From the NCBI GenBank assembly GCA_905234755.1, contig CAJOIT010000004.1, forward strand, positions 62,001-126,000: a DNA stretch of 64,000 nucleotides. Direction: 5' to 3'. A program made the translations under genes and the position numbers. A model generated the notes under the pieces. The model made no database searches. It was given only the letters and a program-made list of their open reading frames with translations, and was not told the origin of the DNA. Shown piece by piece: positions 1-64,000 of the stretch. Positions within the stretch are counted from its first letter, which is position 1, and every line of letters starts with the position of its first letter. Source of the stretch: an uncultured Bacteroidales bacterium (GTDB lineage Bacteria; Bacteroidota; Bacteroidia; Bacteroidales; ML635J-15).

Positions 1-6
1 ATAAGC

Positions 7-39
7 AAAAAAACAGAGGCAACCTTACGATTGCCTCTG
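7..39 (-). terminator. Rho-independent terminator of groES-groEL
   Basis: A 9-bp perfect stem (CAGAGGCAA pairing with TTGCCTCTG, 8-nt loop) is followed on the minus strand by a run of seven T. It lies 36 bp past the groEL stop codon, which fits intrinsic termination of the chaperonin operon. Confidence 0.85.
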
Positions 40-74
40 CCTAGTATTAACTTGAAAATTTATATTATGAGCTT

Positions 75-1724
<1,650 letters not shown>

Positions 1725-1731
1725 TCAAAAA

Positions 1732-2013
1732 TTATTCTTCAACTACTAATAAAATATCGGTCTGATTCATAATCAGATAACTTTCGCCGTTAATCTTCAG
1801 TTCGGTACCGCTGTACTTTCCGTAAAGTACTACGTCGCCAGCCTTAACCTCGATGGGTTCGTCTTTCTTCTGGTTTCCTACTGCGATGATTTTGCCTTTC
1901 TGTGGTTTTTCCTGTGCTGAATCGGGGATAATGATTCCGCCAACTGTCTTCTGTTCTGCTGCTTCCGGTTTAATCAGGACTTTGCCTGCCATTGGTCTTC
2001 CTATCTTTTCCAT
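1732..2013 (-). CDS. groES: Co-chaperonin GroES (Hsp10)
   Basis: Heptameric lid of the GroEL chamber. The 93-residue protein has the mobile loop that contacts GroEL ([16 protein letters not shown], about residues 22-37) and the roof region [23 protein letters not shown]. The N-terminus [16 protein letters not shown] is slightly different from the common MNIKPL form but in register with the family. It is the first gene of the groES-groEL operon. No clean TAnnTTTG promoter is visible directly upstream, but repeated GTCA-TTTT motifs 75-120 bp upstream may control it (separate entry). Confidence 0.98.
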
Positions 2014-2076
2014 GATATCTTTAATTTTTTTTTGTTAGACAATTTAAAATTTTACGGCATGGCATTATCGAAAAAT

Positions 2077-2130
2077 GTGCCACTCGCAAAAAACTGACAA
2101 AATGACAACTTCAGCATTTGCAAAACTGAC
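2077..2130 (-). promoter_or_regulatory. Repeated GTCAGTTTTGC motifs upstream of groES
   Basis: Read on the minus strand this stretch has GTCAGTTTTGC, then GTCATTTT, then GTCAGTTTTTTGC, then TGGCAC, ending 63 bp before the groES start. The near-identical repeats suggest a binding site for a regulator. The TGGCAC resembles the -24 half of a sigma-54 promoter, but no good -12 GC element follows at the right distance. The heat-shock role is inferred only from position. Confidence 0.35.
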
Positions 2131-2287
2131 ATGGGGTGTCGGAATGGCGGAAAAAGCATGGTCAAGGATTATTGGATTTAAAGATTTAAAAATTTAAGGA
2201 TTCAAATAATTGAAGAGATGATATCCATACCTATTTTAAATATAATACGCAAATAAAAAAAATTAGTAAAAAAAATACTCGATTATT

Positions 2288-2318
2288 TTTGGCAATTCAA
2301 AAATATCACTTACCTTTG
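2288..2318 (+). promoter_or_regulatory. Sigma-ABfr promoter of the restriction island
   Basis: TTGG at 2289-2292 and TACCTTTG at 2311-2318, with 19 bp between TTG and TA, match the Bacteroidota consensus TTTG-N17-23-TAnnTTTG. It lies about 40 bp before the first gene of the type I restriction operon. The rest of the 343-bp gap between groES and this gene (2014-2356) is AT-rich and holds no other gene. Confidence 0.7.
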
Positions 2319-2356
2319 CATCGTAAAAATTTTAAAGTATTTAAGATACTAAAGCA

Positions 2357-2905
2357 ATGGCAAAACTAAAAGAAATAGCAGATATTCGTTCTGGAATTTT
2401 CCTAAACTCCTCTCCTACAGGCACAATATCGTACCTGCAGATGAAAGACATCATGATGGATTCCCCAGAAAAAATTTCAGCAATGGTAGAATACAAGCCA
2501 AGAATGGAGAGCAACATGCTCCGTAGAGGAGACCTGCTCTTTGCTGGAAAAGGCACAACATACCTTTGCAAGATATTCAACCTTGGCATAAAAGCGGTAG
2601 CTTCGACTACACTATATACAATAAGACTGCACAGCGATTCAATTTCTTCCGAATATCTATGCTGGTACTTGAACCTGCCGAACATCGTAAACGAAATAAA
2701 GGCTTCTCAGATTGGCAGTTCCACCCCACTTATACACAAATCAACCTTGGAAAACATTGAAATTCCAATCCCCGACCATAACACCCAGAAGAAAGTTGTA
2801 GAAATTTCAGAACTGCAGAAACAAGAAGCCCATTTATTAGATGCAATTGCAGAAAAACGCACAAACATAATAAACCAATTATTAATCAACGAAATAAACA
2901 AATAG
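2357..2905 (+). CDS. hsdS: Half-size type I restriction specificity (S) subunit
   Basis: A single target-recognition-domain protein of 182 residues. The pattern is typical of HsdS: an N-terminal ADIRSGIFL segment, GDLLFAGKG near residue 60, then TLENIEIPIPDHNTQKKVVEI (about residues 132-152) leading into a C-terminal coiled coil with the Q-L-L ending. Full S subunits carry two such halves (about 400 residues), so this is a half subunit that would need to dimerise, or a reservoir of specificity. It starts the operon and stops 5 bp before hsdM. A complete hsdS lies 4 kb downstream (6873-8153) with different recognition domains. Confidence 0.85.
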   Translation: MAKLKEIADIRSGIFLNSSPTGTISYLQMKDIMMDSPEKISAMVEYKPRMESNMLRRGDLLFAGKGTTYLCKIFNLGIKAVASTTLYTIRLHSDSISSEYLCWYLNLPNIVNEIKASQIGSSTPLIHKSTLENIEIPIPDHNTQKKVVEISELQKQEAHLLDAIAEKRTNIINQLLINEINK

Positions 2906-2910
2906 ACAAT

Positions 2911-4440
2911 ATGGATACAAAGAAAATCACCCAAGAGGACATCAACCGCACGGTTTGGAAGGCTTGCGACACTTTCCGCGGCGTAATCGACCCCAGCCAA
3001 TACAAGGACTACATACTTACAATGCTGTTCCTTAAGTATGTAAGCGATGTATATAAATCGAAACTTAACGATTACCTCATAAAATACGAGGGCGACAAGG
3101 AACGCGCCGAGCGAGCAATGCGTCACGAGCGTTTTGTCGTACCGGAAAAAAGTTCGTTCGATTATCTTTACGAACACCGCAACTTAACCAACATTGGCGA
3201 ACTGATTGACGAAGCATTGGCCGACCTCGAGGAAGCCAACCGCGAGAAGATGAGCAGTGAGGACGGCAGCAGCATTTTCCGCAACATCAGCTTTAATAGT
3301 GCCAATTTGGGCGAGACGAAAGAGAAAAACGCACGGTTGAGAAACCTTTTGCAGGATTTTCAGGGTGTTGACTTGGACGAGTCGCATTTGGAGAACAACG
3401 ACATCATCGGCGACGCATACATGTACCTTGTATCAACATTTGCAGGGGAAGCCGGCAAAAAGGCTGGCGACTTCTTCACGCCTGCCGAGGTTTCCACACT
3501 GCTGGCAAAACTTACCAAGAGCAATCCTGGCGCACGAATCTGCGATGTCACCTGCGGTTCAGGTTCATTGCTGATTAAAGCAGGTAAGGAAGTCGGCAAC
3601 AACAACTTCTCGCTGTACGGACAGGAAGTGAACGGCAGCACATGGGCGCTGGCAATGATGAACATGTTCCTGCACGGATTCGACAATGCCGTAATCCGCT
3701 GGGGGGACACTTTGCGCAACCCAAAACTAAAAGCAAGCGACAGGCTTATGAAGTTCGACACCGTTGTTGCAAATCCACCGTTCAGCCTCGACAAATGGGG
3801 TGCCGAAGAAGCCGCCGCCGACCCGTACAACCGCTTCTGGCGTGGCATTCCGCCCAAGAGCAAAGGCGACTGGGCTTTCATAAGCCACATGCTCGAAGTT
3901 GCCGATGACAATGGCGGCAAGGTCGGCGTAATCATACCACACGGCGTACTGTTCCGTGGTGGCAGCGAAGGCAAAATACGCCAGTACATCCTCGAAAACG
4001 AGCACATTCTGGAAGCTGTCATCGGTCTGCCAGCCAACTTGTTCTACGGCACGGGCATTCCGGCAGCCATTGCCATTTTCCGCAAAGGCAGAAGTTCCGA
4101 AAATGTCCTTTTCGTCGATGCCAGCCGCGAGTACGAGAACGGCAAGAACCAGAACAAACTTCGTCCGCAGGACATTGAGCACATTGTGGGCATATACCGC
4201 AAGTTTGCAAACGGCGAACTGCAGCAGGGCGTTGTGGAAGACAAATACGCCTACATTGCCACACCCGACGAAATCCGCGAGAACGACTACAACCTCAACA
4301 TTCCGCGTTATGTGGACACCTACGAGGAAGAAGCCGAAATCAACATCCCTGCTGTACAAAAGGAGATTGAACAGTTGGAAACAGAACTGGCTGATGTGCA
4401 AGGCAAAATGAAGGAATATTTGAAAGAATTAGGATATTAA
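2911..4440 (+). CDS. hsdM: Type I restriction-modification DNA methyltransferase (M) subunit
   Basis: Adenine-N6 DNA methyltransferase that works with HsdS to protect host DNA. In the 509-residue protein an N-terminal helical HsdM_N domain (about 10-150) precedes the catalytic N6_Mtase domain. The SAM-binding motif I is seen as CDVTCGSGSLL (211-221) and the catalytic motif IV as NPPF (288-291). The C-terminus is a helical tail (PAVQKEIEQLETELADVQGKM) as expected for contact with S. All catalytic residues are present. It is 5 bp from the half hsdS and 2 bp from the next gene. Its codon use is GC-richer than the following membrane protein gene. Confidence 0.97.
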   Translation: MDTKKITQEDINRTVWKACDTFRGVIDPSQYKDYILTMLFLKYVSDVYKSKLNDYLIKYEGDKERAERAMRHERFVVPEKSSFDYLYEHRNLTNIGELIDEALADLEEANREKMSSEDGSSIFRNISFNSANLGETKEKNARLRNLLQDFQGVDLDESHLENNDIIGDAYMYLVSTFAGEAGKKAGDFFTPAEVSTLLAKLTKSNPGARICDVTCGSGSLLIKAGKEVGNNNFSLYGQEVNGSTWALAMMNMFLHGFDNAVIRWGDTLRNPKLKASDRLMKFDTVVANPPFSLDKWGAEEAAADPYNRFWRGIPPKSKGDWAFISHMLEVADDNGGKVGVIIPHGVLFRGGSEGKIRQYILENEHILEAVIGLPANLFYGTGIPAAIAIFRKGRSSENVLFVDASREYENGKNQNKLRPQDIEHIVGIYRKFANGELQQGVVEDKYAYIATPDEIRENDYNLNIPRYVDTYEEEAEINIPAVQKEIEQLETELADVQGKMKEYLKELGY

Positions 4441-4442
4441 AT

Positions 4443-5441
4443 ATGCAAGATTTATTAAATCATATTATAATCGATTATAGTTTTGGAACAGCAATAACTC
4501 ATATAATAGCGGCTATTTTACTTTTTTTCATTATTAATAGAATAGGTTCCCATTCTATTTCTGCCGGCTATATGCAACTATCTATAATTGCAAAAGAAGA
4601 GAATGCCCTAGCTTTTAATTTTCTATACAAAACAATATCACCAATTGTTTTTCTTGTACTTTTTATTGCAACTGTTCAAAGTATAGGCTGTCCGGAATTA
4701 ACTCAAAATAGTTATCTAATAGTTATATATTATTGGATTATTAGAACAATAATAATTATAGTATGGGAACGCAGAATACTAACAAACTGGACACGCCACA
4801 TTGTATATATGATTATTTCCATCTCTATATCAATCTGGGTTTACTCTCTTTCTGAAGAAATGGAAAAGATTCTACCAGACCCGAGAGAATTGCTAGACCA
4901 ATTGTGGATTCTGATAATTATATTTATTTATAGCGTTATTAATAAACTTGAGAGATCATATGAATCAAAACTAAAAAAAGAACACAATTACATTAATTAT
5001 CAGTACAAAAAATTCAAAGCTGAATATGGAGATCTAATTTCTGAGAAATGTTCTAATGAGTTTTATGAGGCTGCTACTTATTCTATTATGATATATGAAA
5101 ATTTCAATCGTCCGCCTTTTGTTAGATTGATAGAATATCTACATTTCTATATTACAAAAAAGCCTCACACATTAGGCATCATGCAAGTTCATACTGATAA
5201 ATATATAAACAATGAAACATCTATTATCAATGCCATTAAAATAATAACAGAGGCAACATTAAAGTACAAACACAATAAAAAAGATTCCAGTTGTAAAGAC
5301 GAACCAGAATACGCAATTTATAACATTGCTGGCATTTACAATTGCAATAATTATGAGTACCAAAATGAGATACAAAACATTTTTATAAACATAAAAAGAA
5401 ACTATAATAATATTGACGAAAATTATAACGAAATAAAATGA
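4443..5441 (+). CDS. Five-TM protein with possible transglycosylase/lysozyme-like C-terminal domain
   Basis: Not a recognised family. The 332-residue product has five hydrophobic segments (about 16-34, 64-82, 91-109, 119-136, 153-167) and a charged C-terminal domain. That domain holds IYENFNRPPFVRLIE (217-231, with E219, R228, E231) followed by TLGIMQV (243-249). A Glu upstream of a GIMQ/GLMQ element is reminiscent of glycan-cleaving transglycosylase folds, but this is only a motif resemblance. The gene is markedly AT-rich next to hsdM and fic. It starts 2 bp after hsdM and its stop overlaps the fic start (ATGA), so it is translated as part of the operon. It could be a defence effector carried by the R-M locus. 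Confidence 0.8.
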   Translation: MQDLLNHIIIDYSFGTAITHIIAAILLFFIINRIGSHSISAGYMQLSIIAKEENALAFNFLYKTISPIVFLVLFIATVQSIGCPELTQNSYLIVIYYWIIRTIIIIVWERRILTNWTRHIVYMIISISISIWVYSLSEEMEKILPDPRELLDQLWILIIIFIYSVINKLERSYESKLKKEHNYINYQYKKFKAEYGDLISEKCSNEFYEAATYSIMIYENFNRPPFVRLIEYLHFYITKKPHTLGIMQVHTDKYINNETSIINAIKIITEATLKYKHNKKDSSCKDEPEYAIYNIAGIYNCNNYEYQNEIQNIFINIKRNYNNIDENYNEIK

Positions 5442-6511
5442 ACAAGATAGCAACATTATACAAGGAATGGCTGGCAACTCAACCCGTGAAAGAAGAATTG
5501 CAACGGCGGCTCGACCAGAAATTTATGCTGGAATTCAACTATAATTCCAATCATATCGAGGGCAACACTCTGACCTACGGACAGACGGAATTGCTACTTC
5601 TTTTCGGACGAGTGGTTGGCGAGGCAAAAATGAAGGATCTGGAAGAAATGAAGGCTCACAATGTCTGCCTGAAAATGATTATCGAGGAAGCGAAGGAAAA
5701 AGACAAGCCGCTGACAGAATACTTCATTCGCACTCTTCACCAGACTATGCTTCGCGAGGACTACACCGTATATCGCCAGCTTCCCGGAGGAGAAACCACA
5801 AGTTATGTAGTCCACGCAGGCTGTTACAAGACCCGTCCCAACTCTGTAATCACACCGACAGGAGAACGCTTCGAATACGCTTCGCCGGAGGAAACGCCAG
5901 CATTGATGACTGACCTTGTAAACTGGTACAATCGTTCGACAAATGAAAACAAATTTTCACCAGTTGAACTGGCTGCGATATTCCATTACCGCTACATCCG
6001 CATTCACCCGTTCGAAGATGGCAACGGACGCATCGCCCGACTGCTGATGAACTTCATTTTGCTGCGTTATGGCTACCCGATGATTGTCATCCGCAGCAAG
6101 AACAAGAAAGCCTATCTGGAAGCACTTGGGAAAGCAGACAAAATAGTAGGACCAATCCCGTCCGATGGTGCCCACGCCACCTTGGAGCAAGCCAAAGATT
6201 TCATCGCATACATCACCAGACAGGTGGAACAAACTTTGGAAGATGACATGAATTTCCTGCAAGAAAAAGAAGACGCAGTTTGGTGGTTAAATGGCGAGTT
6301 TGTGAAGATTAAGAATGAAACGACGATTGAAATATTAAAAGAACTGATGAAGAACGCCAAAGTTTCCATAGTGCAATTATCTAAACTTTTAGGTATTAGT
6401 GAAAACGCTGTGTTGAAACAACTAAATGGTTTAAAAGCAAAAGGATACATTCAACGTAATGGAGGTGCGAAAGGTGGTTCTTGGCAAGTTCTATTGGTTC
6501 CTACAACTTAA
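5438..6511 (+). CDS. Fic-domain protein with N-terminal inhibitory motif and winged helix
   Basis: Probable AMP-transferase (AMPylator) with a DNA-binding tail. The Fic core motif HPFEDGNGR is complete (190-198), including the catalytic His and the Asn/Arg that bind ATP phosphates. The self-inhibition helix motif (S/T)xxxE(G/N) is seen as SNHIEG (37-42), which puts it in the class with an N-terminal inhibitory helix. Residues about 296-350 form a winged helix (KVSIVQLSKLLGISENAVLKQ). Fic-wHTH proteins are common next to type I R-M genes in Bacteroidota, where they may regulate or poison cells. The start overlaps the previous stop by 4 bp. Confidence 0.93.
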   Translation: MNKIATLYKEWLATQPVKEELQRRLDQKFMLEFNYNSNHIEGNTLTYGQTELLLLFGRVVGEAKMKDLEEMKAHNVCLKMIIEEAKEKDKPLTEYFIRTLHQTMLREDYTVYRQLPGGETTSYVVHAGCYKTRPNSVITPTGERFEYASPEETPALMTDLVNWYNRSTNENKFSPVELAAIFHYRYIRIHPFEDGNGRIARLLMNFILLRYGYPMIVIRSKNKKAYLEALGKADKIVGPIPSDGAHATLEQAKDFIAYITRQVEQTLEDDMNFLQEKEDAVWWLNGEFVKIKNETTIEILKELMKNAKVSIVQLSKLLGISENAVLKQLNGLKAKGYIQRNGGAKGGSWQVLLVPTT

Positions 6512-6872
6512 TATTATGGAAAAAGTTTTTGTTGAGTGAAATTTTCACCCAACTAAATATGGTTGGGTAAAAATTTTTAGTTGGGTAAAAAGTAGAGTTG
6601 TATCTACCTCCCCCAAAAGTGGTAAATAAAAAATATGGTGAAAAATGAAACTATATGACGCACATCACCCCACCCAAAACGGTTGGGTAAAAAATATTGG
6701 TTGGGTAAAAACCGTACTACCAATTTAGGTGGTACACAAAATAAATAGTGGTACACTTTTTCTCAACCCCAAAAGGCTATGAATAAAAATTTAGTTATGA
6801 AAAACATTATCTACCACCCCAAAAGGTGGTAGATAAAAAACAAGTGGTAGATAAAACAAAACGACAAGCAAA
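6512..6872 (+). repeat. Intergenic array of six degenerate three-arm repeat units
   Basis: This 361-bp gap inside the restriction operon holds no gene but six related units of about 45-60 bp. The right arms begin near 6561, 6619, 6681, 6728, 6777 and 6825. Four units (1, 3, 4, 6) have a left arm, a reverse-complement right arm 6-10 nt later, an A-rich spacer, then a second copy of the right arm. Unit 6 has CTACCACC (6811), GGTGGTAG (6825) and GTGGTAG (6844). Unit 4 has GTACTACC (6714), GGTGGTAC (6728) and GTGGTAC (6748). Units 1 and 3 use ACCCAA/TTGGGT/TTGGGT. Units 2 and 5 are decayed. An extra hairpin, GTTGAGTGA with TTCACCCAAC, lies at 6531-6553. Confidence 0.75.
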
Positions 6873-8153
6873 ATGACGAACACTAACCAACATATCCGCA
6901 CCGGCTACAAGCCCTCGCCCCTCGGTCCTATTCCCGAAGACTGGGAAGTGAAGAGGCTGGGAGAATGTACAAATCTACTTACTAACGGTTTTGTTGGAGT
7001 TGCAACTCCACATTACACAGAGGACTCGGATGGAATAACTTACATTCAAGGTTATAATGTGACAGAAGGGGGCTTCAACTTAAGAGGAATAAAAAAGGTA
7101 ACAAAGGAATTCCACAAGAAGAATAGTAAATCTTCTTTACTTGAAGGCGATCTGCTCACAATTCAAACTGGTGATATTGGTCTTACTACAATTGTACCCA
7201 AAGATCTAGAAGGAAGCAATTGTCATGCACTAATAATCTCCCGCTTTAATAATAGTATTATTCCACGATTTATGCTTTATTACTATAATTCTTCTATTGG
7301 GCGTGAAAGATTCCGCAAAATAGAAACAGGAACTACAATGAAGCATATCAATACAGGAGATTTGATTAATTTTCTTGTCCCAGTACCCTCAATCGAGGAG
7401 CAGAAAGCTATCGTTGACCTATTGAAACTTTGGGACACCGCCATATCCAAGCAGACCGCCCTTATAGAGAAACTCACCCAGCGCAAGCACGGCCTCATGC
7501 AGCAACTGCTCACAGGAAAGAAACGGCTGAAAGGGTTTGAGGGGGAATGGAAAGATGTGAGGTTGGGAGATACTGGTAGCGCATATGGTGGTTTGATTAA
7601 TAAAAACAAAGAAGATTTTGAAAACGGCAACGCTTTGTTTATCACATATATGAATGTTTTTTCAAATGGGAAAATAGACATTGACGACCTAGGTCAAGTT
7701 CGAATTCTGCCTTCTGAAAAGCAAGAGCAAGTACAATATGGAGATATTTTCTTTACAGTTTCTTCTGAAACCCCTGATGAAGTGGGTATGGCTTCAGTAC
7801 TACTAAATGAAGTTCAAAATACGTATTTGAATAGTTTTTGCTTTGGATATAGATTGAATGATTTTAAAACCATAGTTCCTTTGTATGCATCATATCTTTT
7901 CCGTGGTGATGATTTCAGAAAGGAAATGTACAAAATTGCTCAAGGGTCTACAAGGTTCAATATCTCAAAAACAGAAGTTTTGAATATGAGAATTATAATT
8001 CCATCAATCGAAGAACAAAACGCCATAGCTTCAGTTTTAATCAATGCCGACAAAGAAATCGAAATCGCCAAAGGGAAATTATTGCATCTGCAAGAAGAAA
8101 AGAGAGGATTGATGCAGGTGCTGTTGACAGGGAAGAAACGGATTAAAGAATAA
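6873..8153 (+). CDS. hsdS: Full-size type I restriction specificity (S) subunit
   Basis: DNA-recognition subunit of the HsdRMS complex. The 426 residues hold two tandem target-recognition halves. Each half ends in a conserved coiled coil: SIEEQKAIVDLLKLWD...LMQQLLTGKKRLKGF (about 172-218) and SIEEQNAIASVL...LMQVLLTGKKRIKE (about 380-426). The N-terminus (GYKPSPLGPIPEDWEVKRLGE) is typical of the family. Recognition halves are AT-rich while the conserved helices use GC-richer codons, which is the usual sign of domain exchange. Together with hsdM and hsdR it would make a complete system, with the half-size hsdS at 2357 as an alternative partner. Confidence 0.96.
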   Translation: MTNTNQHIRTGYKPSPLGPIPEDWEVKRLGECTNLLTNGFVGVATPHYTEDSDGITYIQGYNVTEGGFNLRGIKKVTKEFHKKNSKSSLLEGDLLTIQTGDIGLTTIVPKDLEGSNCHALIISRFNNSIIPRFMLYYYNSSIGRERFRKIETGTTMKHINTGDLINFLVPVPSIEEQKAIVDLLKLWDTAISKQTALIEKLTQRKHGLMQQLLTGKKRLKGFEGEWKDVRLGDTGSAYGGLINKNKEDFENGNALFITYMNVFSNGKIDIDDLGQVRILPSEKQEQVQYGDIFFTVSSETPDEVGMASVLLNEVQNTYLNSFCFGYRLNDFKTIVPLYASYLFRGDDFRKEMYKIAQGSTRFNISKTEVLNMRIIIPSIEEQNAIASVLINADKEIEIAKGKLLHLQEEKRGLMQVLLTGKKRIKE

Positions 8154-8158
8154 ATAAA

Positions 8159-8614
8159 ATGAAAGTTTTAGGAATTAGAAATTACAGTGAAGGCTTCAGG
8201 TATTGTATACTTGATAATAGTGGAGGAAAAGTGAAATGTTTAAACTTAGATAGTGAAAATAAAATCACTTTGCCAAAAGGACAAGATGACAATCAATTAC
8301 TCACTTGGTATCAGGATGAAATTGATAGAATCTTAGATTCAAACGAAGACATAGAACGTGTGGCTATAAAGCATAACGAAAACATGCGTGATTGTTATTC
8401 AAAGTTAAAAAAAGTTATGTTTATGGATTGTATTAGCACTCTTGAAGCGCTAAGGAAGAATTTACCTGTTAATTCATACGTGTATAACAATCTGCGTATT
8501 AATTCTAAAAACGTATTAGATAAAGCGGAGGCTATCGTAGGTAAATCGCAAAAGTATTGGGATGCCAAATTCGCTGACGCAATAATGGCTGCTAACAAAG
8601 AATTTGAAATATGA
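8159..8614 (+). CDS. Small protein, possible RNase-H-fold pseudo-nuclease (DUF3010-like)
   Basis: A 151-residue protein of unknown function. The layout MKVLGIRNYSEGFRYCILD (strand 1-2), then ERVAIKHNENM after a helix, then AKFADAIMAAN near the C-terminus is like the RNase H/RuvC fold and resembles the DUF3010 family. The acidic residues expected after strand 1 and strand 4 are replaced (GIRN, AIKHN), so a nuclease reading would be an inactive one. It begins 5 bp after hsdS and its stop overlaps the kinase start by 4 bp (ATGA), so the two are probably made together. AT-rich codon use suggests recent acquisition. The fold assignment is inference. Confidence 0.8.
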   Translation: MKVLGIRNYSEGFRYCILDNSGGKVKCLNLDSENKITLPKGQDDNQLLTWYQDEIDRILDSNEDIERVAIKHNENMRDCYSKLKKVMFMDCISTLEALRKNLPVNSYVYNNLRINSKNVLDKAEAIVGKSQKYWDAKFADAIMAANKEFEI

Positions 8615-9681
8615 TGACATTTAAAGAAAAGGATCAAATATACAAGTTTGAACTTGAAAAAAGATTAGGAAATGGCAGTTTTGGCGAGGTGTGGTTGGCC
8701 AAGGACACAACCATTGACAAAGAAGTTGCCTTAAAAATATTGCCTTCTGATTTTAGAAATGTTGCACAAAAATTAGAAGAAGCAAAAAACGGAAAAAAGG
8801 TTAGCCACAAGAATCTTCTTGAAATCTTTTATGCAGATGTAGCAAGTACATCTGACGGAAATATAGTAACCCTAATTGCACAAGAATACCAGAAAAATGG
8901 AACGGTGGAAAGTTGCTTAAACGCTCACAATTTTTTGCCGTTACCAAAATTATTAAAAATCCTTACAGACGTGTTGCTTGGGTTAGAATATCTTCACAAT
9001 GGTGGTGTCATTCATAATGATATAAAACCGAGTAATATTTTGTTGGATAACAATGGGAATGGTGTACTTGCAGACTATGGCATTTCAAGTTTTTCTGCAG
9101 GTCTCAACCCTGTTCAGCCCAAAAGTGTATACAGAATACACGGAGCACCCGAAACAATTAGTGGAGCGAAAGAAATAAGTGCGTTGACGGATATTTATCA
9201 ATTCGGCTGTACTGCATATAGATTAGCAAATGGCATCGGCGAGATAAAAAGTGACTTTTCAAAAGACCCAGTAAATTTTAATGAAGCCAAATTAAAAGGA
9301 AAGATCCCATCAAAAAAACATCAACCATATGTCCCTAAGAAACTTGCTGCAATTATTAACAAAGCTATAGAAGTTTGTCCTGAGAAAAGATATACTTCTG
9401 CTATAGATATGAAGCATGCTATAGAAAAACTATATTTTCCCGGTTATTGGACAACCAATCCAGAAAACACATCTGAATTGATTGGCTATGGAAAAAACTA
9501 TTCATATACTTATGAGATAATCCCCAAAGCAAACAATATGTTTGATTTCTCTGCCTATCAAAAAAGTAAAGAAGGACGTACTACAAGAAAAGTAGATTTC
9601 TGCAAAAAGAATCTTCCTTTAAAAGACAAAGATAAATTATTGAAAGATTATTTCGCGTGGGTGATTAATAATGCAAAATAA
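8611..9681 (+). CDS. Hanks-type serine/threonine protein kinase
   Basis: A 356-residue soluble kinase without any transmembrane segment. The visible motifs are the glycine loop GNGSFGEV (20-27), the ATP lysine in VALKIL (K42), the catalytic loop HNDIKPSN (135-142, HND where most have HRD), the metal-binding DYG (155-157, for DFG) and the GAPE activation-segment end (178-181). D137, K139, N142 and D155 are all present, so it should be active. The loss of the HRD Arg marks a non-RD kinase. A C-terminal domain of about 80 residues (about 275-356) matches nothing I recognise. The gene overlaps the upstream small gene and lies inside the R-M operon, so a defence or regulatory role is likely but unproven. 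Confidence 0.93.
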   Translation: MMTFKEKDQIYKFELEKRLGNGSFGEVWLAKDTTIDKEVALKILPSDFRNVAQKLEEAKNGKKVSHKNLLEIFYADVASTSDGNIVTLIAQEYQKNGTVESCLNAHNFLPLPKLLKILTDVLLGLEYLHNGGVIHNDIKPSNILLDNNGNGVLADYGISSFSAGLNPVQPKSVYRIHGAPETISGAKEISALTDIYQFGCTAYRLANGIGEIKSDFSKDPVNFNEAKLKGKIPSKKHQPYVPKKLAAIINKAIEVCPEKRYTSAIDMKHAIEKLYFPGYWTTNPENTSELIGYGKNYSYTYEIIPKANNMFDFSAYQKSKEGRTTRKVDFCKKNLPLKDKDKLLKDYFAWVINNAK

Positions 9682-9693
9682 AATGCCATCATT

Positions 9694-10086
9694 ATGATAA
9701 CAAAACCCGAACTACAAGAATTACTGCAAAGCACCGAGACCTATCGTGTGGAGCGCACCACATCCACTAATGTCCCCCAAGATGTCCCTCAAGATGTCCC
9801 CCAAGATGTCCCTCAAGGTGATACCCAAGATGATACTCAAGGTGATACCCAAGATGATACTCAAGATGATACTCAAGGTGATACTCAAGATGATACCCAA
9901 GATGATACTCTTGACGTTTGGATTGAAGACAAAATAAGGGAAAACTCCAAAATAACGACTGAAGAATTGGCTAAACTGAGCAATAAAGGTGTGGCTACTA
10001 TCAAACGCCATCTTGCAAAACTTCCCCATATCAAATATGTTGGCAGTGGATATAGCGGTCATTGGGAAATAACTGATAATAAATAA
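9694..10086 (+). CDS. Winged-helix protein with tetrapeptide repeats, apparent internal deletion of an AlbA_2-type protein
   Basis: The 130-residue product has three parts. Residues 1-26 (ELLQSTETYRVERTTSTN region) look like the very start of an AlbA_2 (ATP-binding, RecG-like) domain. Residues 26-73 are tetrapeptide repeats (DVPQ, GDTQ, DDTQ). Residues 74-126 are a winged helix with KITTEELAKLSNKGVATIKRHL, ending in a typical SGHWEI wing. The rest of the AlbA_2 domain is missing, as if about 300-400 residues were deleted in frame. It may still bind DNA and regulate the operon. It starts 12 bp after the kinase and ends 4 bp before hsdR. Confidence 0.85.
   Translation: MITKPELQELLQSTETYRVERTTSTNVPQDVPQDVPQDVPQGDTQDDTQGDTQDDTQDDTQGDTQDDTQDDTLDVWIEDKIRENSKITTEELAKLSNKGVATIKRHLAKLPHIKYVGSGYSGHWEITDNK
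9769..9912 (+). repeat. Twelve 12-bp in-frame tandem repeats
   Basis: Twelve consecutive 12-bp units of the forms GATGTCCCTCAA and GATGATACTCAA (with GGTGATACCCAA variants) run without interruption inside the winged-helix gene. The period is a multiple of three, so gain or loss of units changes linker length but not the reading frame. That argues for length variation rather than on/off phase variation. Confidence 0.95.
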
Positions 10087-10090
10087 TCAC

Positions 10091-13000
10091 ATGAATAGAA
10101 TCTCATTCAAAGAAAACGATATAAGCCAAAAGCCCGCATTGGAACTTTTACAAAAACTTGGCTACCAATACATCTCGCCCGACGAGGCACTTGAACTGCG
10201 CGGCGGAAAGAATTCCTCCGTGCTGCTCGATGATATTTTACGCCAGCAACTGCGTAACCTCAACTCTATCCACATCGGCAGCCACAGCGAGGCACGCTTC
10301 TCGGAACAGAACATCGAAAACGGCATTGCTGCAATGCGCAATGTGCCAATGGAAGGCGGATACATCAGCGCAAACGAAACGGTATATAACATGCTCACAC
10401 TCGGCAAGGCATTCGAGCAAAGCATCGACGGCGACAAGAAGAGCTACACAATGCGCTACATCGACTGGAACAACCTGCAGAACAATGTCTTTCATGTCAC
10501 CGAGGAGTTTGCCGTCACACGCACAGGCCTCACCGACACCTACCGACCCGACATTGTGCTGTTTGTGAACGGCATACCTCTGGTCGTAATCGAGTGCAAG
10601 CGCCCCGACATCAAAGGCGCCGAGGAACAGGCAATATCGCAGCACCTGCGCAACCAAAAGGAAGACGGCATCCGAAACCTATATGTATATAGCGCACTGC
10701 TTCTGGCAATAGGCAATAGTTTCGGCAGTTACGCCACTACTGGTTCTGCTGCGCAATTCTGGTGCAAATGGCACGAAATGTTTAACAACAAGGAGGCAGA
10801 ACAGGAATACCAGCAGAAATTACACGACCTTATTGGCAACAGAGGAACAACCGAGCAGGACGAATATATCTACAACCTATGCCGTCCCGAACGGCTTCTG
10901 GAACTGATTTTCCATTTCACAATCTACGATGCCGGCATAAAGAAACTGGCCCGCTATCAGCAGTATTTCACCGTCAACGAAACAGCGAAACGGGTAAAGA
11001 CAATCGAAGCAGGGCGACGCAACGGCGGTGTGGTTTGGCATACGCAAGGAAGCGGCAAATCGCTGACTATGGTTATGTTGGCACAAAAAATCGCGCAAGA
11101 CCAAAGCATCCGCAATCCGCGCATAGTACTGGTCACCGACCGCACCGACCTCGACGAACAGATTACCAAAACATTCCGCAAATGTGGCAAGGAAGTTGAG
11201 AACGCAACTACTGGCAAAAAACTTGTCGAACTGCTTGAAAGCAACACCGATGCGGTCATTACAACCATCATCAACAAATTTGCCACAGCCATCAGGAATA
11301 TCAAGCAGCCCCTCACCGACCCCAACATTTTCATCCTTATCGACGAGGCGCACCGCAGCCAGTACAAGGAACTTGCAATACAGATGAACCGCGTACTGCC
11401 CAATGCCTGCAAAATCGCATTCACCGGTACACCATTGATGAAAAAGGACAAGAACACAGCACGCACCTTCGGCGGAATTATCAAGCCTGTTTACACGGTA
11501 AGGCAAGCCGTTGAGGACAAAGCCGTTGTACCATTGCTATACGAAGGGCGTATGGTGCCGCAGTCGGTAAGCGAAGGCCCGATAGACAGTTTCTTCGACC
11601 GCGTTTGCGAAGACCTCACCCCCGACCAATCCACCGACTTGAAAAAGAAATTCTCGCGTACCGACATTCTCAACCAAACGGAGCAACGCATATATTCCAT
11701 CGCCCTCGACATTTCAAAGCACTTTGCCGACAACTGGCAGGGAACCAAGTTCAAGGCAATGCTGGTTACGCCAAAGAAAAAGGTTGCCATTCTTTACAAG
11801 AAATATCTCGATGAAATCGGCAAAATAACTTCCGAAGTGCTCATTACCGCCCCCGACAACCGCGAAGGCGAAGAAATTGCATACGGAGGCACTGCGCAGG
11901 AAGTAAAGGACTTCTGGAAGCGTATGATGGACGAGCACGGCACACCGCAAAAGTATCAGGAAAACCTGATTTCTCGCTTCAAGAAACAAGAAGCGCCAGA
12001 GGTGATGATTGTTGTTGACAAACTTCTCACAGGCTTCGACGAGCCAAAAGTAACTATTATGTATCTAGACCGCAACCTTAAAGGACATACATTGCTACAG
12101 GCTGTTGCACGAGTAAACCGTACCTGCGAAGGCAAAGACTTTGGATATATAATTGATTACTACGGCGTACTATCCGAACTGGATAATGCATTAAGCATAT
12201 ATTCCGACTACGACGAAGAAGATAAAAAGGTATTCTATGATACACTGATGCCTGTGAGCGACAAGATTGCCGAACTGCCACAAAGACATTCCGACTTATG
12301 GGATATGTTCAAGGAAATCCCAAACAAACGCGACCTTGAAGCCTATGCACAGTCACTCCGTATGGAAGACCGCCGCCACGAGTTCTACGACCGTCTGACC
12401 GCATTTTCGTCAGTGATGCAGATAGCACTTTCGACAGAAGAATTTTTCAAAAATACCGACGAGAAAACAATCAGACTGTATAAGGACGACTTGAATATGT
12501 TTGCCAAACTTCGTACCTCTGTACAACTGCGCTACTCCGACACTGTGGACTACAAGAAATACGAAGCCCGCATCGAAAAACTAATAAATCACCATGTGGA
12601 AAGCGACGCCGTAAAGGTCATTACAAACCTTGTAAACATTTTCGACAAGGAAGATTTCCAGAAGGAAGTTGACAACATTGTGGGCACAGCAGCAAAAGCC
12701 GACACAATAGCAACGCGTACAGCCAAATACATACGCGAAAATATGGACTCAGACCCTGCATTCTACAAAAAATTCTCGCAACTTATCAAAGAAGCTATCG
12801 AAGCATACGAGCAGGGACGCATAAACGACAACGAATACCTTGAAAAGATAATGCAGTACAAGGAGGACGTTCTCAACCACACCGACAGCGAACTGCCTTC
12901 CGAACTGGAGCACAACAACGCGGCAAAAGCATATTTCGGCATCGCCTTGGAAAACTACAAGCGACTCTTTCCCGATATGCCTGTACGCGAAATGGCTTTG

Positions 13001-13228
13001 GCAACCACTCACGCCTTCGACGACATCATCCGCCAGACAGTAATTGTGGACGGCTCGGTCCTAGTCGATTGGCAGTCGAAAAACGACACAATTGGCAAAA
13101 TGAAAATACGCCTCGAAGACGAACTTATCGACAACATAAAGCGCAAATACGGACTTGTGTTCTCGTTTGACGATATGGACATAATTATTAACGGCTGCGT
13201 AGAAGTGGCAAAAATATGGATTCGATGA
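10091..13228 (+). CDS. hsdR: Type I restriction endonuclease (R) subunit
   Basis: Motor and nuclease subunit that translocates unmodified DNA and cuts it. The 1045-residue protein is a normal length. The PD-(D/E)XK nuclease site is seen as RPDIVLF (D154) with VVIECK (E168, K170). The SF2 helicase motifs follow: Walker A TQGSGKS (318-324) and Walker B DEAH (418-421), then TGTPL and a second RecA-like domain with VDKLLTGFDEP and QAVARVNRT. The C-terminal helical domain is complete. All catalytic residues are present, so the nuclease should be functional. The 3-prime end overlaps the next gene by 13 bp. Confidence 0.97.
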   Translation: MNRISFKENDISQKPALELLQKLGYQYISPDEALELRGGKNSSVLLDDILRQQLRNLNSIHIGSHSEARFSEQNIENGIAAMRNVPMEGGYISANETVYNMLTLGKAFEQSIDGDKKSYTMRYIDWNNLQNNVFHVTEEFAVTRTGLTDTYRPDIVLFVNGIPLVVIECKRPDIKGAEEQAISQHLRNQKEDGIRNLYVYSALLLAIGNSFGSYATTGSAAQFWCKWHEMFNNKEAEQEYQQKLHDLIGNRGTTEQDEYIYNLCRPERLLELIFHFTIYDAGIKKLARYQQYFTVNETAKRVKTIEAGRRNGGVVWHTQGSGKSLTMVMLAQKIAQDQSIRNPRIVLVTDRTDLDEQITKTFRKCGKEVENATTGKKLVELLESNTDAVITTIINKFATAIRNIKQPLTDPNIFILIDEAHRSQYKELAIQMNRVLPNACKIAFTGTPLMKKDKNTARTFGGIIKPVYTVRQAVEDKAVVPLLYEGRMVPQSVSEGPIDSFFDRVCEDLTPDQSTDLKKKFSRTDILNQTEQRIYSIALDISKHFADNWQGTKFKAMLVTPKKKVAILYKKYLDEIGKITSEVLITAPDNREGEEIAYGGTAQEVKDFWKRMMDEHGTPQKYQENLISRFKKQEAPEVMIVVDKLLTGFDEPKVTIMYLDRNLKGHTLLQAVARVNRTCEGKDFGYIIDYYGVLSELDNALSIYSDYDEEDKKVFYDTLMPVSDKIAELPQRHSDLWDMFKEIPNKRDLEAYAQSLRMEDRRHEFYDRLTAFSSVMQIALSTEEFFKNTDEKTIRLYKDDLNMFAKLRTSVQLRYSDTVDYKKYEARIEKLINHHVESDAVKVITNLVNIFDKEDFQKEVDNIVGTAAKADTIATRTAKYIRENMDSDPAFYKKFSQLIKEAIEAYEQGRINDNEYLEKIMQYKEDVLNHTDSELPSELEHNNAAKAYFGIALENYKRLFPDMPVREMALATTHAFDDIIRQTVIVDGSVLVDWQSKNDTIGKMKIRLEDELIDNIKRKYGLVFSFDDMDIIINGCVEVAKIWIR

Positions 13229-13923
13229 CAACGGACAGCATTACATACGGCACAACAACCATCGAATACAGCATCGTGTACGCAAACAGGAAAACGCTTG
13301 GCATCCGTGTCGAGCCTGATGGTTCGGTGCTACTTATTGCGCCCGAAAGTGCAAGTTTGGAAACTATTCGCGACAAGGCACACCGCAGAGCAGCGTGGAT
13401 ACTCCGCCAGAAACGCTATTTTGAATCGTTCGGAATCCCGACAACAGAACGGCAATACATAAGCGGAGAATCCCATTTATATTTGGGACGGCAGTATATG
13501 CTTCGAGTATTGAAAACAAATCGCAATGCTGTTCATTACCAAAACAATATCCTTGAAATTGAATGTAAGGACAAGGAGGAAGCTGGGGAAATATTGCAAA
13601 AATGGTACACGGAACGTGCAAAAATCAAATTTGATGAATATGCAAAACCTATTGTCGAGCACTTTGCCGTTTATGGTGTAAAACCGCAATCAATTTCTGT
13701 AAGAAAAATGGAAAAACGCTGGGGCTACTGCACAAAAGACGGAAACATATACCTTAATCCCAGACTTATATGCGCATCACGATGCTGCATCGAGTATGTC
13801 ATAACCCACGAATTGTGCCACTTGATACATCGCAACCACACAAAGGATTTTTATACTTTGCTATCAAAAGAAATGCCCCACTGGGAACGATGGAAAGAAA
13901 AACTGGAACGAATGATGAGATAG
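13216..13923 (+). CDS. YgjP/SprT-like zinc metallopeptidase (DUF45, M48-like)
   Basis: The 235-residue protein carries the zinc site HELCHLIHRNHTKDFY (H198, E199, H202 and probably H208) and the preceding KRWGYCTKDGNIYLNPRL block that is characteristic of the YgjP/DUF45 family. No signal peptide is seen, so it should be cytoplasmic. Family members are regularly the last gene of type I R-M operons, and the 13-bp overlap with hsdR supports co-translation. Its role there is unknown, though turnover of HsdR is a plausible idea. A start at the internal ATG at 13225 is an alternative. Confidence 0.92.
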   Translation: MDSMTTDSITYGTTTIEYSIVYANRKTLGIRVEPDGSVLLIAPESASLETIRDKAHRRAAWILRQKRYFESFGIPTTERQYISGESHLYLGRQYMLRVLKTNRNAVHYQNNILEIECKDKEEAGEILQKWYTERAKIKFDEYAKPIVEHFAVYGVKPQSISVRKMEKRWGYCTKDGNIYLNPRLICASRCCIEYVITHELCHLIHRNHTKDFYTLLSKEMPHWERWKEKLERMMR

Positions 13924-13947
13924 AAAAAAAGCGCAGACAGCATCTGC
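13924..13947 (-). terminator. Probable terminator of eno
   Basis: On the minus strand GCAGA-TGCTG-TCTGC forms a short hairpin, followed by GC and seven T. It lies about 35 bp past the enolase stop. The short gap to the convergent metallopeptidase gene means both transcripts may end here. Confidence 0.55.
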
Positions 13948-13982
13948 CATCCACGCTTACTATTATTTATTAACTAAAAACC

Positions 13983-15296
<1,314 letters not shown>

Positions 15297-15304
15297 CTAA
15301 TTCG

Positions 15305-15334
15305 CAAAGTTATAATTTTGACATTAAAGTCAAA
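15305..15334 (-). promoter_or_regulatory. Sigma-ABfr promoter of eno
   Basis: On the minus strand TAACTTTG (plus-strand CAAAGTTA at 15305-15312) is a perfect -7 element. A TTG at 15331-15333 lies 18 bp upstream. The start codon is about 30 bp downstream. Confidence 0.75.
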
Positions 15335-15344
15335 AACGAAAAAA

Positions 15345-17273
15345 TTATTTTGATTCCACGATTTTCAAGCACAGAAGAGAGAGGTCATCGTTTGGTATCG
15401 CACCATCGCGATGCTTTACAACAGCCTCCTGCAGCGTAATTACAACTTGTTCAGAAGAAAGATTTTGTGTCTTTGTCAAGACCTCATGCAACCGCTCGTC
15501 TCCAAAAAGTTCATGCTGCAAATTTTCTGCTTCAGTAAGACCATCGGTATAGATAAAAATCTGCTTGTCGCGTATGTCATCTATGCTCTCTCCATAGAAA
15601 TCACCTTCCACCCAAATTCCGAGAGGGCGATTCGTATATTTTAGTTTCAAGAACTCGCCATCTATTAGCGGTGCATTATGGCCGCAGTTGCAGAAGTCAA
15701 GGTGCCCTGTCTTGAGGTCGGCACAGCCAATAAACATGGTAACAAACATATTCTGCTCATTATCATTAGACAGAATATTGTTTATCTGCGTAGCTATCTC
15801 CGCAGGCGTATGTCCCTGCTGTGCGACTATTCTGAAAAGGTTGCGCGTTACTGCCATAAACAATGAAGCAGGAACACCTTTACCAGAAACATCTCCTACA
15901 CAGAAATATAGTCGCTCGTTTTGAATGAAAAAGTCGTACAAATCGCCACCGACTTCCTTTGCGGGAGTCATAGATGCGAACAGGTCAATGTCGCTACGAG
16001 TTGGGAATGGTGGGAATGTACGCGGCACCATCGACATTTGTATGTCGCTTGCAACCTTGAGTTCATTTTCCATAGAAGCTTTTAGCGCAGTGGTCTGCTT
16101 GAGCTCTGATATATAATTTACCAAAGAACGCTGCATATTGCTGAAAGAATCGCTCAACTGACCTATCTCATCGTTACGACCATCATCGGGCAAAGTTTCA
16201 TTAAAATTACCATTAGCTATGGTTCCAGCTTGCTTAACAAGACGTTTCAACGGCCGTAATTCTCTTGCAATAATACGAATGCACACAAGGAACATCAGCA
16301 GAAGACCTGCAAGTACAGCTATTGTTACAGCACGTCTGATTCGATTGAACGAACCAAAAATATCGCTTTCGGGGCAAACGATAGCCACGCTCCAACCAGT
16401 GGTGCTTAGCGGTTTGTAGAAAACATAACATTCTTCGCCATCTATTTTCAGTTGTCGCATACCTTCCTCACCACTTTGCATTGCGTGACCAAGTGCGGTA
16501 ATCGCAGTATCAGGCTTTTCGAGAGTTTCGGTGAAAATAGTTTGATAGAAAAGCTTTGTAGTGTCAGGGTGTACGAAATATGTTCCACCACGACCAATCA
16601 TTATACTATACGAATTGGGATACGGCTTGACTGCCGAGATGGTTTGAGAAAGCCAAGCAAGCGACAAATCCACAGCGATAGTTCCAATAAATTTGCCATC
16701 CTTGTCTTTCAATGGCTTGCAGTAGGAAGCTATCATGTCGTATGAAAATATGTCATCAGGATTGTAATCCATAAAGGGTTCTGTCCAGATTGGTCTGTCT
16801 AGCAGTTTGCAGAGCTGATACCAATCCATATAAAAGTACTCGTAATGTTCATTGCCTTCTTGCGTGGTCAGTATGTTCCCTTTGTCATTGTAAGAATAAG
16901 CGGAAAAATAGCGTCCACGGTCCTTAAAAAAGTTTGGTTCAAAAGCGATTGAACATCCGTTAAGGTCTGGATTGTTCTGGAGAATGCAACGTGAGTAAAA
17001 AAACATAGAATCTGGGCAATCAAGATGACTAGTGATAAGCCAGTCTGTGTTATCGGTAGCAATGACCACCTTGTCAAGAATTCCGTTTACACGCAGTGCC
17101 GTGTTCTCCAAAATCTTGCTTGCATGGTTAACCGCCTCCTGGCGTATGGCCTCACGGGACACACCAAACATATAACCAAGGGAAGCTACAAGTATTACTG
17201 CTGCAAACAGAACAATCAAAAGACTGAGCCTTGTGGAAAGCGAGCGATGTATATTGAAGATATTTTTTTTCAT
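15345..17273 (-). CDS. Membrane sensor SpoIIE/RsbU-type PP2C phosphatase (Cache-HAMP-PP2C)
   Basis: A 642-residue signalling protein. An N-terminal TM (about 13-36) and a second TM (about 318-338) bracket a periplasmic Cache-like sensor. A HAMP linker follows (RELRPLKRLVKQAGTIANGNF), then a coiled coil and a PP2C phosphatase domain (about 425-640). The phosphatase motifs are present: AKEVGGDLYDFF, VGDVSGKGVPASLFMA, NCGHNAP and YTDGLTEAEN, with the metal-binding Asp residues intact. Such enzymes dephosphorylate anti-anti-sigma (STAS) proteins, but no STAS or anti-sigma gene is adjacent. The gene follows the periplasmic binding protein gene by 4 bp, which suggests that protein presents the signal. 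Confidence 0.95.
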   Translation of the reverse strand: MKKNIFNIHRSLSTRLSLLIVLFAAVILVASLGYMFGVSREAIRQEAVNHASKILENTALRVNGILDKVVIATDNTDWLITSHLDCPDSMFFYSRCILQNNPDLNGCSIAFEPNFFKDRGRYFSAYSYNDKGNILTTQEGNEHYEYFYMDWYQLCKLLDRPIWTEPFMDYNPDDIFSYDMIASYCKPLKDKDGKFIGTIAVDLSLAWLSQTISAVKPYPNSYSIMIGRGGTYFVHPDTTKLFYQTIFTETLEKPDTAITALGHAMQSGEEGMRQLKIDGEECYVFYKPLSTTGWSVAIVCPESDIFGSFNRIRRAVTIAVLAGLLLMFLVCIRIIARELRPLKRLVKQAGTIANGNFNETLPDDGRNDEIGQLSDSFSNMQRSLVNYISELKQTTALKASMENELKVASDIQMSMVPRTFPPFPTRSDIDLFASMTPAKEVGGDLYDFFIQNERLYFCVGDVSGKGVPASLFMAVTRNLFRIVAQQGHTPAEIATQINNILSNDNEQNMFVTMFIGCADLKTGHLDFCNCGHNAPLIDGEFLKLKYTNRPLGIWVEGDFYGESIDDIRDKQIFIYTDGLTEAENLQHELFGDERLHEVLTKTQNLSSEQVVITLQEAVVKHRDGAIPNDDLSLLCLKIVESK

Positions 17274-17277
17274 AGAG

Positions 17278-18231
17278 CTATTTTACTATTAAGTCTTCAT
17301 ATGTAACTTCGTGTTTTAGAAGGTTGCACTCCACCATCAGGTCGCTGGCATGTTTTACCATGTCGGGACGCAGACGAAACTCGCGCTTACCCGACTCCCT
17401 GTCAACTTGTAGGCGTAGCACCTCGGCAAGCATCAACTTTTGAAGTACACGGTTTGTTGCTATATGGTTGTCGCGCACATATCTCATTACTATTTCCAGT
17501 GTCTCATCTGGATGCTGAGCAGCCCACTCCCAACCACGGCGACTAGCTTGGGCAAACTTATCGGCCTGTTCCTTGTGCGTTTCGTAATACTCGCGCGTCA
17601 TATATACGCCGTCTTCCTGCACATTGTAACCGTGATCGCAGAAGCGATATACATTCTCCTCTGTCAATTCCATGCCAGTTTGCAACAGTTGATAATACTC
17701 ATTATAGCTCATGGCAAGAGTTGCATCTACAGCGCCTGCAACGAAGAGATTTACATTATATGCAAATGGAATCCATTCATAATCAAGATGTTCTTTTATA
17801 CTCATACATATAGCCATCTGACCAAAGCCAATGCTCCAAATGCCGACTCTAGCACCCTTTTGTGTCAATGGGTCCTTACCACGACGCGAAACGATGACCA
17901 AAGCATTGTTCATTGATGTCTGAAAAATATTCACCAGTGAAATTCCATTGTCCACTATCTCCATCGCCTGGCAAAGCTGAAGCGTAGTGGCATGACTTTC
18001 ATTGTTGCGAATGCGGTTCATTGCCGACTGCGTAGCCGATGGATGAATTATTTCCACATCTACGCCCGCTTCCTTATAAAAGCCTTTTTCGTATGCAACA
18101 TAATAGCCCGCAAACTGTGCCTGCGCAGTCCATTGTGGAGTAAAAATGAACCGATCCTGTGCTTTTGTTCCATTTATACAAAAGAGCAGTACAACAATTA
18201 CGGTCAATTTTATGAAAATGTTTTTTACCAT
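17278..18231 (-). CDS. Periplasmic NMT1/SsuA-like substrate-binding protein
   Basis: A 317-residue exported binding protein. The signal peptide MVKNIFIKLTVIVVLLFCINGTKAQ (1-25) is followed by FTPQWTAQAQFAGYYVAYEKGFYKEAGVDVEI, the opening of the NMT1/THI5-like fold that binds pyrimidines, sulfonates or similar small ligands. The usual ABC permease and ATPase genes are absent. The gene lies 4 bp upstream of a Cache-HAMP-PP2C phosphatase, so a sensory rather than transport role is the better guess. A promoter and a 14-bp palindrome lie upstream. Confidence 0.92.
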   Translation of the reverse strand: MVKNIFIKLTVIVVLLFCINGTKAQDRFIFTPQWTAQAQFAGYYVAYEKGFYKEAGVDVEIIHPSATQSAMNRIRNNESHATTLQLCQAMEIVDNGISLVNIFQTSMNNALVIVSRRGKDPLTQKGARVGIWSIGFGQMAICMSIKEHLDYEWIPFAYNVNLFVAGAVDATLAMSYNEYYQLLQTGMELTEENVYRFCDHGYNVQEDGVYMTREYYETHKEQADKFAQASRRGWEWAAQHPDETLEIVMRYVRDNHIATNRVLQKLMLAEVLRLQVDRESGKREFRLRPDMVKHASDLMVECNLLKHEVTYEDLIVK

Positions 18232-18270
18232 TATATAAGATTCTCGTATAAAATTATTAGTTCAAGGTTG

Positions 18271-18278
18271 CAAATATA
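18271..18278 (-). promoter_or_regulatory. -7 promoter element of the binding protein/phosphatase operon
   Basis: On the minus strand this is TATATTTG, a match to TAnnTTTG, 40 bp before the start codon. No well-spaced TTTG -33 element is evident, so an activator might be needed. Confidence 0.5.
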
Positions 18279-18306
18279 CGCATTTTCGGCAAATGCAGAA
18301 ATAAAA

Positions 18307-18343
18307 AGTAAATTATGGTATTCAACCGATACCATAATTTACT
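18307..18343. promoter_or_regulatory. 14-bp perfect palindrome, possible operator
   Basis: AGTAAATTATGGTA and its exact reverse complement are separated by 9 nt. The palindrome lies 29-65 bp upstream of the -7 element of the binding protein/phosphatase operon and separate from the rplQ terminator. There is no T-run on either side, so an operator is more likely than a terminator. Confidence 0.5.
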
Positions 18344-18360
18344 TAATATATTTACACACA

Positions 18361-18393
18361 AAAAATGGAGATACAAAATACCTCCATTTTTTT
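18361..18393 (-). terminator. Terminator at the end of the ribosomal protein operon
   Basis: On the minus strand a stem with ATGGAG/CTCCAT is followed by TTTTTT, about 20 bp past the rplQ stop codon. It ends the 17.6-kb str-S10-spc-alpha transcript. Confidence 0.8.
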
Positions 18394-18408
18394 CGATTAT
18401 CAAAAATC

Positions 18409-18876
18409 TTATTCTTCCTTCTTTTCTTCCTGAGCAGGAGCAGCCTCGTCGGTAGTAGCGGCTTTCTTGCGCGAACGACGAACTTTCTTCTTGGTTTCCT
18501 TTGCAGCGAGCATGTTTTCGTTGTAGTCAACGAGTTCCATCATGCACATTTCTGCGTTATCACCCAAACGGTTTCCTGTTCTCAAAATGCGAGTATATCC
18601 ACCTGGTCTGTCACCAACCTTAACAATTACATTGCGGAAAAGTTCGGTGATGGCTTCCTTGTTTTCGAGGTAGCTGAAAACAACCCTGCGGTTGTGAGTT
18701 GAGTCGTCCTTTGCCTTTGTGATCAACGGTTCGACATAAACTCTCAAAGCCTTAGCCTTTGCAACAGTCGTGAAGATACGCTTATGCAGAATCAGAGAAG
18801 ATGCCATATTAGACAACAAAGCTTGTCTGTGAGCACTTTTTCTTCCTAAATGATTTACTTTCTTATTATGTCTCAT
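18409..18876 (-). CDS. rplQ: 50S ribosomal protein L17
   Basis: Large-subunit protein at the polypeptide exit side. The conserved start [25 protein letters not shown] and VEPLITKAK motif are present. At 155 residues it is longer than the 127-residue E. coli protein. The extra length is a lysine/alanine/glutamate-rich tail (from about residue 127) that is common in Bacteroidota. It is the last gene of the ribosomal cluster, 12 bp after rpoA, and is followed by a terminator. Confidence 0.98.
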
Positions 18877-18888
18877 TTTCTAAAAGTA

Positions 18889-19881
18889 TTATTCCTTATC
18901 CAACTTAAATTTTGATGTATCCATTCCGAAGCTCAAATTCTTCATATCGAGAAGAGCCTCGAGTTCGGTAAGCGACTTCTTGCCGAAGTTTCTGAACTTC
19001 AGCAAGTCGGACTTATTGTACTGAACCAAGTCGCCCAAGGTTTCGATTTCGGCAGCCTTCAAGCAATTTAGCGCACGAACAGAAAGGTCAAGGTCAACAA
19101 GTCTTGACTTGAGCAACTGCCTCATGCGGAGAACTTCCTCATCGAATTCATCCTTTTCGTGCTTTTCATCTGTATCCAATGTAATCTTTTCATCGGAGAA
19201 GAGCATAAAATGATGAATAAGAATTTTAGCGGCTTCCTTCAAAGCATCCTTCGGGTGAATCGAACCGTCGGTCTGGATTTCGATAATCAGCTTGTCGTAG
19301 TCGGTTCTCTGCTCAACACGCATGTTCTCAACATAATACTTAACATTAATAATCGGTGTGAAAATCGAACCGATTGGAATAACGCCGATAGTATCGTCGA
19401 GAGTTCTGTTTTCATCAGCCTGAACATAGCCCCTGCCCTTTATTACAGACAAGTCCATCTTAAGGGTTACAGAAGGTTCCATCCTGCAAATCAACAGGTC
19501 TGGATTCAAAATCTTGAAGCCCGAAAGGAACTTTCCTATGTCACCAGCCCTGAATTCTTCCTGTCCGGATATTACAACAGATACATTTTCGTGATTTACA
19601 TCCTCGATCTGCTGTTTGAAACGAACTTGCTTAAGCTGAAGAATTATCTCAGTGACATCTTCCATAACTCCGGGTATTGTGGAAAATTCGTGATCCACAC
19701 CCTCTATCTTCACGGATGAAATTGCAAAACCTTCAAGCGATGAAAGCAGTATTCTCCTCAATGCATTTCCGATTGTCTGGCCATAGCCCGGTTCAAGTGG
19801 TCTGAACTCGAACTTTCCATAGAAATCGGTAGCTTCAAGCATAACTACCTTATCTGGTTTTTGAAACGCTAAAATTGACAT
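18889..19881 (-). CDS. rpoA: RNA polymerase alpha subunit
   Basis: Scaffold subunit for RNA polymerase assembly. The N-terminal domain (about 1-230) shows [25 protein letters not shown], the beta/beta-prime docking region. The C-terminal domain (about 255-330) has the helix-hairpin-helix [24 protein letters not shown] and the [11 protein letters not shown] motif that contacts UP elements and activators. The 330 residues match the family. It lies between rpsD and rplQ, 12 bp from each. Confidence 0.99.
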
Positions 19882-19892
19882 CTACTTACCTT

Positions 19893-20501
19893 TTATTTTG
19901 AATACAATTCGACTATTAACTGTTCTCTTATGTTTTCGGGTATGTCTTCTCTTTCGGGAACTGACATGAACTTGCCCGACATTGAATTTTCGTCCCACTC
20001 CATCCAAGGATACTTGCTGTGGTTGAATCCGCTCAAGCTATTGGTGATAATTTCAAGAGACTTTGATCTTTCGCGTACCGAAATGATGTCACCTGGCTTT
20101 ACCGAGAATGAAGGGATGTTGCACATTTCGCCGTTAACCATAATATGACGGTGCGAAACAAGCTGACGAGCCGATACTCTAGTTGGAGCAATACCAAGTC
20201 TGTAGACAACATTGTCGAGTCTCGATTCGAGCAACTGCAGAAGAACAACACCAGTTACGCCCTTTGAGCTGCTTGCCTTCTTGAAGAGGTTGCGGAACTG
20301 TCTTTCGAGAACGCCGTATGTATATTTAGCTTTCTGCTTTTCACGCAACTGTGTACCGTATTCTGATACTTTTTTTCTCTTCTTGTTCAATCCGTGCTGT
20401 CCGGGAGGGAAGTTTCTTCTTTCCAACACCTTATCTGGACCAAATATTGGTTCACCAAATTTCCTTGCAATTTTAGTTTGCGGTCCTGTATATCTTGCCA
20501 T
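19893..20501 (-). CDS. rpsD: 30S ribosomal protein S4
   Basis: Primary 16S rRNA binder that nucleates 30S assembly. The 202-residue protein carries the S4 RNA-binding domain from about residue 92 ([28 protein letters not shown]). The N-terminal region ([21 protein letters not shown]) has no cysteines, so it is the zinc-free form. In many bacteria S4 represses the alpha operon, but no leader structure was identified here. Confidence 0.99.
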
Positions 20502-20539
20502 TTTTCTTTTCTTTTAAAAATAACACTAAAACCAAATAA

Positions 20540-20929
20540 TTAAACTCTTCTTCTCTTTGGAGGTCTGCAACCGTTGTGTGGCAATGGAGTCACATCGATG
20601 ATTTCGGTAACTTCGATGCCCATGTTGTGCAACGATCTTACAGCGGATTCTCTACCAGCACCCGGTCCCTTTACGTAAGCCTTAACTTTTCTGAGACCCA
20701 AGTCGTATGCTACCTTACCGCAGTCTTCTGCAGCCATCTGTCCAGCATACGGGGTGTTCTTCTTACTTCCGCGGAAACCATTCTTTCCTGAAGAAGACCA
20801 TGATATAACCTGTCCTTCGTTATTGGTCAACGTAACAATGATGTTGTTGAACGAAGTGTGAACGTGTGCAAGGCCGGTAGCCTCAACTTTTACTACACGC
20901 TTCTTTGTTACTCTTGCTTTCTTAGCCAT
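20540..20929 (-). CDS. rpsK: 30S ribosomal protein S11
   Basis: Platform protein of the small subunit near the mRNA exit. The 129-residue protein has the conserved [19 protein letters not shown] strand region, [13 protein letters not shown] and the C-terminal [18 protein letters not shown]. It lies 7 bp after rpsM and 38 bp before rpsD. No anomalies were seen. Confidence 0.99.
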
Positions 20930-20936
20930 ATCTTAC

Positions 20937-21302
20937 TTATTTCTTTTTGTTGGCAATAGTTTTCTTTTTACCTCTACGTGTTCTTGCGTTGTTCTTAGTC
21001 TTCTGACCTCTCAACGGCAGACCAAGACGATGACGGATTCCCCTGTAGCATCCAATATCCTGCAAACGCTTGATATTGAGTTGAATTTCTGAACGCAATT
21101 CACCTTCAAGACGGTATTTTCCAACTGCCTGACGGATTGCTGCAATTTGTTCATCGTTCCAATCTTTTGCCTTGATGTCTTCATCAACACCGGCTTCCTG
21201 AAGAATCGTTGCCGACCTGCTGCGGCCAATTCCAAAGATGTAGGTAAGCGCAATTACGCCACGCTTGTTATTCGGAACATCTACACCTGCTATTCTTGCC
21301 AT
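20937..21302 (-). CDS. rpsM: 30S ribosomal protein S13
   Basis: Head protein of the small subunit that contacts the P-site tRNA and L5. The 121-residue protein starts [15 protein letters not shown] and has the helix-turn segment [17 protein letters not shown] and the rRNA-binding tail [20 protein letters not shown]. The family length is normal. It follows rpmJ by 39 bp. Confidence 0.99.
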
Positions 21303-21341
21303 ATTCTATTTCTTTAATTTTATTTATAAACACAATTAATA

Positions 21342-21458
21342 TTAACCCTGACGTTGGTTGAATTTAGGATTCTTTTTGCAAATCACATAAACTCTTCCTT
21401 TTCTTCTGACGATTATGCAATCATCACTTCTCTTTTTTACAGACGTTCTTACTTTCAT
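21342..21458 (-). CDS. rpmJ: 50S ribosomal protein L36
   Basis: A 38-residue large-subunit protein, starting [14 protein letters not shown] and ending NPKFNQRQG. Only two of the four usual zinc ligands remain: Cys14 and Cys27 are present, while Cys11 is Ser and His33 is Phe. It is therefore a zinc-free or zinc-weak form, as is usual in Bacteroidota. It lies between infA and rpsM, its normal place. Confidence 0.97.
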
Positions 21459-21471
21459 CTCTATAATGTTT

Positions 21472-21690
21472 TTATTTGTATCTAAAAGTTATTCTACCTT
21501 TAGTTAAATCGTAAGGCGACATTTCCAACCTGACCTTATCACCCGGCAATATCCTTATGTAATGCATTCTCATCTTGCCAGAAATGTGGGCAGTAATTAT
21601 GTGTCCGCCTTCCAGCTCAACCCTGAACATTGCATTGGACAACGCCTCGATAATCGTTCCGTCCAATTCTATAGAAAGTTGTTTTGCCAT
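21472..21690 (-). CDS. infA: Translation initiation factor IF-1
   Basis: OB-fold factor that occupies the 30S A site during initiation. The 72 residues match the family, with [44 protein letters not shown] and the C-terminal [12 protein letters not shown]. It is co-transcribed 7 bp after map and 13 bp before rpmJ. Confidence 0.99.
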
Positions 21691-21697
21691 ACAAAAA

Positions 21698-22483
21698 CTA
21701 AATCTTCTTTTTCTTTAAAACTTCTTCAATTAAACTAAAATCAGATAAAATATCTGCCTTACCATTTTTTACAACCACAGTGTGCTCAAAATGAGCAGAT
21801 GGTTTCCCATCTCTGGTTCTTATTGTCCACCCGTCTCTCTCCTGCACGATTCCTCGTTTTCCCATGTTGATAACAGGTTCGATAGCTATGGTCATTCTTT
21901 CCTTCAGCTTCAGACCCTTGCCTGCCCTTCCTTCGTTAGGCACGTTTGGCTCCTCATGCAGAAATCGGCCAACTCCATGACCAACCAGCTCCTCTACAAC
22001 CGAATATCCGTGGGACTCCGCATGCTTCTGTACGGCATTTCCAATATCTCCTATCCTATTTCCAGCTACAGCCTGTTCGATTCCTTTATAAAGGCATTCC
22101 TTTGTACACACCAACAATGCCCTTACAGCCGGCTCGGCTTCACCGACCTCGAAAGTATAGCAGGAATCTCCGTAAAAGCCATTCATCAACACTCCGCAAT
22201 CGACGGAAACAATATCCCCATCCTTTAATTCCAGATTTGATGGGATTCCATGTACCACAACATCGTTTACCGAAACACACAATGTGTTTGGAAAACCGTT
22301 ATAGTTGAGGAAACCTGGAACTCCACCGTTGTCCAGAATAAATTCCTTTGCCAATTTGTCCAATTTCGAGGTCGATACGCCCGGCGCAATTTCAGCCGCG
22401 AGCATTGCGTGGGTTTTCGATACCAACAGAGAACTTCTGCGTATCAGCTCAACCTCGTCGTCAGACTTTATAAAAATCATCAA
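21698..22483 (-). CDS. map: Type I methionine aminopeptidase
   Basis: Removes the initiator Met from nascent proteins. The dimetal site residues are visible: the two Asp in [20 protein letters not shown], the His in [16 protein letters not shown], and the Glu residues in TIAIEPVI and in the C-terminal strand. The product is 261 residues. It lies 6 bp after secY, its standard place in the spc operon. ATG codons for residues 1 and 2 are adjacent, so the exact start is uncertain by one codon. Confidence 0.98.
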
Positions 22484-22489
22484 AGATCG

Positions 22490-23827
22490 TTACATTGCAG
22501 AAACAGAGCCTCTGCCTTTAATTCTTCCCGACTTTGTCAATCCGTCATAGTGACGCATCAACAAGTGGCTTTCAATCTGCTGAAGTGTGTCGAGTATTAC
22601 ACCGACCATAATCAGCAACGAAGTACCTCCGTAGAACTGTGCGAATTGGCTGTTTACGCCAAGCAGTCTTGCGAAAGCAGGAAGTATTGCGATAATAGCC
22701 AAGAATATAGAACCCGGCAATGTTATCTTGGACATGATGTCATCCAAGAATTCAACTGTCTTGTTGCCTGGCTTTACACCTGGGATAAAACCGCCATTCT
22801 TCTTCATGTCTTCTGCCATTTGCCTTGGATTGATAGTCACAGCAGTATAGAAATATGTGAAGACTATAATCAGCACTGCAAATGTGAAGTTATACCAGAA
22901 TCCAGTATAGTCAGCGAATGCAGCGATGAATCCACCACCTTCTGAGCTGAAACCTGCAAACATAATCGGCAAGAACATAAGAGCCTGTGCGAAGATGATA
23001 GGCATAACGCCTGCAGCATTAACCTTCAGAGGTATATACTGTCTTACACCACCGTACTGCTTGTTTCCAACAACACGTTTTGCATACTGTACCGGAATCT
23101 TGCGTACTGCCTGTACCAATGCTATTGCAAGCACGAATACAATGAAGAGAACAACAAGTTCGATAAGCAGAACAAGGAGTCCGCCACCAGCCTGCTCGAA
23201 ACGAGCTACAAATTCACCAGCCAGTGCGTATGGAAGCCTTGCTATGATACCGACCATAATGAGCAAAGAAATACCGTTTCCAATACCCTTGTCGGTTATC
23301 CTTTCACCGAGCCACAAGATGAACATTGTTCCTGCAGTAAGGATAATAGTCGACGAGATTGTGAAGAACAAACCGCCATCTATTACTGCACCTGGTGTCT
23401 GAGCCAGTTGTATGCGCAGGTTTGCAATGTACGATGGAGCCTGGATAAGAAGGATTGCGATTGTCAAGAACCTTGTTATCTGATTGATTTTCTTTCTTCC
23501 GCTTTCACCTTCCCTCTGCAGTCTCTGGAAATACGGAACTGCAATACCGAGAAGTTGAACTACGATGCTAGCCGAAATGTACGGCATGATACCCAATGCA
23601 AAAATAGAAGCATTTGAGAAAGCACCACCAGAAAACATATCAAGCAGGCTGAGAACACCTTCTGCAGTCTGCTTCGACAAGGCCGACAAAGCGTTCGGGT
23701 TTACACCCGGAAGAACGATATGTGCTCCAAGTCTGTAAATAAGAATGAACCCAAGAGTGAGGAGTATCCTTGAGCGGAGATCCTCAATCTTGAATATATT
23801 CTTAATCGTACTAAAAAATCTTTTCAT
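22490..23827 (-). CDS. secY: Protein translocase subunit SecY
   Basis: Channel of the Sec translocon in the inner membrane. The 445-residue protein has ten predicted TM helices. It also has the plug/TM2 region (FSGGAFSNASIFALGIMPYISASIVVQLL) and the cytoplasmic loop RKIPVQYAKRVVGNKQYGG that contacts SecA and the ribosome. It lies 6 bp after rplO and 6 bp before map. Confidence 0.99.
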   Translation of the reverse strand: MKRFFSTIKNIFKIEDLRSRILLTLGFILIYRLGAHIVLPGVNPNALSALSKQTAEGVLSLLDMFSGGAFSNASIFALGIMPYISASIVVQLLGIAVPYFQRLQREGESGRKKINQITRFLTIAILLIQAPSYIANLRIQLAQTPGAVIDGGLFFTISSTIILTAGTMFILWLGERITDKGIGNGISLLIMVGIIARLPYALAGEFVARFEQAGGGLLVLLIELVVLFIVFVLAIALVQAVRKIPVQYAKRVVGNKQYGGVRQYIPLKVNAAGVMPIIFAQALMFLPIMFAGFSSEGGGFIAAFADYTGFWYNFTFAVLIIVFTYFYTAVTINPRQMAEDMKKNGGFIPGVKPGNKTVEFLDDIMSKITLPGSIFLAIIAILPAFARLLGVNSQFAQFYGGTSLLIMVGVILDTLQQIESHLLMRHYDGLTKSGRIKGRGSVSAM

Positions 23828-23833
23828 ACTAAA

Positions 23834-24280
23834 TTAAATTTTTTCAATTGTACCTCCAACAGCCTCAATCTTTTCAGCAGCAGCTTTCGAGAAAGCGTGA
23901 GCCTTGACTGTTACCTTGGAAGTTAATTCACCGTTTCCGAGGATCTTCACGAGATCGCGCTTAGAAACAAGACCATTATTAATAAGAGCTTCGATGTCAA
24001 CTACTTCAAGGTTTCTCTTTTCTACAAGAGCCTGAATTGTTGAAACATTGATACCTTTATATTCGATTCTGTTTCTATTCTTAAATCCGAATTTTGGTGA
24101 AGTTCTCTGGATAGGCATCTGACCGCCTTCGAAACCGATCTTATTCTTGTAACCGGATCTCTGCTTAGCGCCCTTATGTCCTCTGGTAGAGGTTCCGCCT
24201 TTTCCCGAGCCTTGTCCACGGCCAATTCTCTTACAATCTTTTATTGAACCTTCTGCCGGTTTTAAGCAACTTAAATCCAT
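23834..24280 (-). CDS. rplO: 50S ribosomal protein L15
   Basis: Late-assembly large-subunit protein that binds 23S rRNA. The conserved glycine-rich N-terminus (CKRIGRGQGSGKGGTSTRGHKGAKQRSG, split as seen) and the C-terminal L15e/L18e fold ending in AHAFSKAAAEKIEAVGGT are present in 148 residues. It follows rpmD by 19 bp. Confidence 0.99.
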   Translation of the reverse strand: MDLSCLKPAEGSIKDCKRIGRGQGSGKGGTSTRGHKGAKQRSGYKNKIGFEGGQMPIQRTSPKFGFKNRNRIEYKGINVSTIQALVEKRNLEVVDIEALINNGLVSKRDLVKILGNGELTSKVTVKAHAFSKAAAEKIEAVGGTIEKI

Positions 24281-24299
24281 AATAAATCTTCTTTAAAAA

Positions 24300-24479
24300 T
24301 TATTTAACTTCTTCAACACTTACTAAATGACGAACTTTTTCAACCATACCGAGAATCTGCGGGGTGGCTTCATGTTCAACAGGATTGTGCATCTTCTTAA
24401 TTCCCAATGCGGCGAGAGTATTCTTCTGACGCTGGGTGCTGCCAATCATACTTTTAATTTGCGTTACTCTAATCTTCAT
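24300..24479 (-). CDS. rpmD: 50S ribosomal protein L30
   Basis: A 59-residue protein starting MKIRVTQIKSMIGSTQRQK and ending VRHLVSVEEVK. The ferredoxin-like fold motif KNTLAALGIKKMHN is conserved. It lies between rpsE and rplO, the usual order of the spc operon. It is short and easily missed by length-filtered gene calling. Confidence 0.97.
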   Translation of the reverse strand: MKIRVTQIKSMIGSTQRQKNTLAALGIKKMHNPVEHEATPQILGMVEKVRHLVSVEEVK

Positions 24480-24491
24480 GACAAATAATTT

Positions 24492-25007
24492 TTATCCGTT
24501 AAACACTTTGTCCAAGTTCACCTGTCTCTGATAAGCAACTTCGTTAGCATCGCGCATTTCGAGCAATGCAGCAACTGTTGCCTTTACCAAGTTGTGAGGA
24601 TTCGAAGAACCCTTTGACTTTGCCAATACGTCGGTAATTCCAACACTTTCGAATACAGCACGCATAGCACCACCAGCCTTTACACCTGTTCCAGATGCAG
24701 CAGGTTTGATCCATACTCTTGCACCGCCGAACTTAGCAGACTGCTCGTGAGGAACTGTTCCCTTGTGTACAGGAACCTTTATCAAATTCTTCTTGGCATC
24801 TTCAACACCCTTCTGGATAGCTGTTGTTACTTCGCTGGCCTTACCCAAACCGTAACCTACGATTCCGTCTTCGTTTCCGACAACAACGATTGCCGAGAAG
24901 CTGAATGTACGTCCACCTTTGGTAACCTTGGTAACCCTCTGGATGCTAACCAATCTATCTTTTAATTCCAGATCACTGGTCTTTACTTTCTTAGCGTTAT
25001 TCAACAT
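24492..25007 (-). CDS. rpsE: 30S ribosomal protein S5
   Basis: Protein of the mRNA entry tunnel, involved in decoding fidelity and mRNA unwinding. The dsRBD-like N-domain ([25 protein letters not shown]) and the C-domain ([19 protein letters not shown]) are complete. The chosen start gives 171 residues ([12 protein letters not shown]), in line with the family. An in-frame ATG 36 bp upstream (25043) would make the gene overlap rplR by 29 bp and add residues without homology, so it is unlikely. Confidence 0.97.
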
Positions 25008-25014
25008 ATCTTTA

Positions 25015-25371
25015 TTATAGTTTAAGTCCACCTTCTCTTGCACCGTCAGCCAAAGCTTTTACCTTGCCGTGATACAAGTAACCATTTCTATCAAAAACCA
25101 CTTCCTTGATTCCTTTTTCCAAAGCGAGCTGGGCAACCTTCTTGCCAACCATTGCGGCCTTCTGCGACTTGGTAGCCTTTACGCCTTCGATTTCCTTGCA
25201 CTTAGAAGTTGCAGAAACAAGGGTATTAGCAGCGAGGTCGTCAATTATCTGCACGCTTATCTGACGGTTGCTACGGAATACGGACATTCTTGGTTTTTCA
25301 GCAGTTCCGAATATGTTTCTACGGATTCTGCGTTTTATCTTGAGTCTTCTTTCTATTTTCGAAAAAGCCAT
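25015..25371 (-). CDS. rplR: 50S ribosomal protein L18
   Basis: 5S rRNA-binding protein, 118 residues. It has the basic N-terminus ([19 protein letters not shown]), the [19 protein letters not shown] strand pair and the [25 protein letters not shown]-terminus. It lies 18 bp after rplF. Confidence 0.99.
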
Positions 25372-25389
25372 ATCTTTAAAATTTTAAGA

Positions 25390-25944
25390 TTAAACCTTAG
25401 CTGACTTACCAGCTTTTCTACGCAACTCTTCGTCAACAAACTTGATACCCTTACCCTTGTATGGCTCAGGTGGACGCAGCGAACGAATCTTAGCTGCAAC
25501 CTGTCCCAACAACTGTTTGTCGATGCTTGTCATGGTGAGAGTAGAGTTTCCACGCTTTTCGGTCTTGCATTCAACCTTTATTTCCTTCGGAACTTCGAAA
25601 AGAATAGCGTGCGAGTAACCAAGAGACATTTCAATTATCTGTCCCTGAGCTTCTGCCTTATAACCAACACCTACAAATTCCTGTTCGGTCTTGAAACCTT
25701 CAGAAACTCCCTTTACCATATTGTTTACCAAAGCTCTGTACAAACCGTGCTTAGCTCTGTTTTCTTTTTCATCGTTCGGTCTTGCGAAAGTGATATGACC
25801 ATCTTCGAATTTAACTTCGATGTTAGAATCTACCTTCTGTGACAATTCACCAAGGGGACCCTTAACAGTAACTACGTTGTCGTCACTTATTTTCACCGTA
25901 ACGCCTGCGGGTACCGAAATCGGCAATTTTCCTATTCGAGACAT
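25390..25944 (-). CDS. rplF: 50S ribosomal protein L6
   Basis: Two-domain protein near the factor-binding site of the large subunit. The starting motif MSRIGKLPISVPAGVTV and the C-terminal signature PPEPYKGKGIKFVDE are present. It has 184 residues, the usual length, with tandem L6 folds (about 10-82 and 90-170). It lies 12 bp after rpsH. Confidence 0.99.
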   Translation of the reverse strand: MSRIGKLPISVPAGVTVKISDDNVVTVKGPLGELSQKVDSNIEVKFEDGHITFARPNDEKENRAKHGLYRALVNNMVKGVSEGFKTEQEFVGVGYKAEAQGQIIEMSLGYSHAILFEVPKEIKVECKTEKRGNSTLTMTSIDKQLLGQVAAKIRSLRPPEPYKGKGIKFVDEELRRKAGKSAKV

Positions 25945-25956
25945 CTTCTTAATTTT

Positions 25957-26352
25957 TTAATAAACGTAACACAATACTTCACCACCAACATTCTCCTGAC
26001 GAGCTTCCTTGTCGGTCATGACGCCCTTGTTTGTCGAAAGGATAGCGATTCCCAAACCGTTCAATACTCTAGGTATCGAGGTGGTATCAACATACTTTCT
26101 CAAACCCGGCCTACTAATTCTCTCTAACTTCTTTATCGCAGATACCTTCGTTACGGGATGATACTTAAGAGCGATCTTAATATTTCCCTGATAACCGATA
26201 TCCTCGAACTTGTAATTCAAAATGTAACCTTTTTCGAAAAGCACCTTTGTGATTTCCCTCTTAAGGTTAGAACCAGGAACTTCGACAATCTTATGTCCTG
26301 CCATTACGGCATTTCTAATTCTGGTCAAATAATCTGCAATTGGATCAGTCAT
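25957..26352 (-). CDS. rpsH: 30S ribosomal protein S8
   Basis: Central-domain 16S rRNA binder, 131 residues. It begins MTDPIADYLTRIRNAVMAGH and carries STNKGVMTDKEARQENVGGEVLCYVY at the C-terminus (the S8 signature). In many bacteria S8 represses the spc operon by binding an rplE-proximal mRNA site. No such structure was assigned here. Confidence 0.99.
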   Translation of the reverse strand: MTDPIADYLTRIRNAVMAGHKIVEVPGSNLKREITKVLFEKGYILNYKFEDIGYQGNIKIALKYHPVTKVSAIKKLERISRPGLRKYVDTTSIPRVLNGLGIAILSTNKGVMTDKEARQENVGGEVLCYVY

Positions 26353-26381
26353 TATTCAAAAATATTTAATTAAAAAATTTA

Positions 26382-26651
26382 TTACCAACTAGCCTTCTTT
26401 ACACCTGGAATTAATCCGGCAGATGCCATTTCGCGGAAAGCGATACGGCTGATTCCGAACTGACGCAGGTATCCTTTCGGACGACCCGACTGGCTGCAAC
26501 GGTTGTGCAGTCTAATCTTGTTCGAGTTCTTCGGAAGCTTATGCAAAGCCTCGAAGTTACCTTCTGCCTTGTACTGTGCTCTCTTAGCAGCGTATTTTTC
26601 TACTAATGCGAGTCTCTTGACCTCGCGAGCTTTCATTGATTCTTTTGCCAT
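26382..26651 (-). CDS. rpsN: 30S ribosomal protein S14 (zinc-free type)
   Basis: Head protein of the small subunit. The 89-residue length and a single cysteine (in [17 protein letters not shown]) identify the long zinc-free form rather than the 61-residue CxxC form. The C-terminal [25 protein letters not shown] is fully conserved. It lies 5 bp after rplE. Confidence 0.99.
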
Positions 26652-26656
26652 ACTAA

Positions 26657-27217
26657 TTAATTCTTTTTAAGATTCTTAAATGGAACTCCAAATTGTTTCA
26701 GAAGTGCATAACCTTCTTCGTCGGTCTTAGCCGATGTTACGAAGGTAATATCCATACCCATAATCCTGTTGATCTTGTCGATGTCGATCTCCGGGAAAAT
26801 GATCTGTTCGTTTACACCTAATGTATAGTTACCTTTTCCGTCGAACTTGTAGTTTACACCACGGAAATCTCTGATACGTGGCAATGCTATTGCTACGAGT
26901 CTCTCGAGGAATTCATACATTCTGTCTCTTCTCAAGGTTACTCTAACACCAATCTGCATTTTCTTACGCAGCTTGAAGTTTGATATATCCTTCTTTGAAG
27001 TTGTAGGAACTGCTTTCTGACCTGTGATGTTGGTCAACTCGTCGATAGCGATGTCGATCAACTTCTTGTCGGAGATTGCCTGGCCCAAACCTTCGTTAAT
27101 AACAATCTTTTCCAATCTTGGAACCTGCATTACGGTCTTGTAACCGAATTCCTGCATCAGGGCAGAAACTATTTCTTCCTGATATTTCTTCTTTAATGTC
27201 GGAACGAATTTATCCAT
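26657..27217 (-). CDS. rplE: 50S ribosomal protein L5
   Basis: Protein that binds 5S rRNA and forms bridge B1b with S13. The 186-residue sequence has [15 protein letters not shown] near residue 33, [19 protein letters not shown], and the C-terminal [22 protein letters not shown]. The start codon shares one base with the rplX stop (TAATG), which implies translational coupling. Confidence 0.99.
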
Positions 27218-27540
27218 TACTTAATCTCCTCTCCAGATTTTTTAGCATAACGAACCAACTTGCCTTCTTCGTTTTTCTTGCGGCCGATTCTTGTAGGCTT
27301 TCCTGTCTTAGGATCTACAAGCATGAGGTTCGAAATATGAATTCCTGCTTCCTGTTTAATAATACCACCTTGCGGGTGAGCAGCATTTGGCTTCTGATGC
27401 TTTGATATCAAGTTAACACCTTCAACGATAGCGCGGTTCTTCTTCTTCAAGATTTCAAGAACTCTGCCCTGCTGACCCTTGGATTCGCCTGCGTTTACAT
27501 AGACGGTATCCCCTTTCTTTATGTGCAATTTCTGAGTCAT
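27217..27540 (-). CDS. rplX: 50S ribosomal protein L24
   Basis: Early assembly initiator of the 50S. The KOW motif is present at the N-terminus ([38 protein letters not shown], about 8-45). The product is 107 residues. It overlaps rplE by one base and lies 12 bp after rplN. Confidence 0.99.
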
Positions 27541-27552
27541 GATAATTTCGAT

Positions 27553-27921
27553 TTATAAAACTTCTGGTGCCAATGATACAATTTTCATATACTGCTTTTC
27601 ACGCAACTCACGAGCTACCGGGCCGAAAATACGGGTTCCCTTAAGTTCGCCTGCAGCTGTCAATAAAACGCAAGCATTGTCGTCGAATCTGATATAAGAT
27701 CCGTCCGGACGTCTGATTTCCTTTTTCACTCTAACGACAACAGCCTTTGAAACGGCACCCTTCTTGAGGTCGCCACCTGGCAATGCGCTCTTTACAGTAA
27801 CGACGATCTTATCGCCGATGGTTGCGTACTTCTTTCCTGTACCACCGAGTACACGGATGCACAACACTTCCTTTGCGCCGCTGTTGTCTGCAACATTTAA
27901 TCTGGTTTCCTGTTGTATCAT
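27553..27921 (-). CDS. rplN: 50S ribosomal protein L14
   Basis: Interface protein near the sarcin-ricin loop and a binding site for the silencing factor RsfS. The 122 residues start [27 protein letters not shown] and contain the signature region [33 protein letters not shown]. It is 2 bp from rpsQ. Confidence 0.99.
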
Positions 27922-27923
27922 GA

Positions 27924-28181
27924 CTATTTAACTTTTTCAATTATATTAACTAATCTCCACCTTTTGTTCTTGCTCAACGGACGAGTTTCCATAATGAGAA
28001 CGGTATCTCCTATGTCGCATTTGTTTTCTTCATCATGAGCAACAAACTTCTTGGTCTTATTCACAAACTTACCGTATTTCGGGTGTTTTTCTTTGCGCTT
28101 TACAGCAACTACGATAGATTTCTCCATCTTATTGCTAACGACTACACCTATACGTTCTTTTCTTAAGTTTCTTTCTTCCAT
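27924..28181 (-). CDS. rpsQ: 30S ribosomal protein S17
   Basis: OB-fold 16S rRNA binder, 85 residues. The sequence [29 protein letters not shown] and the C-terminal [26 protein letters not shown] are the family signature. It lies 8 bp after rpmC. Confidence 0.99.
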
Positions 28182-28189
28182 GGCTGCCC

Positions 28190-28390
28190 TTATTTATTTG
28201 ATGTTAATTCTCTTTTGCGAAGCTCTGTGTTAAGCCTTGCGATGGTTCTTCTCACTTCCTTCAATCGCTGAGGGTTTTCCAATGGAGAAACAGCGTGGTT
28301 AAGTCTCATCTTGTTAAGATTAAACTTTTCCGTTGCAATCTTCTCAACGATTTCCTTTGTTGTCAATCCTACTATTTCTTTATTTTCCAT
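28190..28390 (-). CDS. rpmC: 50S ribosomal protein L29
   Basis: Two-helix protein at the peptide exit site, near the SRP and trigger factor dock. The 66-residue sequence has [21 protein letters not shown] and the signature [24 protein letters not shown]. It lies 11 bp after rplP and 8 bp before rpsQ. Confidence 0.98.
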
Positions 28391-28401
28391 TGTCTGTAGT
28401 A

Positions 28402-28827
28402 TTATTCGTTATAATCATAATCGCGACGAACGACAAATTTTGTTTTGATTGGAAGTTTTTGAGCGGCTAATCTCAAGGCTTCTTTTGCGAGGTCAAAAGG
28501 AATACCTTCTGCTTCAAATAAAATTCTTCCAGGAGTAACTCTGGCTACGAATCCTTCGGGAGCACCCTTACCTTTACCCATACGAACTTCTGCTGGCTTA
28601 CTGGTAATCGGCTTGTCCGGGAAAATTCGGATCCAAATCTGTCCTTGTCTTTGCATCTTTCTTGTAACAGCTACACGGGCTGCCTCAATCTGGCGACCTG
28701 TAAGGAGACACATCTCCATAGCTTTGATTCCAAAGGAACCGAAAGCTATCTGGTTGCCGCGCTGGGCATTACCTTTCATTTTGCCCTTTTGCTCTTTCCT
28801 AAACTTTGTTCTTTTCGGTTGTAACAT
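28402..28827 (-). CDS. rplP: 50S ribosomal protein L16
   Basis: A-site proximal protein that supports tRNA accommodation. The 141-residue sequence contains [41 protein letters not shown] and the [23 protein letters not shown] loop. It lies 12 bp after rpsC. Confidence 0.99.
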
Positions 28828-28839
28828 AGCTTTCTGATT

Positions 28840-29565
28840 TTACTTTGTTGTTCTTCTTTGTCTTTTATTACCACTTGGATTCATGCTGCCTCCTCTTGGA
28901 GCCTGAACTTTCTTGCCGAAATTTGGAGAGAGATCTCTCTTTCCGTAAACTTCGCCTCTGCAGATCCATACCTTAATACCGAGAAGACCGGTCTTGGTAA
29001 TAGCTTCTGCCAAAGCGTAGTCGATGTCTGCTCTCAAGGTGTGGAGAGGAGTTCTTCCTTCCTTGTACATTTCCGAACGAGCCATTTCAGCACCGTTCAA
29101 ACGACCTGAGATTTGAATCTTAATACCTTCTGCACCCATTCTCATTGTCGATGCGATAGCCATCTTTACAGCTCTTCTGTAAGCCATCTTACCTTCGAGT
29201 TGGCGAGCGAGAGTATTGGCAACCAATTCTGCTTCAAGTTCGGGACGCTTGATCTCGTAAATGTTGATCTGTACGTCCTTGTTTGTTATCTTCTTCAATT
29301 CTTCGCGAAGCTTGTTAACTTCATCGCCATCCTTACCGATTACGAAGCCAGGACGAGCCGTGCTTATGGTAATGGTTATCATCTTCAAAGATCTTTCGAT
29401 TGTAATCTTCGAGACGGATGCCTTATCTAAACGCGTATTCAAATATTTGCGAATTACTGCGTCTTCAGCAAGTTTGTCAGCATACTTCTTTCCACCGTAC
29501 CAGTTAGAATCCCAACCTTTGATTATGCCTAATCTATTGCTTATTGGATTACATTTTTGTCCCAT
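28840..29565 (-). CDS. rpsC: 30S ribosomal protein S3
   Basis: Forms the mRNA entry channel with S4 and S5. The KH domain (about 45-110, with [21 protein letters not shown]) and the C-terminal domain ([40 protein letters not shown], split as seen) are intact over 241 residues. It is 4 bp from rplV. Confidence 0.99.
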
Positions 29566-29569
29566 GAAA

Positions 29570-29992
29570 TTATGCGTTTTCTTCGTTTACTAATTCTTTT
29601 TCTTTGCTACCTACCACTAAAGTAACGTGATTAGAACGTTTTCTAATACGATATCCTCTTCCTTGTGGAGCGGGCTTGATTCTCTTCAACACTCTGCCGG
29701 AGTCAACATAGATCTCCTTTACAACGAGACCAGCGTCTTCCATCTTAGCGTTTTCGTTCTTAGCCTGCCAGTTTGCGATTGCAGACATCAAAAGCTTTTC
29801 GATGTCGCGTGATGCAACCTTAGAGGAGTACTTCAAAATATTCAAAGCTTTTTCAACTTCAACTCCTCTGATCTGGTCTGCCACAAGCCTCATCTTGATA
29901 GGTGAAGTCGGACAATTACGAAGGATGGCGAAGCTCTTTTGCTTTCTTGCTTCTTTTATGCTATTAGCTCTTAATCTTTTACGTGCGCCCAT
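29570..29992 (-). CDS. rplV: 50S ribosomal protein L22
   Basis: Lines the nascent-peptide exit tunnel. Conserved segments include [24 protein letters not shown] and the tunnel hairpin region [25 protein letters not shown]. At 140 residues it is about 30 longer than E. coli L22, with the extra length at the two ends. It lies 12 bp after rpsS. Confidence 0.99.
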
Positions 29993-30004
29993 AACCTTTT
30001 ACTT

Positions 30005-30274
30005 TTATTTGTTTTTCTTACCACCGTGACCACGGAATGTTCTTGTTGGAGCGAATTCGCCCAGCTTGTGACCTACCATGTTTTCTGTTACATAAACGGG
30101 GATGAACTTGTTTCCGTTGTGAACAGCGAATGTATGACCTACAAACTCAGGTGGAATAACAGATGCTCTTGCCCATGTCTTGATGGCTGTCTTCTTACCG
30201 CTAGCTTCCATTGCTGTGACTTTCTTCTCAAGGTTGAAGTCAATGAACGGTCCTTTTTTAAGTGATCTACTCAT
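30005..30274 (-). CDS. rpsS: 30S ribosomal protein S19
   Basis: Head protein of the 30S, partner of S13. The 89-residue sequence begins [18 protein letters not shown] and contains the signature [39 protein letters not shown]. It lies 6 bp after rplB. Confidence 0.99.
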
Positions 30275-30280
30275 ACCTGA

Positions 30281-31105
30281 TTACTTTTTCCTTCTTTCAA
30301 CAATATACTTATTGGATTCCTTCTTAGTGCTGCGAGTCTTATAACCCTTAGCAAGCAATCCCTTTCTCGAACGTGGGTGACCTCCGGAAGCTCTACCTTC
30401 ACCACCACCCATTGGGTGATCAACTGGGTTCATTACGACACCACGGTTGTGCGGACGGCGACCGAACCAGCGTGAACGACCTGCCTTACCGTCGCTCTCG
30501 AGAGCGTGGTCTGCATTCGAAACACTTCCTATGGTTGCCTTGCAGGTAACGAGGATCTTTCTAACTTCACCCGAAGGCATTCTTACGATAGCGTACTTGC
30601 CTTCTCTTGACACTAACTGGGCATACGAGCCTGCGCTTCTGGCGATAACTGCGCCCTGTCCCGGTCTCAACTCAATGTTGTGAACGATTGTTCCCAGTGG
30701 AATATCTTCCATGAACAAAGTGTTGCCCAATTCTGGTGCAACATTCTTGCCCGATTCGAGAACCTGTCCAACCTGGAGTCCGTTTGGAGCGATGATGTAT
30801 CTCTTCTCGCCATCTTCATACGCAACTAAGGCTATACGGGCCGAACGGTTTGGATCGTATTCGATTGCCTTTACCGTTGCCTTCATGCCGTCTCTCTCTC
30901 TCTTGAAATCAATCAAACGGTACTGTCTCTTGTGACCACCACCAATGTAGCGCATGGTCATCTTTCCCTGATTGTTTCTTCCCCCGGATTTTCTTAATGG
31001 TACCAACAAAGATTTTTCCGGCTTTGAGCGTGTGATTTCGTCAAACGCGCTGATAACCTTGAATCTTTGACCCGGTGTTGTCGGATTTAATTTTCTTAAA
31101 GCCAT
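30281..31105 (-). CDS. rplB: 50S ribosomal protein L2
   Basis: Highly conserved protein needed for subunit joining and peptidyl transfer. The 274-residue sequence carries the loop [20 protein letters not shown] near residue 222. The first His is kept and the second, common in proteobacteria, is Met. The C-terminus [18 protein letters not shown] is basic. It lies 18 bp after rplW. Confidence 0.99.
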
Positions 31106-31123
31106 CTCTTACTTTACTTATTA

Positions 31124-31414
31124 CTAAATATTGCTATAAAAATCAATAACATTTCCTTCTACGAGCGTGATAACTGCCTTCTTGTAGGAGTTCGATCTGC
31201 CGCGCTGTACGCCGCTCTTTGTGTAGCGAACTTTGAGCTTACCAGAGTAACGCATGGTGTTTACGGAGTCAACCTTCACATCATACATTTTCTCTACAGC
31301 TTCCTTAATCTGCAGCTTGTCTGCTCTCTTATCTACGATAAAACCATAACGGTTGAGCTTTTCACCCAACTTCGTCATCTTTTCGGTCAATATCGGTCTA
31401 AATAATACTTCCAT
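31124..31414 (-). CDS. rplW: 50S ribosomal protein L23
   Basis: Exit-site protein that docks trigger factor and SRP. The 96-residue sequence contains LFRPILTEKMTKLGEKLNRYGFIVDKRADKLQIKEAVEKMYDVKVDSVNTM, the L23 RRM-like fold. It lies 12 bp after rplD. Confidence 0.98.
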   Translation of the reverse strand: MEVLFRPILTEKMTKLGEKLNRYGFIVDKRADKLQIKEAVEKMYDVKVDSVNTMRYSGKLKVRYTKSGVQRGRSNSYKKAVITLVEGNVIDFYSNI

Positions 31415-31426
31415 TTTCTTATCCCG

Positions 31427-32053
31427 TTACGATAAACTATTCTCAAAAACGCAAATTGACTTCTCTTCTACCATGAGAACCGAAGCCCACATAATGTCGT
31501 ATGTTGTTAATTCACTAGCAGTTACGACATTAACATCTTGCAAATTTCGTGCGGACAAATATACATTTTTATTTGATTCCGACATAACAATTAAAACTTT
31601 TTTATTATCAAATTTGAAATTATTTTTCAAGCTGATAATATTCTTGGTTTTAATTTCGTCAAAATTCATATTATCAAGTACATAGATATTGTTGTCCTGC
31701 ATCTTGTAAGTCAATGCCGATTTTCTTGCCAATCTCTTAACTTTCTTGTTAAGCTTGAAGTTGTAAACTCTTGGTTCTGGACCAAATACTCTACCTCCGC
31801 CTCTGAACAATGGGTTCTTGATGCTACCGAAACGAGCGGTACCAGTACCTTTCTGCTTTTTCAACTTCTTTGTACTACCGGAAACTATTCCTCTGTGCAA
31901 CGATGAGTGTGTTCCCTGACGATTGTTTGCCATGTACTGCTTGCAGTCGAGGTAAATGACATGGTCGTTAGGTTCGATTGCAAAAATGGAATCCTTCAAT
32001 TCTACTTTGCGTCCGGTGTTTTCTCCAGATTTATTATATACTGCTACTTCCAT
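31427..32053 (-). CDS. rplD: 50S ribosomal protein L4
   Basis: Part of the exit tunnel constriction with L22. The 208-residue sequence keeps RQGTHSSLHRGIVSGSTKKLKKQKGTGTARFGSIKNPLFRGGGRVFGP, the tunnel loop. The second half is AT-rich and less conserved. Its start shares the last base of the rplC stop (TAATG type, one base at 32053). In E. coli L4 autoregulates the S10 operon, but no leader site was identified here. Confidence 0.98.
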   Translation of the reverse strand: MEVAVYNKSGENTGRKVELKDSIFAIEPNDHVIYLDCKQYMANNRQGTHSSLHRGIVSGSTKKLKKQKGTGTARFGSIKNPLFRGGGRVFGPEPRVYNFKLNKKVKRLARKSALTYKMQDNNIYVLDNMNFDEIKTKNIISLKNNFKFDNKKVLIVMSESNKNVYLSARNLQDVNVVTASELTTYDIMWASVLMVEEKSICVFENSLS

Positions 32054-32670
32054 TATCTTTCAATTATTAAATATGAACCTTTGGCACCCGGAACAGAACC
32101 TTTAACAATCAGAAGATTGCTTTCCGGAATAACCTTCAACACTCTCAAACTTGTAACCTTTACGGAGTCACCTCCCATACGGCCACCCATACGCATTCCC
32201 TTGAATACTCTGGAAGGAGTAGAACATGCGCCCAAAGAACCAGGAGCTCTCAAGCGGTTGTGCTGACCGTGTGTCTTGTCGTTTACACCGCCGAAACCGT
32301 GTCTCTTTACTACACCCTGGAATCCCTTACCTTTGGAAGTTCCACTAACGTCACAAAATTCACCTTCGATGAAGATATTTACATCTACTACTTCACCCAA
32401 AGCCACTTCCTTGCCGAAATTCTTAAACTCTGCCAAGTGCTTCTTGGGAGTTGTTCCAGCCTTTGCGAAATGACCCTTCATTGCTTTGGTCGTACGTTTT
32501 TCCTTTTTTTCATCGAATGCCAACTGAACTGCCTCGTAACCATCCTTTTCTACAGTCTTCAACTGGGTTACAACGCAAGGTCCTGCCTCGATAACAGTGC
32601 ATGGAATGTTCTTTCCCTCAACACTGAAAATGGAAGTCATACCTACTTTTTTACCAATAATTCCTTGCAT
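32053..32670 (-). CDS. rplC: 50S ribosomal protein L3
   Basis: Early-assembly protein reaching the peptidyl transferase centre. The 205-residue sequence starts [15 protein letters not shown] and holds the signature [19 protein letters not shown] and the W-finger-equivalent region [33 protein letters not shown]. It lies 21 bp after rpsJ. Confidence 0.99.
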
Positions 32671-32691
32671 TTCAATACTTTTTTTAAATTA

Positions 32692-33000
32692 CTAACTTGC
32701 TTTAATTTCCACATCTACGCCACTTGGCAATTCCAATTTCATCAACGCATCAATCGTCTTCGATGTCGTACTATAGATATCGAGCAAACGCTTGTACGAA
32801 CTGAGTTCGAACTGTTCTCTCGACTTCTTGTTTACGAATGTCGAACGGTTGACAGTAAAAATACGCTTGTGAGTTGGCAGAGGAATAGGACCTCTTACAA
32901 CTGCTCCGGTAGTTTTTACCGTTTTCAGAATCTTTTCTGCCGACTTGTCAACCAAGTTGTGGTCGTAAGATTTCAGCTTAATTCTAATTTTCTGATTCAT
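32692..33000 (-). CDS. rpsJ: 30S ribosomal protein S10
   Basis: Head protein that also pairs with NusB in antitermination. The 102-residue sequence has [19 protein letters not shown] and the signature [32 protein letters not shown]. It follows fusA by 15 bp, without an intervening tuf gene. This str-S10 fusion is normal for Bacteroidota. Confidence 0.99.
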
Positions 33001-33015
33001 ACTTAATTACTATAA

Positions 33016-35112
33016 TTAAAAAATAAATTTTCTATTGTCTATTAATTTCTGTTGTATATCTGTAGGCACTTTCTCGTATGCTGAGAACTCCATGCTGAAT
33101 ATTGCTCTGCCTGAGCTCAATGTACGCAGTGCCGTGATGTATCCGAATTGTTCTGCCAGCGGAACCTTGGCCTTCAACACCCTGTGCATACCCTTGGTAT
33201 CCATACCTTCGATTACAGCTCTTCTTCTGTTAAGGTCTGCACTGATGTCGCCAAGATATTCGTCTGGTGTAAGGATCTCTATCTTCATTATCGGTTCGAG
33301 CAATACGGTCTTGAGCATCTTTGATGCTTCCTTGAAGCAAACGCCTGCAGCAATCTTGAACGACAACTCGTCGCTGTCAACCGGGTGGAACGAAGCATCG
33401 ATAAGTTCTACCTTCATGTTGTGGACAGGATAACCGAGCAGCGGACCATTCGACATCGCCTCCTTGAATCCGGCTTCTACGCCCTTGACATACTCAGCAG
33501 GCAACTTGTCGCCTTTGAGCTTGTTGACGAACTCGAATCCGCTCTCGTCCGAATCTGCCGCACCGATGTTGACGGTAATATCGGCAAACTTTCCTTTTCC
33601 ACCTGTCTGCTTCTTGAACACCACATTGTGCTGCACGCTGCCGATAAACTCTTCCTTATAGTTTACCTGCTGTTTGCCCTGAATTATCTTCAGACCGAAC
33701 TCGCGAACGAGACGGTCGATGATAATTTCAAGATGAAGCTCGCCCATTCCGCTGATGAGCATCTGTCCCGACATCTCGTCTATTCTAACGGCAAAAGTCG
33801 GATCCTCTTCCGACAACTTTTCAAGTGCTATGTTCAGCTTCTCTATGTCAGCCTGCGACTGTGCTTCGATGGCTATCGAAATCACAGGTTCGGGGAACTT
33901 CATCCTCTCCAAGACTATCGGCTTCCTTTCATCACACAAGGTGTCGCCTGTGAAAACATCCTTCAGACCAACCACTGCGCAGATGTCGCCGGCCTCAACC
34001 GACTCTATCTGATTCTGCTTGTTGGAATGCATCTGGAATATTCTTGTAACCCTTTCCTTGCGACCTGTACGAACATTGTAAACCATGTCGCCGGTCTTTA
34101 TAGTACCACTATATATTCTAAGGTATGAAAGTTTTCCTACAAAGGAGTTTGCCATAATCTTGAAGCACATTGCTGCAAGAGGACCTTCGGCATCAGCATG
34201 GCGGCTGATGATTTCCTCGGTCTTAGGATGATGTCCGCTGATAGCTTTGACATCGAGTGGAGAAGGAAGATATTCGCATATTGCATCGAGCAATAATTGA
34301 ATACCTTTGTTCTTGAATGCGGAACCGCAAAATACTGGAACGCATTTTTCCTCGATAACAGCCTTGCGCAATACCTTCTTAATGTCGGCAATTGATACGC
34401 TGTTTCTGTCGTCAAGGAACTTTTCCATGAGTTCGTCATCGAACTCAACAATAGTTTCCAATAATTTTTCGCGGTACTCTTCCACTTCCGACTTCATGGC
34501 TTCGGGAATTGCGACTTCGTTGAACTTAACGCCCAACGATTCTTCGTCCCATTCGTATGCCTTGTTTTCGAGCAAGTCAACGATTCCAGAGAAAGAATCG
34601 CCGTCGCCTATGGGCAACTGCATTGCAACTGGGTTTGCACCGAGTTTCTTTTCAATCTGCTGGAGAACGCCAATGAAGTCTGCTCCAGTCCTGTCCATCT
34701 TGTTGACGAAAGCAAGACGTGGAACATTGTACTTGTTTGCCTGATGCCAGACAGTTTCGCTCTGTGGCTCTACACCTCCCACCGCACAGAATACTGCGAC
34801 AGCACCATCGAGCACGCGTAGCGACCTTTCGACTTCGACTGTGAAATCAACGTGTCCCGGAGTATCAATGATGTTGATCTTGTAATCATTATCATTTGTT
34901 TTCCAGAAAGCTGTCGTTGCTGCCGAAGTGATGGTTATGCCACGCTCCTGCTCCTGTGCCATCCAGTCCATTGTGGCAGTGCCTTCGTGGACTTCGCCAA
35001 GCTTGTAGTTGACACCGGTATAATACAGAATGCGCTCAGTAGTCGTAGTCTTACCTGCGTCTATGTGAGCCATTATGCCGATGTTTCTAGTATTTACAAG
35101 CGTAGCGTTCAT
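33016..35112 (-). CDS. fusA: Elongation factor G
   Basis: GTPase that drives translocation. The 698-residue protein has all five G motifs, including [19 protein letters not shown] (P-loop, about 16-34), DTPGH (about 87) and [10 protein letters not shown] (about 141). Domains II-V follow, with the domain IV tip near residue 500. It lies between rpsG (18 bp) and rpsJ (15 bp). No fusidic-acid-resistance change can be judged by eye. Confidence 0.99.
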
Positions 35113-35130
35113 TTTGTGCGGTTTGTAAAA

Positions 35131-35607
35131 CTAAAATTTGAAGTGAGAGAACGCCTTGTTAGCCTCTGCCATTCTGTGGGTATCTTCTTTCTTCTTGAAA
35201 GCAGAACCTTCGCAGTTGTAAGCAGCGAGAATTTCAGCAGAAAGTTTGTCGGCCATTGACTTGCCAGCGCGCTTGCGAGCGAATGACAACATCCACTTGT
35301 GGCTGATAGAAATCTTTCTGTCGGCACGTATTTCGGTAGGAACCTGGAATGTAGCACCACCTATTCTACGGCTCTTAACCTCTACGGACGGAGTGATGTT
35401 GTCGAGAGCTTTCTTCCAAATTTCCAATGGAGTCTCTTCGCTGTCCTTCATCTTCTTTCCGATAAGGTCCATGCATTCATAAAAAATCTTAAATGAAGTG
35501 GATTTCTTTCCGTCCCACATCATATCGTTTACAAAACGAGTTACGCGAACATCATTATACTTGGGATCCGGAAGAATCGTTCTTTTTCTTGGCTTAGATT
35601 TTCTCAT
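35131..35607 (-). CDS. rpsG: 30S ribosomal protein S7
   Basis: Primary assembly protein of the 30S head. The 158-residue sequence has [23 protein letters not shown] near the N-terminus and [19 protein letters not shown], the rRNA-binding beta ribbon. It lies 21 bp after rpsL. Confidence 0.99.
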
Positions 35608-35628
35608 CTCTATTTATCTTTATACTAA

Positions 35629-36021
35629 TTATTTCTTTGCAGCAGCTTTTGCTTTCGGTCTCTTGGTTCCGTACTTGGAACGTCTCTGTGTACGTCCATC
35701 AACGCCGGCAGCATCCAAACCGCCTCTTACGATGTGATATCTTACACCTGGCAAATCCTTTACCCTGCCACCACGAACCATTACGATCGAGTGTTCCTGC
35801 AAGTTGTGGCCTTCGCCTGGAATGTAAGCGTTGACTTCCTTACCGTTAGTTAATCTAACCCTTGCAACCTTACGCATTGCTGAGTTAGGTTTTTTAGGTG
35901 TTGTTGTGTACACTCTCGTGCAAACACCTCTTCTCTGTGGGCACGAATCAAGTGCAGGCGATTTACTCTTGTCGGCTGCAACATATCTGCCTTTTCTTAC
36001 TAATTGCTGTATCGTTGGCAT
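35629..36021 (-). CDS. rpsL: 30S ribosomal protein S12
   Basis: Decoding-centre protein. The 130-residue sequence holds the streptomycin-site loop [21 protein letters not shown] with lysine at the position that commonly mutates to resistance, and [20 protein letters not shown]. It has a lysine/alanine tail ([11 protein letters not shown]). It is the first gene of the long ribosomal transcript, with a clear promoter upstream. Confidence 0.99.
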
Positions 36022-36078
36022 ATAACCTATTTATTTTTAATAATTTTACTCTAATTTACATTTACAAAATTTGGACTG

Positions 36079-36108
36079 CAAAGGTAGAACATTTTTTTTT
36101 ACCAACAA
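36079..36108 (-). promoter_or_regulatory. Sigma-ABfr promoter of the ribosomal operon
   Basis: On the minus strand TACCTTTG (plus CAAAGGTA at 36079-36086) is a perfect -7 element with a TTG (36106-36108) 19 bp upstream. The rpsL start codon is about 57 bp downstream. The adjacent T/A-rich tract could strengthen it. Confidence 0.8.
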
Positions 36109-36266
36109 TATAACTTTTTTATTTTTTTTAAAATAATTTTTGTGAGCATCTAAAATTTTATCAACATAAGTTAATTTCCTCATAAAAGTCTGATTACAAA
36201 AAGGCATTTGGCAGTACTAAAAAATATTTATTAACAACGGACAAAATTTTTGTGAAACAATAACAC

Positions 36267-36295
36267 TTTGCTTTTGCCAAATAATATTATCTTTG
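36267..36295 (+). promoter_or_regulatory. Sigma-ABfr promoter of the lipoprotein-uvrC operon
   Basis: TTTG at 36267-36270 and TATCTTTG at 36288-36295, 17 bp apart, lie 24 bp before the lipoprotein start codon. The rest of the 297-bp gap (36022-36318) is AT-rich and shows no gene. Confidence 0.8.
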
Positions 36296-36318
36296 CATAA
36301 ATATCAAATTTTAAACAA

Positions 36319-37407
36319 ATGAAACTGCAAGGATTTTCAATTTTGTCCCTTATTATATTATTAATAGGTATAACATCCTGTGAACCGATAGGCGAAAACC
36401 AAGCATCCACAATAACGGTAAACTCAGACATAATTTCGCCAACCACATGGGAAGAGGGCAACAACTACATCATTGAAAAGGAAAACCTATACATAAGTGC
36501 AGACCTAACTATAGAAGCTGGCGTAACAATAAAGATTATGTCGGGAGGCAATATTATTATCAAGGGCGAGGGCGACATTATTGCCAACGGCACCAAAGCC
36601 AAGCCTATAGTATTCACATCGATAAAGGATGACAATCACGGCAACGACACCAACAAGGATGGCGACAACACTATTCCCGCCGCTGGCGACTGGGGATGCA
36701 TAAACTTGAACGGCTCGCAAAACTCGACATTCACATACTGTCAGTTCATGTATGGAGGTCGCGACAACTCCAACCCAGCAACCGTAGATGTGTCATCTGA
36801 AGCAACTGCCTCTTTCTCAAACTGCGTATTCGCACACAATTCCGGAGGTCTGTTAAACAATATTTATGTTGGCGCTCTCAATGCATCGAATGCAAACAAA
36901 AATACTAGCATCACCGACTGCCAATTCTACGGCAACAAAGTTCCCGTTACCATAAATGCAGAAATGAGCATCGACAACTCAAACACCTTCTCAAACGAAG
37001 GCACTGCAAACATCTGTAACGGAATTTTCGTTTCAGGCGAAAATGTAACCAGCGACATTAGCTGGCTTGAGGATGAAGTCGCCTTCGTAGTAACCGCCTC
37101 CGACCTCGAAATCGGAATCAACACCAAACTCACATTGGGAAACAATGTGGTAATCAAATTTGCCGAACACTCTTCAATGACTGTAATGTCGGGCGAAGGA
37201 TGCCTTGTGAACCATGACGGTCCAGGTGTTTTCTTTACATCACTCAAAGACGATGAACACAAGGGCGACACCAATGGAGACGGAGACGAAACCATACCTG
37301 CAGAAGCAGATTGGACAGGCATCTACTTGGACAACTGGAAATCGGCAAGACAATACGCCAACTGGCCAAATATACTGTACAACGACCCGCATCCGCCTGT
37401 AAAATGA
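36319..37407 (+). CDS. Lipoprotein with predicted parallel beta-helix
   Basis: The 362-residue protein has a lipoprotein signal peptide ending in the lipobox GITSC (Cys21). The body is rich in Asn, Gly, Ser and Thr with beta-helix-like turns (ITDCQFYGNKVPVTINAEM). Two copies of an acidic motif occur, near residues 100-128 (TSIKDDNHGNDTNKDGDNTIP) and near the C-terminus (TSLKDDEHKGDTNGDGDETIP), each followed by a DW. They look like calcium-binding DxDGD loops. Its substrate is unknown. Its stop overlaps the uvrC start by 4 bp (ATGA). Confidence 0.88.
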   Translation: MKLQGFSILSLIILLIGITSCEPIGENQASTITVNSDIISPTTWEEGNNYIIEKENLYISADLTIEAGVTIKIMSGGNIIIKGEGDIIANGTKAKPIVFTSIKDDNHGNDTNKDGDNTIPAAGDWGCINLNGSQNSTFTYCQFMYGGRDNSNPATVDVSSEATASFSNCVFAHNSGGLLNNIYVGALNASNANKNTSITDCQFYGNKVPVTINAEMSIDNSNTFSNEGTANICNGIFVSGENVTSDISWLEDEVAFVVTASDLEIGINTKLTLGNNVVIKFAEHSSMTVMSGEGCLVNHDGPGVFFTSLKDDEHKGDTNGDGDETIPAEADWTGIYLDNWKSARQYANWPNILYNDPHPPVK

Positions 37408-39206
37408 ATGCATCGGAACATGTTGCAAATATCGTCAAGGCTTTGCCCAAAGCCCCCGGCGTATATAGGTATTTCGACAAGGACGGAACAATAATATATG
37501 TCGGCAAGGCTAAAAATCTTAAAAACCGCGTCAGTTCATATTTCCTGTCGTCAAACAAGTTGAGCCGCAAGACTCAAATTCTTGTCAGCCAAATATGCGA
37601 CATTGAATACACCGTAGTTGACAGCGAAAGCGAAGCCCTGCTGCTCGAGAATGTGCTGATAAAACGGCTTCAGCCCAAATACAACATCATGCTCAAGGAC
37701 GACAAGACCTATCCTTGGGTATGCATAACCAACGAGGAATTTCCAAGAATCCTATACACTCGACACAAGACCGACAACGGCGAATACTTCGGTCCGTTCT
37801 CATCGGTATATACCATAAAGACCTTGCTTGCGCTTATCCAACAGCTCTACCCTATCCGTTCCTGTAAGCACAACATTACCGAACAGGGAATCAAGGACGG
37901 CAAATTCGACATCTGCCTCGACTATCACATCGGCAACTGCCTTGGTCCGTGCATCGGAAAAATCGACAAGGAGACATACTCCGCCATGTTTGTCGACATC
38001 CGCAAAATTTTGCGTGGCGACCTCCAACTCGTGCAAGGTTTCCTGAAGCAAAAAATGCAAGCCCATGCGGCAAAACTGGAATTCGAAGAGGCATCCAAGT
38101 TTAAGCAAAAGCTTGACATACTGGAAAATTACCGCAGCAAATCGACAGTTGTCGACACCAACATATCAAACATAGAGGCTTACGGATTTGCAAAAGACAT
38201 AAACTCCTGCTACATAAGCTACCTGAGAATACAGAACGGTACCATAATAGCATCGCACTCGTTGGAAATCCGCAAGCGCATCGAGGAAACCGACGAGGAC
38301 ATACTTGCATACGCCATAGTCGACATACGCGAGGAGCTAAAAAGCACAGTTAAGACAATCATCCTGCCGTTCAAGATTGATTTTCCAATCGAAAATGTAA
38401 AATTCGAGTACCCGCAGAAAGGCGACAAGGGCAAAATTCTGGAACTCGCCAACCGCAATGCAAAGTTCTACATGCTTGAAAAGCACAAGCAGGTAGAAAG
38501 CAAAGATCCCGAAAAGAACACCCAACGCAAACTCGAAACCCTGAAATCGGATTTGAAGATGGATGTGTTGCCTGTCCATATTGAGTGCTTCGACAACTCC
38601 AACATACAGGGAACCAATCCAGTAGCTTCGTGCGTGGTATTCAAGAATGCCAAGCCATCGAAAAAGGATTACCGCCATTTCAACATAAAGACCGTAGTTG
38701 GAGCCAACGACTTCGCCTCAATGGAAGAAATCATCTATCGTCGCTACCATCGTCTGCTCGAAGAAGGAGAACCTCTACCTCAATTAATTGTTGTCGATGG
38801 TGGCAAAGTGCAACTTTCGTTTGCTGTGCGAAGCCTCGAAAAGTTAGGGCTGATTGGCAAAGTGACAATAATTGGCATTGCAAAGCGGCTCGAGGAAATA
38901 TTCTTCCCCGGCGATGACATTCCTCTGTACTTGGACAAGAACTCCGAATCATTGAAGATAATACAACAGGCTCGAGACGAGGCTCACCGCTTCGGCATAA
39001 CCTTCCACCGCAAGAAACGATCCGACAATTTCCTCAAAAGCGAACTTGATGATATAAAAGGCATAGGACCAAAGACAAAAACCATCCTGCTTAAGGAATT
39101 CAAGACCATCAGCGGAATAAAGGAGGCAAGCATGGAAAGACTGACGGAAGTATTAGGTATGGCGAAGGCAGGGATAATATATGGTTATTTTCATAAATAT
39201 AGATAA
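37404..39206 (+). CDS. uvrC: Excinuclease ABC subunit C
   Basis: Makes both incisions in nucleotide excision repair. The chosen start gives exactly 600 residues. The GIY-YIG domain is at the N-terminus (PGVYRYFDKDGTIIYVGKAKNLKNRVSSYF), the UVR motif near residue 205-240 (EFEEASKFKQKLDILENY), the RNase-H-like endonuclease domain follows (IECFDNSNIQGTNPVAS, VVDGGKVQL), and the helix-hairpin-helix tail ends the protein (LDDIKGIGPKTKTILL). An in-frame ATG upstream at 37311 would run 97 bp into the lipoprotein gene and adds no homologous sequence, so it is rejected. Confidence 0.98.
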   Translation: MNASEHVANIVKALPKAPGVYRYFDKDGTIIYVGKAKNLKNRVSSYFLSSNKLSRKTQILVSQICDIEYTVVDSESEALLLENVLIKRLQPKYNIMLKDDKTYPWVCITNEEFPRILYTRHKTDNGEYFGPFSSVYTIKTLLALIQQLYPIRSCKHNITEQGIKDGKFDICLDYHIGNCLGPCIGKIDKETYSAMFVDIRKILRGDLQLVQGFLKQKMQAHAAKLEFEEASKFKQKLDILENYRSKSTVVDTNISNIEAYGFAKDINSCYISYLRIQNGTIIASHSLEIRKRIEETDEDILAYAIVDIREELKSTVKTIILPFKIDFPIENVKFEYPQKGDKGKILELANRNAKFYMLEKHKQVESKDPEKNTQRKLETLKSDLKMDVLPVHIECFDNSNIQGTNPVASCVVFKNAKPSKKDYRHFNIKTVVGANDFASMEEIIYRRYHRLLEEGEPLPQLIVVDGGKVQLSFAVRSLEKLGLIGKVTIIGIAKRLEEIFFPGDDIPLYLDKNSESLKIIQQARDEAHRFGITFHRKKRSDNFLKSELDDIKGIGPKTKTILLKEFKTISGIKEASMERLTEVLGMAKAGIIYGYFHKYR

Positions 39207-39215
39207 AGTACAATA

Positions 39216-40493
39216 TTATCTTATAATATCAAATGTTTCCTTATCAAATTGTGGTATAGCAATACAATTGCCATTCTTATCTAATATTCCTACCTTATCC
39301 CCCATAAGCACATAAAAAACATGCAAATTCCGATTATCAGACCATTGATGGTCTAAATATATGATAGAATCATATACGGGATTTATAACAAATTTCCCTA
39401 ATTCGTCAATGTATCCACATTTGCCATTAACAGAAACCCACGCCAATCCATTTTCATAGAAATATCCATCCAAATTAACATAATCAAACTGTGGTTCAAT
39501 AACAATTTTTCCTTTCCTGTCTATATATCCCCACTTTCCATTTACTTCAATTGCAGCTAAACCATTTTCTGCAAAATAACCTATATAATCGAACTGTGGA
39601 CTAATAACAAATTTACCAGTTTTGTCTATACTCCCCATCTTTCCATTTATTATAACTTCTGCCAACCCATCTGCACCAAATCCATTGGTATTATCAAACT
39701 GCGGACTGATTATGATTTTTCCTGACCTATCAACAAATCCCCACTTGCCGTTTACTTCTATTTCTTTTAATCCGATTTCATCGTATGATGTTTCTTTTTC
39801 ACCCTGAGGTTCACCGACAAATCTTCCAGCCTTGTCTATATACTCCTCCTTACCATTTATTTTAACACGAGCAAATCCGTTTTCATCAAAGCTACTTGCA
39901 TCATCAAACTGTGGACTAATAGCAATTTTTCCTGTCATGTTTATATATCCCCATTTCCTATTTATTTCTACTGCTGCCAGCCCATTTTTGGCAAAATAAT
40001 CCGCATAATCCAATTGAGGGCTAACAATCATTTTCCCTGTTCTGTCTATATAACCCCATTTTCTATCTATCCTAACTGCAGCTAAACCATTTTCAAAACT
40101 CATTGCCATATCAAACTGTGGGCTAATAACAATTTTTTTTGTCTTGTCTATATAACCCCATTTATTGTTCACAATAACAAGTGACAAGCCATCTTCTTCT
40201 AGGGCATGCCCGTTTTCATCATTATGACTTACATAATCGTATTGAGGGTCAACGACTAACTTCCCCGTCTGGTCTATATATCCATATTTGCCATTTATTC
40301 TAACACGAGCCAATCCAAATTCATAAAAATCAACGCTTTCATACTTAGGTTCCACAACAAACTGACCCGACTTATCAACAAAACCCCATTTACCATTAAG
40401 ACATACAGGGAACAAATTGGTTCCATCACCATCTGCCAAGACAGAAATACAAGAAAGCAAGATAACGCCAATAATCAATACTATTCTTTTCAT
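39216..40493 (-). CDS. Secreted WG-repeat protein
   Basis: The 425-residue protein has a signal peptide (MKRIVLIIGVILLSCISVLA) and then eleven WG (KWG) repeats of about 35-45 residues. Each repeat has the form NGKWGYIDKTGKIVISPQFD followed by a spacer with ENGLAAVxI. The sixth, eighth, tenth and eleventh are diverged (GKEEYID, GKMGSID, GKCGYID, DKVGILD). WG repeats are thought to form a beta-rich binding surface, and the function is unknown. It converges on uvrC with a 9-bp gap. Confidence 0.93.
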   Translation of the reverse strand: MKRIVLIIGVILLSCISVLADGDGTNLFPVCLNGKWGFVDKSGQFVVEPKYESVDFYEFGLARVRINGKYGYIDQTGKLVVDPQYDYVSHNDENGHALEEDGLSLVIVNNKWGYIDKTKKIVISPQFDMAMSFENGLAAVRIDRKWGYIDRTGKMIVSPQLDYADYFAKNGLAAVEINRKWGYINMTGKIAISPQFDDASSFDENGFARVKINGKEEYIDKAGRFVGEPQGEKETSYDEIGLKEIEVNGKWGFVDRSGKIIISPQFDNTNGFGADGLAEVIINGKMGSIDKTGKFVISPQFDYIGYFAENGLAAIEVNGKWGYIDRKGKIVIEPQFDYVNLDGYFYENGLAWVSVNGKCGYIDELGKFVINPVYDSIIYLDHQWSDNRNLHVFYVLMGDKVGILDKNGNCIAIPQFDKETFDIIR

Positions 40494-40612
40494 ATATTTA
40501 TTTTTTATTTGTCACTGAATCCTCGATATTTTTAAGCAATATAAAGGATTCAGAATCTAATTACATTTTCCTAATTTATGCCAAACACCATTCTAAATAG
40601 GCATTAACGCAA

Positions 40613-40620
40613 CAAAGTTA
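40613..40620 (-). promoter_or_regulatory. -7 element of the WG-repeat gene
   Basis: TAACTTTG on the minus strand, about 120 bp before the start codon. No clear -33 TTG at the right distance, so this is a weaker call. Confidence 0.4.
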
Positions 40621-40726
40621 ATGTTTTTCATTATCATATAGAAAAAATATTTGTATTTTTATTTGTCCGCAGACCATCTGCCCACATAAAAATTCGACAC
40701 CATAGTTCATTATCGTAAATAATGCT

Positions 40727-40734
40727 TATCTTTG
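40727..40734 (+). promoter_or_regulatory. -7 element of the CvpA-like gene
   Basis: TATCTTTG lies just inside a possible upstream ATG (40722) and 18 bp before the ATG at 40752. A promoter here means transcription starts after 40722, which fixes the start codon at 40752. Confidence 0.65.
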
Positions 40735-40751
40735 CTCCAAATATAAGCAAT

Positions 40752-41225
40752 ATGTGCGCTGCTGACATTATAATCATAATAGTAATATTGTTCTTCGCAA
40801 TAAAAGGTCTGATATGCGGACTTATAAAGGAAGCCGCTGGAATTGTTGCCATACTTGCAGGACTTTTTATTGCCATAAACTTTTCGGGATGGCTGTCGAA
40901 CTGGATACTAGAAAAAGGCTGGTTCGATCCGAAATACCTTGAAATAATCAGCTTCACTGTAATTTTCCTCGGAGTAATACTACTTGTTATAGTGATGTCG
41001 AAAATGCTGAACAAGTTTGCCGATGCCATAAGCCTAAACTGGCTGAACAAACTGGCTGGCTTTGTGTTCGGTGGCATCAAAGGTGCGCTTATCGTTGGCG
41101 GCGTATGCTACATTGCCGAACGCGTCATCCAAAATTTCAGTCTGACCGAACATCAGGATTTCCTTGCAAACTCAAAAATCTACGCACAACTGCTGGAACT
41201 ATTCGACAAGATTTCGATGTTCTAA
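40752..41225 (+). CDS. CvpA family membrane protein
   Basis: A 157-residue inner-membrane protein with four hydrophobic segments (DIIIIIVILFFAIKGLICGLI, AAGIVAILAGLFIAINF, IISFTVIFLGVILLVIVM and AGFVFGGIKGALIVGGVCYIAE). The RG-like loops and the glycine-rich GGIKGALIVGG match the CvpA family (colicin V production in E. coli; general role in envelope or biofilm). The in-frame ATG at 40722 would overlap the promoter and is not used. It converges on the deacylase gene with no gap. Confidence 0.85.
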   Translation: MCAADIIIIIVILFFAIKGLICGLIKEAAGIVAILAGLFIAINFSGWLSNWILEKGWFDPKYLEIISFTVIFLGVILLVIVMSKMLNKFADAISLNWLNKLAGFVFGGIKGALIVGGVCYIAERVIQNFSLTEHQDFLANSKIYAQLLELFDKISMF

Positions 41226-42344
41226 TCAAGCTTTCTTCCACTTGCGACACGAGAAGCCAAGTCCGCACTCAATGAAATGAGCCTTGAAGCCCATCGCCTT
41301 CAATGTTAGGTTCACAAACATAAAGTTTGTTACATAATACCGCCCACCGATGCGAGTGTAAAACCAGTCGTTCTTCTTTACCTTGTTGTAAACATACATA
41401 CCGACATACGAAACCAACTCGAACCGTCTATACACCAACTGGTGTCCTACGCAAAATCCCAGCCTAACCACATCGCCGAATTTCTCGTATTGCTGCACCA
41501 AGACATTGTTTCGCTCGTCAAAATAGTACTTCAGGTTTTCGTTGTAAAACATATCCAATGAAGCACCAACCTTGCCAATTTTGCCATACTGATAGCTATA
41601 TCCAGCAGCAACCGTACTGCAAATAAATCCTCCACCCCTGCCATTGTATCCAACCGAATACTCATCGGAACTTACGCATGTACCAAACGCCCATGCCTCG
41701 TGCGGGGAAAGTCCCTCGACATAGTTGCGCCGCACCTTTGTATATTCGCGCTGGGCAATATCCTTCGACAATGCCAATGACAATATCGCTTGATTAAGTC
41801 CGAGATTTGGTTTTCGCACTGCCCCGTTGGAATAATGCATAAACATTGGCATAAGCTTCAACTCGAACCCTGCAGGAAGCCTGAACGCGAAATCTAAGCC
41901 AAAGCTAAAATAAAAACAGATTGGCGTACTTACTGCTATATTTTCTGGATTCTCAATACGGTCGTACCTGCGCGTAAGATAGGCAAGCCCTGCATTTATC
42001 CGCGTACTAAGCCGAAAATGTTCATTTGAGTACATGTCGATGTCCATAAAAGAATATGCAGCAATCGCCGAACCAAGAACATCTGGACTTCCGAGATAAT
42101 TGTAGTTCAGTCCGAAGCCATGCTGAGGATAACGATATTTCACATCGTAGAAATCGTCGGAACGAGTAGAAAAGTAATAGTTCAACTCGCCACCAGCAGT
42201 AGTATGCAGCAACGAACCCATGCCTAAACGATGTGGAATCGTACTGCCACCATAAAATTTCACCTCGAGACTATGCGTCCTTTGTGCAAAAACACATTGG
42301 CAAAAAACAAGCAGACAAAATAGCAACAAAAACTTCCTTATCAT
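41226..42344 (-). CDS. Acyloxyacyl hydrolase / PagL-like outer-membrane deacylase
   Basis: The 372-residue exported protein begins MIRKFLLLFCLLVFCQCVFAQ (signal peptide) and has amphipathic beta strands through its length. The segment FMHYSNGAVRKPNLGLN near residue 200 matches the PagL-type H-S-N active site region of lipid A 3-O-deacylases. Many Bacteroidota have this longer acyloxyacyl-hydrolase family. The start at 42344 overlaps the lptG stop by 4 bp (ATGA). A longer frame to 42407 lies inside lptG and has no signal peptide at its front. The proximity to lptG suggests an LPS-related role. Confidence 0.88.
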   Translation of the reverse strand: MIRKFLLLFCLLVFCQCVFAQRTHSLEVKFYGGSTIPHRLGMGSLLHTTAGGELNYYFSTRSDDFYDVKYRYPQHGFGLNYNYLGSPDVLGSAIAAYSFMDIDMYSNEHFRLSTRINAGLAYLTRRYDRIENPENIAVSTPICFYFSFGLDFAFRLPAGFELKLMPMFMHYSNGAVRKPNLGLNQAILSLALSKDIAQREYTKVRRNYVEGLSPHEAWAFGTCVSSDEYSVGYNGRGGGFICSTVAAGYSYQYGKIGKVGASLDMFYNENLKYYFDERNNVLVQQYEKFGDVVRLGFCVGHQLVYRRFELVSYVGMYVYNKVKKNDWFYTRIGGRYYVTNFMFVNLTLKAMGFKAHFIECGLGFSCRKWKKA

Positions 42345-43423
42345 CTTTTTTCGGTTATAAGGAAAACACCTATTGCTATTATTGCGAAAATTATATTGGG
42401 GACCCACACAGCAATCATCGGACTTAACAGTCCACCCAGTGCAAATGTGGTCGAAAATCGTTCAAACAATATGTATGAGAAGCTTAATAGCATTCCGATA
42501 CCAATATTAACGCCCATACCTCCACGACGCTTTCGTACCGACAAGGCGAATCCAATAAGAGTCAGAACAAATGTCGAAAAAGGCGTTGCCATACGACTAT
42601 ACAACTCAATCTCGCTTGAAATTACGGCAGATGTACCCGATAGCTTCTGCTCGGCAATATATGCTCTCAATTCCTTCATATTCAATGCCTCAACAGTTGT
42701 AGTCTTCTTAAAGAAATCATCTGGAGTTATGCGTATCGCAGTATCCTTCTCCATGCCCACCTCAATGCTTTCGTTTCCATTATCAAATGTCCTAAGGCAA
42801 TAATCCTTAACTCTCCATGTTTGCTTTGCTTCATTCCATTGCATCATGTCGGCAGTCAGTTTAGACTTCAAGTTCACTCCATCAAACTTTTCCAAAGACA
42901 GCCTCAAGCCAACACCATGTTCACGATTGAAACTTTCAACATAAAAATACACTCCAGGCTCCAATTGCCGATGGAAATTAAAGGAGCTTAGCCTCATACC
43001 ACCCTTCGACACATACATCTCCTCGAATGCCAGCCTCTCCTTGTTACAGTCTGGGATAACGAAATTTCCAAGTATGAACGAAAATGCTGTAATCAGCACA
43101 CATCCGATAAAATAAGGATATAGCAGACGAACCTTGCTTACTCCGCTGGCAAAAACTGCAACAAACTCCGATTTGCTTGCCATCTTTGATGTGAAAAATA
43201 TCACCGAGATGAATACAAAAAGAGAACAAAACAAATTAGCGAAGTTTGGAATAAAATTTAAGTAATACTTGATGATAATATCGGGTATACTGGCACCTTT
43301 ATCAATAAAATTATCTATCTTTTCCGACACATCGAAAACCACCGCCACGCACACAATCAACGAAATGGCCAGTGTGAATGTACCAAGAAACTTACGAAGA
43401 ATATACCAGTCCAGTTTTCTCAA
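42341..43423 (-). CDS. lptG: LptF/LptG-family LPS export permease
   Basis: Inner-membrane half of the Lpt LPS transporter (YjgP/YjgQ family). The 360-residue protein has three TM segments at each end and a periplasmic jellyroll domain between them (about 125-260). It begins LDWYILRKFLGTFTLAISL, a typical opening. LptG is favoured over LptF by the short cytoplasmic loop, but this is not certain. It lies 1 bp downstream of tgt and overlaps the deacylase gene. Confidence 0.93.
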   Translation of the reverse strand: MRKLDWYILRKFLGTFTLAISLIVCVAVVFDVSEKIDNFIDKGASIPDIIIKYYLNFIPNFANLFCSLFVFISVIFFTSKMASKSEFVAVFASGVSKVRLLYPYFIGCVLITAFSFILGNFVIPDCNKERLAFEEMYVSKGGMRLSSFNFHRQLEPGVYFYVESFNREHGVGLRLSLEKFDGVNLKSKLTADMMQWNEAKQTWRVKDYCLRTFDNGNESIEVGMEKDTAIRITPDDFFKKTTTVEALNMKELRAYIAEQKLSGTSAVISSEIELYSRMATPFSTFVLTLIGFALSVRKRRGGMGVNIGIGMLLSFSYILFERFSTTFALGGLLSPMIAVWVPNIIFAIIAIGVFLITEKR

Positions 43424-44554
43424 CTACAGTCTCCTTCCCAATTTTTCTACCATCATTTTCTTCCAGTCGGCAAATGTTCCATCTGCAATATGCTCGCGAG
43501 CAAGATCGACTAGGTGCAAATAGAAGCCAAGATTGTGAATACTTGCAATTTGCGCCGCAAGCATTTCGCCTGCAATTACAAGATGACGCAAATAAGCCTT
43601 CGAGTAGAACGAATCGACAATTGTCGTTCCGTTTTCGTCAAGTGGAGAAAAGTCATCCTTCCACTTTTCGTTGCGCATATTCATCGTGCCTTCCATAGTG
43701 AACAGCATTCCGTTTCGGGCATTACGGGTCGGCATTACGCAGTCGAACATGTCGATTCCGCGAGCAATTCCCTCGAGTATGTTTGCAGGAGTTCCAACGC
43801 CCATAAGATAGCGTGGCTTATCCTGGGGCAAATGCTCGTTTACGATTTCTATCATATCGTACATCTGCTGGGTTGGCTCACCAACCGACAATCCGCCAAT
43901 TGCATTGCCTTCGGCACCAATGTCAGCGACATACTTTGCCGATTCGATGCGTAAATCCTCGTATGTTGAACCTTGCACAATGGGGAAGAATGCCTGCTTG
44001 TAACCATACAAGCCTTCCGTCTCGTTGAAATGCTTCCATCCTCGCGACAACCATGAATTGGTAAGTTTCAGCGACTTGGCAGCATACTTGTACTCACATG
44101 GATACGGAGTACATTCATCGAAAGCCATCATTATGTCGGCTCCGATATTGCGCTGAATATCAACCACTCGCTCGGGCGTAAAAATATGCTTCGAACCATC
44201 GATATGGCTTCTGAAAATTGCACCATCTGCAGTAAGTTTTCGGCAATCTGCCATTGAGAACACCTGAAATCCTCCGCTGTCGGTAAGGATTGGTCTGTCC
44301 CATCCGTTGAACTTGTGCAAACCGCCAGCCTTGTTGATGATTTCGATACCAGGACGCAAATACAAATGGTAGGTGTTACCAAGTATAATTTGCGCGTTTA
44401 TTTCGTTCTTAATCTCGTATGTGTGAACGCCCTTTACAGTACCGCATGTGCCTACCGGCATAAATATTGGCGTCTGTATTTCGCCGTGGTCGGTTGTTAT
44501 GACACCACGACGGGCATTGGTCTTGTCGTCTTTATGTAAAATCCTAAAATTCAT
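43424..44554 (-). CDS. tgt: tRNA-guanine transglycosylase
   Basis: Exchanges G34 of GUN anticodon tRNAs for preQ1 or queuine. The 376-residue protein has the substrate-site DSGGFQVFSM (about 91-100), DECTPYPCEY, and the catalytic nucleophile region DMFDCVMPTRNARNG. The four-residue zinc site (CxCxxC...H) normally found after PLDE is absent: the sequence reads PLDENGTTIVDSFYSKAYLRHL. Its mRNA appears leaderless, because a TATCTTTG element ends only 5 bp before the start codon. It is followed 1 bp later by lptG. Confidence 0.97.
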   Translation of the reverse strand: MNFRILHKDDKTNARRGVITTDHGEIQTPIFMPVGTCGTVKGVHTYEIKNEINAQIILGNTYHLYLRPGIEIINKAGGLHKFNGWDRPILTDSGGFQVFSMADCRKLTADGAIFRSHIDGSKHIFTPERVVDIQRNIGADIMMAFDECTPYPCEYKYAAKSLKLTNSWLSRGWKHFNETEGLYGYKQAFFPIVQGSTYEDLRIESAKYVADIGAEGNAIGGLSVGEPTQQMYDMIEIVNEHLPQDKPRYLMGVGTPANILEGIARGIDMFDCVMPTRNARNGMLFTMEGTMNMRNEKWKDDFSPLDENGTTIVDSFYSKAYLRHLVIAGEMLAAQIASIHNLGFYLHLVDLAREHIADGTFADWKKMMVEKLGRRL

Positions 44555-44558
44555 GGTG

Positions 44559-44566
44559 CAAAGATA
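44559..44566 (-). promoter_or_regulatory. -7 element of tgt, suggests leaderless mRNA
   Basis: TATCTTTG on the minus strand is followed by CACC and then the tgt ATG. With the usual 4-9 bp spacing to the transcription start, the mRNA would begin at or within a few bases of the start codon. Confidence 0.6.
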
Positions 44567-44665
44567 ATCTAATTTTAGATTTTAGATTGCATACGCAAAC
44601 TAAAGGTTGACGATTTTGACCAACTTTAAACAGAAAACAACTTAGGTCGCAAAAATTAAAACAAT

Positions 44666-44710
44666 GAAACGGCTTTAGCCATAAAACTTAGAAACTGCGT
44701 AGCAGTTCTA
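44666..44710 (+). repeat. AGAAAC/mini-hairpin repeat, copy 1
   Basis: GAAAC followed by the mini-hairpin GGC-TTTA-GCC, then ATAAAACTTAGAAAC followed by ACTGC-GTA-GCAGT. The layout and part of the sequence (AAACGG..AGCCATAAAA) recur at 58899. The 158-bp gap (44555-44712) holds no gene. Confidence 0.6.
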
Positions 44711-44712
44711 TT

Positions 44713-45357
44713 TTATTTCTTCCAATTGCTAAAAATATCCTCTACCTCCTTCTGGCTAAAGATTGTATTACTTTCATTTAGCGGTTCAACGGTCAGCAAT
44801 TGTTCAACAATTTTGTCACCCTTAGTAATCTGTATTACCAATCCTTTGAAATCGTAATACCTATATAGAAGCATGCCGTTCAAGTCGGGATTGTCAACAT
44901 AATATATCGTGTACTTTTCTTCACCGAATGTTTCCTCCATTATCTTGCAGTCGTATTCGCCAACCCTATGGATGCCTTTCTGTTTCTTGTACATTGGCTT
45001 TACAATAGCTTGTTCGGACACAATAAAGAAATCTGTTTTGCTATTGTTCTTTATGTTATGCCAACTGCCAAATCTTGACAAATCCCCGCTGTCCTTATAC
45101 TTTACCCAGTTACACTGCATTTTGCTCTTATTGTCGTAGCAAGTCACCATGTAATGTTTCCGAAGTGGAATATTAGTATCGTTAGATAGTCGCATTGAAT
45201 CCATCAAAAGTAGTGTGTCGTAGCAAATAACCTTATTGTCATTTACAATATATGTCATAAACATTTTGTCCGCATTGCCGTATTTGTAAACTGTAATTTG
45301 GGAGGACAGATTGAGGGCAACTGAGATTAACGAGCAAAGCAATAATATGTTTTTCAT
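44713..45357 (-). CDS. Secreted protein of unknown function
   Basis: A 214-residue protein with a signal peptide (MKNILLLCSLISVALNLSSQ). The body is hydrophilic, with repeated short beta-rich elements (DCKIMEETFGEEKYTIYYVDNPDLNG) and no family I recognise. The form is loosely like GLPGLI-type periplasmic proteins. The start is placed at 45357 because the frame continues upstream only by running through rnfA on the same strand, in a sequence with no coding character. It lies 119 bp downstream of rnfA, past a terminator. Confidence 0.82.
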   Translation of the reverse strand: MKNILLLCSLISVALNLSSQITVYKYGNADKMFMTYIVNDNKVICYDTLLLMDSMRLSNDTNIPLRKHYMVTCYDNKSKMQCNWVKYKDSGDLSRFGSWHNIKNNSKTDFFIVSEQAIVKPMYKKQKGIHRVGEYDCKIMEETFGEEKYTIYYVDNPDLNGMLLYRYYDFKGLVIQITKGDKIVEQLLTVEPLNESNTIFSQKEVEDIFSNWKK

Positions 45358-45416
45358 GTTTTTATAGTTTACGTTTGTAATTATGAAACGAGGAATCTCA
45401 TCTTTTATTGCCCTAC

Positions 45417-45453
45417 AAAAAAAAGACCGCACAGCAATAATTGCCATGCAGTC
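45417..45453 (-). terminator. Terminator of the Rnf operon
   Basis: On the minus strand GACTGCATGGCAATTATTGC pairs with its downstream arm (GCAAT... TGCGGTC) with small bulges and is followed by eight T. It lies about 25 bp past the rnfA stop codon. Confidence 0.85.
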
Positions 45454-45476
45454 CCCTATCTGAAAATCTGGATCTC

Positions 45477-46073
45477 TTAAACCAATCCTGAGAATCCCAT
45501 AAATGCAAGTGCAAGTATACCAGCAACTACGAGAGCTGCAGGAACACCCTTCATGCCTTCTGGAATCGGAAGCTTTGCCAAATGTTCGCGGATACCTGCG
45601 AAGATTACCAATGCAAGCATGAAACCTAATGCGGTACCTATTGCAAACACTATAGCTGGCAAAAGCGATGTTGCATCGAGTCCCATCGAGTTGTATGTTC
45701 CGTTGCCAACCAATATTGCAACACCAAGTATTGCACAGTTGGTGGTGATAAGCGGAAGGAAAATACCGAGTGCCTGATACAGCGACGGGCTTATCTTCTT
45801 GAGGATAATCTCGACCATCTGTACGAGGGCAGCAATGATGAGGATGAATGCAACTGTCTGCATAAACTGAATTCCCAACGGATTGAGGATGTAGGTCTGC
45901 ACGAGCCATGTCACAATGGTTGCAAGAGTCATTACGAACAGGACTGCGCTTCCCATTCCGACTGCAGTCTTAACTTTGCTCGAAACGCCGAGAAACGGGC
46001 AAATTCCGAGAAACTGGGCAAGCACGATATTATTAACGAGCATTGCCGATATTATAATGAGTATGTATGCCAT
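45477..46073 (-). CDS. rnfA: Rnf complex subunit A
   Basis: Integral membrane subunit of the ion-translocating ferredoxin:NAD oxidoreductase. The 198-residue protein has six TM helices and two cysteines in the first and fourth helices (QFLGICPFLGV, TTNCAILGV) that fit the shared Fe-S cluster of RnfA/RnfE. It is last in the order BCDGEA, 11 bp after rnfE, and a terminator follows. Confidence 0.97.
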   Translation of the reverse strand: MAYILIIISAMLVNNIVLAQFLGICPFLGVSSKVKTAVGMGSAVLFVMTLATIVTWLVQTYILNPLGIQFMQTVAFILIIAALVQMVEIILKKISPSLYQALGIFLPLITTNCAILGVAILVGNGTYNSMGLDATSLLPAIVFAIGTALGFMLALVIFAGIREHLAKLPIPEGMKGVPAALVVAGILALAFMGFSGLV

Positions 46074-46084
46074 AGTCGTAAATT

Positions 46085-46663
46085 TTATTTGTTAAACCTT
46101 CTTACTACTGCTATAAAATATGCCAATCCGAAGAATGCACCCGGAGCAAGTACGAATACCAAGATTCCGTCTGCCTGAATGAACTGCCAGCCGAAGATTG
46201 ACAAGCTACCGAGAACTTCGCGGACAGCACCGAGAATCATAAGTGCCAGAGCGTAGCCCAAGCCCATTCCCAAACCATCGACGCAGGATGCCCAAACACC
46301 GTTCTTCGATGCAAAAGCTTCGGCACGACCGAGAACTATGCAGTTAACAACGATAAGAGGAATGAACAATCCCAATGTCTCGTAAATGCCCGGCAAATAT
46401 GCCTGCATGAGCAAGTCGATTACAGTTACAAACGATGCGATTACTACGATGTACGAAGGAATACGCACCTTGTCGGGAATAAGGTTCTTGATTAGCGATA
46501 TTACTATGTTGGAGCATACGAGGACGAATGTGGTGGCAAGTCCCATGCTCAAGCCGTTGATTGCCGATGTGGTAGTACCCAAAGTAGGACAGCAACCGAG
46601 CAGCATTACCAATACGGGGTTCTCCTTTATGAAACCCTTAGTGAAATTCTTCCAGTTATTCAT
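46085..46663 (-). CDS. rnfE: Rnf complex subunit E
   Basis: Paralogue and partner of RnfA in the membrane. The 192-residue protein starts [29 protein letters not shown] and carries the paired cysteine segments (GCCPTL and [13 protein letters not shown]). The chosen start gives an 8-bp overlap with rnfG. An in-frame ATG upstream at 46705 would overlap rnfG by 50 bp and has no homologous residues. Confidence 0.97.
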
Positions 46664-47312
46664 TGTCGTTTCCTCCTTCATTTGTAGGTTCAACTTTTTC
46701 AGCAACTTCTTCCTTTACTTCTTCCTGAGGTTCAGCTTCAGTCTGCTGTGCGCATGTATTACCCGATGCCGTGTAAGTTGCGTAAGCTCTGTTGAGAACA
46801 TCGCAGAAAGCACGCGACGAAATTGTTGCTGCTGTGATAGCGTCAACATCGCCACCGTCCTTTCTAACCTTTGCTTCGGTAGAAAGATCCTTGCCGATAA
46901 CATTTCCCTTTCCGCCTTCCTGGAACCATTCGCCCATCTTAGAGCCAAGTCCAGCGGTTTCCTTATGTTCGAGAACCGAATATCCGAAAATCTTGCCTTC
47001 AGTATCGAAGCCTGCAAGCACCTTTACATCACCACCGAAACCTTTGTCGGTAACAGCTTCGATAGCAGTACCAACAAGCTGGTTGTTAGCGTCGAATGCC
47101 TTGTAAACTGGAGTTCCGTCAATCTCTTCAGCTTCCTGATGGTCGAATTCGGGGAGAACCTTTGTGAGGGCTTCCTTCAATCTCTTTTCTTTCACCTGTG
47201 AAATAGGCTCCTGGGTAAAGTAATATACGAAACCGAGAGCCACGGCTGCTACTGTTGTAATCACGAACAACGTGAGCACCATATTTATTAAAGAACTTTG
47301 TTTCTTTGCCAT
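46656..47312 (-). CDS. rnfG: Rnf complex subunit G (FMN-binding)
   Basis: Membrane-anchored flavoprotein with an N-terminal TM (about 8-29) and a periplasmic FMN_bind domain. The covalent flavin motif is [14 protein letters not shown]: the Thr that carries FMN is present, with Ala in the place of the usual Gly of SGAT. The C-terminus is Glu-rich ([13 protein letters not shown]). It lies 25 bp after rnfD. The 218 residues match the family. Confidence 0.96.
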
Positions 47313-47337
47313 GATAATTCTTTTTTAGGTTCCACAA

Positions 47338-48333
47338 TTATTTCTTTACCTCTTCCTTTGGCGGTTTTACAACCTCACCGAAACGCTTCGGCTTGCACCA
47401 GTTGTTAATCAGCGGAACAAGTGCGTTCATAATAAGGATTGCGAACGACATACCTTCCGGATACGAACCCCAGGTTCTGATTAAGATGGTGATGATACCA
47501 ATACCAACACCGTAAACCAACATTCCCTTGCCAGTCATTGGCGAAGTTACCATATCGGTTGCCATGTAGATAGCACCGAGCAGGGCACCACCTGCGAGTA
47601 TATGGAACAGCGGGTCGGCATACTTGGTCGGGTCAACGCCCCAGAGGATTGCCGAGAATGCAGCCATAGTTCCGAGAACTGCTACTGGAATATGCCAGGT
47701 TATAACCTTACGGATAAGCAGGAAGATACCGCCGATGAGCAGTGCTATTGCCGACATTTCGCCGAGCGAACCGCCCATGTTGCCGATAAACATATCCATA
47801 TAGTTGTAATCAACCATCTGACCTTCGTTGAGAAGTCCCAGTGGAGTTGGTCCTGTTACTGCATCGAGAGCCTTGATGTCCCAAATCGGCTGCGGAGTTG
47901 GCCAGGTGGTCATCTGCGACGGGAACGAAATGAGCAGGAATACACGACCTACGATTGCAGGGTTGAACGGGTTATTGCCCAATCCGCCGAAAGTCATCTT
48001 TGCAATTCCTATTGCTACGATTGCACCTATAACAATAATCCACCAGTCGAGGTTTGCAGGAACATTGAATGCAAGGAGCATACCTGTAACTATTGCCGAA
48101 CCGTCGAAAATAGTGGTCTTTCCCTTCAATAAGAACTTCTGAATCAGCCATTCAACAGCCATACAAGCAACTATCGAGATTAAAGTAACCCTGATAGCGT
48201 TGAGTCCGAAGAAGTAAACCGATACGCAGAAGGCCGGTAACAGCGCAATTACCACGCTGTACATTATCTTTTTCACCGACTCGTTGCTGTGAACGTGCGG
48301 TGACATTGCGATTGCTAATCTATTTTCTGCCAT
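47338..48333 (-). CDS. rnfD: Rnf complex subunit D
   Basis: Ion-channel-type membrane subunit. The 331-residue protein has about nine TM helices and the flavin attachment region DAVTGPTPLG (family form SGATPL), plus the conserved NPFNPAIVGRVFLL loop. It lies 8 bp after rnfC. The 3-prime end is followed by 25 bp before rnfG. Confidence 0.97.
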   Translation of the reverse strand: MAENRLAIAMSPHVHSNESVKKIMYSVVIALLPAFCVSVYFFGLNAIRVTLISIVACMAVEWLIQKFLLKGKTTIFDGSAIVTGMLLAFNVPANLDWWIIVIGAIVAIGIAKMTFGGLGNNPFNPAIVGRVFLLISFPSQMTTWPTPQPIWDIKALDAVTGPTPLGLLNEGQMVDYNYMDMFIGNMGGSLGEMSAIALLIGGIFLLIRKVITWHIPVAVLGTMAAFSAILWGVDPTKYADPLFHILAGGALLGAIYMATDMVTSPMTGKGMLVYGVGIGIITILIRTWGSYPEGMSFAILIMNALVPLINNWCKPKRFGEVVKPPKEEVKK

Positions 48334-48341
48334 AGCTGTTA

Positions 48342-49670
48342 CTATTTTTTAGACCTTAAAATTTTTGTTACTGTCGCTTTACCGTAGCGGATGTAGTCGG
48401 TAATAGGAATTCCTGCAGGGCAGGTGAAGCTGCACGAACCGCATTCGATGCAGTCGAGCACTCTTTCTTCCTTCAAAGCGTCGAAGTCGCGAATCTTGGC
48501 GAGGTTCTTGAGCAAGTAAGGTTCAAGACCCATACAGCAAGCGCTTACGCACTTTCCGCAGCGGATGCAAGCATTTTCTTCCATACGGACGCTTTCGCTC
48601 TGCTTGAACATCAGCACGCCTGATGTACCCTTTGTTACAGGTACTTCCAACGACTTCACAGCCTTACCCATCATAGGTCCGCCGTTTACTACCTTGCCGG
48701 TGTCTTCGGGCAAACCGCCAACTGCTGCAATGAGGTGGCTCAATGGAGTACCAACCCTTGCAAGTATGTTCTTCGGCGACTTAACCGACTTACCAGTTAC
48801 AGTTACAACGCGCTCGAACAAAGGTTTGTTCTTCTGTACTGCTTCGTAGATTGCGAAGGTAGAACCAACATTCTGAACTACGCAACCAACATCAATAGGC
48901 AATGCTGGAGGAGCAGGAATTTCGCGGTTTACGGTAGCCTTGATAAGCTGTTTTTCACCACCTTGCGGATATTTAACCTTCAAAGGCATAACTGTGATTC
49001 CGTATTTCTTAGCTGCTTCGGTCATCTTGGCTATTGCATCGGGCTTGTTGTTCTCGATACCGATGATGATTTTTTCGGCACCGGTAGCCTTCTGTATAAT
49101 CTTGCAGCCAACCATTATTTCCTCTGTATGCTCGAGCATAAGACGGTGGTCGGCAGTAAGGTAAGGTTCGCATTCAACACCATTTATAATAAGGTGCTCG
49201 CACTTCTTGCCCTGTGGAACCGACAACTTAACATGAGCCGGGAAAGTTGCACCGCCAGTACCAACAATACCGCATTCTGCAATCTTGGCGCGGATTTCTT
49301 CGGCCGACATTGTGATTTCGGTCTTCAGGTCGGGAGTACGGTCGATGGTTTCGAGCCATTCGTCGCCCTCGACATTGATGAAGATACAGGTATTCTTGTA
49401 GCCCGAAGTGTCGATTGTCTTCTCAATCTTAGCAACAGTACCCGATACCGACGAGTGAATGTTTGCCGATACGAATCCGGTGCTCTTAGCGATGAGCTGT
49501 CCGACCTTTACGGTGTCGCCCTTGGCAACAACCGGTTCGGCAGGAGCACCTATGTGCTGTGCGATAGGAATCATGACCTGCTTGGGCAGTTCTATTCTTT
49601 CGATGGGATTTCCTTTTGAAATCTTATTTTCTTGTGGATGAACACCACCTTTTGGAAAAGTTCTTAACAC
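48342..49670 (-). CDS. rnfC: Rnf complex subunit C
   Basis: NADH- and FMN-binding peripheral subunit. The 442-residue protein has the RnfC N-terminal domain (GGVHPQENK), the glycine-rich GIVGTGGATFPAHVKL and two 4Fe-4S motifs near the C-terminus (CIRCGKCVSACCMGLEPY and CIECGSCSFTCPAGIP). It lies 17 bp after rnfB. Confidence 0.98.
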   Translation of the reverse strand: MLRTFPKGGVHPQENKISKGNPIERIELPKQVMIPIAQHIGAPAEPVVAKGDTVKVGQLIAKSTGFVSANIHSSVSGTVAKIEKTIDTSGYKNTCIFINVEGDEWLETIDRTPDLKTEITMSAEEIRAKIAECGIVGTGGATFPAHVKLSVPQGKKCEHLIINGVECEPYLTADHRLMLEHTEEIMVGCKIIQKATGAEKIIIGIENNKPDAIAKMTEAAKKYGITVMPLKVKYPQGGEKQLIKATVNREIPAPPALPIDVGCVVQNVGSTFAIYEAVQKNKPLFERVVTVTGKSVKSPKNILARVGTPLSHLIAAVGGLPEDTGKVVNGGPMMGKAVKSLEVPVTKGTSGVLMFKQSESVRMEENACIRCGKCVSACCMGLEPYLLKNLAKIRDFDALKEERVLDCIECGSCSFTCPAGIPITDYIRYGKATVTKILRSKK

Positions 49671-49687
49671 GATGAGTCCTCCTGAGT

Positions 49688-50599
49688 TTAGTTGTTATTT
49701 ACATTGTTTTCTACCACTGTAGCTTCGGCTGGTGCTGGAGCTGGCTGAGCTTCGGGCTTTGGTGCTGGCGGAGTTGCCGGCTTAGGCGGGAAGTTTACAG
49801 CGTTGATTGCGCCTGTCGGGCATTCTGCAACGCACTTGCGGCACGACTTGCACTTTGTGAAGTCGATATATGCAACATTGTTCTCGACGGTGATAGCCTC
49901 GAACGGGCAAACCTTTGCGCACTTGCCGCAACCGATACAAGCGGCCTTGCAAGCCTTCATAGCCTCGGCACCCTTGTCCTTGTTGATGCAGCCTACATAA
50001 ACACGACGGTCGTTCTTGCCACGAGGTCTTACCTCGATAACGCCGCGCGGACACATCTTGGCGCAACCGCCGCAACCGCCACACTTGTCGTAGTCGATTT
50101 CGGGAAGTCCCGTTTCCTGGTTAATAGATATTGCGCCGAAATGGCATCCTGCAACGCAGTCGCCATAGCCGAGGCAACCGTACTGGCAAGCGGTGTCGCC
50201 GCTCGATGTAGCGTGAGCAATAGCACAGGTCTTGGCTCCGTCGTAGGTCGAAGTCTGCGGACGCTTATCGTGTGAACCGCAGCATCTAACGACTGCAACC
50301 ATAGGTTCCTTTTCCTCGGCTACAAGTCCCATAACGGCAGCAACCTTGCTCATGGCAGCATTACCGCCTGCAGGGCAGTACTTGCCATCGAGATTACCGC
50401 TCTTAACAACGGCTTCCGACAAACCCCTACAACCGGGGAATCCGCATCCACCGCAATTTGCACCCGGCAGGCACGCTTCCACTTCGTCGATGCGCGGGTC
50501 CTCTTCTACCTTGAATTTCTTGGCGACAAAGAACAGTATTATTGCTAACACTATTCCTAGCGCACACAAAGGTATCACAGTCCAAATTACAATCTCCAT
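49688..50599 (-). CDS. rnfB: Rnf complex subunit B (ferredoxin-like)
   Basis: Electron-entry subunit that takes electrons from ferredoxin. The 303-residue protein has an N-terminal TM (about 3-25), the Fe-S domain CLPGANCGGCGFPGC (about 43-57), and several 2x[4Fe-4S] ferredoxin-like motifs in the C-terminal half (CGGCGGCAKMCPRG, CIGCGKCAKVCPFE, CKSCRKCVAECPTG). A Pro/Ala-rich tail ends it. It is the first gene of rnfBCDGEA here. In relatives rseC precedes it directly. Confidence 0.98.
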   Translation of the reverse strand: MEIVIWTVIPLCALGIVLAIILFFVAKKFKVEEDPRIDEVEACLPGANCGGCGFPGCRGLSEAVVKSGNLDGKYCPAGGNAAMSKVAAVMGLVAEEKEPMVAVVRCCGSHDKRPQTSTYDGAKTCAIAHATSSGDTACQYGCLGYGDCVAGCHFGAISINQETGLPEIDYDKCGGCGGCAKMCPRGVIEVRPRGKNDRRVYVGCINKDKGAEAMKACKAACIGCGKCAKVCPFEAITVENNVAYIDFTKCKSCRKCVAECPTGAINAVNFPPKPATPPAPKPEAQPAPAPAEATVVENNVNNN

Positions 50600-50650
50600 A
50601 AATTCACTGATTTAAATTATTAATTTTTGTTTCTGATTTCCTATGTTTTA

Positions 50651-50727
50651 AAGTTTCTGGGTTTCTAATTGTTTCTAAGTTTCTTTGTTTCTAGTTTTTA
50701 GGTTGAGACGCAAAATTTTGCGTCTTT
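50651..50727. repeat. AGAAAC repeats plus 20-bp palindrome, copy 3
   Basis: Read on the minus strand, five GTTTCTA/AGAAAC-type units (50651-50697 as GTTTCT on the plus strand) sit next to a perfect palindrome AGACGCAAAA/TTTTGCGTCT (50706-50725). The palindrome is a form often seen between genes in Bacteroidota. The region falls in the rnfB leader. Confidence 0.6.
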
Positions 50728-50770
50728 ACATTATTTTCATTTTCTATACTATGAATTTCGCTCTCTGTGG

Positions 50771-50800
50771 CATACTGAGCCTGTCGAAGTATCGAAGGGG
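50771..50800. repeat. REP-like motif (TGAGCCTGTCGAAG family)
   Basis: CTGAGCCTGTCGAAGTATCG followed by AAGGGG matches a dispersed intergenic motif seen in many Bacteroidota genomes. Only a single short copy is present here. The 398-bp gap (50600-50997) holds otherwise two promoters and the repeats, no gene. Confidence 0.4.
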
Positions 50801-50895
50801 CGGAATCAAAAGAATAACACGACTTTATTTCTCCCATTTGCATTATGCCGTTTCTATTCATCATAATCTTTATAGAGCAACTTCTATTTAGGTTG

Positions 50896-50929
50896 CAAAA
50901 TTAGAAAAAAATATGATACGCTGAAACAA
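50896..50929 (-). promoter_or_regulatory. Probable promoter of the Rnf operon
   Basis: On the minus strand TAATTTTG (plus CAAAATTA at 50896-50903) is a -7 match, with a TTG at 50927-50929, 23 bp upstream. The leader to rnfB would be about 290 nt, which is long. Confidence 0.45.
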
Positions 50930-50935
50930 TTTATT

Positions 50936-50951
50936 GTGAACATAATTTCAC
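50936..50951. promoter_or_regulatory. Possible toxin-antitoxin operator
   Basis: GTGAA and TTCAC separated by 6 nt lie 18 bp upstream of the -7 element of the antitoxin gene, in the -33 region. The position fits autorepression by an antitoxin, as is usual for YafQ systems. The half-sites are short, so chance is possible. Confidence 0.4.
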
Positions 50952-50969
50952 GGTAATTTGAAAATTTAT

Positions 50970-50977
50970 TATCTTTG
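50970..50977 (+). promoter_or_regulatory. -7 element of the toxin-antitoxin operon
   Basis: TATCTTTG lies 20 bp before the antitoxin start codon. Confidence 0.6.
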
Positions 50978-50997
50978 CAAAAAAGAATGAAACAACT

Positions 50998-51261
50998 ATG
51001 GAAGTGTCGGCTGTAAAGAAAAACAAAAAGGCAAAATCTTCAAGTTTTTTTGAAATTGAAGACAAAACAGTTGAAGCACAACTGCTAATTGCCTATTTGA
51101 AATCGTTGAGTTTCGTGAAGTTTCTGGACGAAGACAACCTGCCAGTTTCGGAAAATGTCCCCAACAAAACCACATTAAAGGCAATGAAAGACGCCGAAAT
51201 GGGCAGGACATATAAGGGCGCGGAAACAGTAAAGGATTTAATGGACTATTTAAAATCTTGA
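50998..51261 (+). CDS. Antitoxin of a YafQ-type toxin-antitoxin pair
   Basis: An 87-residue acidic/basic protein directly ahead of a YafQ-like toxin. It has a lysine-rich N-terminus and a C-terminal helix (KGAETVKDLMDYLKS) that looks suited to wrap a toxin. No canonical RelB/DinJ ribbon-helix-helix is obvious. The antitoxin call rests on size, position and the 2-bp gap to the toxin. Confidence 0.78.
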   Translation: MEVSAVKKNKKAKSSSFFEIEDKTVEAQLLIAYLKSLSFVKFLDEDNLPVSENVPNKTTLKAMKDAEMGRTYKGAETVKDLMDYLKS

Positions 51262-51263
51262 TT

Positions 51264-51539
51264 ATGTTCAGATTGGAGCCTACAACTCAGTTTAAAAAGG
51301 ATTTTAAATCTATACCACAAAGCAAGCACGGCGAAATTGAAAAGGTGTTCAACATTTTGAGCGAAAAGGGAACATTGCCTTTCGTTCCATACAGAACACA
51401 TAAACTGATTGGCAACTATTCGGGGCATTTTGAAGCACATATAGAACCCGACATGCTTATTATTTGGTTTAAAATATTGGACGACAATGCAATAAGCCTT
51501 ACCAGAATAGGCAGTCACGCAAAATTATTCGGGAAATAG
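51264..51539 (+). CDS. YafQ-family mRNA interferase toxin
   Basis: A ribosome-dependent RNase of the RelE superfamily that cuts mRNA at codons. The 91-residue sequence has FKKDFKSIP, THKLIGNYSGHFEAHIEPDMLIIWFKI and the ending LTRIGSHAKLFGK, all YafQ signatures, including the C-terminal His and Phe of the active site. The ATG at 51264 lies 2 bp past the antitoxin stop. A TTG at 51258 is a less likely start. Confidence 0.92.
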   Translation: MFRLEPTTQFKKDFKSIPQSKHGEIEKVFNILSEKGTLPFVPYRTHKLIGNYSGHFEAHIEPDMLIIWFKILDDNAISLTRIGSHAKLFGK

Positions 51540-51565
51540 ATGTAGCACTTATCTAAAAAAGAATT

Positions 51566-51659
51566 GTGTCTAAAAAGTTTGTTTTTGACATTTACTTGCT
51601 CGCTATAAAATGAAGTCGCGAATATTGGAATATCAAAGACTTTTTTACTTTTTAGACAC
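51566..51659. mobile_element. MITE-like element 1 (94 bp)
   Basis: Two perfect 13-bp inverted ends, GTGTCTAAAAAGT and ACTTTTTAGACAC, bracket 68 bp with no gene. The right half resembles that of the 92-bp element at 54437. It is probably a non-autonomous remnant of an IS family with (GAGGC)TGTC(T/C)AAAAAGT ends. Confidence 0.7.
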
Positions 51660-51669
51660 TCTCTTCATT

Positions 51670-52467
51670 TTAATGTTTTAACGATTGTTCATACTTAATG
51701 GCATAGTCCATCAAATTGGTTATCTTTTTCATTGGTACTACACGCACAGTACTATCGTTCGGGGACACCCTAATTATCATACCAACTAATCTGCATTTGT
51801 CAGAAAATACAGGACTTCCACTTAACCCCTTCCATTTTTTTTCATCAATTTGTCCTGGATATTTAAGAATATAATCCCCTTCACTATCGATTTTTACCAA
51901 TGTTAAATCCGTGTGAATAGCATTACCCCAAGAAAGTCTAACCCCATCTATTATATCCCACATAACGCAACCTTCGACCAAGCAATAATCGGATGTGGCA
52001 AGTTCTGTTGCACATTCAGATTTAATTATCAACTTTTCCATTCCAGCAGGCACAACTACCTGTTCATTAATGCATAGTTCATGTGACAGAAAAGGAAATT
52101 GAAAATTGTTCGGAAGCATTGCAAATGTAATATCCTTTATATCTGGAATCTCAAAAGATAATTCATCATTAACATCAAACTGATCAAATGAATACAATCC
52201 TCCAATAGGCGTTAGTATTGTGGACAATTCTGTGCTACTATTTTTGTTATTGAATACCCAAACAAAGTTGTCTTTTCCAATTCTAATCCCTTCATCAAAG
52301 TCTTTGGGATGAGACACATGGTCAGCCGTAACAAAGAACAGATGATCTCTGTAATGGAAAAAGAATCCACTACCGAATCCTATTATTTTTTCACCTTTTT
52401 TATCATCAGTAACCACTACTTGCTGCGTAGACAGCCATGCAAATTCAAAAACCGATTTTATTTCCAT
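51670..52467 (-). CDS. Trypsin-like serine protease, cytoplasmic
   Basis: The 265-residue protein shows a chymotrypsin-fold triad. These are GSGFFFHYRDHLFFVTADHV (His, about residue 50), DITFAMLPNNF (Asp, about 112) and KWKGLSGSPVFSDKCRLVGMII (Ser, about 218), with the oxyanion GxSGSP motif intact. No signal peptide or membrane segment is seen, which is unusual for an exported DegP-type protease. No PDZ domain is present. It lies on the minus strand close to a toxin-antitoxin pair. Its target is unknown, and a defence or stress role is inferred only. Confidence 0.88.
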   Translation of the reverse strand: MEIKSVFEFAWLSTQQVVVTDDKKGEKIIGFGSGFFFHYRDHLFFVTADHVSHPKDFDEGIRIGKDNFVWVFNNKNSSTELSTILTPIGGLYSFDQFDVNDELSFEIPDIKDITFAMLPNNFQFPFLSHELCINEQVVVPAGMEKLIIKSECATELATSDYCLVEGCVMWDIIDGVRLSWGNAIHTDLTLVKIDSEGDYILKYPGQIDEKKWKGLSGSPVFSDKCRLVGMIIRVSPNDSTVRVVPMKKITNLMDYAIKYEQSLKH

Positions 52468-52549
52468 AATTTAATAAATTTTATAGTTAATTAATACATT
52501 ATCACATACAAAAAATCCTAAAATGGTCACAATAAATATATTGAAATTC

Positions 52550-54409
52550 TTATTGTTTTACAAATTTTCGCATATTATACCTAACAGAAGCAATGGGTTG
52601 TTCTGAGTATATTCTTACCATATACACCCCAGCCTTCAAATCTTCCACATCACAAACCACATTATTCGCATTCGCTTCCATTCTCTTTACAACCTGTCCC
52701 ATCACATTTACAATCTCAATTTCGGAGATTGGTTCGGATGATGTGATATTGAGAATATTGTTAGTTGGATTCGGAAAGATGTCTATATCCTGAAAGTCAT
52801 ATGATTCTGCGACGACAGGCACGCTAACAATGTTTAGTTTAATGCGTTTCTCGTACAAGTTTTCATATCTTGTTTTTAATGTTTCTGAGCCCACATAACG
52901 CAATGTTGCATTCTCGCCCGAAATCTCAATATTATGGCTCACGGTTGTCCACGAAGTACCATTCGCTGTGCTTACCGTAAAATGACTTGCCACGCTGTCG
53001 ATATGCTCATAATTATCATCGCTTTCGGCGTGTAGGAATATTGGCGTGGCTGCACGAAGCGCAATACTGTCATTCTCAAATCCGAGTGGAACAGGATAGC
53101 GACCTTGTGCATAACTCCATCCATCGCCAAGCATAGCGCGAAGTTCGGGAGTGTCGCCTGTAAGTTGCATGGTAAGACGACTTTCGATTGCACTAGCCGT
53201 ATCGCTTCCCAACCCACCGCACATTTGCTTGTCAAAATAGTTGTTGGACAATCTATTTTCCTCATTGTTATTAATTATAACATTAATAAAAACGCCTGAA
53301 GTATTGCCCACATTAAGACAATTTTCTATTGTATAGTTAATATTCAATGCTGAATTATCTGCATATCCAAATACTCCAATATGTACAGTATCATTTTCTA
53401 GGAAATAATCATCTGTTATATAACCTTTTGTATTTCCAGCGTTAAAACAATTCTGTATCAACCCCTCTGTATTTTCAGCAACAAATGCGCCTTTCATAAC
53501 ATTATTGATTTCTACACATTGCATATTTCCAAGGTTTATACAATTACGTATTACACCTCTCATTATTGTGTCCACCACCATCTCATGGTTTTCATAATCA
53601 TAAACTTCATGTTGCACGGAAAAATTCTGAACAAGAATGCCTGCAGTTTCCCATCTCACATTATTAATATCGCCAACATTCATACAATATTCAATAATTC
53701 CGCCATAATTTATATGAGAAATGCCAGCGACAATAGCAGTTTCTTCCTTTGGATTCATTTCAGCATAATTTATGCAATGTGAAATTATAGCTCCTTCTTG
53801 ATTTTCATCACAAATGCCAATAAAAGCACTACCCATCGGTATTTGAGTGTAATTGCTCACATATTCAATTACCCCTAAATTATATTGACACATTCCTGAA
53901 TATAAATCTTCGGGAAGATAACCACTGCAATCGAAATCCATTGTGCAATACGATATATGACCATAATTAGTTTCGACTATTACACTCATGCATTTTGATG
54001 AAATTTTTCCTCGAAAGTCGATTGAGTCAATAGATCCAACCTCACCTACACTTTTCATCCAATACCATTGGAAAGATTCTCCATATTGAGGCATAGACAA
54101 AACAATAGTATGACCGCCACCATGAAAGTGTCCGTTGAATTCTTTATAAGAATTACTGGATGGAATATATCCAACCATACGAATGTTTATTGTGTCATTA
54201 ATATTTCCCATCAATCTCAAGTGTATTCCAGAAAAGTCGCCATAAACAGATTGTGGATTATTATACTCTTCTGCAAATTCCGTCCACTGCTCAATGTTGT
54301 ATATACGGTAAGGGTCAGATTCTATGCCAGAACCGCCACCGAATTGGGCGAACATAAATTGTATAGGTACAATAAGTAAAAACAACAATAAAGAGAATGT
54401 TTTTCCCAT
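52550..54409 (-). CDS. T9SS-sorted secreted protein with GLUG-like repeats
   Basis: The 619-residue protein has a signal peptide (MGKTFSLLLFLLIVPIQFMFAQ) and then a series of repeats with a G-x-I-x-x-C-x-N-x-G core (GIIEYCMNVGD, GVIRNCINLGN, GLIQNCFNAGN, YTIENCLNVGN), as in GLUG-type surface proteins. The last 75 residues form a T9SS sorting domain (IDIFPNPTNNILNITSSE, EIVNVMGQVVKRM, LKAGVYMVRIYS). It is predicted to cross the outer membrane and attach to the surface. Its binding partner is unknown. Confidence 0.9.
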   Translation of the reverse strand: MGKTFSLLLFLLIVPIQFMFAQFGGGSGIESDPYRIYNIEQWTEFAEEYNNPQSVYGDFSGIHLRLMGNINDTINIRMVGYIPSSNSYKEFNGHFHGGGHTIVLSMPQYGESFQWYWMKSVGEVGSIDSIDFRGKISSKCMSVIVETNYGHISYCTMDFDCSGYLPEDLYSGMCQYNLGVIEYVSNYTQIPMGSAFIGICDENQEGAIISHCINYAEMNPKEETAIVAGISHINYGGIIEYCMNVGDINNVRWETAGILVQNFSVQHEVYDYENHEMVVDTIMRGVIRNCINLGNMQCVEINNVMKGAFVAENTEGLIQNCFNAGNTKGYITDDYFLENDTVHIGVFGYADNSALNINYTIENCLNVGNTSGVFINVIINNNEENRLSNNYFDKQMCGGLGSDTASAIESRLTMQLTGDTPELRAMLGDGWSYAQGRYPVPLGFENDSIALRAATPIFLHAESDDNYEHIDSVASHFTVSTANGTSWTTVSHNIEISGENATLRYVGSETLKTRYENLYEKRIKLNIVSVPVVAESYDFQDIDIFPNPTNNILNITSSEPISEIEIVNVMGQVVKRMEANANNVVCDVEDLKAGVYMVRIYSEQPIASVRYNMRKFVKQ

Positions 54410-54436
54410 AAAACCTCAATAATTTAGCTGAAAATA

Positions 54437-54528
54437 GAGGCTGTCCAAAAAGTTCTTCTGATACCTATTTGATGGAATCCACAAACATTGAAATCTCAGA
54501 GGGCTAATTTTGCTTTTTGGACAGCTTC
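54437..54528. mobile_element. MITE-like element 2 (92 bp)
   Basis: Inverted ends GAGGCTGTCCAAAAAG and CTTTTTGGACAGCTTC (16 bp, one mismatch) bracket 60 bp with no gene. The right half resembles the element at 51566 (ATGGAATCCAC..ATTGAAATC against ATGAAGTCGC..ATTGGAATATC). It fills the 128-bp gap between the two T9SS genes. Confidence 0.72.
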
Positions 54529-54537
54529 ATAATTCTG

Positions 54538-56232
54538 TTAATAAACTACTATTTTCTTGGTAACAATTCCATTATTAGAATCTGTCACTTTTATTAAGTA
54601 TAGACCAGGAATAAGTCCATTAAGGTAGTTGGTATTGCCATTCTGTGTGTTTCCATTGCATACAACTTTACCTTGAATGTCATATACTACATATTTACAT
54701 GTGCCATTGAATTTTGAACAAACAAATGTATTATGGTCTTGCACTTCTATTTCCGCTTCTGGGAATATTTGTTTATTCTTTTCTATCAATTGAACATTAT
54801 TCACCAATCTTGCCTTTGTGTTTTCAATTGAACTTTCAAAATCTCTGTCTAATCCAGAATAACATTCACCATCCATTGCAAATGTCTCTGTTGTGGGTGA
54901 GGTTACAGTTTCTTTAGTAATAGTATTTGATCCCCATATCGAAGATATTGACACTCCAGTATATATACAACTTCTGCTTGCTGTATAATTTATTGGAAAC
55001 AAATAATTATTAATCAAACTATCGCATGTTTCATATTCAAGCATATATGCCTCTGTTATATATCCGTTATTATTGTATGTTCCTGATGCTTGAACAAAGT
55101 ATGTACTTGGATTAAATATTATTGTACTCAAATAAGCGGTTGTGCTAGTTTTATATGGATCTACATCGTATGGTATTGTATTCAAATGATAAGTAAGGAC
55201 ATCTGTTGAGTCAAATAAATTTATTTGTGTAAGATATCGTTTGCAAAAAGTACCTGTGCCATTTTGATAATTCCCAACATGGGTGCCTAATACAAATAGA
55301 TGTTCATAGTTATGGGCAACATCAAATATCGCGACCTTAGCTGTATCAAACCTATATCCCATATTGCCTACTACATTATTGCTGATATAGTCAACTTTTA
55401 AAACCCATATTCCGTCTGTACCGGTATTGGAATCACGGAAATCCTGAACTAAAAATGCAACATTATCTTGATATTGAGAATTCCCGGCTAAAGTATGTCC
55501 TCCTGATTTTTCGGACGATACAATATTTGCTGGCATAGAATATATATTAAAATTAACATTGCCTATGGGGTTTGAATTGGGGAACGCACCTATAAAACAA
55601 TTTGTTCCTTCTGTTCCACTAACTATAAATTTAGCATTAAAAGGATCCCATGATATTGACATGGCATTCCATGCATTGGTAAATTTCTTAACAATATTTT
55701 GATTCTGTCCATTTGCCCCATTTATAGTATATGGAATCCTCATAAAGTGTTTTCCGACAGTAAAACCATACACTTTACCTCCATTGCTCAATTCTCCATA
55801 ACAACCATCATCAACAGCAGTATAATTAACGCTACTTATAGAATATTCGATTGATGTTGCCGTTGTGCCATTCATAATATATTTCACAATGATTCCTTTA
55901 TAAGTAGAACAATACCCATAAGCTACGATATTGCCATCCATATCAACAAATGCACCATTAAAAAAATAACCAGAATTTGAGTTTGGCATTTGAAACATTT
56001 TAAATGATGTACTGTACAAATTAATAGGAGTATAATTATCCAATTGTCCAATAAAGACTCTCTTGTCAGATGTGGTTCCAACAACATATGAATCATAATT
56101 GTTATCAAAATCGGATACAGTTGTCAAAGAAACAATGTTAACATTAGATGATGTGATTTCGTTATGGACAATCTGTCCAAATGCAAGTCCGCTTACCAAA
56201 GCGCACATTGCCAAAAGTAAAAATTTTCTCAT
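54538..56232 (-). CDS. T9SS-sorted secreted protein of unknown function
   Basis: The 564-residue protein has a signal peptide (MRKFLLLAMCALVSGLAFGQ). The body is rich in Asn/Ser/Thr/Tyr with WD/kelch-like beta strands but no motif I recognise. The C-terminal 75 residues are a T9SS type A sorting domain (YVVYDIQGKVVCNGNTQNG, LNGLIPGLYLIKVTDSNNGIVTKKIVVY). It is likely exported and anchored at the surface. It is low in GC compared with the Rnf genes, a mark of accessory content. Confidence 0.88.
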   Translation of the reverse strand: MRKFLLLAMCALVSGLAFGQIVHNEITSSNVNIVSLTTVSDFDNNYDSYVVGTTSDKRVFIGQLDNYTPINLYSTSFKMFQMPNSNSGYFFNGAFVDMDGNIVAYGYCSTYKGIIVKYIMNGTTATSIEYSISSVNYTAVDDGCYGELSNGGKVYGFTVGKHFMRIPYTINGANGQNQNIVKKFTNAWNAMSISWDPFNAKFIVSGTEGTNCFIGAFPNSNPIGNVNFNIYSMPANIVSSEKSGGHTLAGNSQYQDNVAFLVQDFRDSNTGTDGIWVLKVDYISNNVVGNMGYRFDTAKVAIFDVAHNYEHLFVLGTHVGNYQNGTGTFCKRYLTQINLFDSTDVLTYHLNTIPYDVDPYKTSTTAYLSTIIFNPSTYFVQASGTYNNNGYITEAYMLEYETCDSLINNYLFPINYTASRSCIYTGVSISSIWGSNTITKETVTSPTTETFAMDGECYSGLDRDFESSIENTKARLVNNVQLIEKNKQIFPEAEIEVQDHNTFVCSKFNGTCKYVVYDIQGKVVCNGNTQNGNTNYLNGLIPGLYLIKVTDSNNGIVTKKIVVY

Positions 56233-56674
56233 ACGCTAAAAATTTTGAGGTTAAAAATAAAGTTTGGTGTTCCTCATAGTAAGCGATAACACTTTTCTCA
56301 CCATTATTTTCTCGTCAAAGCGTGAAATATCTCTCCGACATATTATTCACTATGTGTTAATCTTAATATGACAACATTGCAAAGATAAACAATTTTTGAA
56401 TACAAAGTGTGTGTTAGTGCATTTTTTTTGCAAAAAAATTACAACATATTAATTCTCAATACAATGCATTGAATTTTTCAAAATTTTACTGATAATTGAC
56501 TTTTTGAATACATTAATAGATAATTATTATATAGTTACAATTAGAAATTATAAACAAACCAAATTTAACAAAATGTATTTTTGCCAATAATGTAAAAAAC
56601 AAGGGATTAAAAGTTGATTTTCACTGCCGAAAAAAGTAGATTTGTTGTTTTATTATTTTTATCGTATATAAAGC
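56233..56674. other. AT-rich gene-free gap upstream of the T9SS gene
   Basis: This 442-bp stretch has no open frame of interest. A TATCTTTG element on the minus strand at 56380-56387 would give a leader of about 150 nt for the T9SS gene at 54538-56232. No clear -33 partner or other structure was seen. Confidence 0.5.
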
Positions 56675-57097
56675 CTACAATTTTTCAATCCTAAAGTTAA
56701 AAACCTTCTTTATCCTGTCTCTCAGCAGATACAGCACAACATAGTATGCCGTGAGCAACACAAGCGACACCAAGGCGGCGATACCCTCGTTCACACCGAC
56801 GCCAATCAGCACGAAAAGTCCAATCATTACCACCACAAACGGAAGCGCATAGCCGATAAGCACTGCCTTGGTGCCCATCGTCTGCGTCATCTTTACATTT
56901 ACCTCGTCACCTACGGAAATTTCCTGTCCTTGCATAAGCTGGGCCTCGACGACCCTGCTGCCCGATTCGCTTGATCCGCAGAACGATGTAGCCTTGCAGG
57001 TGGCGCAAGCCGACGACACCATAATCTCGACGGTGGCGGTGCTACCAGCGATTGACTTCACTGTCCCCTTGTGCGATATTTCTGCCGATTCGGACAT
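56675..57097 (-). CDS. rseC: RseC/SoxR-reducing-system family protein
   Basis: The 140-residue membrane protein has the RseC cysteine motif ACATCKATSFCGSSE (about 30-44) and two TM helices (ALPFVVVMIGLFVLIGVG and EGIAALVSLVLLTAYYVVLYLL). RseC/RsxC partners normally sit next to Rnf/Rsx genes and help keep SoxR or the complex reduced. Here rnfB is 6 kb away, with accessory genes between. It has its own promoter upstream. Confidence 0.93.
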   Translation of the reverse strand: MSESAEISHKGTVKSIAGSTATVEIMVSSACATCKATSFCGSSESGSRVVEAQLMQGQEISVGDEVNVKMTQTMGTKAVLIGYALPFVVVMIGLFVLIGVGVNEGIAALVSLVLLTAYYVVLYLLRDRIKKVFNFRIEKL

Positions 57098-57122
57098 TTT
57101 ACAAATACAATAATAACGATTG

Positions 57123-57153
57123 CAAAAATATGTTATTAAATACTTTTTTGCAA
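57123..57153 (-). promoter_or_regulatory. Sigma-ABfr promoter of rseC
   Basis: On the minus strand TATTTTTG (plus CAAAAATA at 57123-57130) is the -7 element with TTG at 57151-57153, 20 bp upstream. The rseC start codon is 26 bp away. Confidence 0.65.
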
Positions 57154-57223
57154 CAATAAAATTAAGGAATTTTTAAGTTTCCCATCAATCGTAAATCGTA
57201 ATTCTAGAATTGTAAATATTTCC

Positions 57224-57231
57224 TACTTTTG
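57224..57231 (+). promoter_or_regulatory. -7 element, suggests near-leaderless mRNA
   Basis: TACTTTTG ends only 5 bp before the ATG of the next gene at 57237, so the transcript would start at about the start codon. Confidence 0.55.
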
Positions 57232-57236
57232 CGTCT

Positions 57237-57872
57237 ATGAACGAAACTAGAATAATATCGCAGCTGCCGAAGTTCGACACAACATTCTTCGAGCGTTACG
57301 CCAAAACTGTGCTAGTCGATTTGCTTGGCGACAAGTATGCGAACCTTGTCAACCGCGACCGCCCCGACCTGCAGGATTGCGATGCAGGAATTGGCATTGA
57401 GGTGACCCGAGCAATGGTAACTGGCCGCGATGATGCAATTTCGCTCATAGCCGACATGTCGGGCAACGATGACATTTCCGAGAGCGACATTGAGCGTATC
57501 AGGAAATTCGGTTACAGCTACGGTATCCACCGCCGAATAATGGGTCATATTGAAAAGGAATTCTGGTCGCTGGCAATTCCACTGAAACGAATAATCGAAA
57601 GCAAGGTCAGCAAGGTTGCCAACGGTTTCTATGGTTGTTTCGATGAATTCGGACTGTTTGTGTTTTCGAAGGACGAACTTTCGCTCGAATATGCCACACA
57701 GACAATGGACTACACGATAGACATTCAGAAAGGCAACACTACAAAATACGCCAACATGTTCATTTTCGACACGCATTCGCTCTTCGTCTGCGACCTTGTA
57801 AACGACATAATAACGCAGATAGGCGTAAGCACTGAACAATGCGAAACATATTATACGGAAGCTATGCAGTAG
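57237..57872 (+). CDS. Possible PD-(D/E)XK nuclease-like protein
   Basis: A 211-residue soluble protein of unknown family. The stretch DRPDLQDCDAGIGIEVTRAM (about 41-60) resembles the D...(E/D)-x-(K/T) core of PD-(D/E)XK enzymes, with IEVT in the E-V-K position. This is a motif reading only, and the K is replaced by T. The rest, with DTHSLFVCDLVNDII near the C-terminus, matches nothing I know. A TACTTTTG element just before the start codon implies a leaderless or nearly leaderless mRNA. Confidence 0.75.
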   Translation: MNETRIISQLPKFDTTFFERYAKTVLVDLLGDKYANLVNRDRPDLQDCDAGIGIEVTRAMVTGRDDAISLIADMSGNDDISESDIERIRKFGYSYGIHRRIMGHIEKEFWSLAIPLKRIIESKVSKVANGFYGCFDEFGLFVFSKDELSLEYATQTMDYTIDIQKGNTTKYANMFIFDTHSLFVCDLVNDIITQIGVSTEQCETYYTEAMQ

Positions 57873-57912
57873 TGAAAACGGTTTTCTCTTTCGCAGTAAT
57901 CACAAATTGAAT

Positions 57913-57920
57913 TATCTTTG
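57913..57920 (+). promoter_or_regulatory. -7 element of the acyltransferase gene
   Basis: TATCTTTG lies 20 bp before the ATG at 57940. It falls inside the longer frame that begins with TTG at 57907, so that earlier start cannot be used. Confidence 0.7.
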
Positions 57921-57939
57921 CCGACAAACAAATGCACAT

Positions 57940-58764
57940 ATGTCCGAAAACAAACCGATGAGAGTTGATGTTGCCGAAATCATCAGGACAAAAAGTCCAA
58001 AATTGGCAAAGAAATTACCTCGCTTCGTCGTAAATATTCTTAGGCGGATCGTCCATGAAAACGATGTAAACGAAATACTTACCATAGCAAACGGAGCAAC
58101 GGGCATCGACTTTGTGAACATTGGCGTAGAATGCCTCAAACTGAAACGCAAAGTCATTGGATTGGAAAACATTCCCTCGGATGGACGCTTTATCTTCGTT
58201 GCCAACCATCCACTTGGCGGGCTCGAGAGCCTTGTCATGATGCAGACAATCGAGGAGAAATTCAAAGACTTCATGTTCGTTGTAAACGATCTGCTCATGG
58301 CAATGGAACCGCTCAGACCTTTGTTCATCCCTATCAACAAAGTGGGAAAGCAGTCGCGCAATAACGCAGAACAACTGAACGCACTTTACGCATCCGACAA
58401 ACAAGTTCTGTATTTTCCAGCTGGACTATGCTCACGAAAAATCAAAGGCAAAATCGTTGACCTGCAGTGGCAGAAAAACTTCATAAACAAAGCGGTTGAA
58501 TACCAGCGTGACATTATACCAATTTACATCGGCGGACGAAACTCGAACTTTTTCTACCGCCTTGCCAACTGGCGCAAACGCTTGAAAATAAAGTTCAACA
58601 TCGAAATGCTTTTCCTCGTGGACGAAATGTTCAAACAACGCGGACAAACAATCTCTCTTACAATTGGCAAGCCTATCCCCTACACCACCTTCGACAAATC
58701 CAAAACTCCAACCGAATGGGCTGAATGGGTGAAAGGAGAAACCTATAAAATGAATAATGGATAA
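57940..58764 (+). CDS. PlsC-like acyltransferase (GlsA-like)
   Basis: Membrane-associated acyltransferase of the glycerol-3-phosphate/lysophospholipid family. The 274-residue sequence has NHPLGGLESL (about 90-99), equivalent to the NHxxxxD box with the last residue changed, then PINKVGKQSRNNAEQL and FPAGLCSRK, equivalent to the EGxRS block. It resembles the O-acyltransferase (GlsA type) used for glycine lipids in Bacteroides, but no GlsB gene is in the window. The start is placed at 57940 because a promoter lies in the upstream extension. Confidence 0.88.
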   Translation: MSENKPMRVDVAEIIRTKSPKLAKKLPRFVVNILRRIVHENDVNEILTIANGATGIDFVNIGVECLKLKRKVIGLENIPSDGRFIFVANHPLGGLESLVMMQTIEEKFKDFMFVVNDLLMAMEPLRPLFIPINKVGKQSRNNAEQLNALYASDKQVLYFPAGLCSRKIKGKIVDLQWQKNFINKAVEYQRDIIPIYIGGRNSNFFYRLANWRKRLKIKFNIEMLFLVDEMFKQRGQTISLTIGKPIPYTTFDKSKTPTEWAEWVKGETYKMNNG

Positions 58765-58810
58765 TGAACAATTGATAATTAACAATGGACAATTTATAAT
58801 GAATAATGGG
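58749..58810. repeat. Low-complexity AATTGATAATTAACAATGGA repeats
   Basis: A run of related units (AATAATGGATAATGAACAAT, TGATAATTAACAATGGACAAT and so on) follows the acyltransferase gene. This kind of repeat is common between genes in Bacteroidota. Function is unknown. Confidence 0.5.
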
Positions 58811-58898
58811 CGAAAAGAAGACCAGTCCAACGGAAGACCAGTATTTCTGTCGGCAAGTCTGTAGGACAGTAAGACTGCTAGACTGTTAGCCCAACCCT

Positions 58899-58974
58899 AG
58901 AAACGGCGAAAGCCATAAAAACGAGAAACATAGAAACGGGCGTAGCCCAGAAACCCAGAAACGAGGAACTTTAA
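58899..58974 (+). repeat. AGAAAC/mini-hairpin repeat, copy 2
   Basis: AGAAAC followed by the hairpin GGC-GAAA-GCC, CATAAAAACGAGAAAC, then TAGAAACGGGC-GTA-GCCC, AGAAAC, CCAGAAAC. Copy 1 at 44666 has the same order with changed stems. Upstream (58811-58898) short duplicated bits (GAAGACCAGT twice) also occur. The 241-bp gap (58765-59005) holds no gene. Confidence 0.65.
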
Positions 58975-59005
58975 ACCTTAAACTTTGAACCATAGAAACC
59001 TCCCC

Positions 59006-59512
59006 ATGACCGACATCTTCAGCACCGAGAAACGCTCCGACATAATGTCGAAAATCCGCTCTAAAAACACGAAGCCCGAAGTTAAGCTTCGCAAGGCCCT
59101 ATTCGCAAGAGGATTCCGCTATCGCACAAACGACAAGCGACTTCCTGGAACGCCCGACATCGTACTGCGGAAATATGGGACTGTTATATTCGTGAACGGT
59201 TGCTTCTGGCACCACCACCCCGACTGCAAAATAGCCACTATGCCAAAAACAAACACCGAATTCTGGCAAAGCAAAATCAAACGCAACCGACAACGCGACT
59301 TGGAAAATTACTGGAAATTAGGAGAATTAGGCTGGGAAGTCATTGTTGTATGGGAATGCGAACTAAACCATGCTCATGTTGAAGAGTCCGTAGCCGACAA
59401 GATTGCAGAACGCCTGCACAGAAAATTGTCTCCAACACCTATTACATACGACATTCCACAAGAATCGGAAATCAGAATTGCTGCAGAAGAAAATGTCGAA
59501 TACGGGAAATAA
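59006..59512 (+). CDS. vsr: Very short patch repair endonuclease (Vsr)
   Basis: Nicks DNA 5-prime to a T:G mismatch arising from deaminated 5-methylcytosine. The 168-residue sequence has MTDIFSTEKRSDIMSKIRSKNTKPE, the catalytic Asp in GTPDIVLRKYG, and GCFWHHHPDC with the zinc/active-site histidines. It starts at ATG 59006, with TTG at 58985 as a less likely start. A partner 5-methylcytosine methyltransferase (dcm-like) is not in the window, so it is orphan here. It converges on the next gene with a 4-bp gap. Confidence 0.93.
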   Translation: MTDIFSTEKRSDIMSKIRSKNTKPEVKLRKALFARGFRYRTNDKRLPGTPDIVLRKYGTVIFVNGCFWHHHPDCKIATMPKTNTEFWQSKIKRNRQRDLENYWKLGELGWEVIVVWECELNHAHVEESVADKIAERLHRKLSPTPITYDIPQESEIRIAAEENVEYGK

Positions 59513-59516
59513 TGCC

Positions 59517-60494
59517 TTAATAATTCCTCGACCTCATCGAATCCATATATGAGCGAAGTACATTTTTCTGCGATTCTGGCAAACTAACTTTTTGCAGATA
59601 ACTATCGGCAATAGCATAGCACTCATCAATCTTCGCGACTGTCAAATCTTTGATTTTCAAACTGTCATATATTGCTTTTACCGCATTGTACTTTTCGGTT
59701 CTGTCAAAATTTTCTTTGGAGAGCCATGCTGATAGTTCCGATTTAGCATTGCCTGTTGCCAAATTCATAGCGTTTATTAGCAAAAATGTCTTCTTATTTT
59801 CGGCAATGTCGCCACCGATAGGCTTACCAAAAACCTTAGCATCGCCGTATGTGTCAAGCAAATCGTCCTGCAACTGGAATGCAAGTCCCGCATAACGACC
59901 ATACTCGTATATATTCTCGCAATCTGCCTGCGATGCATTGGCAATGAGCGCACCAATCTTCAGGCTTCCTGCTAGCAGTACGGCGGTTTTCAGGTTTATC
60001 ATCTTCATGTAGTCGTCAACGGTGACATTATCATCGGTTTCAAAATCCATGTCGTACTGCTGACCTTCGCAAATCTCAATTGCCGTCTGCAGGAATACAT
60101 CAAGAACCGCCTTGCTGTTTGTCGCTGTCTTCGATGCACAACGACAAGCCACAAGCGACATCAAATCGCCCGAAAGGATAGCAATGTTCTCTGTCCACTT
60201 CTTATGCACGGTTGGACGCCCACGCCTCATGTCCGACTTGTCCATTATATCATCGTGAAGCAAGGTAAAATTATGGAAAACCTCCAAACCGAGCGCAGCA
60301 TCAACAGCCATTTCGGCCTTTGCCCCAAACATCTCAGCCGACATTAGGCACAAAACCGGGCGAATCCGCTTTCCACCAGCCGACAAGGCATATTTCACAG
60401 GCTCGTATAGATACTTCGGTTCACTTTTTAACTCATCCAAAAAATGAGAAAGACTTGTCTTGAAATAATCCAGATAATATTCTTGTGTATTCAT
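59517..60494 (-). CDS. Polyprenyl diphosphate synthase
   Basis: Trans-isoprenyl diphosphate synthase (geranyl/farnesyl or octaprenyl class). The 325-residue helical protein has the two Asp-rich motifs, LLHDDIMDKSDMRRGRPTVH (about 79-98) and LQDDLLDTYGDAKVFGKPIGGD (about 205-226). GGKRIRPVLCLM is the substrate-binding start. The chain length of the product cannot be set by eye. It lies 3 bp after the DUF6427 gene. Confidence 0.95.
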   Translation of the reverse strand: MNTQEYYLDYFKTSLSHFLDELKSEPKYLYEPVKYALSAGGKRIRPVLCLMSAEMFGAKAEMAVDAALGLEVFHNFTLLHDDIMDKSDMRRGRPTVHKKWTENIAILSGDLMSLVACRCASKTATNSKAVLDVFLQTAIEICEGQQYDMDFETDDNVTVDDYMKMINLKTAVLLAGSLKIGALIANASQADCENIYEYGRYAGLAFQLQDDLLDTYGDAKVFGKPIGGDIAENKKTFLLINAMNLATGNAKSELSAWLSKENFDRTEKYNAVKAIYDSLKIKDLTVAKIDECYAIADSYLQKVSLPESQKNVLRSYMDSMRSRNY

Positions 60495-60497
60495 ATC

Positions 60498-61493
60498 CTA
60501 AAAAATCTTGTCAAAATACATAACCTGCAGTATCTGTGATACAACTATAGAGATTACCAGTCCATAAAACACAATGCGTTGCACGAACATCCGGCGGGCA
60601 TTTACAATAATGTTCGAAACAAGATAGCTCAATGGGAAATACATAAGCCATATCGATTCGTTTGACGAAAAAGGCGAAAGCAAGAAAAGTCCTGCATACG
60701 CCATAAGGAACAGCATGGAATGATAGTATTTCATTTCAGCAGTCTTTCGGAAAACCTTCAGCACAAACACCGAGAGCAAGGAAACCAAGGCCGCAAAAAT
60801 CACTGGGAGTTCAAATAGATAGTTTATATAATTGTATTTTTCGCCAATCACCAGCTTCTGCGCTTCCAATTTTATTGAGGACAAAAGTCCTTCCCAATCA
60901 CCATATAGCCACACCAGACAGAAGGCAACGCCAACGACAAAAACAAGCGCCACGAACATTGAAAACAAATCACGCCACGACAACGGCTTGACAATGGCGA
61001 TAACAACAATAATCGCAGGCAATAGCACAATGTACTTGTAGGCGAATATAAGCGACAGACCGAACATAAGACCAACATCAAGACTTCTTGGCAAATCCTC
61101 GTGCTTGTTGTACATACCGAAAATCCTAAGCACAGCCAATGCCAAAAACAAAGCTCCGACCATTTCGGGAATGCACCTCTGCGCATTTATTATGCTTCCT
61201 GTCAATAAAGCGAAAAACAATGATGGCAACTGATAGCCTGACTCCACAATCTGATAACGGAAATTTTCCTTTGAGGCATAACATGCAAACGCAAAAGCCA
61301 ACACAAAGGCAAACGCAGTATAAATGTACTGATAAAGCGTTCCCTCATACAAAAACCTGAAAAAATACGAATGCATTCCGCCTGTATCAACAGCAGTCGG
61401 CATTTCAATGAACTTGTACGCCCACAATGCTGACATGATGATAAAAATCAGCAGATAATTTACAGGATTATTCGATTTCAGCAACTTTAGCAT
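60498..61493 (-). CDS. DUF6427-family membrane protein
   Basis: A 331-residue integral membrane protein with about ten TM helices. It starts MLKLLKSNNPVNYLLIFIIMSALW and has the YESGYQLPSLFFALLTGSIINAQRCIPEMVGALFLALAVLRIF layout (seen in part) typical of the Bacteroidota-only DUF6427 family. Its function is unknown. It lies in an operon between purD (11 bp) and the polyprenyl synthase (3 bp). Confidence 0.85.
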   Translation of the reverse strand: MLKLLKSNNPVNYLLIFIIMSALWAYKFIEMPTAVDTGGMHSYFFRFLYEGTLYQYIYTAFAFVLAFAFACYASKENFRYQIVESGYQLPSLFFALLTGSIINAQRCIPEMVGALFLALAVLRIFGMYNKHEDLPRSLDVGLMFGLSLIFAYKYIVLLPAIIVVIAIVKPLSWRDLFSMFVALVFVVGVAFCLVWLYGDWEGLLSSIKLEAQKLVIGEKYNYINYLFELPVIFAALVSLLSVFVLKVFRKTAEMKYYHSMLFLMAYAGLFLLSPFSSNESIWLMYFPLSYLVSNIIVNARRMFVQRIVFYGLVISIVVSQILQVMYFDKIF

Positions 61494-61504
61494 CTGAATG
61501 TCCC

Positions 61505-62776
61505 TTATTTCAAGTCAAAGCCCAAGTCGGTGCGATAATAGCACTTTTCAAACGAAATGCATCCAGCAGATGCATACGATGTCTTGAGAGCATCAAAAAT
61601 TGTATCGCCATAACTGCTTAATGCAATTACTCGACCACCAGATGTAACAACATCATCACCAGACATCTTTGTTCCTGCATGGAAACAAACGCTCGATTTT
61701 ACAGCATCCAAACCGCTTATGACTTTACCTTTCTCGTAAGCCTCAGGATAACCGCCCGATACCATCATGACAGTTGCAGCAGAACGATTATCAAATTCAA
61801 CAGTCTTACCCGAAAGCTTGCGCTTTGCAGCTGCCTCAAGCAAATCCACCAAATCGGACTTTATGCGAAGCATAACCGACTCGGTTTCGGGGTCACCCAT
61901 ACGGACATTATATTCAATCACATACGGGTTGCCATCAACATTCATTAGTCCGAAGAAAACAAATCCACGATAGTCCATGCCTTCCGCATTAATACCATCA
62001 ATTGTAGGCTTAACTATTCTTTCTTCAACCTTGCGGGCAAAATCCTCATCGTAGAACGGCACTGGTGAAACCGACCCCATACCGCCTGTGTTCAATCCCG
62101 TATTTCCCTCGCCGATACGCTTGTAGTCCTTTGCTTCGGGCAAAAGCACATACGAACTGCCATCTGTAATGGCAAAGACAGAACACTCGATACCATCAAG
62201 ATACTGCTCAAGTACGACCTTATTGCCTGCATTGCCGAATTTTCCACCAAGTATATTCCTAAGTTCGCGCTTAGCCTCATCTATATTGTCAATTATAAGC
62301 ACGCCCTTGCCAGCAGCAAGTCCATCAGCCTTAAGTACATACGGAGGATTTACCGATTCTAGGAATCGCTCTCCCTCTGCAATATTTTCGGAAGTAACAG
62401 AAAGGAATCCTGCTGTTGGAATACCATATTTCTGCATAAATATCTTTGCAAACTCCTTACTGCCCTCAAGCTGTGCCGAAAATTTGTCGGGACCGATAAC
62501 CATAAGGTCGGCAAATTCGGGTTTCGATGCAAAATAATCAACAATACCTTTTACCAAAGGATCTTCTGGTCCAACTACGACCATATTTATGTTTGCCTTG
62601 CGGACAAAATCAGCTACTGCATCAAAGTCATCCGCCTTTATTGCTACATTTTCGGCTATTGCACTTGTTCCCGGATTTCCCGGTGCTACATACAACTTGT
62701 CAACTTTAGGACTTGATGCAATCTTCCATGTCAATGCATGTTCCCTACCGCCAGAACCTAATACCAAAATATTCAT
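61505..62776 (-). CDS. purD: Phosphoribosylamine-glycine ligase
   Basis: Second step of purine synthesis, joining glycine to phosphoribosylamine with ATP. The ATP-grasp protein starts MNILVLGSGGREHALTWKI and has VVGPEDPLVKGIVD, ADGLAAGKGVLI and NTGGMGSVSP (substrate-binding loops), with a C-terminal GARS domain. The chosen start gives 423 residues. An ATG two codons upstream (62782) is an alternative. It lies in an operon with the next three genes. Confidence 0.97.
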   Translation of the reverse strand: MNILVLGSGGREHALTWKIASSPKVDKLYVAPGNPGTSAIAENVAIKADDFDAVADFVRKANINMVVVGPEDPLVKGIVDYFASKPEFADLMVIGPDKFSAQLEGSKEFAKIFMQKYGIPTAGFLSVTSENIAEGERFLESVNPPYVLKADGLAAGKGVLIIDNIDEAKRELRNILGGKFGNAGNKVVLEQYLDGIECSVFAITDGSSYVLLPEAKDYKRIGEGNTGLNTGGMGSVSPVPFYDEDFARKVEERIVKPTIDGINAEGMDYRGFVFFGLMNVDGNPYVIEYNVRMGDPETESVMLRIKSDLVDLLEAAAKRKLSGKTVEFDNRSAATVMMVSGGYPEAYEKGKVISGLDAVKSSVCFHAGTKMSGDDVVTSGGRVIALSSYGDTIFDALKTSYASAGCISFEKCYYRTDLGFDLK

Positions 62777-62799
62777 TTTCATTATGTTTTTTGTTTTCC

Positions 62800-63300
62800 T
62801 TAAAATGTATTGTCAATCGGATGACTACTATGTTGCGTAGTGTCCACATCGCTTGTATAAGCGGAATAATATTCCTCAGGCGTTATGCGCACCAACTTGT
62901 AATCAGACTGCACTCCGCTATTGTACAACTGCGACATTAGAACTTCGTTTTCCGATACAGAACGGACATGGATTAGTGCGCGACTATTATACTGATTATA
63001 CCCGATATAATATCCTTCGACAGCCTTTTCGTAATATATATTCAACTGCTTGCGCCTAACCTCCCACTTCATTGTATCCGTATAATCGTATTTATAGTAT
63101 TTTGATGAACCATTTGCACTGTCACCAAAATGAAAATAAGGTATCGATACGCATAATTCTCCTGTTTCCTCATTCAATGGCTTCCAATAGCCCTTCAAAA
63201 CGCTTTCCCACTCAAGGTCGGTCTTGCTAGGTCCGCAACTTGTTGTGCCTAAAATAAATATAGGAAGTACAATCGCCAATATAATTATCAATCTCTTCAT
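62800..63300 (-). CDS. Small lipoprotein of unknown function
   Basis: A 166-residue exported protein with a lipoprotein signal peptide and lipobox GTTSC (Cys22). The mature part has KGYWKPLNEETGELCVSIPYFHFGD and SVSENEVLMSQLYNSG segments, a lipocalin-like or META-type look, but no family I can name. It lies 8 bp downstream of recQ and 17 bp upstream of purD, so it is part of that operon. Confidence 0.82.
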   Translation of the reverse strand: MKRLIIILAIVLPIFILGTTSCGPSKTDLEWESVLKGYWKPLNEETGELCVSIPYFHFGDSANGSSKYYKYDYTDTMKWEVRRKQLNIYYEKAVEGYYIGYNQYNSRALIHVRSVSENEVLMSQLYNSGVQSDYKLVRITPEEYYSAYTSDVDTTQHSSHPIDNTF

Positions 63301-63308
63301 GTTTTATA

Positions 63309-64000
63309 TCATTTATGCCAAATTATTTTTCGTTCGCTGTTATACACAACCTTATTATTGTCGAATAGCCACTTTACGACATTTATAGTCTTGTTTTCAT
63401 CTTCGCCTACCTTGTCTATCAATTCGTTGTAAAGGCAAGGCGATTCATTCACAATGCGCTTAACTTTCTCCAACACGATATCGAACTCGTATTTGCTCAA
63501 GCCCAATTCATTACGCCGCTGACACACATCGCATTCTCCGCACCTGTCAACATCCGTCTCACCAAAATATGCCAGCAGTTGCTGACTGCGACACTTGTTA
63601 TCACTGGTAGCATAGCGAAGCATCGCCTCCATCTTCGACACCACCCTGTCCTTGCGTGATTTAAGAGCCTGCATATCGAAAAACATGTCATTCTCGCGAT
63701 GCCTTTCCATTAGCAGACGAATCAACGGTCTGTTTGTCTTAGGAATATAACTGATTATGCCCTGTTTTGCCAGCGCCTTCAGATATTCATAAACCGACTG
63801 CTCCGATATGCCAGCCTTCTTTGCAATATACTCCTCGCTAACATTCACAAAATCGGTAAAGAGGCCTGTGTACATCCTCAATATCAACTTTATGAACTCA
63901 TCAAGGTTCTTGTTCTCTATCTGGAATTTGTACAAATCGTCGCGACGAACTTCGAACATTACCCTCGAAACAGTATTGGTATCTTCCGTATATTCAAGAA
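63309..64000 (-). CDS. recQ: ATP-dependent DNA helicase RecQ, C-terminal part (cut by window edge)
   Basis: Only the C-terminal portion of a RecQ helicase is present, and the frame stays open to base 64000. The zinc-binding domain is visible as CRSQQLLAYFGETDVDRCGECDVC with four cysteines. The segment before it (SRVMFEVRRDDLYKFQIE) is typical of the winged-helix region of Bacteroidota RecQ. The C-terminal part has the ENKTINVVKWLFDNNKVVY winged helix. An internal ATG at 63959 should not be taken as the start. The N-terminal helicase core lies outside the window. Confidence 0.9.
   Translation of the reverse strand, partial: LEYTEDTNTVSRVMFEVRRDDLYKFQIENKNLDEFIKLILRMYTGLFTDFVNVSEEYIAKKAGISEQSVYEYLKALAKQGIISYIPKTNRPLIRLLMERHRENDMFFDMQALKSRKDRVVSKMEAMLRYATSDNKCRSQQLLAYFGETDVDRCGECDVCQRRNELGLSKYEFDIVLEKVKRIVNESPCLYNELIDKVGEDENKTINVVKWLFDNNKVVYNSERKIIWHK

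What the first reader, a model, noticed from the sequence alone, without database searches (positions are those of the whole stretch)
6512..6872. Six tandem three-arm units with concerted arm changes between fic and hsdS
Seen: four of the six units have left arm A-prime, right arm A, an A-rich spacer and a second A. Arms differ between units (ACCCAA/TTGGGT/TTGGGT; GTACTACC/GGTGGTAC/GTGGTAC; CTACCACC/GGTGGTAG/GTGGTAG) but match within a unit, so three positions have changed together. Units 2 and 5 look like decayed versions. Such triple covariation is unexpected for random repeats. Inference: the left arm could pair with either of two right arms, as in an alternating RNA structure, or the array could be made by a copying process. 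It lies inside an R-M operon between a Fic-wHTH gene and hsdS. It could also be decayed peptide-coding repeats (units 1 and 3 translate to related GWVK peptides).
Basis: partly seen in the sequence, partly recalled or inferred. Interest (0 to 1): 0.75.

Follow-up and report, generated by a model that had tools for sequence, protein, structure and literature searches.

The report
Operator array for an AMPylase repressor
Between two genes of a bacterial restriction system lie six tandem copies of a three-part DNA motif that also sits in front of related Fic (AMPylase) genes, so the array is likely a stack of landing sites for the Fic protein encoded next to it, which would let that protein control the restriction genes downstream.

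Summary
In detail: six tandem three-arm units (7 exact 6-mer three-arm hits, 0.06 expected), all on one lattice. They are best read as DNA operators, not RNA switches or peptide repeats. The same half-sites (GTGGTA, GTTGTA, GTGGCT and others) form dyads, at two spacings above all, upstream of related Fic-winged-helix genes (exact pairs in 37 of 73, 2.6 expected), mostly at set distances from the predicted promoter. GGT-type repeated arms occur in 48 of 73 of these, and in 0 of 11 Fic genes with another C-terminus, a control weakened because 5 of the 11 lie inside operons. A recognition-helix residue tracks one operator base (Gln:T 34 of 35, Lys/Arg:C 8 of 8 called), but on the tree this rests on about two switches. 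Units of the window's geometry sit upstream of fic in L043, L046, L090 and G058. Precedent: CccR, a class II Fic-HTH autorepressor. New here: the family-wide operator lattice, and a six-unit array of it inside a type I R-M operon. The effect on hsdS is inferred; no exact promoter box lies in the gap.

The parts
5438..6511 (+). fic: class II Fic AMPylase (HPFEDGNGR at 190-198, inhibitory SNHIEGN at 37-43) with C-terminal winged helix (helices 294-305, 311-318, recognition helix 322-334, wing strands 338-341 and 348-351); specificity-position residue L326
   Evidence: Pfam Fic and HTH_24; motif positions; AlphaFold model; PADLOC SoFic profile 35-341
6548..6585 (+). operator-like unit 1: left CCCAAC, central GTTGGG (6562), second GTTGGG (6580)
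6605..6642 (+). unit 2: left TACCTC, central GTGGTA (6619), third arm decayed (6637)
6668..6705 (+). unit 3: left CCCCAC, central GTTGGG (6682), second GTTGGG (6700)
6715..6753 (+). unit 4: left TACTAC, central GTGGTA (6729), second GTGGTA (6748)
6762..6799 (+). unit 5 (decayed): left CTCAAC, central GCTATG (6776), second GTTATG (6794)
6812..6849 (+). unit 6: left TACCAC, central GTGGTA (6826), second GTGGTA (6844); the unit and its flanks are 84% identical over about 50 nt to the unit upstream of fic in G058
2357..2905 (+). partial (one-domain) HsdS-like specificity protein, first gene of the operon
   Evidence: Pfam Methylase_S
2911..4440 (+). hsdM
   Evidence: Pfam N6_Mtase, HsdM_N; NCBIfam TIGR00497 above its cut-off
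4443..5441 (+). 332-aa ORF of unknown family between hsdM and fic; overlaps the fic start by 4 nt, so fic has no promoter gap of its own
   Evidence: no match in G007's locus, where hsdM and fic are about 17 nt apart (coordinates)
6873..8153 (+). hsdS, begins 23 nt after the last half-site of unit 6
   Evidence: Pfam Methylase_S
8611..9681 (+). protein kinase resembling MADS mad6
10091..13228 (+). hsdR

Best explanation
The six units are likely a tandem array of DNA operators for the winged-helix domain of the Fic AMPylase encoded immediately upstream, and binding there would control transcription from hsdM-fic into hsdS, the kinase and hsdR. Shown by comparison: related Fic-winged-helix genes carry the same half-sites, at the same dyad spacings, in front of the gene; related Fic genes without the winged helix lack them; one recognition-helix residue goes with one operator base; units with the window's geometry (dyad partner 14 nt before the central arm, direct repeat 18/19 nt after) lie upstream of fic in other loci. 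Inferred: the window's own Fic binds its array; several dimers bind cooperatively; the bound array acts as a roadblock or repressing platform for read-through into hsdS/hsdR, as no exact promoter box was found in the gap. By analogy with CccR the Fic protein would be a dimeric repressor, and the three arms would covary because one protein reads the same half-site three times.
For: Exact dyads (arm >=7) in 49 of 75 Fic-wHTH upstreams (window and G007 included) vs 7.7 expected; 2 of 11 vs 1.2 expected for Fic genes with another C-terminus. GGT-type repeated arms in 48 of 73 (5.9% per shuffled upstream) vs 0 of 11. Exact 6+6 pairs starting GT exceed 3 loci only at convergent spacing 10 (30 loci) and divergent spacing 14 (14 loci) among spacings 7-19; 37 of 73 loci vs 2.6 expected for any letters at these two spacings. 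Background in the rest of the Fic-wHTH loci of L043-L097: 12 hits in 454 kb, against 18 of 42 fic upstreams; in the 64-kb window the only two exact hits are units 1 and 6. Position: of 44 called pairs, 41 have an exact TANNTTTG; by nearest box 23 lie downstream (16 start 19 nt after its first base), 17 upstream (10 end 18 nt before it, 13 end 17-20 nt before it), 1 overlaps (sub-counts made from its listing). Code: residue 326 Gln with T in 34 of 35 called, Lys/Arg with C in 8 of 8 called; residue 326 lies in the predicted recognition helix. Same three-arm geometry upstream of fic in L043, L046, L090 and G058, whose readable Fic part is 71% identical. The window's wHTH is nearest to L090 and L046 (46%, 44%) among the 8 wHTH loci other than G007 compared. 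Four syntenic R-M operons (L071, L086, L087, L093; HsdM 79-94%) have a Fic with a different C-terminal domain and no units before hsdS. Precedent: CccR, class II Fic + HTH, autorepressor on inverted repeats (PMC9755527, passages read).
Against: The window's own fic has no operator or promoter gap in front of it; its array is downstream. Residue 326 is Leu here, seen in none of the 73 compared loci outside the window and G007, so what it reads cannot be predicted; the GTTGGG direct pair of units 1 and 3 has no counterpart in other fetched loci (12 of 288 loci match, all from G000 or G007). Arms differ between units although one protein should prefer one site. No exact TANNTTTG in the gap. The control of 11 Fic genes without wHTH is confounded: at least 5 (L071, L086, L087, L093, L140) lie behind hsdM inside an operon and need no promoter of their own, and 1 of 11 (L093) has an exact pair at these spacings with unrelated letters. 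The 73 loci are not independent (only identical proteins were removed). On a Fic-domain tree the Gln/Lys-Arg and T/C labels need only 2 changes each and starred branches force only 1, so the code is not phylogenetically significant; clustering at 70% wHTH identity gives p=0.0027, at 50-60% the classes merge. Pairs were called in only 44 of 73 loci. G058's contig ends inside fic, so its winged helix is unseen. The array was found in 2 of 26 genus genomes and, by BLAST at E<=1e-4, in no further one of 393 order genomes, where G058 alone matched unit 6.
Confidence: 0.65

Rival explanations
1. The array is an evolutionary relic: operator units were duplicated or left behind when neighbouring genes were exchanged by recombination, and no longer regulate anything here.
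For: Units 2 and 5 are decayed; the window's Fic has an unusual Leu326; no exact promoter box in the gap; G000 and G007 share a block covering fic and the array (96% over window 5431-6952) while hsdS beyond it is replaced (40% protein identity).
Against: Four units keep both partners of the lattice nearly intact, u1 and u6 perfectly; none of the 5 G000/G007 differences hits a 6-mer half-site, though with 5 changes this is weak.
Confidence: 0.21
2. An RNA element: the left arm pairs with either of two right arms in a leader or attenuator of hsdS.
For: The gap folds better than shuffles as RNA (z -3.86); two terminator-like sites were scanned in 6400-6900, one on each strand, vs 0.4 expected.
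Against: A good fold follows from any DNA dyads. In 17 of 41 homologous upstreams the dyad lies upstream of the nearest exact -7 box and would not be transcribed; for a few (L044, L090) the nearest box may be a chance one, but 13 of 17 lie at a steady 17-20 nt. The motif tracks the wHTH domain and a recognition-helix residue. Unit 2 lacks the third arm and unit 5 the hairpin. No Rfam family reached its gathering score in the window.
Confidence: 0.06
3. The units are sites of some other protein that merely co-occurs with Fic genes (for example a mobile-element protein), so Fic does not read them.
For: No binding experiment here; L288 (G058) lies next to mobile-element-like sequence by eye.
Against: Presence follows the wHTH domain rather than the Fic domain (48 of 73 vs 0 of 11, with the confound named above); position of an autoregulatory site; recognition-helix correlation; CccR precedent.
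Confidence: 0.06
4. Decayed peptide-coding repeats (GWVK-like).
For: Units 1 and 3 read GWVK-like peptides in one frame (sequence).
Against: Unit 6 does not share the frame (read by eye); homologous units lie upstream of fic; no + strand ORF of 40 aa or more lies in the array (one search lists only a 50-aa minus-strand ORF there).
Confidence: 0.02

Closest known systems
CccR of Yersinia pseudotuberculosis (class II Fic + C-terminal HTH, autorepressor; PMC9755527, passages read)
   Same: Same domain order and inhibitory class; a Fic protein that binds inverted repeats on its own promoter through its HTH.
   Different: CccR's 10-bp repeats are 26 bp apart in one operator; here half-sites sit on a 10/14/18-19-nt lattice, in six tandem units, downstream of fic and in front of hsdS of an R-M operon. 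Binding is not shown here.
RptR operators of type I R-M/DarTG islands (PMC12255303, passages read)
   Same: A local repressor acting on repeated short operators in a type I R-M island; the authors' model needs at least two sites.
   Different: RptR is a small helical dimer reading TAGCTA-like 6-bp palindromes in the promoter at the head of the island; here the candidate reader is a Fic-wHTH protein and the array is internal, before hsdS.
C (controller) proteins of type II R-M systems and their tandem C-boxes (recalled; papers seen only in the listing)
   Same: A regulator encoded in an R-M operon binding repeated operators to time restriction.
   Different: C proteins are small lambda-repressor-like HTH proteins of type II systems; this is a Fic-wHTH protein in a type I operon.
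SoFic / EcSofic anti-phage Fic proteins (PMC12249575, passages read; PADLOC SoFic profile)
   Same: Fic proteins of similar length linked to phage defence; the PADLOC SoFic profile matches the window's Fic over residues 35-341.
   Different: In the passages read, EcSofic is controlled by a small antitoxin, AS1; no genomic operator is described there.

Membership tests
Class II Fic AMPylases with C-terminal winged helix | Fic motif HPFxxGNGR (recalled) | tested here: met
   HPFEDGNGR at residue 190; Pfam Fic 78.5 bits
Class II Fic AMPylases with C-terminal winged helix | N-terminal inhibitory [S/T]xxxE[G/N] (recalled; CccR's SARIEG) | tested here: met
   SNHIEGN at residue 37
Class II Fic AMPylases with C-terminal winged helix | C-terminal winged helix | tested here: met
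   HTH_24 39.3 bits; model helices 294-305, 311-318, 322-334 and wing strands
Fic-HTH autorepressor/operator pairs (CccR type) | Inverted-repeat operator on the protein's own promoter | tested here: not met
   Found in relatives (37 of 73 exact pairs) but not for the window's fic, which overlaps the preceding ORF and has no dyad upstream; its units lie downstream
Fic-HTH autorepressor/operator pairs (CccR type) | Specific binding and repression by the Fic protein | not testable with these tools
   Needs EMSA/footprint and reporters
Bacteroidales Fic-wHTH operator lattice (described here) | Half-sites GTNNNN at convergent 10 or divergent 14 spacing | tested here: met
   Divergent 14 exact in units 1 and 6, one mismatch in 2, 3 and 4, three in 5
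Bacteroidales Fic-wHTH operator lattice (described here) | Linked to a TANNTTTG promoter box | tested here: not met
   No exact TANNTTTG in the gap on either strand; four one-mismatch sites on the + strand
Tandem or alternating RNA leader elements | Element is transcribed in homologous positions | tested here: not met
   17 of 41 homologous dyads lie upstream of the nearest exact -7 box; no Rfam match at gathering score
Type I R-M operon | hsdM, hsdS and hsdR in one run of genes | tested here: met
   syntenic operons

The most novel reading that the evidence does not exclude
A two-address regulatory array: the alternating units carry two different half-site codes (GTTGGG and GTGGTA) read by two different Fic AMPylase-repressors, the local Leu326 protein and a Gln326-type paralogue of the kind that the same genome also encodes (contig C10, own GTGGTA operator), so that the state of two AMPylases jointly gates expression of a type I restriction enzyme; more widely, Fic-wHTH proteins across Bacteroidales would be sequence-diversified regulators with a readable protein-DNA code (Gln to T, Lys/Arg to C).
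Probability: 0.17. Interest if true: 0.75.

Novelty: new variant of a known kind. Interest (0 to 1): 0.58.

Why it matters
For CccR the operator of a Fic-HTH protein is known. In the nine paper searches run here (listings and starts of abstracts seen, not every hit listed in 60, 61 and 85) I saw no title or abstract describing operators of Bacteroidales Fic-wHTH proteins or Fic control of a restriction-modification operon; one listed paper that names hsdS, hsdM and a Fic family (PMC11062135, a Mycoplasma genome) was not opened. The lattice and the residue-326/base correspondence give a cheap, testable code for predicting the targets of dozens of these proteins from sequence. If the array works as proposed, it couples a toxin-like AMPylase to expression of a restriction enzyme, a regulatory link that can be tested directly.

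Tried and rejected
RNA alternation: considered first; the gap folds well but homologous dyads are often upstream of the promoter box; no Rfam match. Peptide repeats: rejected from frames and homologous positions. Chimerism of fic (R-M-type N-terminus joined to a foreign wHTH): not supported, since the Fic domain is about equally close (64-73%) to wHTH and non-wHTH relatives; only the C-terminal domain differs. Other copies of the array: only G007 in the genus, family and order samples; plasmids and phages none; viral contigs gave only distant Fic relatives (best 80 of 87 kept, up to 58% over short segments), not studied further. Two weak genus hits in G018 (L010, L012) look like AT-rich chance matches by eye. 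A nearer relative of the window's wHTH was sought in order and class samples; apart from G007 no listed match exceeded 46% identity. Other wHTH genes: 15 loci from the search were tried, 14 gave an ORF over the middle of the locus, and none of these ORFs had an exact GT pair at these spacings in the 150 nt upstream; the choice of ORF was mechanical. First scan with 8-mers and loose spacings gave many chance hits; I kept those near fic. The alignment was useless (strand error of mine) and replaced. One search's looser pairing rule (47 of 73, shuffle rate 22%) was replaced. Loci L061 and L069 (Lys at 326) show GGTGGCT-like dyads by eye but were not called by the rule and are not counted; L067 (Lys) shows none of that kind.

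Full report
What is there. The 361-nt gap between the fic stop (6511) and the hsdS start (6873) is filled by six tandem units. Each has a central half-site, a reverse-complement partner starting 14 nt before it, and a direct copy starting 18 nt after it (19 in unit 4). Exact three-arm 6-mer hits number 7 (overlapping k-mers counted apart) against 0.06 expected, and 0 of 1000 shuffles reach this. Units 1, 3, 4 and 6 are intact or have one left-arm mismatch; unit 2 has lost its third arm and unit 5 its left arm. Odd and even units alternate in letters (GTTGGG / GTGGTA, with unit 5 diverged), so the array looks like three copies of a two-unit composite.

Setting. The operon runs: partial HsdS, hsdM, a 332-aa ORF without a family, fic, [array], hsdS, a 151-aa ORF, a MADS-mad6-like kinase, a 130-aa protein, hsdR, ygjP. 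The Fic protein has an intact HPFEDGNGR motif, a class II inhibitory motif, and a C-terminal winged helix whose recognition helix is residues 322-334 in the model (mean pLDDT 78, blocks over 291-357 from 70 to 95). Its start overlaps the preceding ORF, so it has no promoter gap of its own.

The same motif elsewhere. Scans for relatives of the Fic protein and extraction of 99 distinct homologues gave 73 winged-helix-type Fic genes outside the window and G007, and 11 whose C-terminus is another domain. Only identical proteins were removed, so the loci are not independent. The window's arms reappear upstream of the winged-helix type: GTGGTA, GTTGTA, GTGGCT, GTTACA and variants. Dyads with arm >=7 occur in 49 of 75 (window and G007 included) vs 7.7 expected; in the other type in 2 of 11 vs 1.2 expected. 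Exact 6+6 pairs, whatever their letters, occur at convergent spacing 10 or divergent spacing 14 in 37 of 73 vs 2.6 expected; of spacings 7-19 with arms starting GT, only these two exceed 3 loci, with 30 and 14. In the other type 1 of 11 has such a pair (L093), with unrelated letters, and 0 of 11 has repeated GGT-type arms against 48 of 73. This control is weakened because at least 5 of the 11 (L071, L086, L087, L093, L140) lie behind hsdM in an operon. In the rest of the Fic-wHTH loci of L043-L097 the background is 12 hits in 454 kb against 18 of 42 fic upstreams, and in the 64-kb window the only exact hits are units 1 and 6.

Position. Of 44 loci with a called dyad, 3 lack an exact TANNTTTG in 150 nt. 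In the other 41, by nearest box, the dyad lies downstream in 23 (16 start 19 nt after the first base of the box), upstream in 17 (10 end 18 nt before it, 13 end 17-20 nt before it) and overlaps in 1 (sub-counts made by me from its listing; for L044 and L090 the nearest box may be a chance one). These are two ordinary places of a repressor operator, and the upstream class would not act as RNA.

Window-type units. The divergent-14 / direct-18-or-19 arrangement of the window is found upstream of fic in L043, L046 and L090 and in G058, where it lies just before TAACTTTG and is 84% identical over about 50 nt to unit 6; the alignment is. G058's contig ends inside fic, so its C-terminus is unseen. 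L151 shows the direct pair at 18 nt with a poor left arm (by eye). L046 and L090 have the winged helices nearest to the window's among the 8 compared (44% and 46%). L046 and L090 also carry a mirror-image unit downstream of fic (L046; L090 by eye).

Which domain it tracks. In syntenic R-M operons (L071, L086, L087, L093; HsdM 79-94% identical) the Fic domain is 64-73% identical but the C-terminal domain is not a winged helix, and the gap before hsdS has no units. The two nearest hsdM operons outside the genus (L131, L133) gave no fic match. Thus the motif goes with the winged helix rather than with the Fic domain or the R-M genes.

Recognition code. At residue 326, inside the recognition helix, Gln goes with T at half-site position 5 (34 of 35 called; one A) and Lys or Arg with C (8 of 8 called); one Asp locus has T; 29 of 73 loci were not called. 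This is the expected chemistry for Gln-adenine and Lys/Arg-guanine contacts on the other strand (recalled). The caution is phylogeny: on a Fic-domain tree each trait needs only two changes, and starred branches force only one, so independent support is thin. The window and G007 have Leu there, which predicts nothing.

How it likely works. CccR shows that a class II Fic-HTH protein can be a dimeric autorepressor on inverted repeats. I infer that the window's Fic binds the array, probably as several dimers, and represses or blocks read-through from hsdM-fic into hsdS, kinase and hsdR, so that Fic state sets restriction. No exact Bacteroidetes -7 box (consensus recalled) lies in the gap, which favours a roadblock or platform over a classical operator-promoter pair, or else a relic. 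RptR is a published case of a local repressor with repeated sites on a type I R-M island; the authors' model needs at least two sites.

Conservation. G000 and G007 share a block over fic and the array (96% over 5431-6952), with 5 changes in 361 nt of the gap and 2 in fic codons 240-357, while the hsdS that follows is replaced (40% protein identity). The five changes miss all 6-mer half-sites, but five are too few to show selection.

Verdict.

Noticed in passing
window 9694-10086 (repeat 9776-9908): 130-aa protein just before hsdR with 11 copies of a 12-bp repeat (VPQD/DTQ/GDTQ units) leading into a winged-helix-like C-terminus (by eye); in L087 the same protein is matched in two pieces about 1.1 kb apart.
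   Followed up: partly
window 4443-5441: 332-aa ORF without any Pfam, PADLOC or NCBIfam match sits between hsdM and fic here; G007 has about 17 nt between hsdM and fic.
   Followed up: partly
window 8611-9681: Protein kinase in the type I R-M operon resembles MADS mad6 (PADLOC 2.8e-44), but NCBIfam MADS6 is below its cut-off; with the mad5-like partial HsdS this may be a MADS-like R-M variant.
   Followed up: no
L071, L079, L083, L086, L087, L092, L093, L095, L140: Fic proteins of R-M operons and others share the Fic domain but end in an uncharacterised domain of roughly 180 aa instead of a winged helix; the C-terminal module at this locus looks swappable.
   Followed up: partly
L037 (G000 contig C10, 42568-46620): The window's own genome has a second Fic-wHTH gene (Gln326 type) with a clean GTGGTA three-arm operator just downstream of its predicted promoter.
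   Followed up: partly
L044, L046, L056, L090, L160: Operator-like dyads also lie directly downstream of the fic stop codon in some loci (by eye), as in the window.
   Followed up: partly
L053 5990-6038 and 7469-7506: A different three-arm tandem motif (CGGGAGGTT/AACCTCCCG) occurs twice about 1.5 kb apart.
   Followed up: no
window 39899-40163: 105-bp tandem repeat, 2.6 copies, 73% matches.
   Followed up: no
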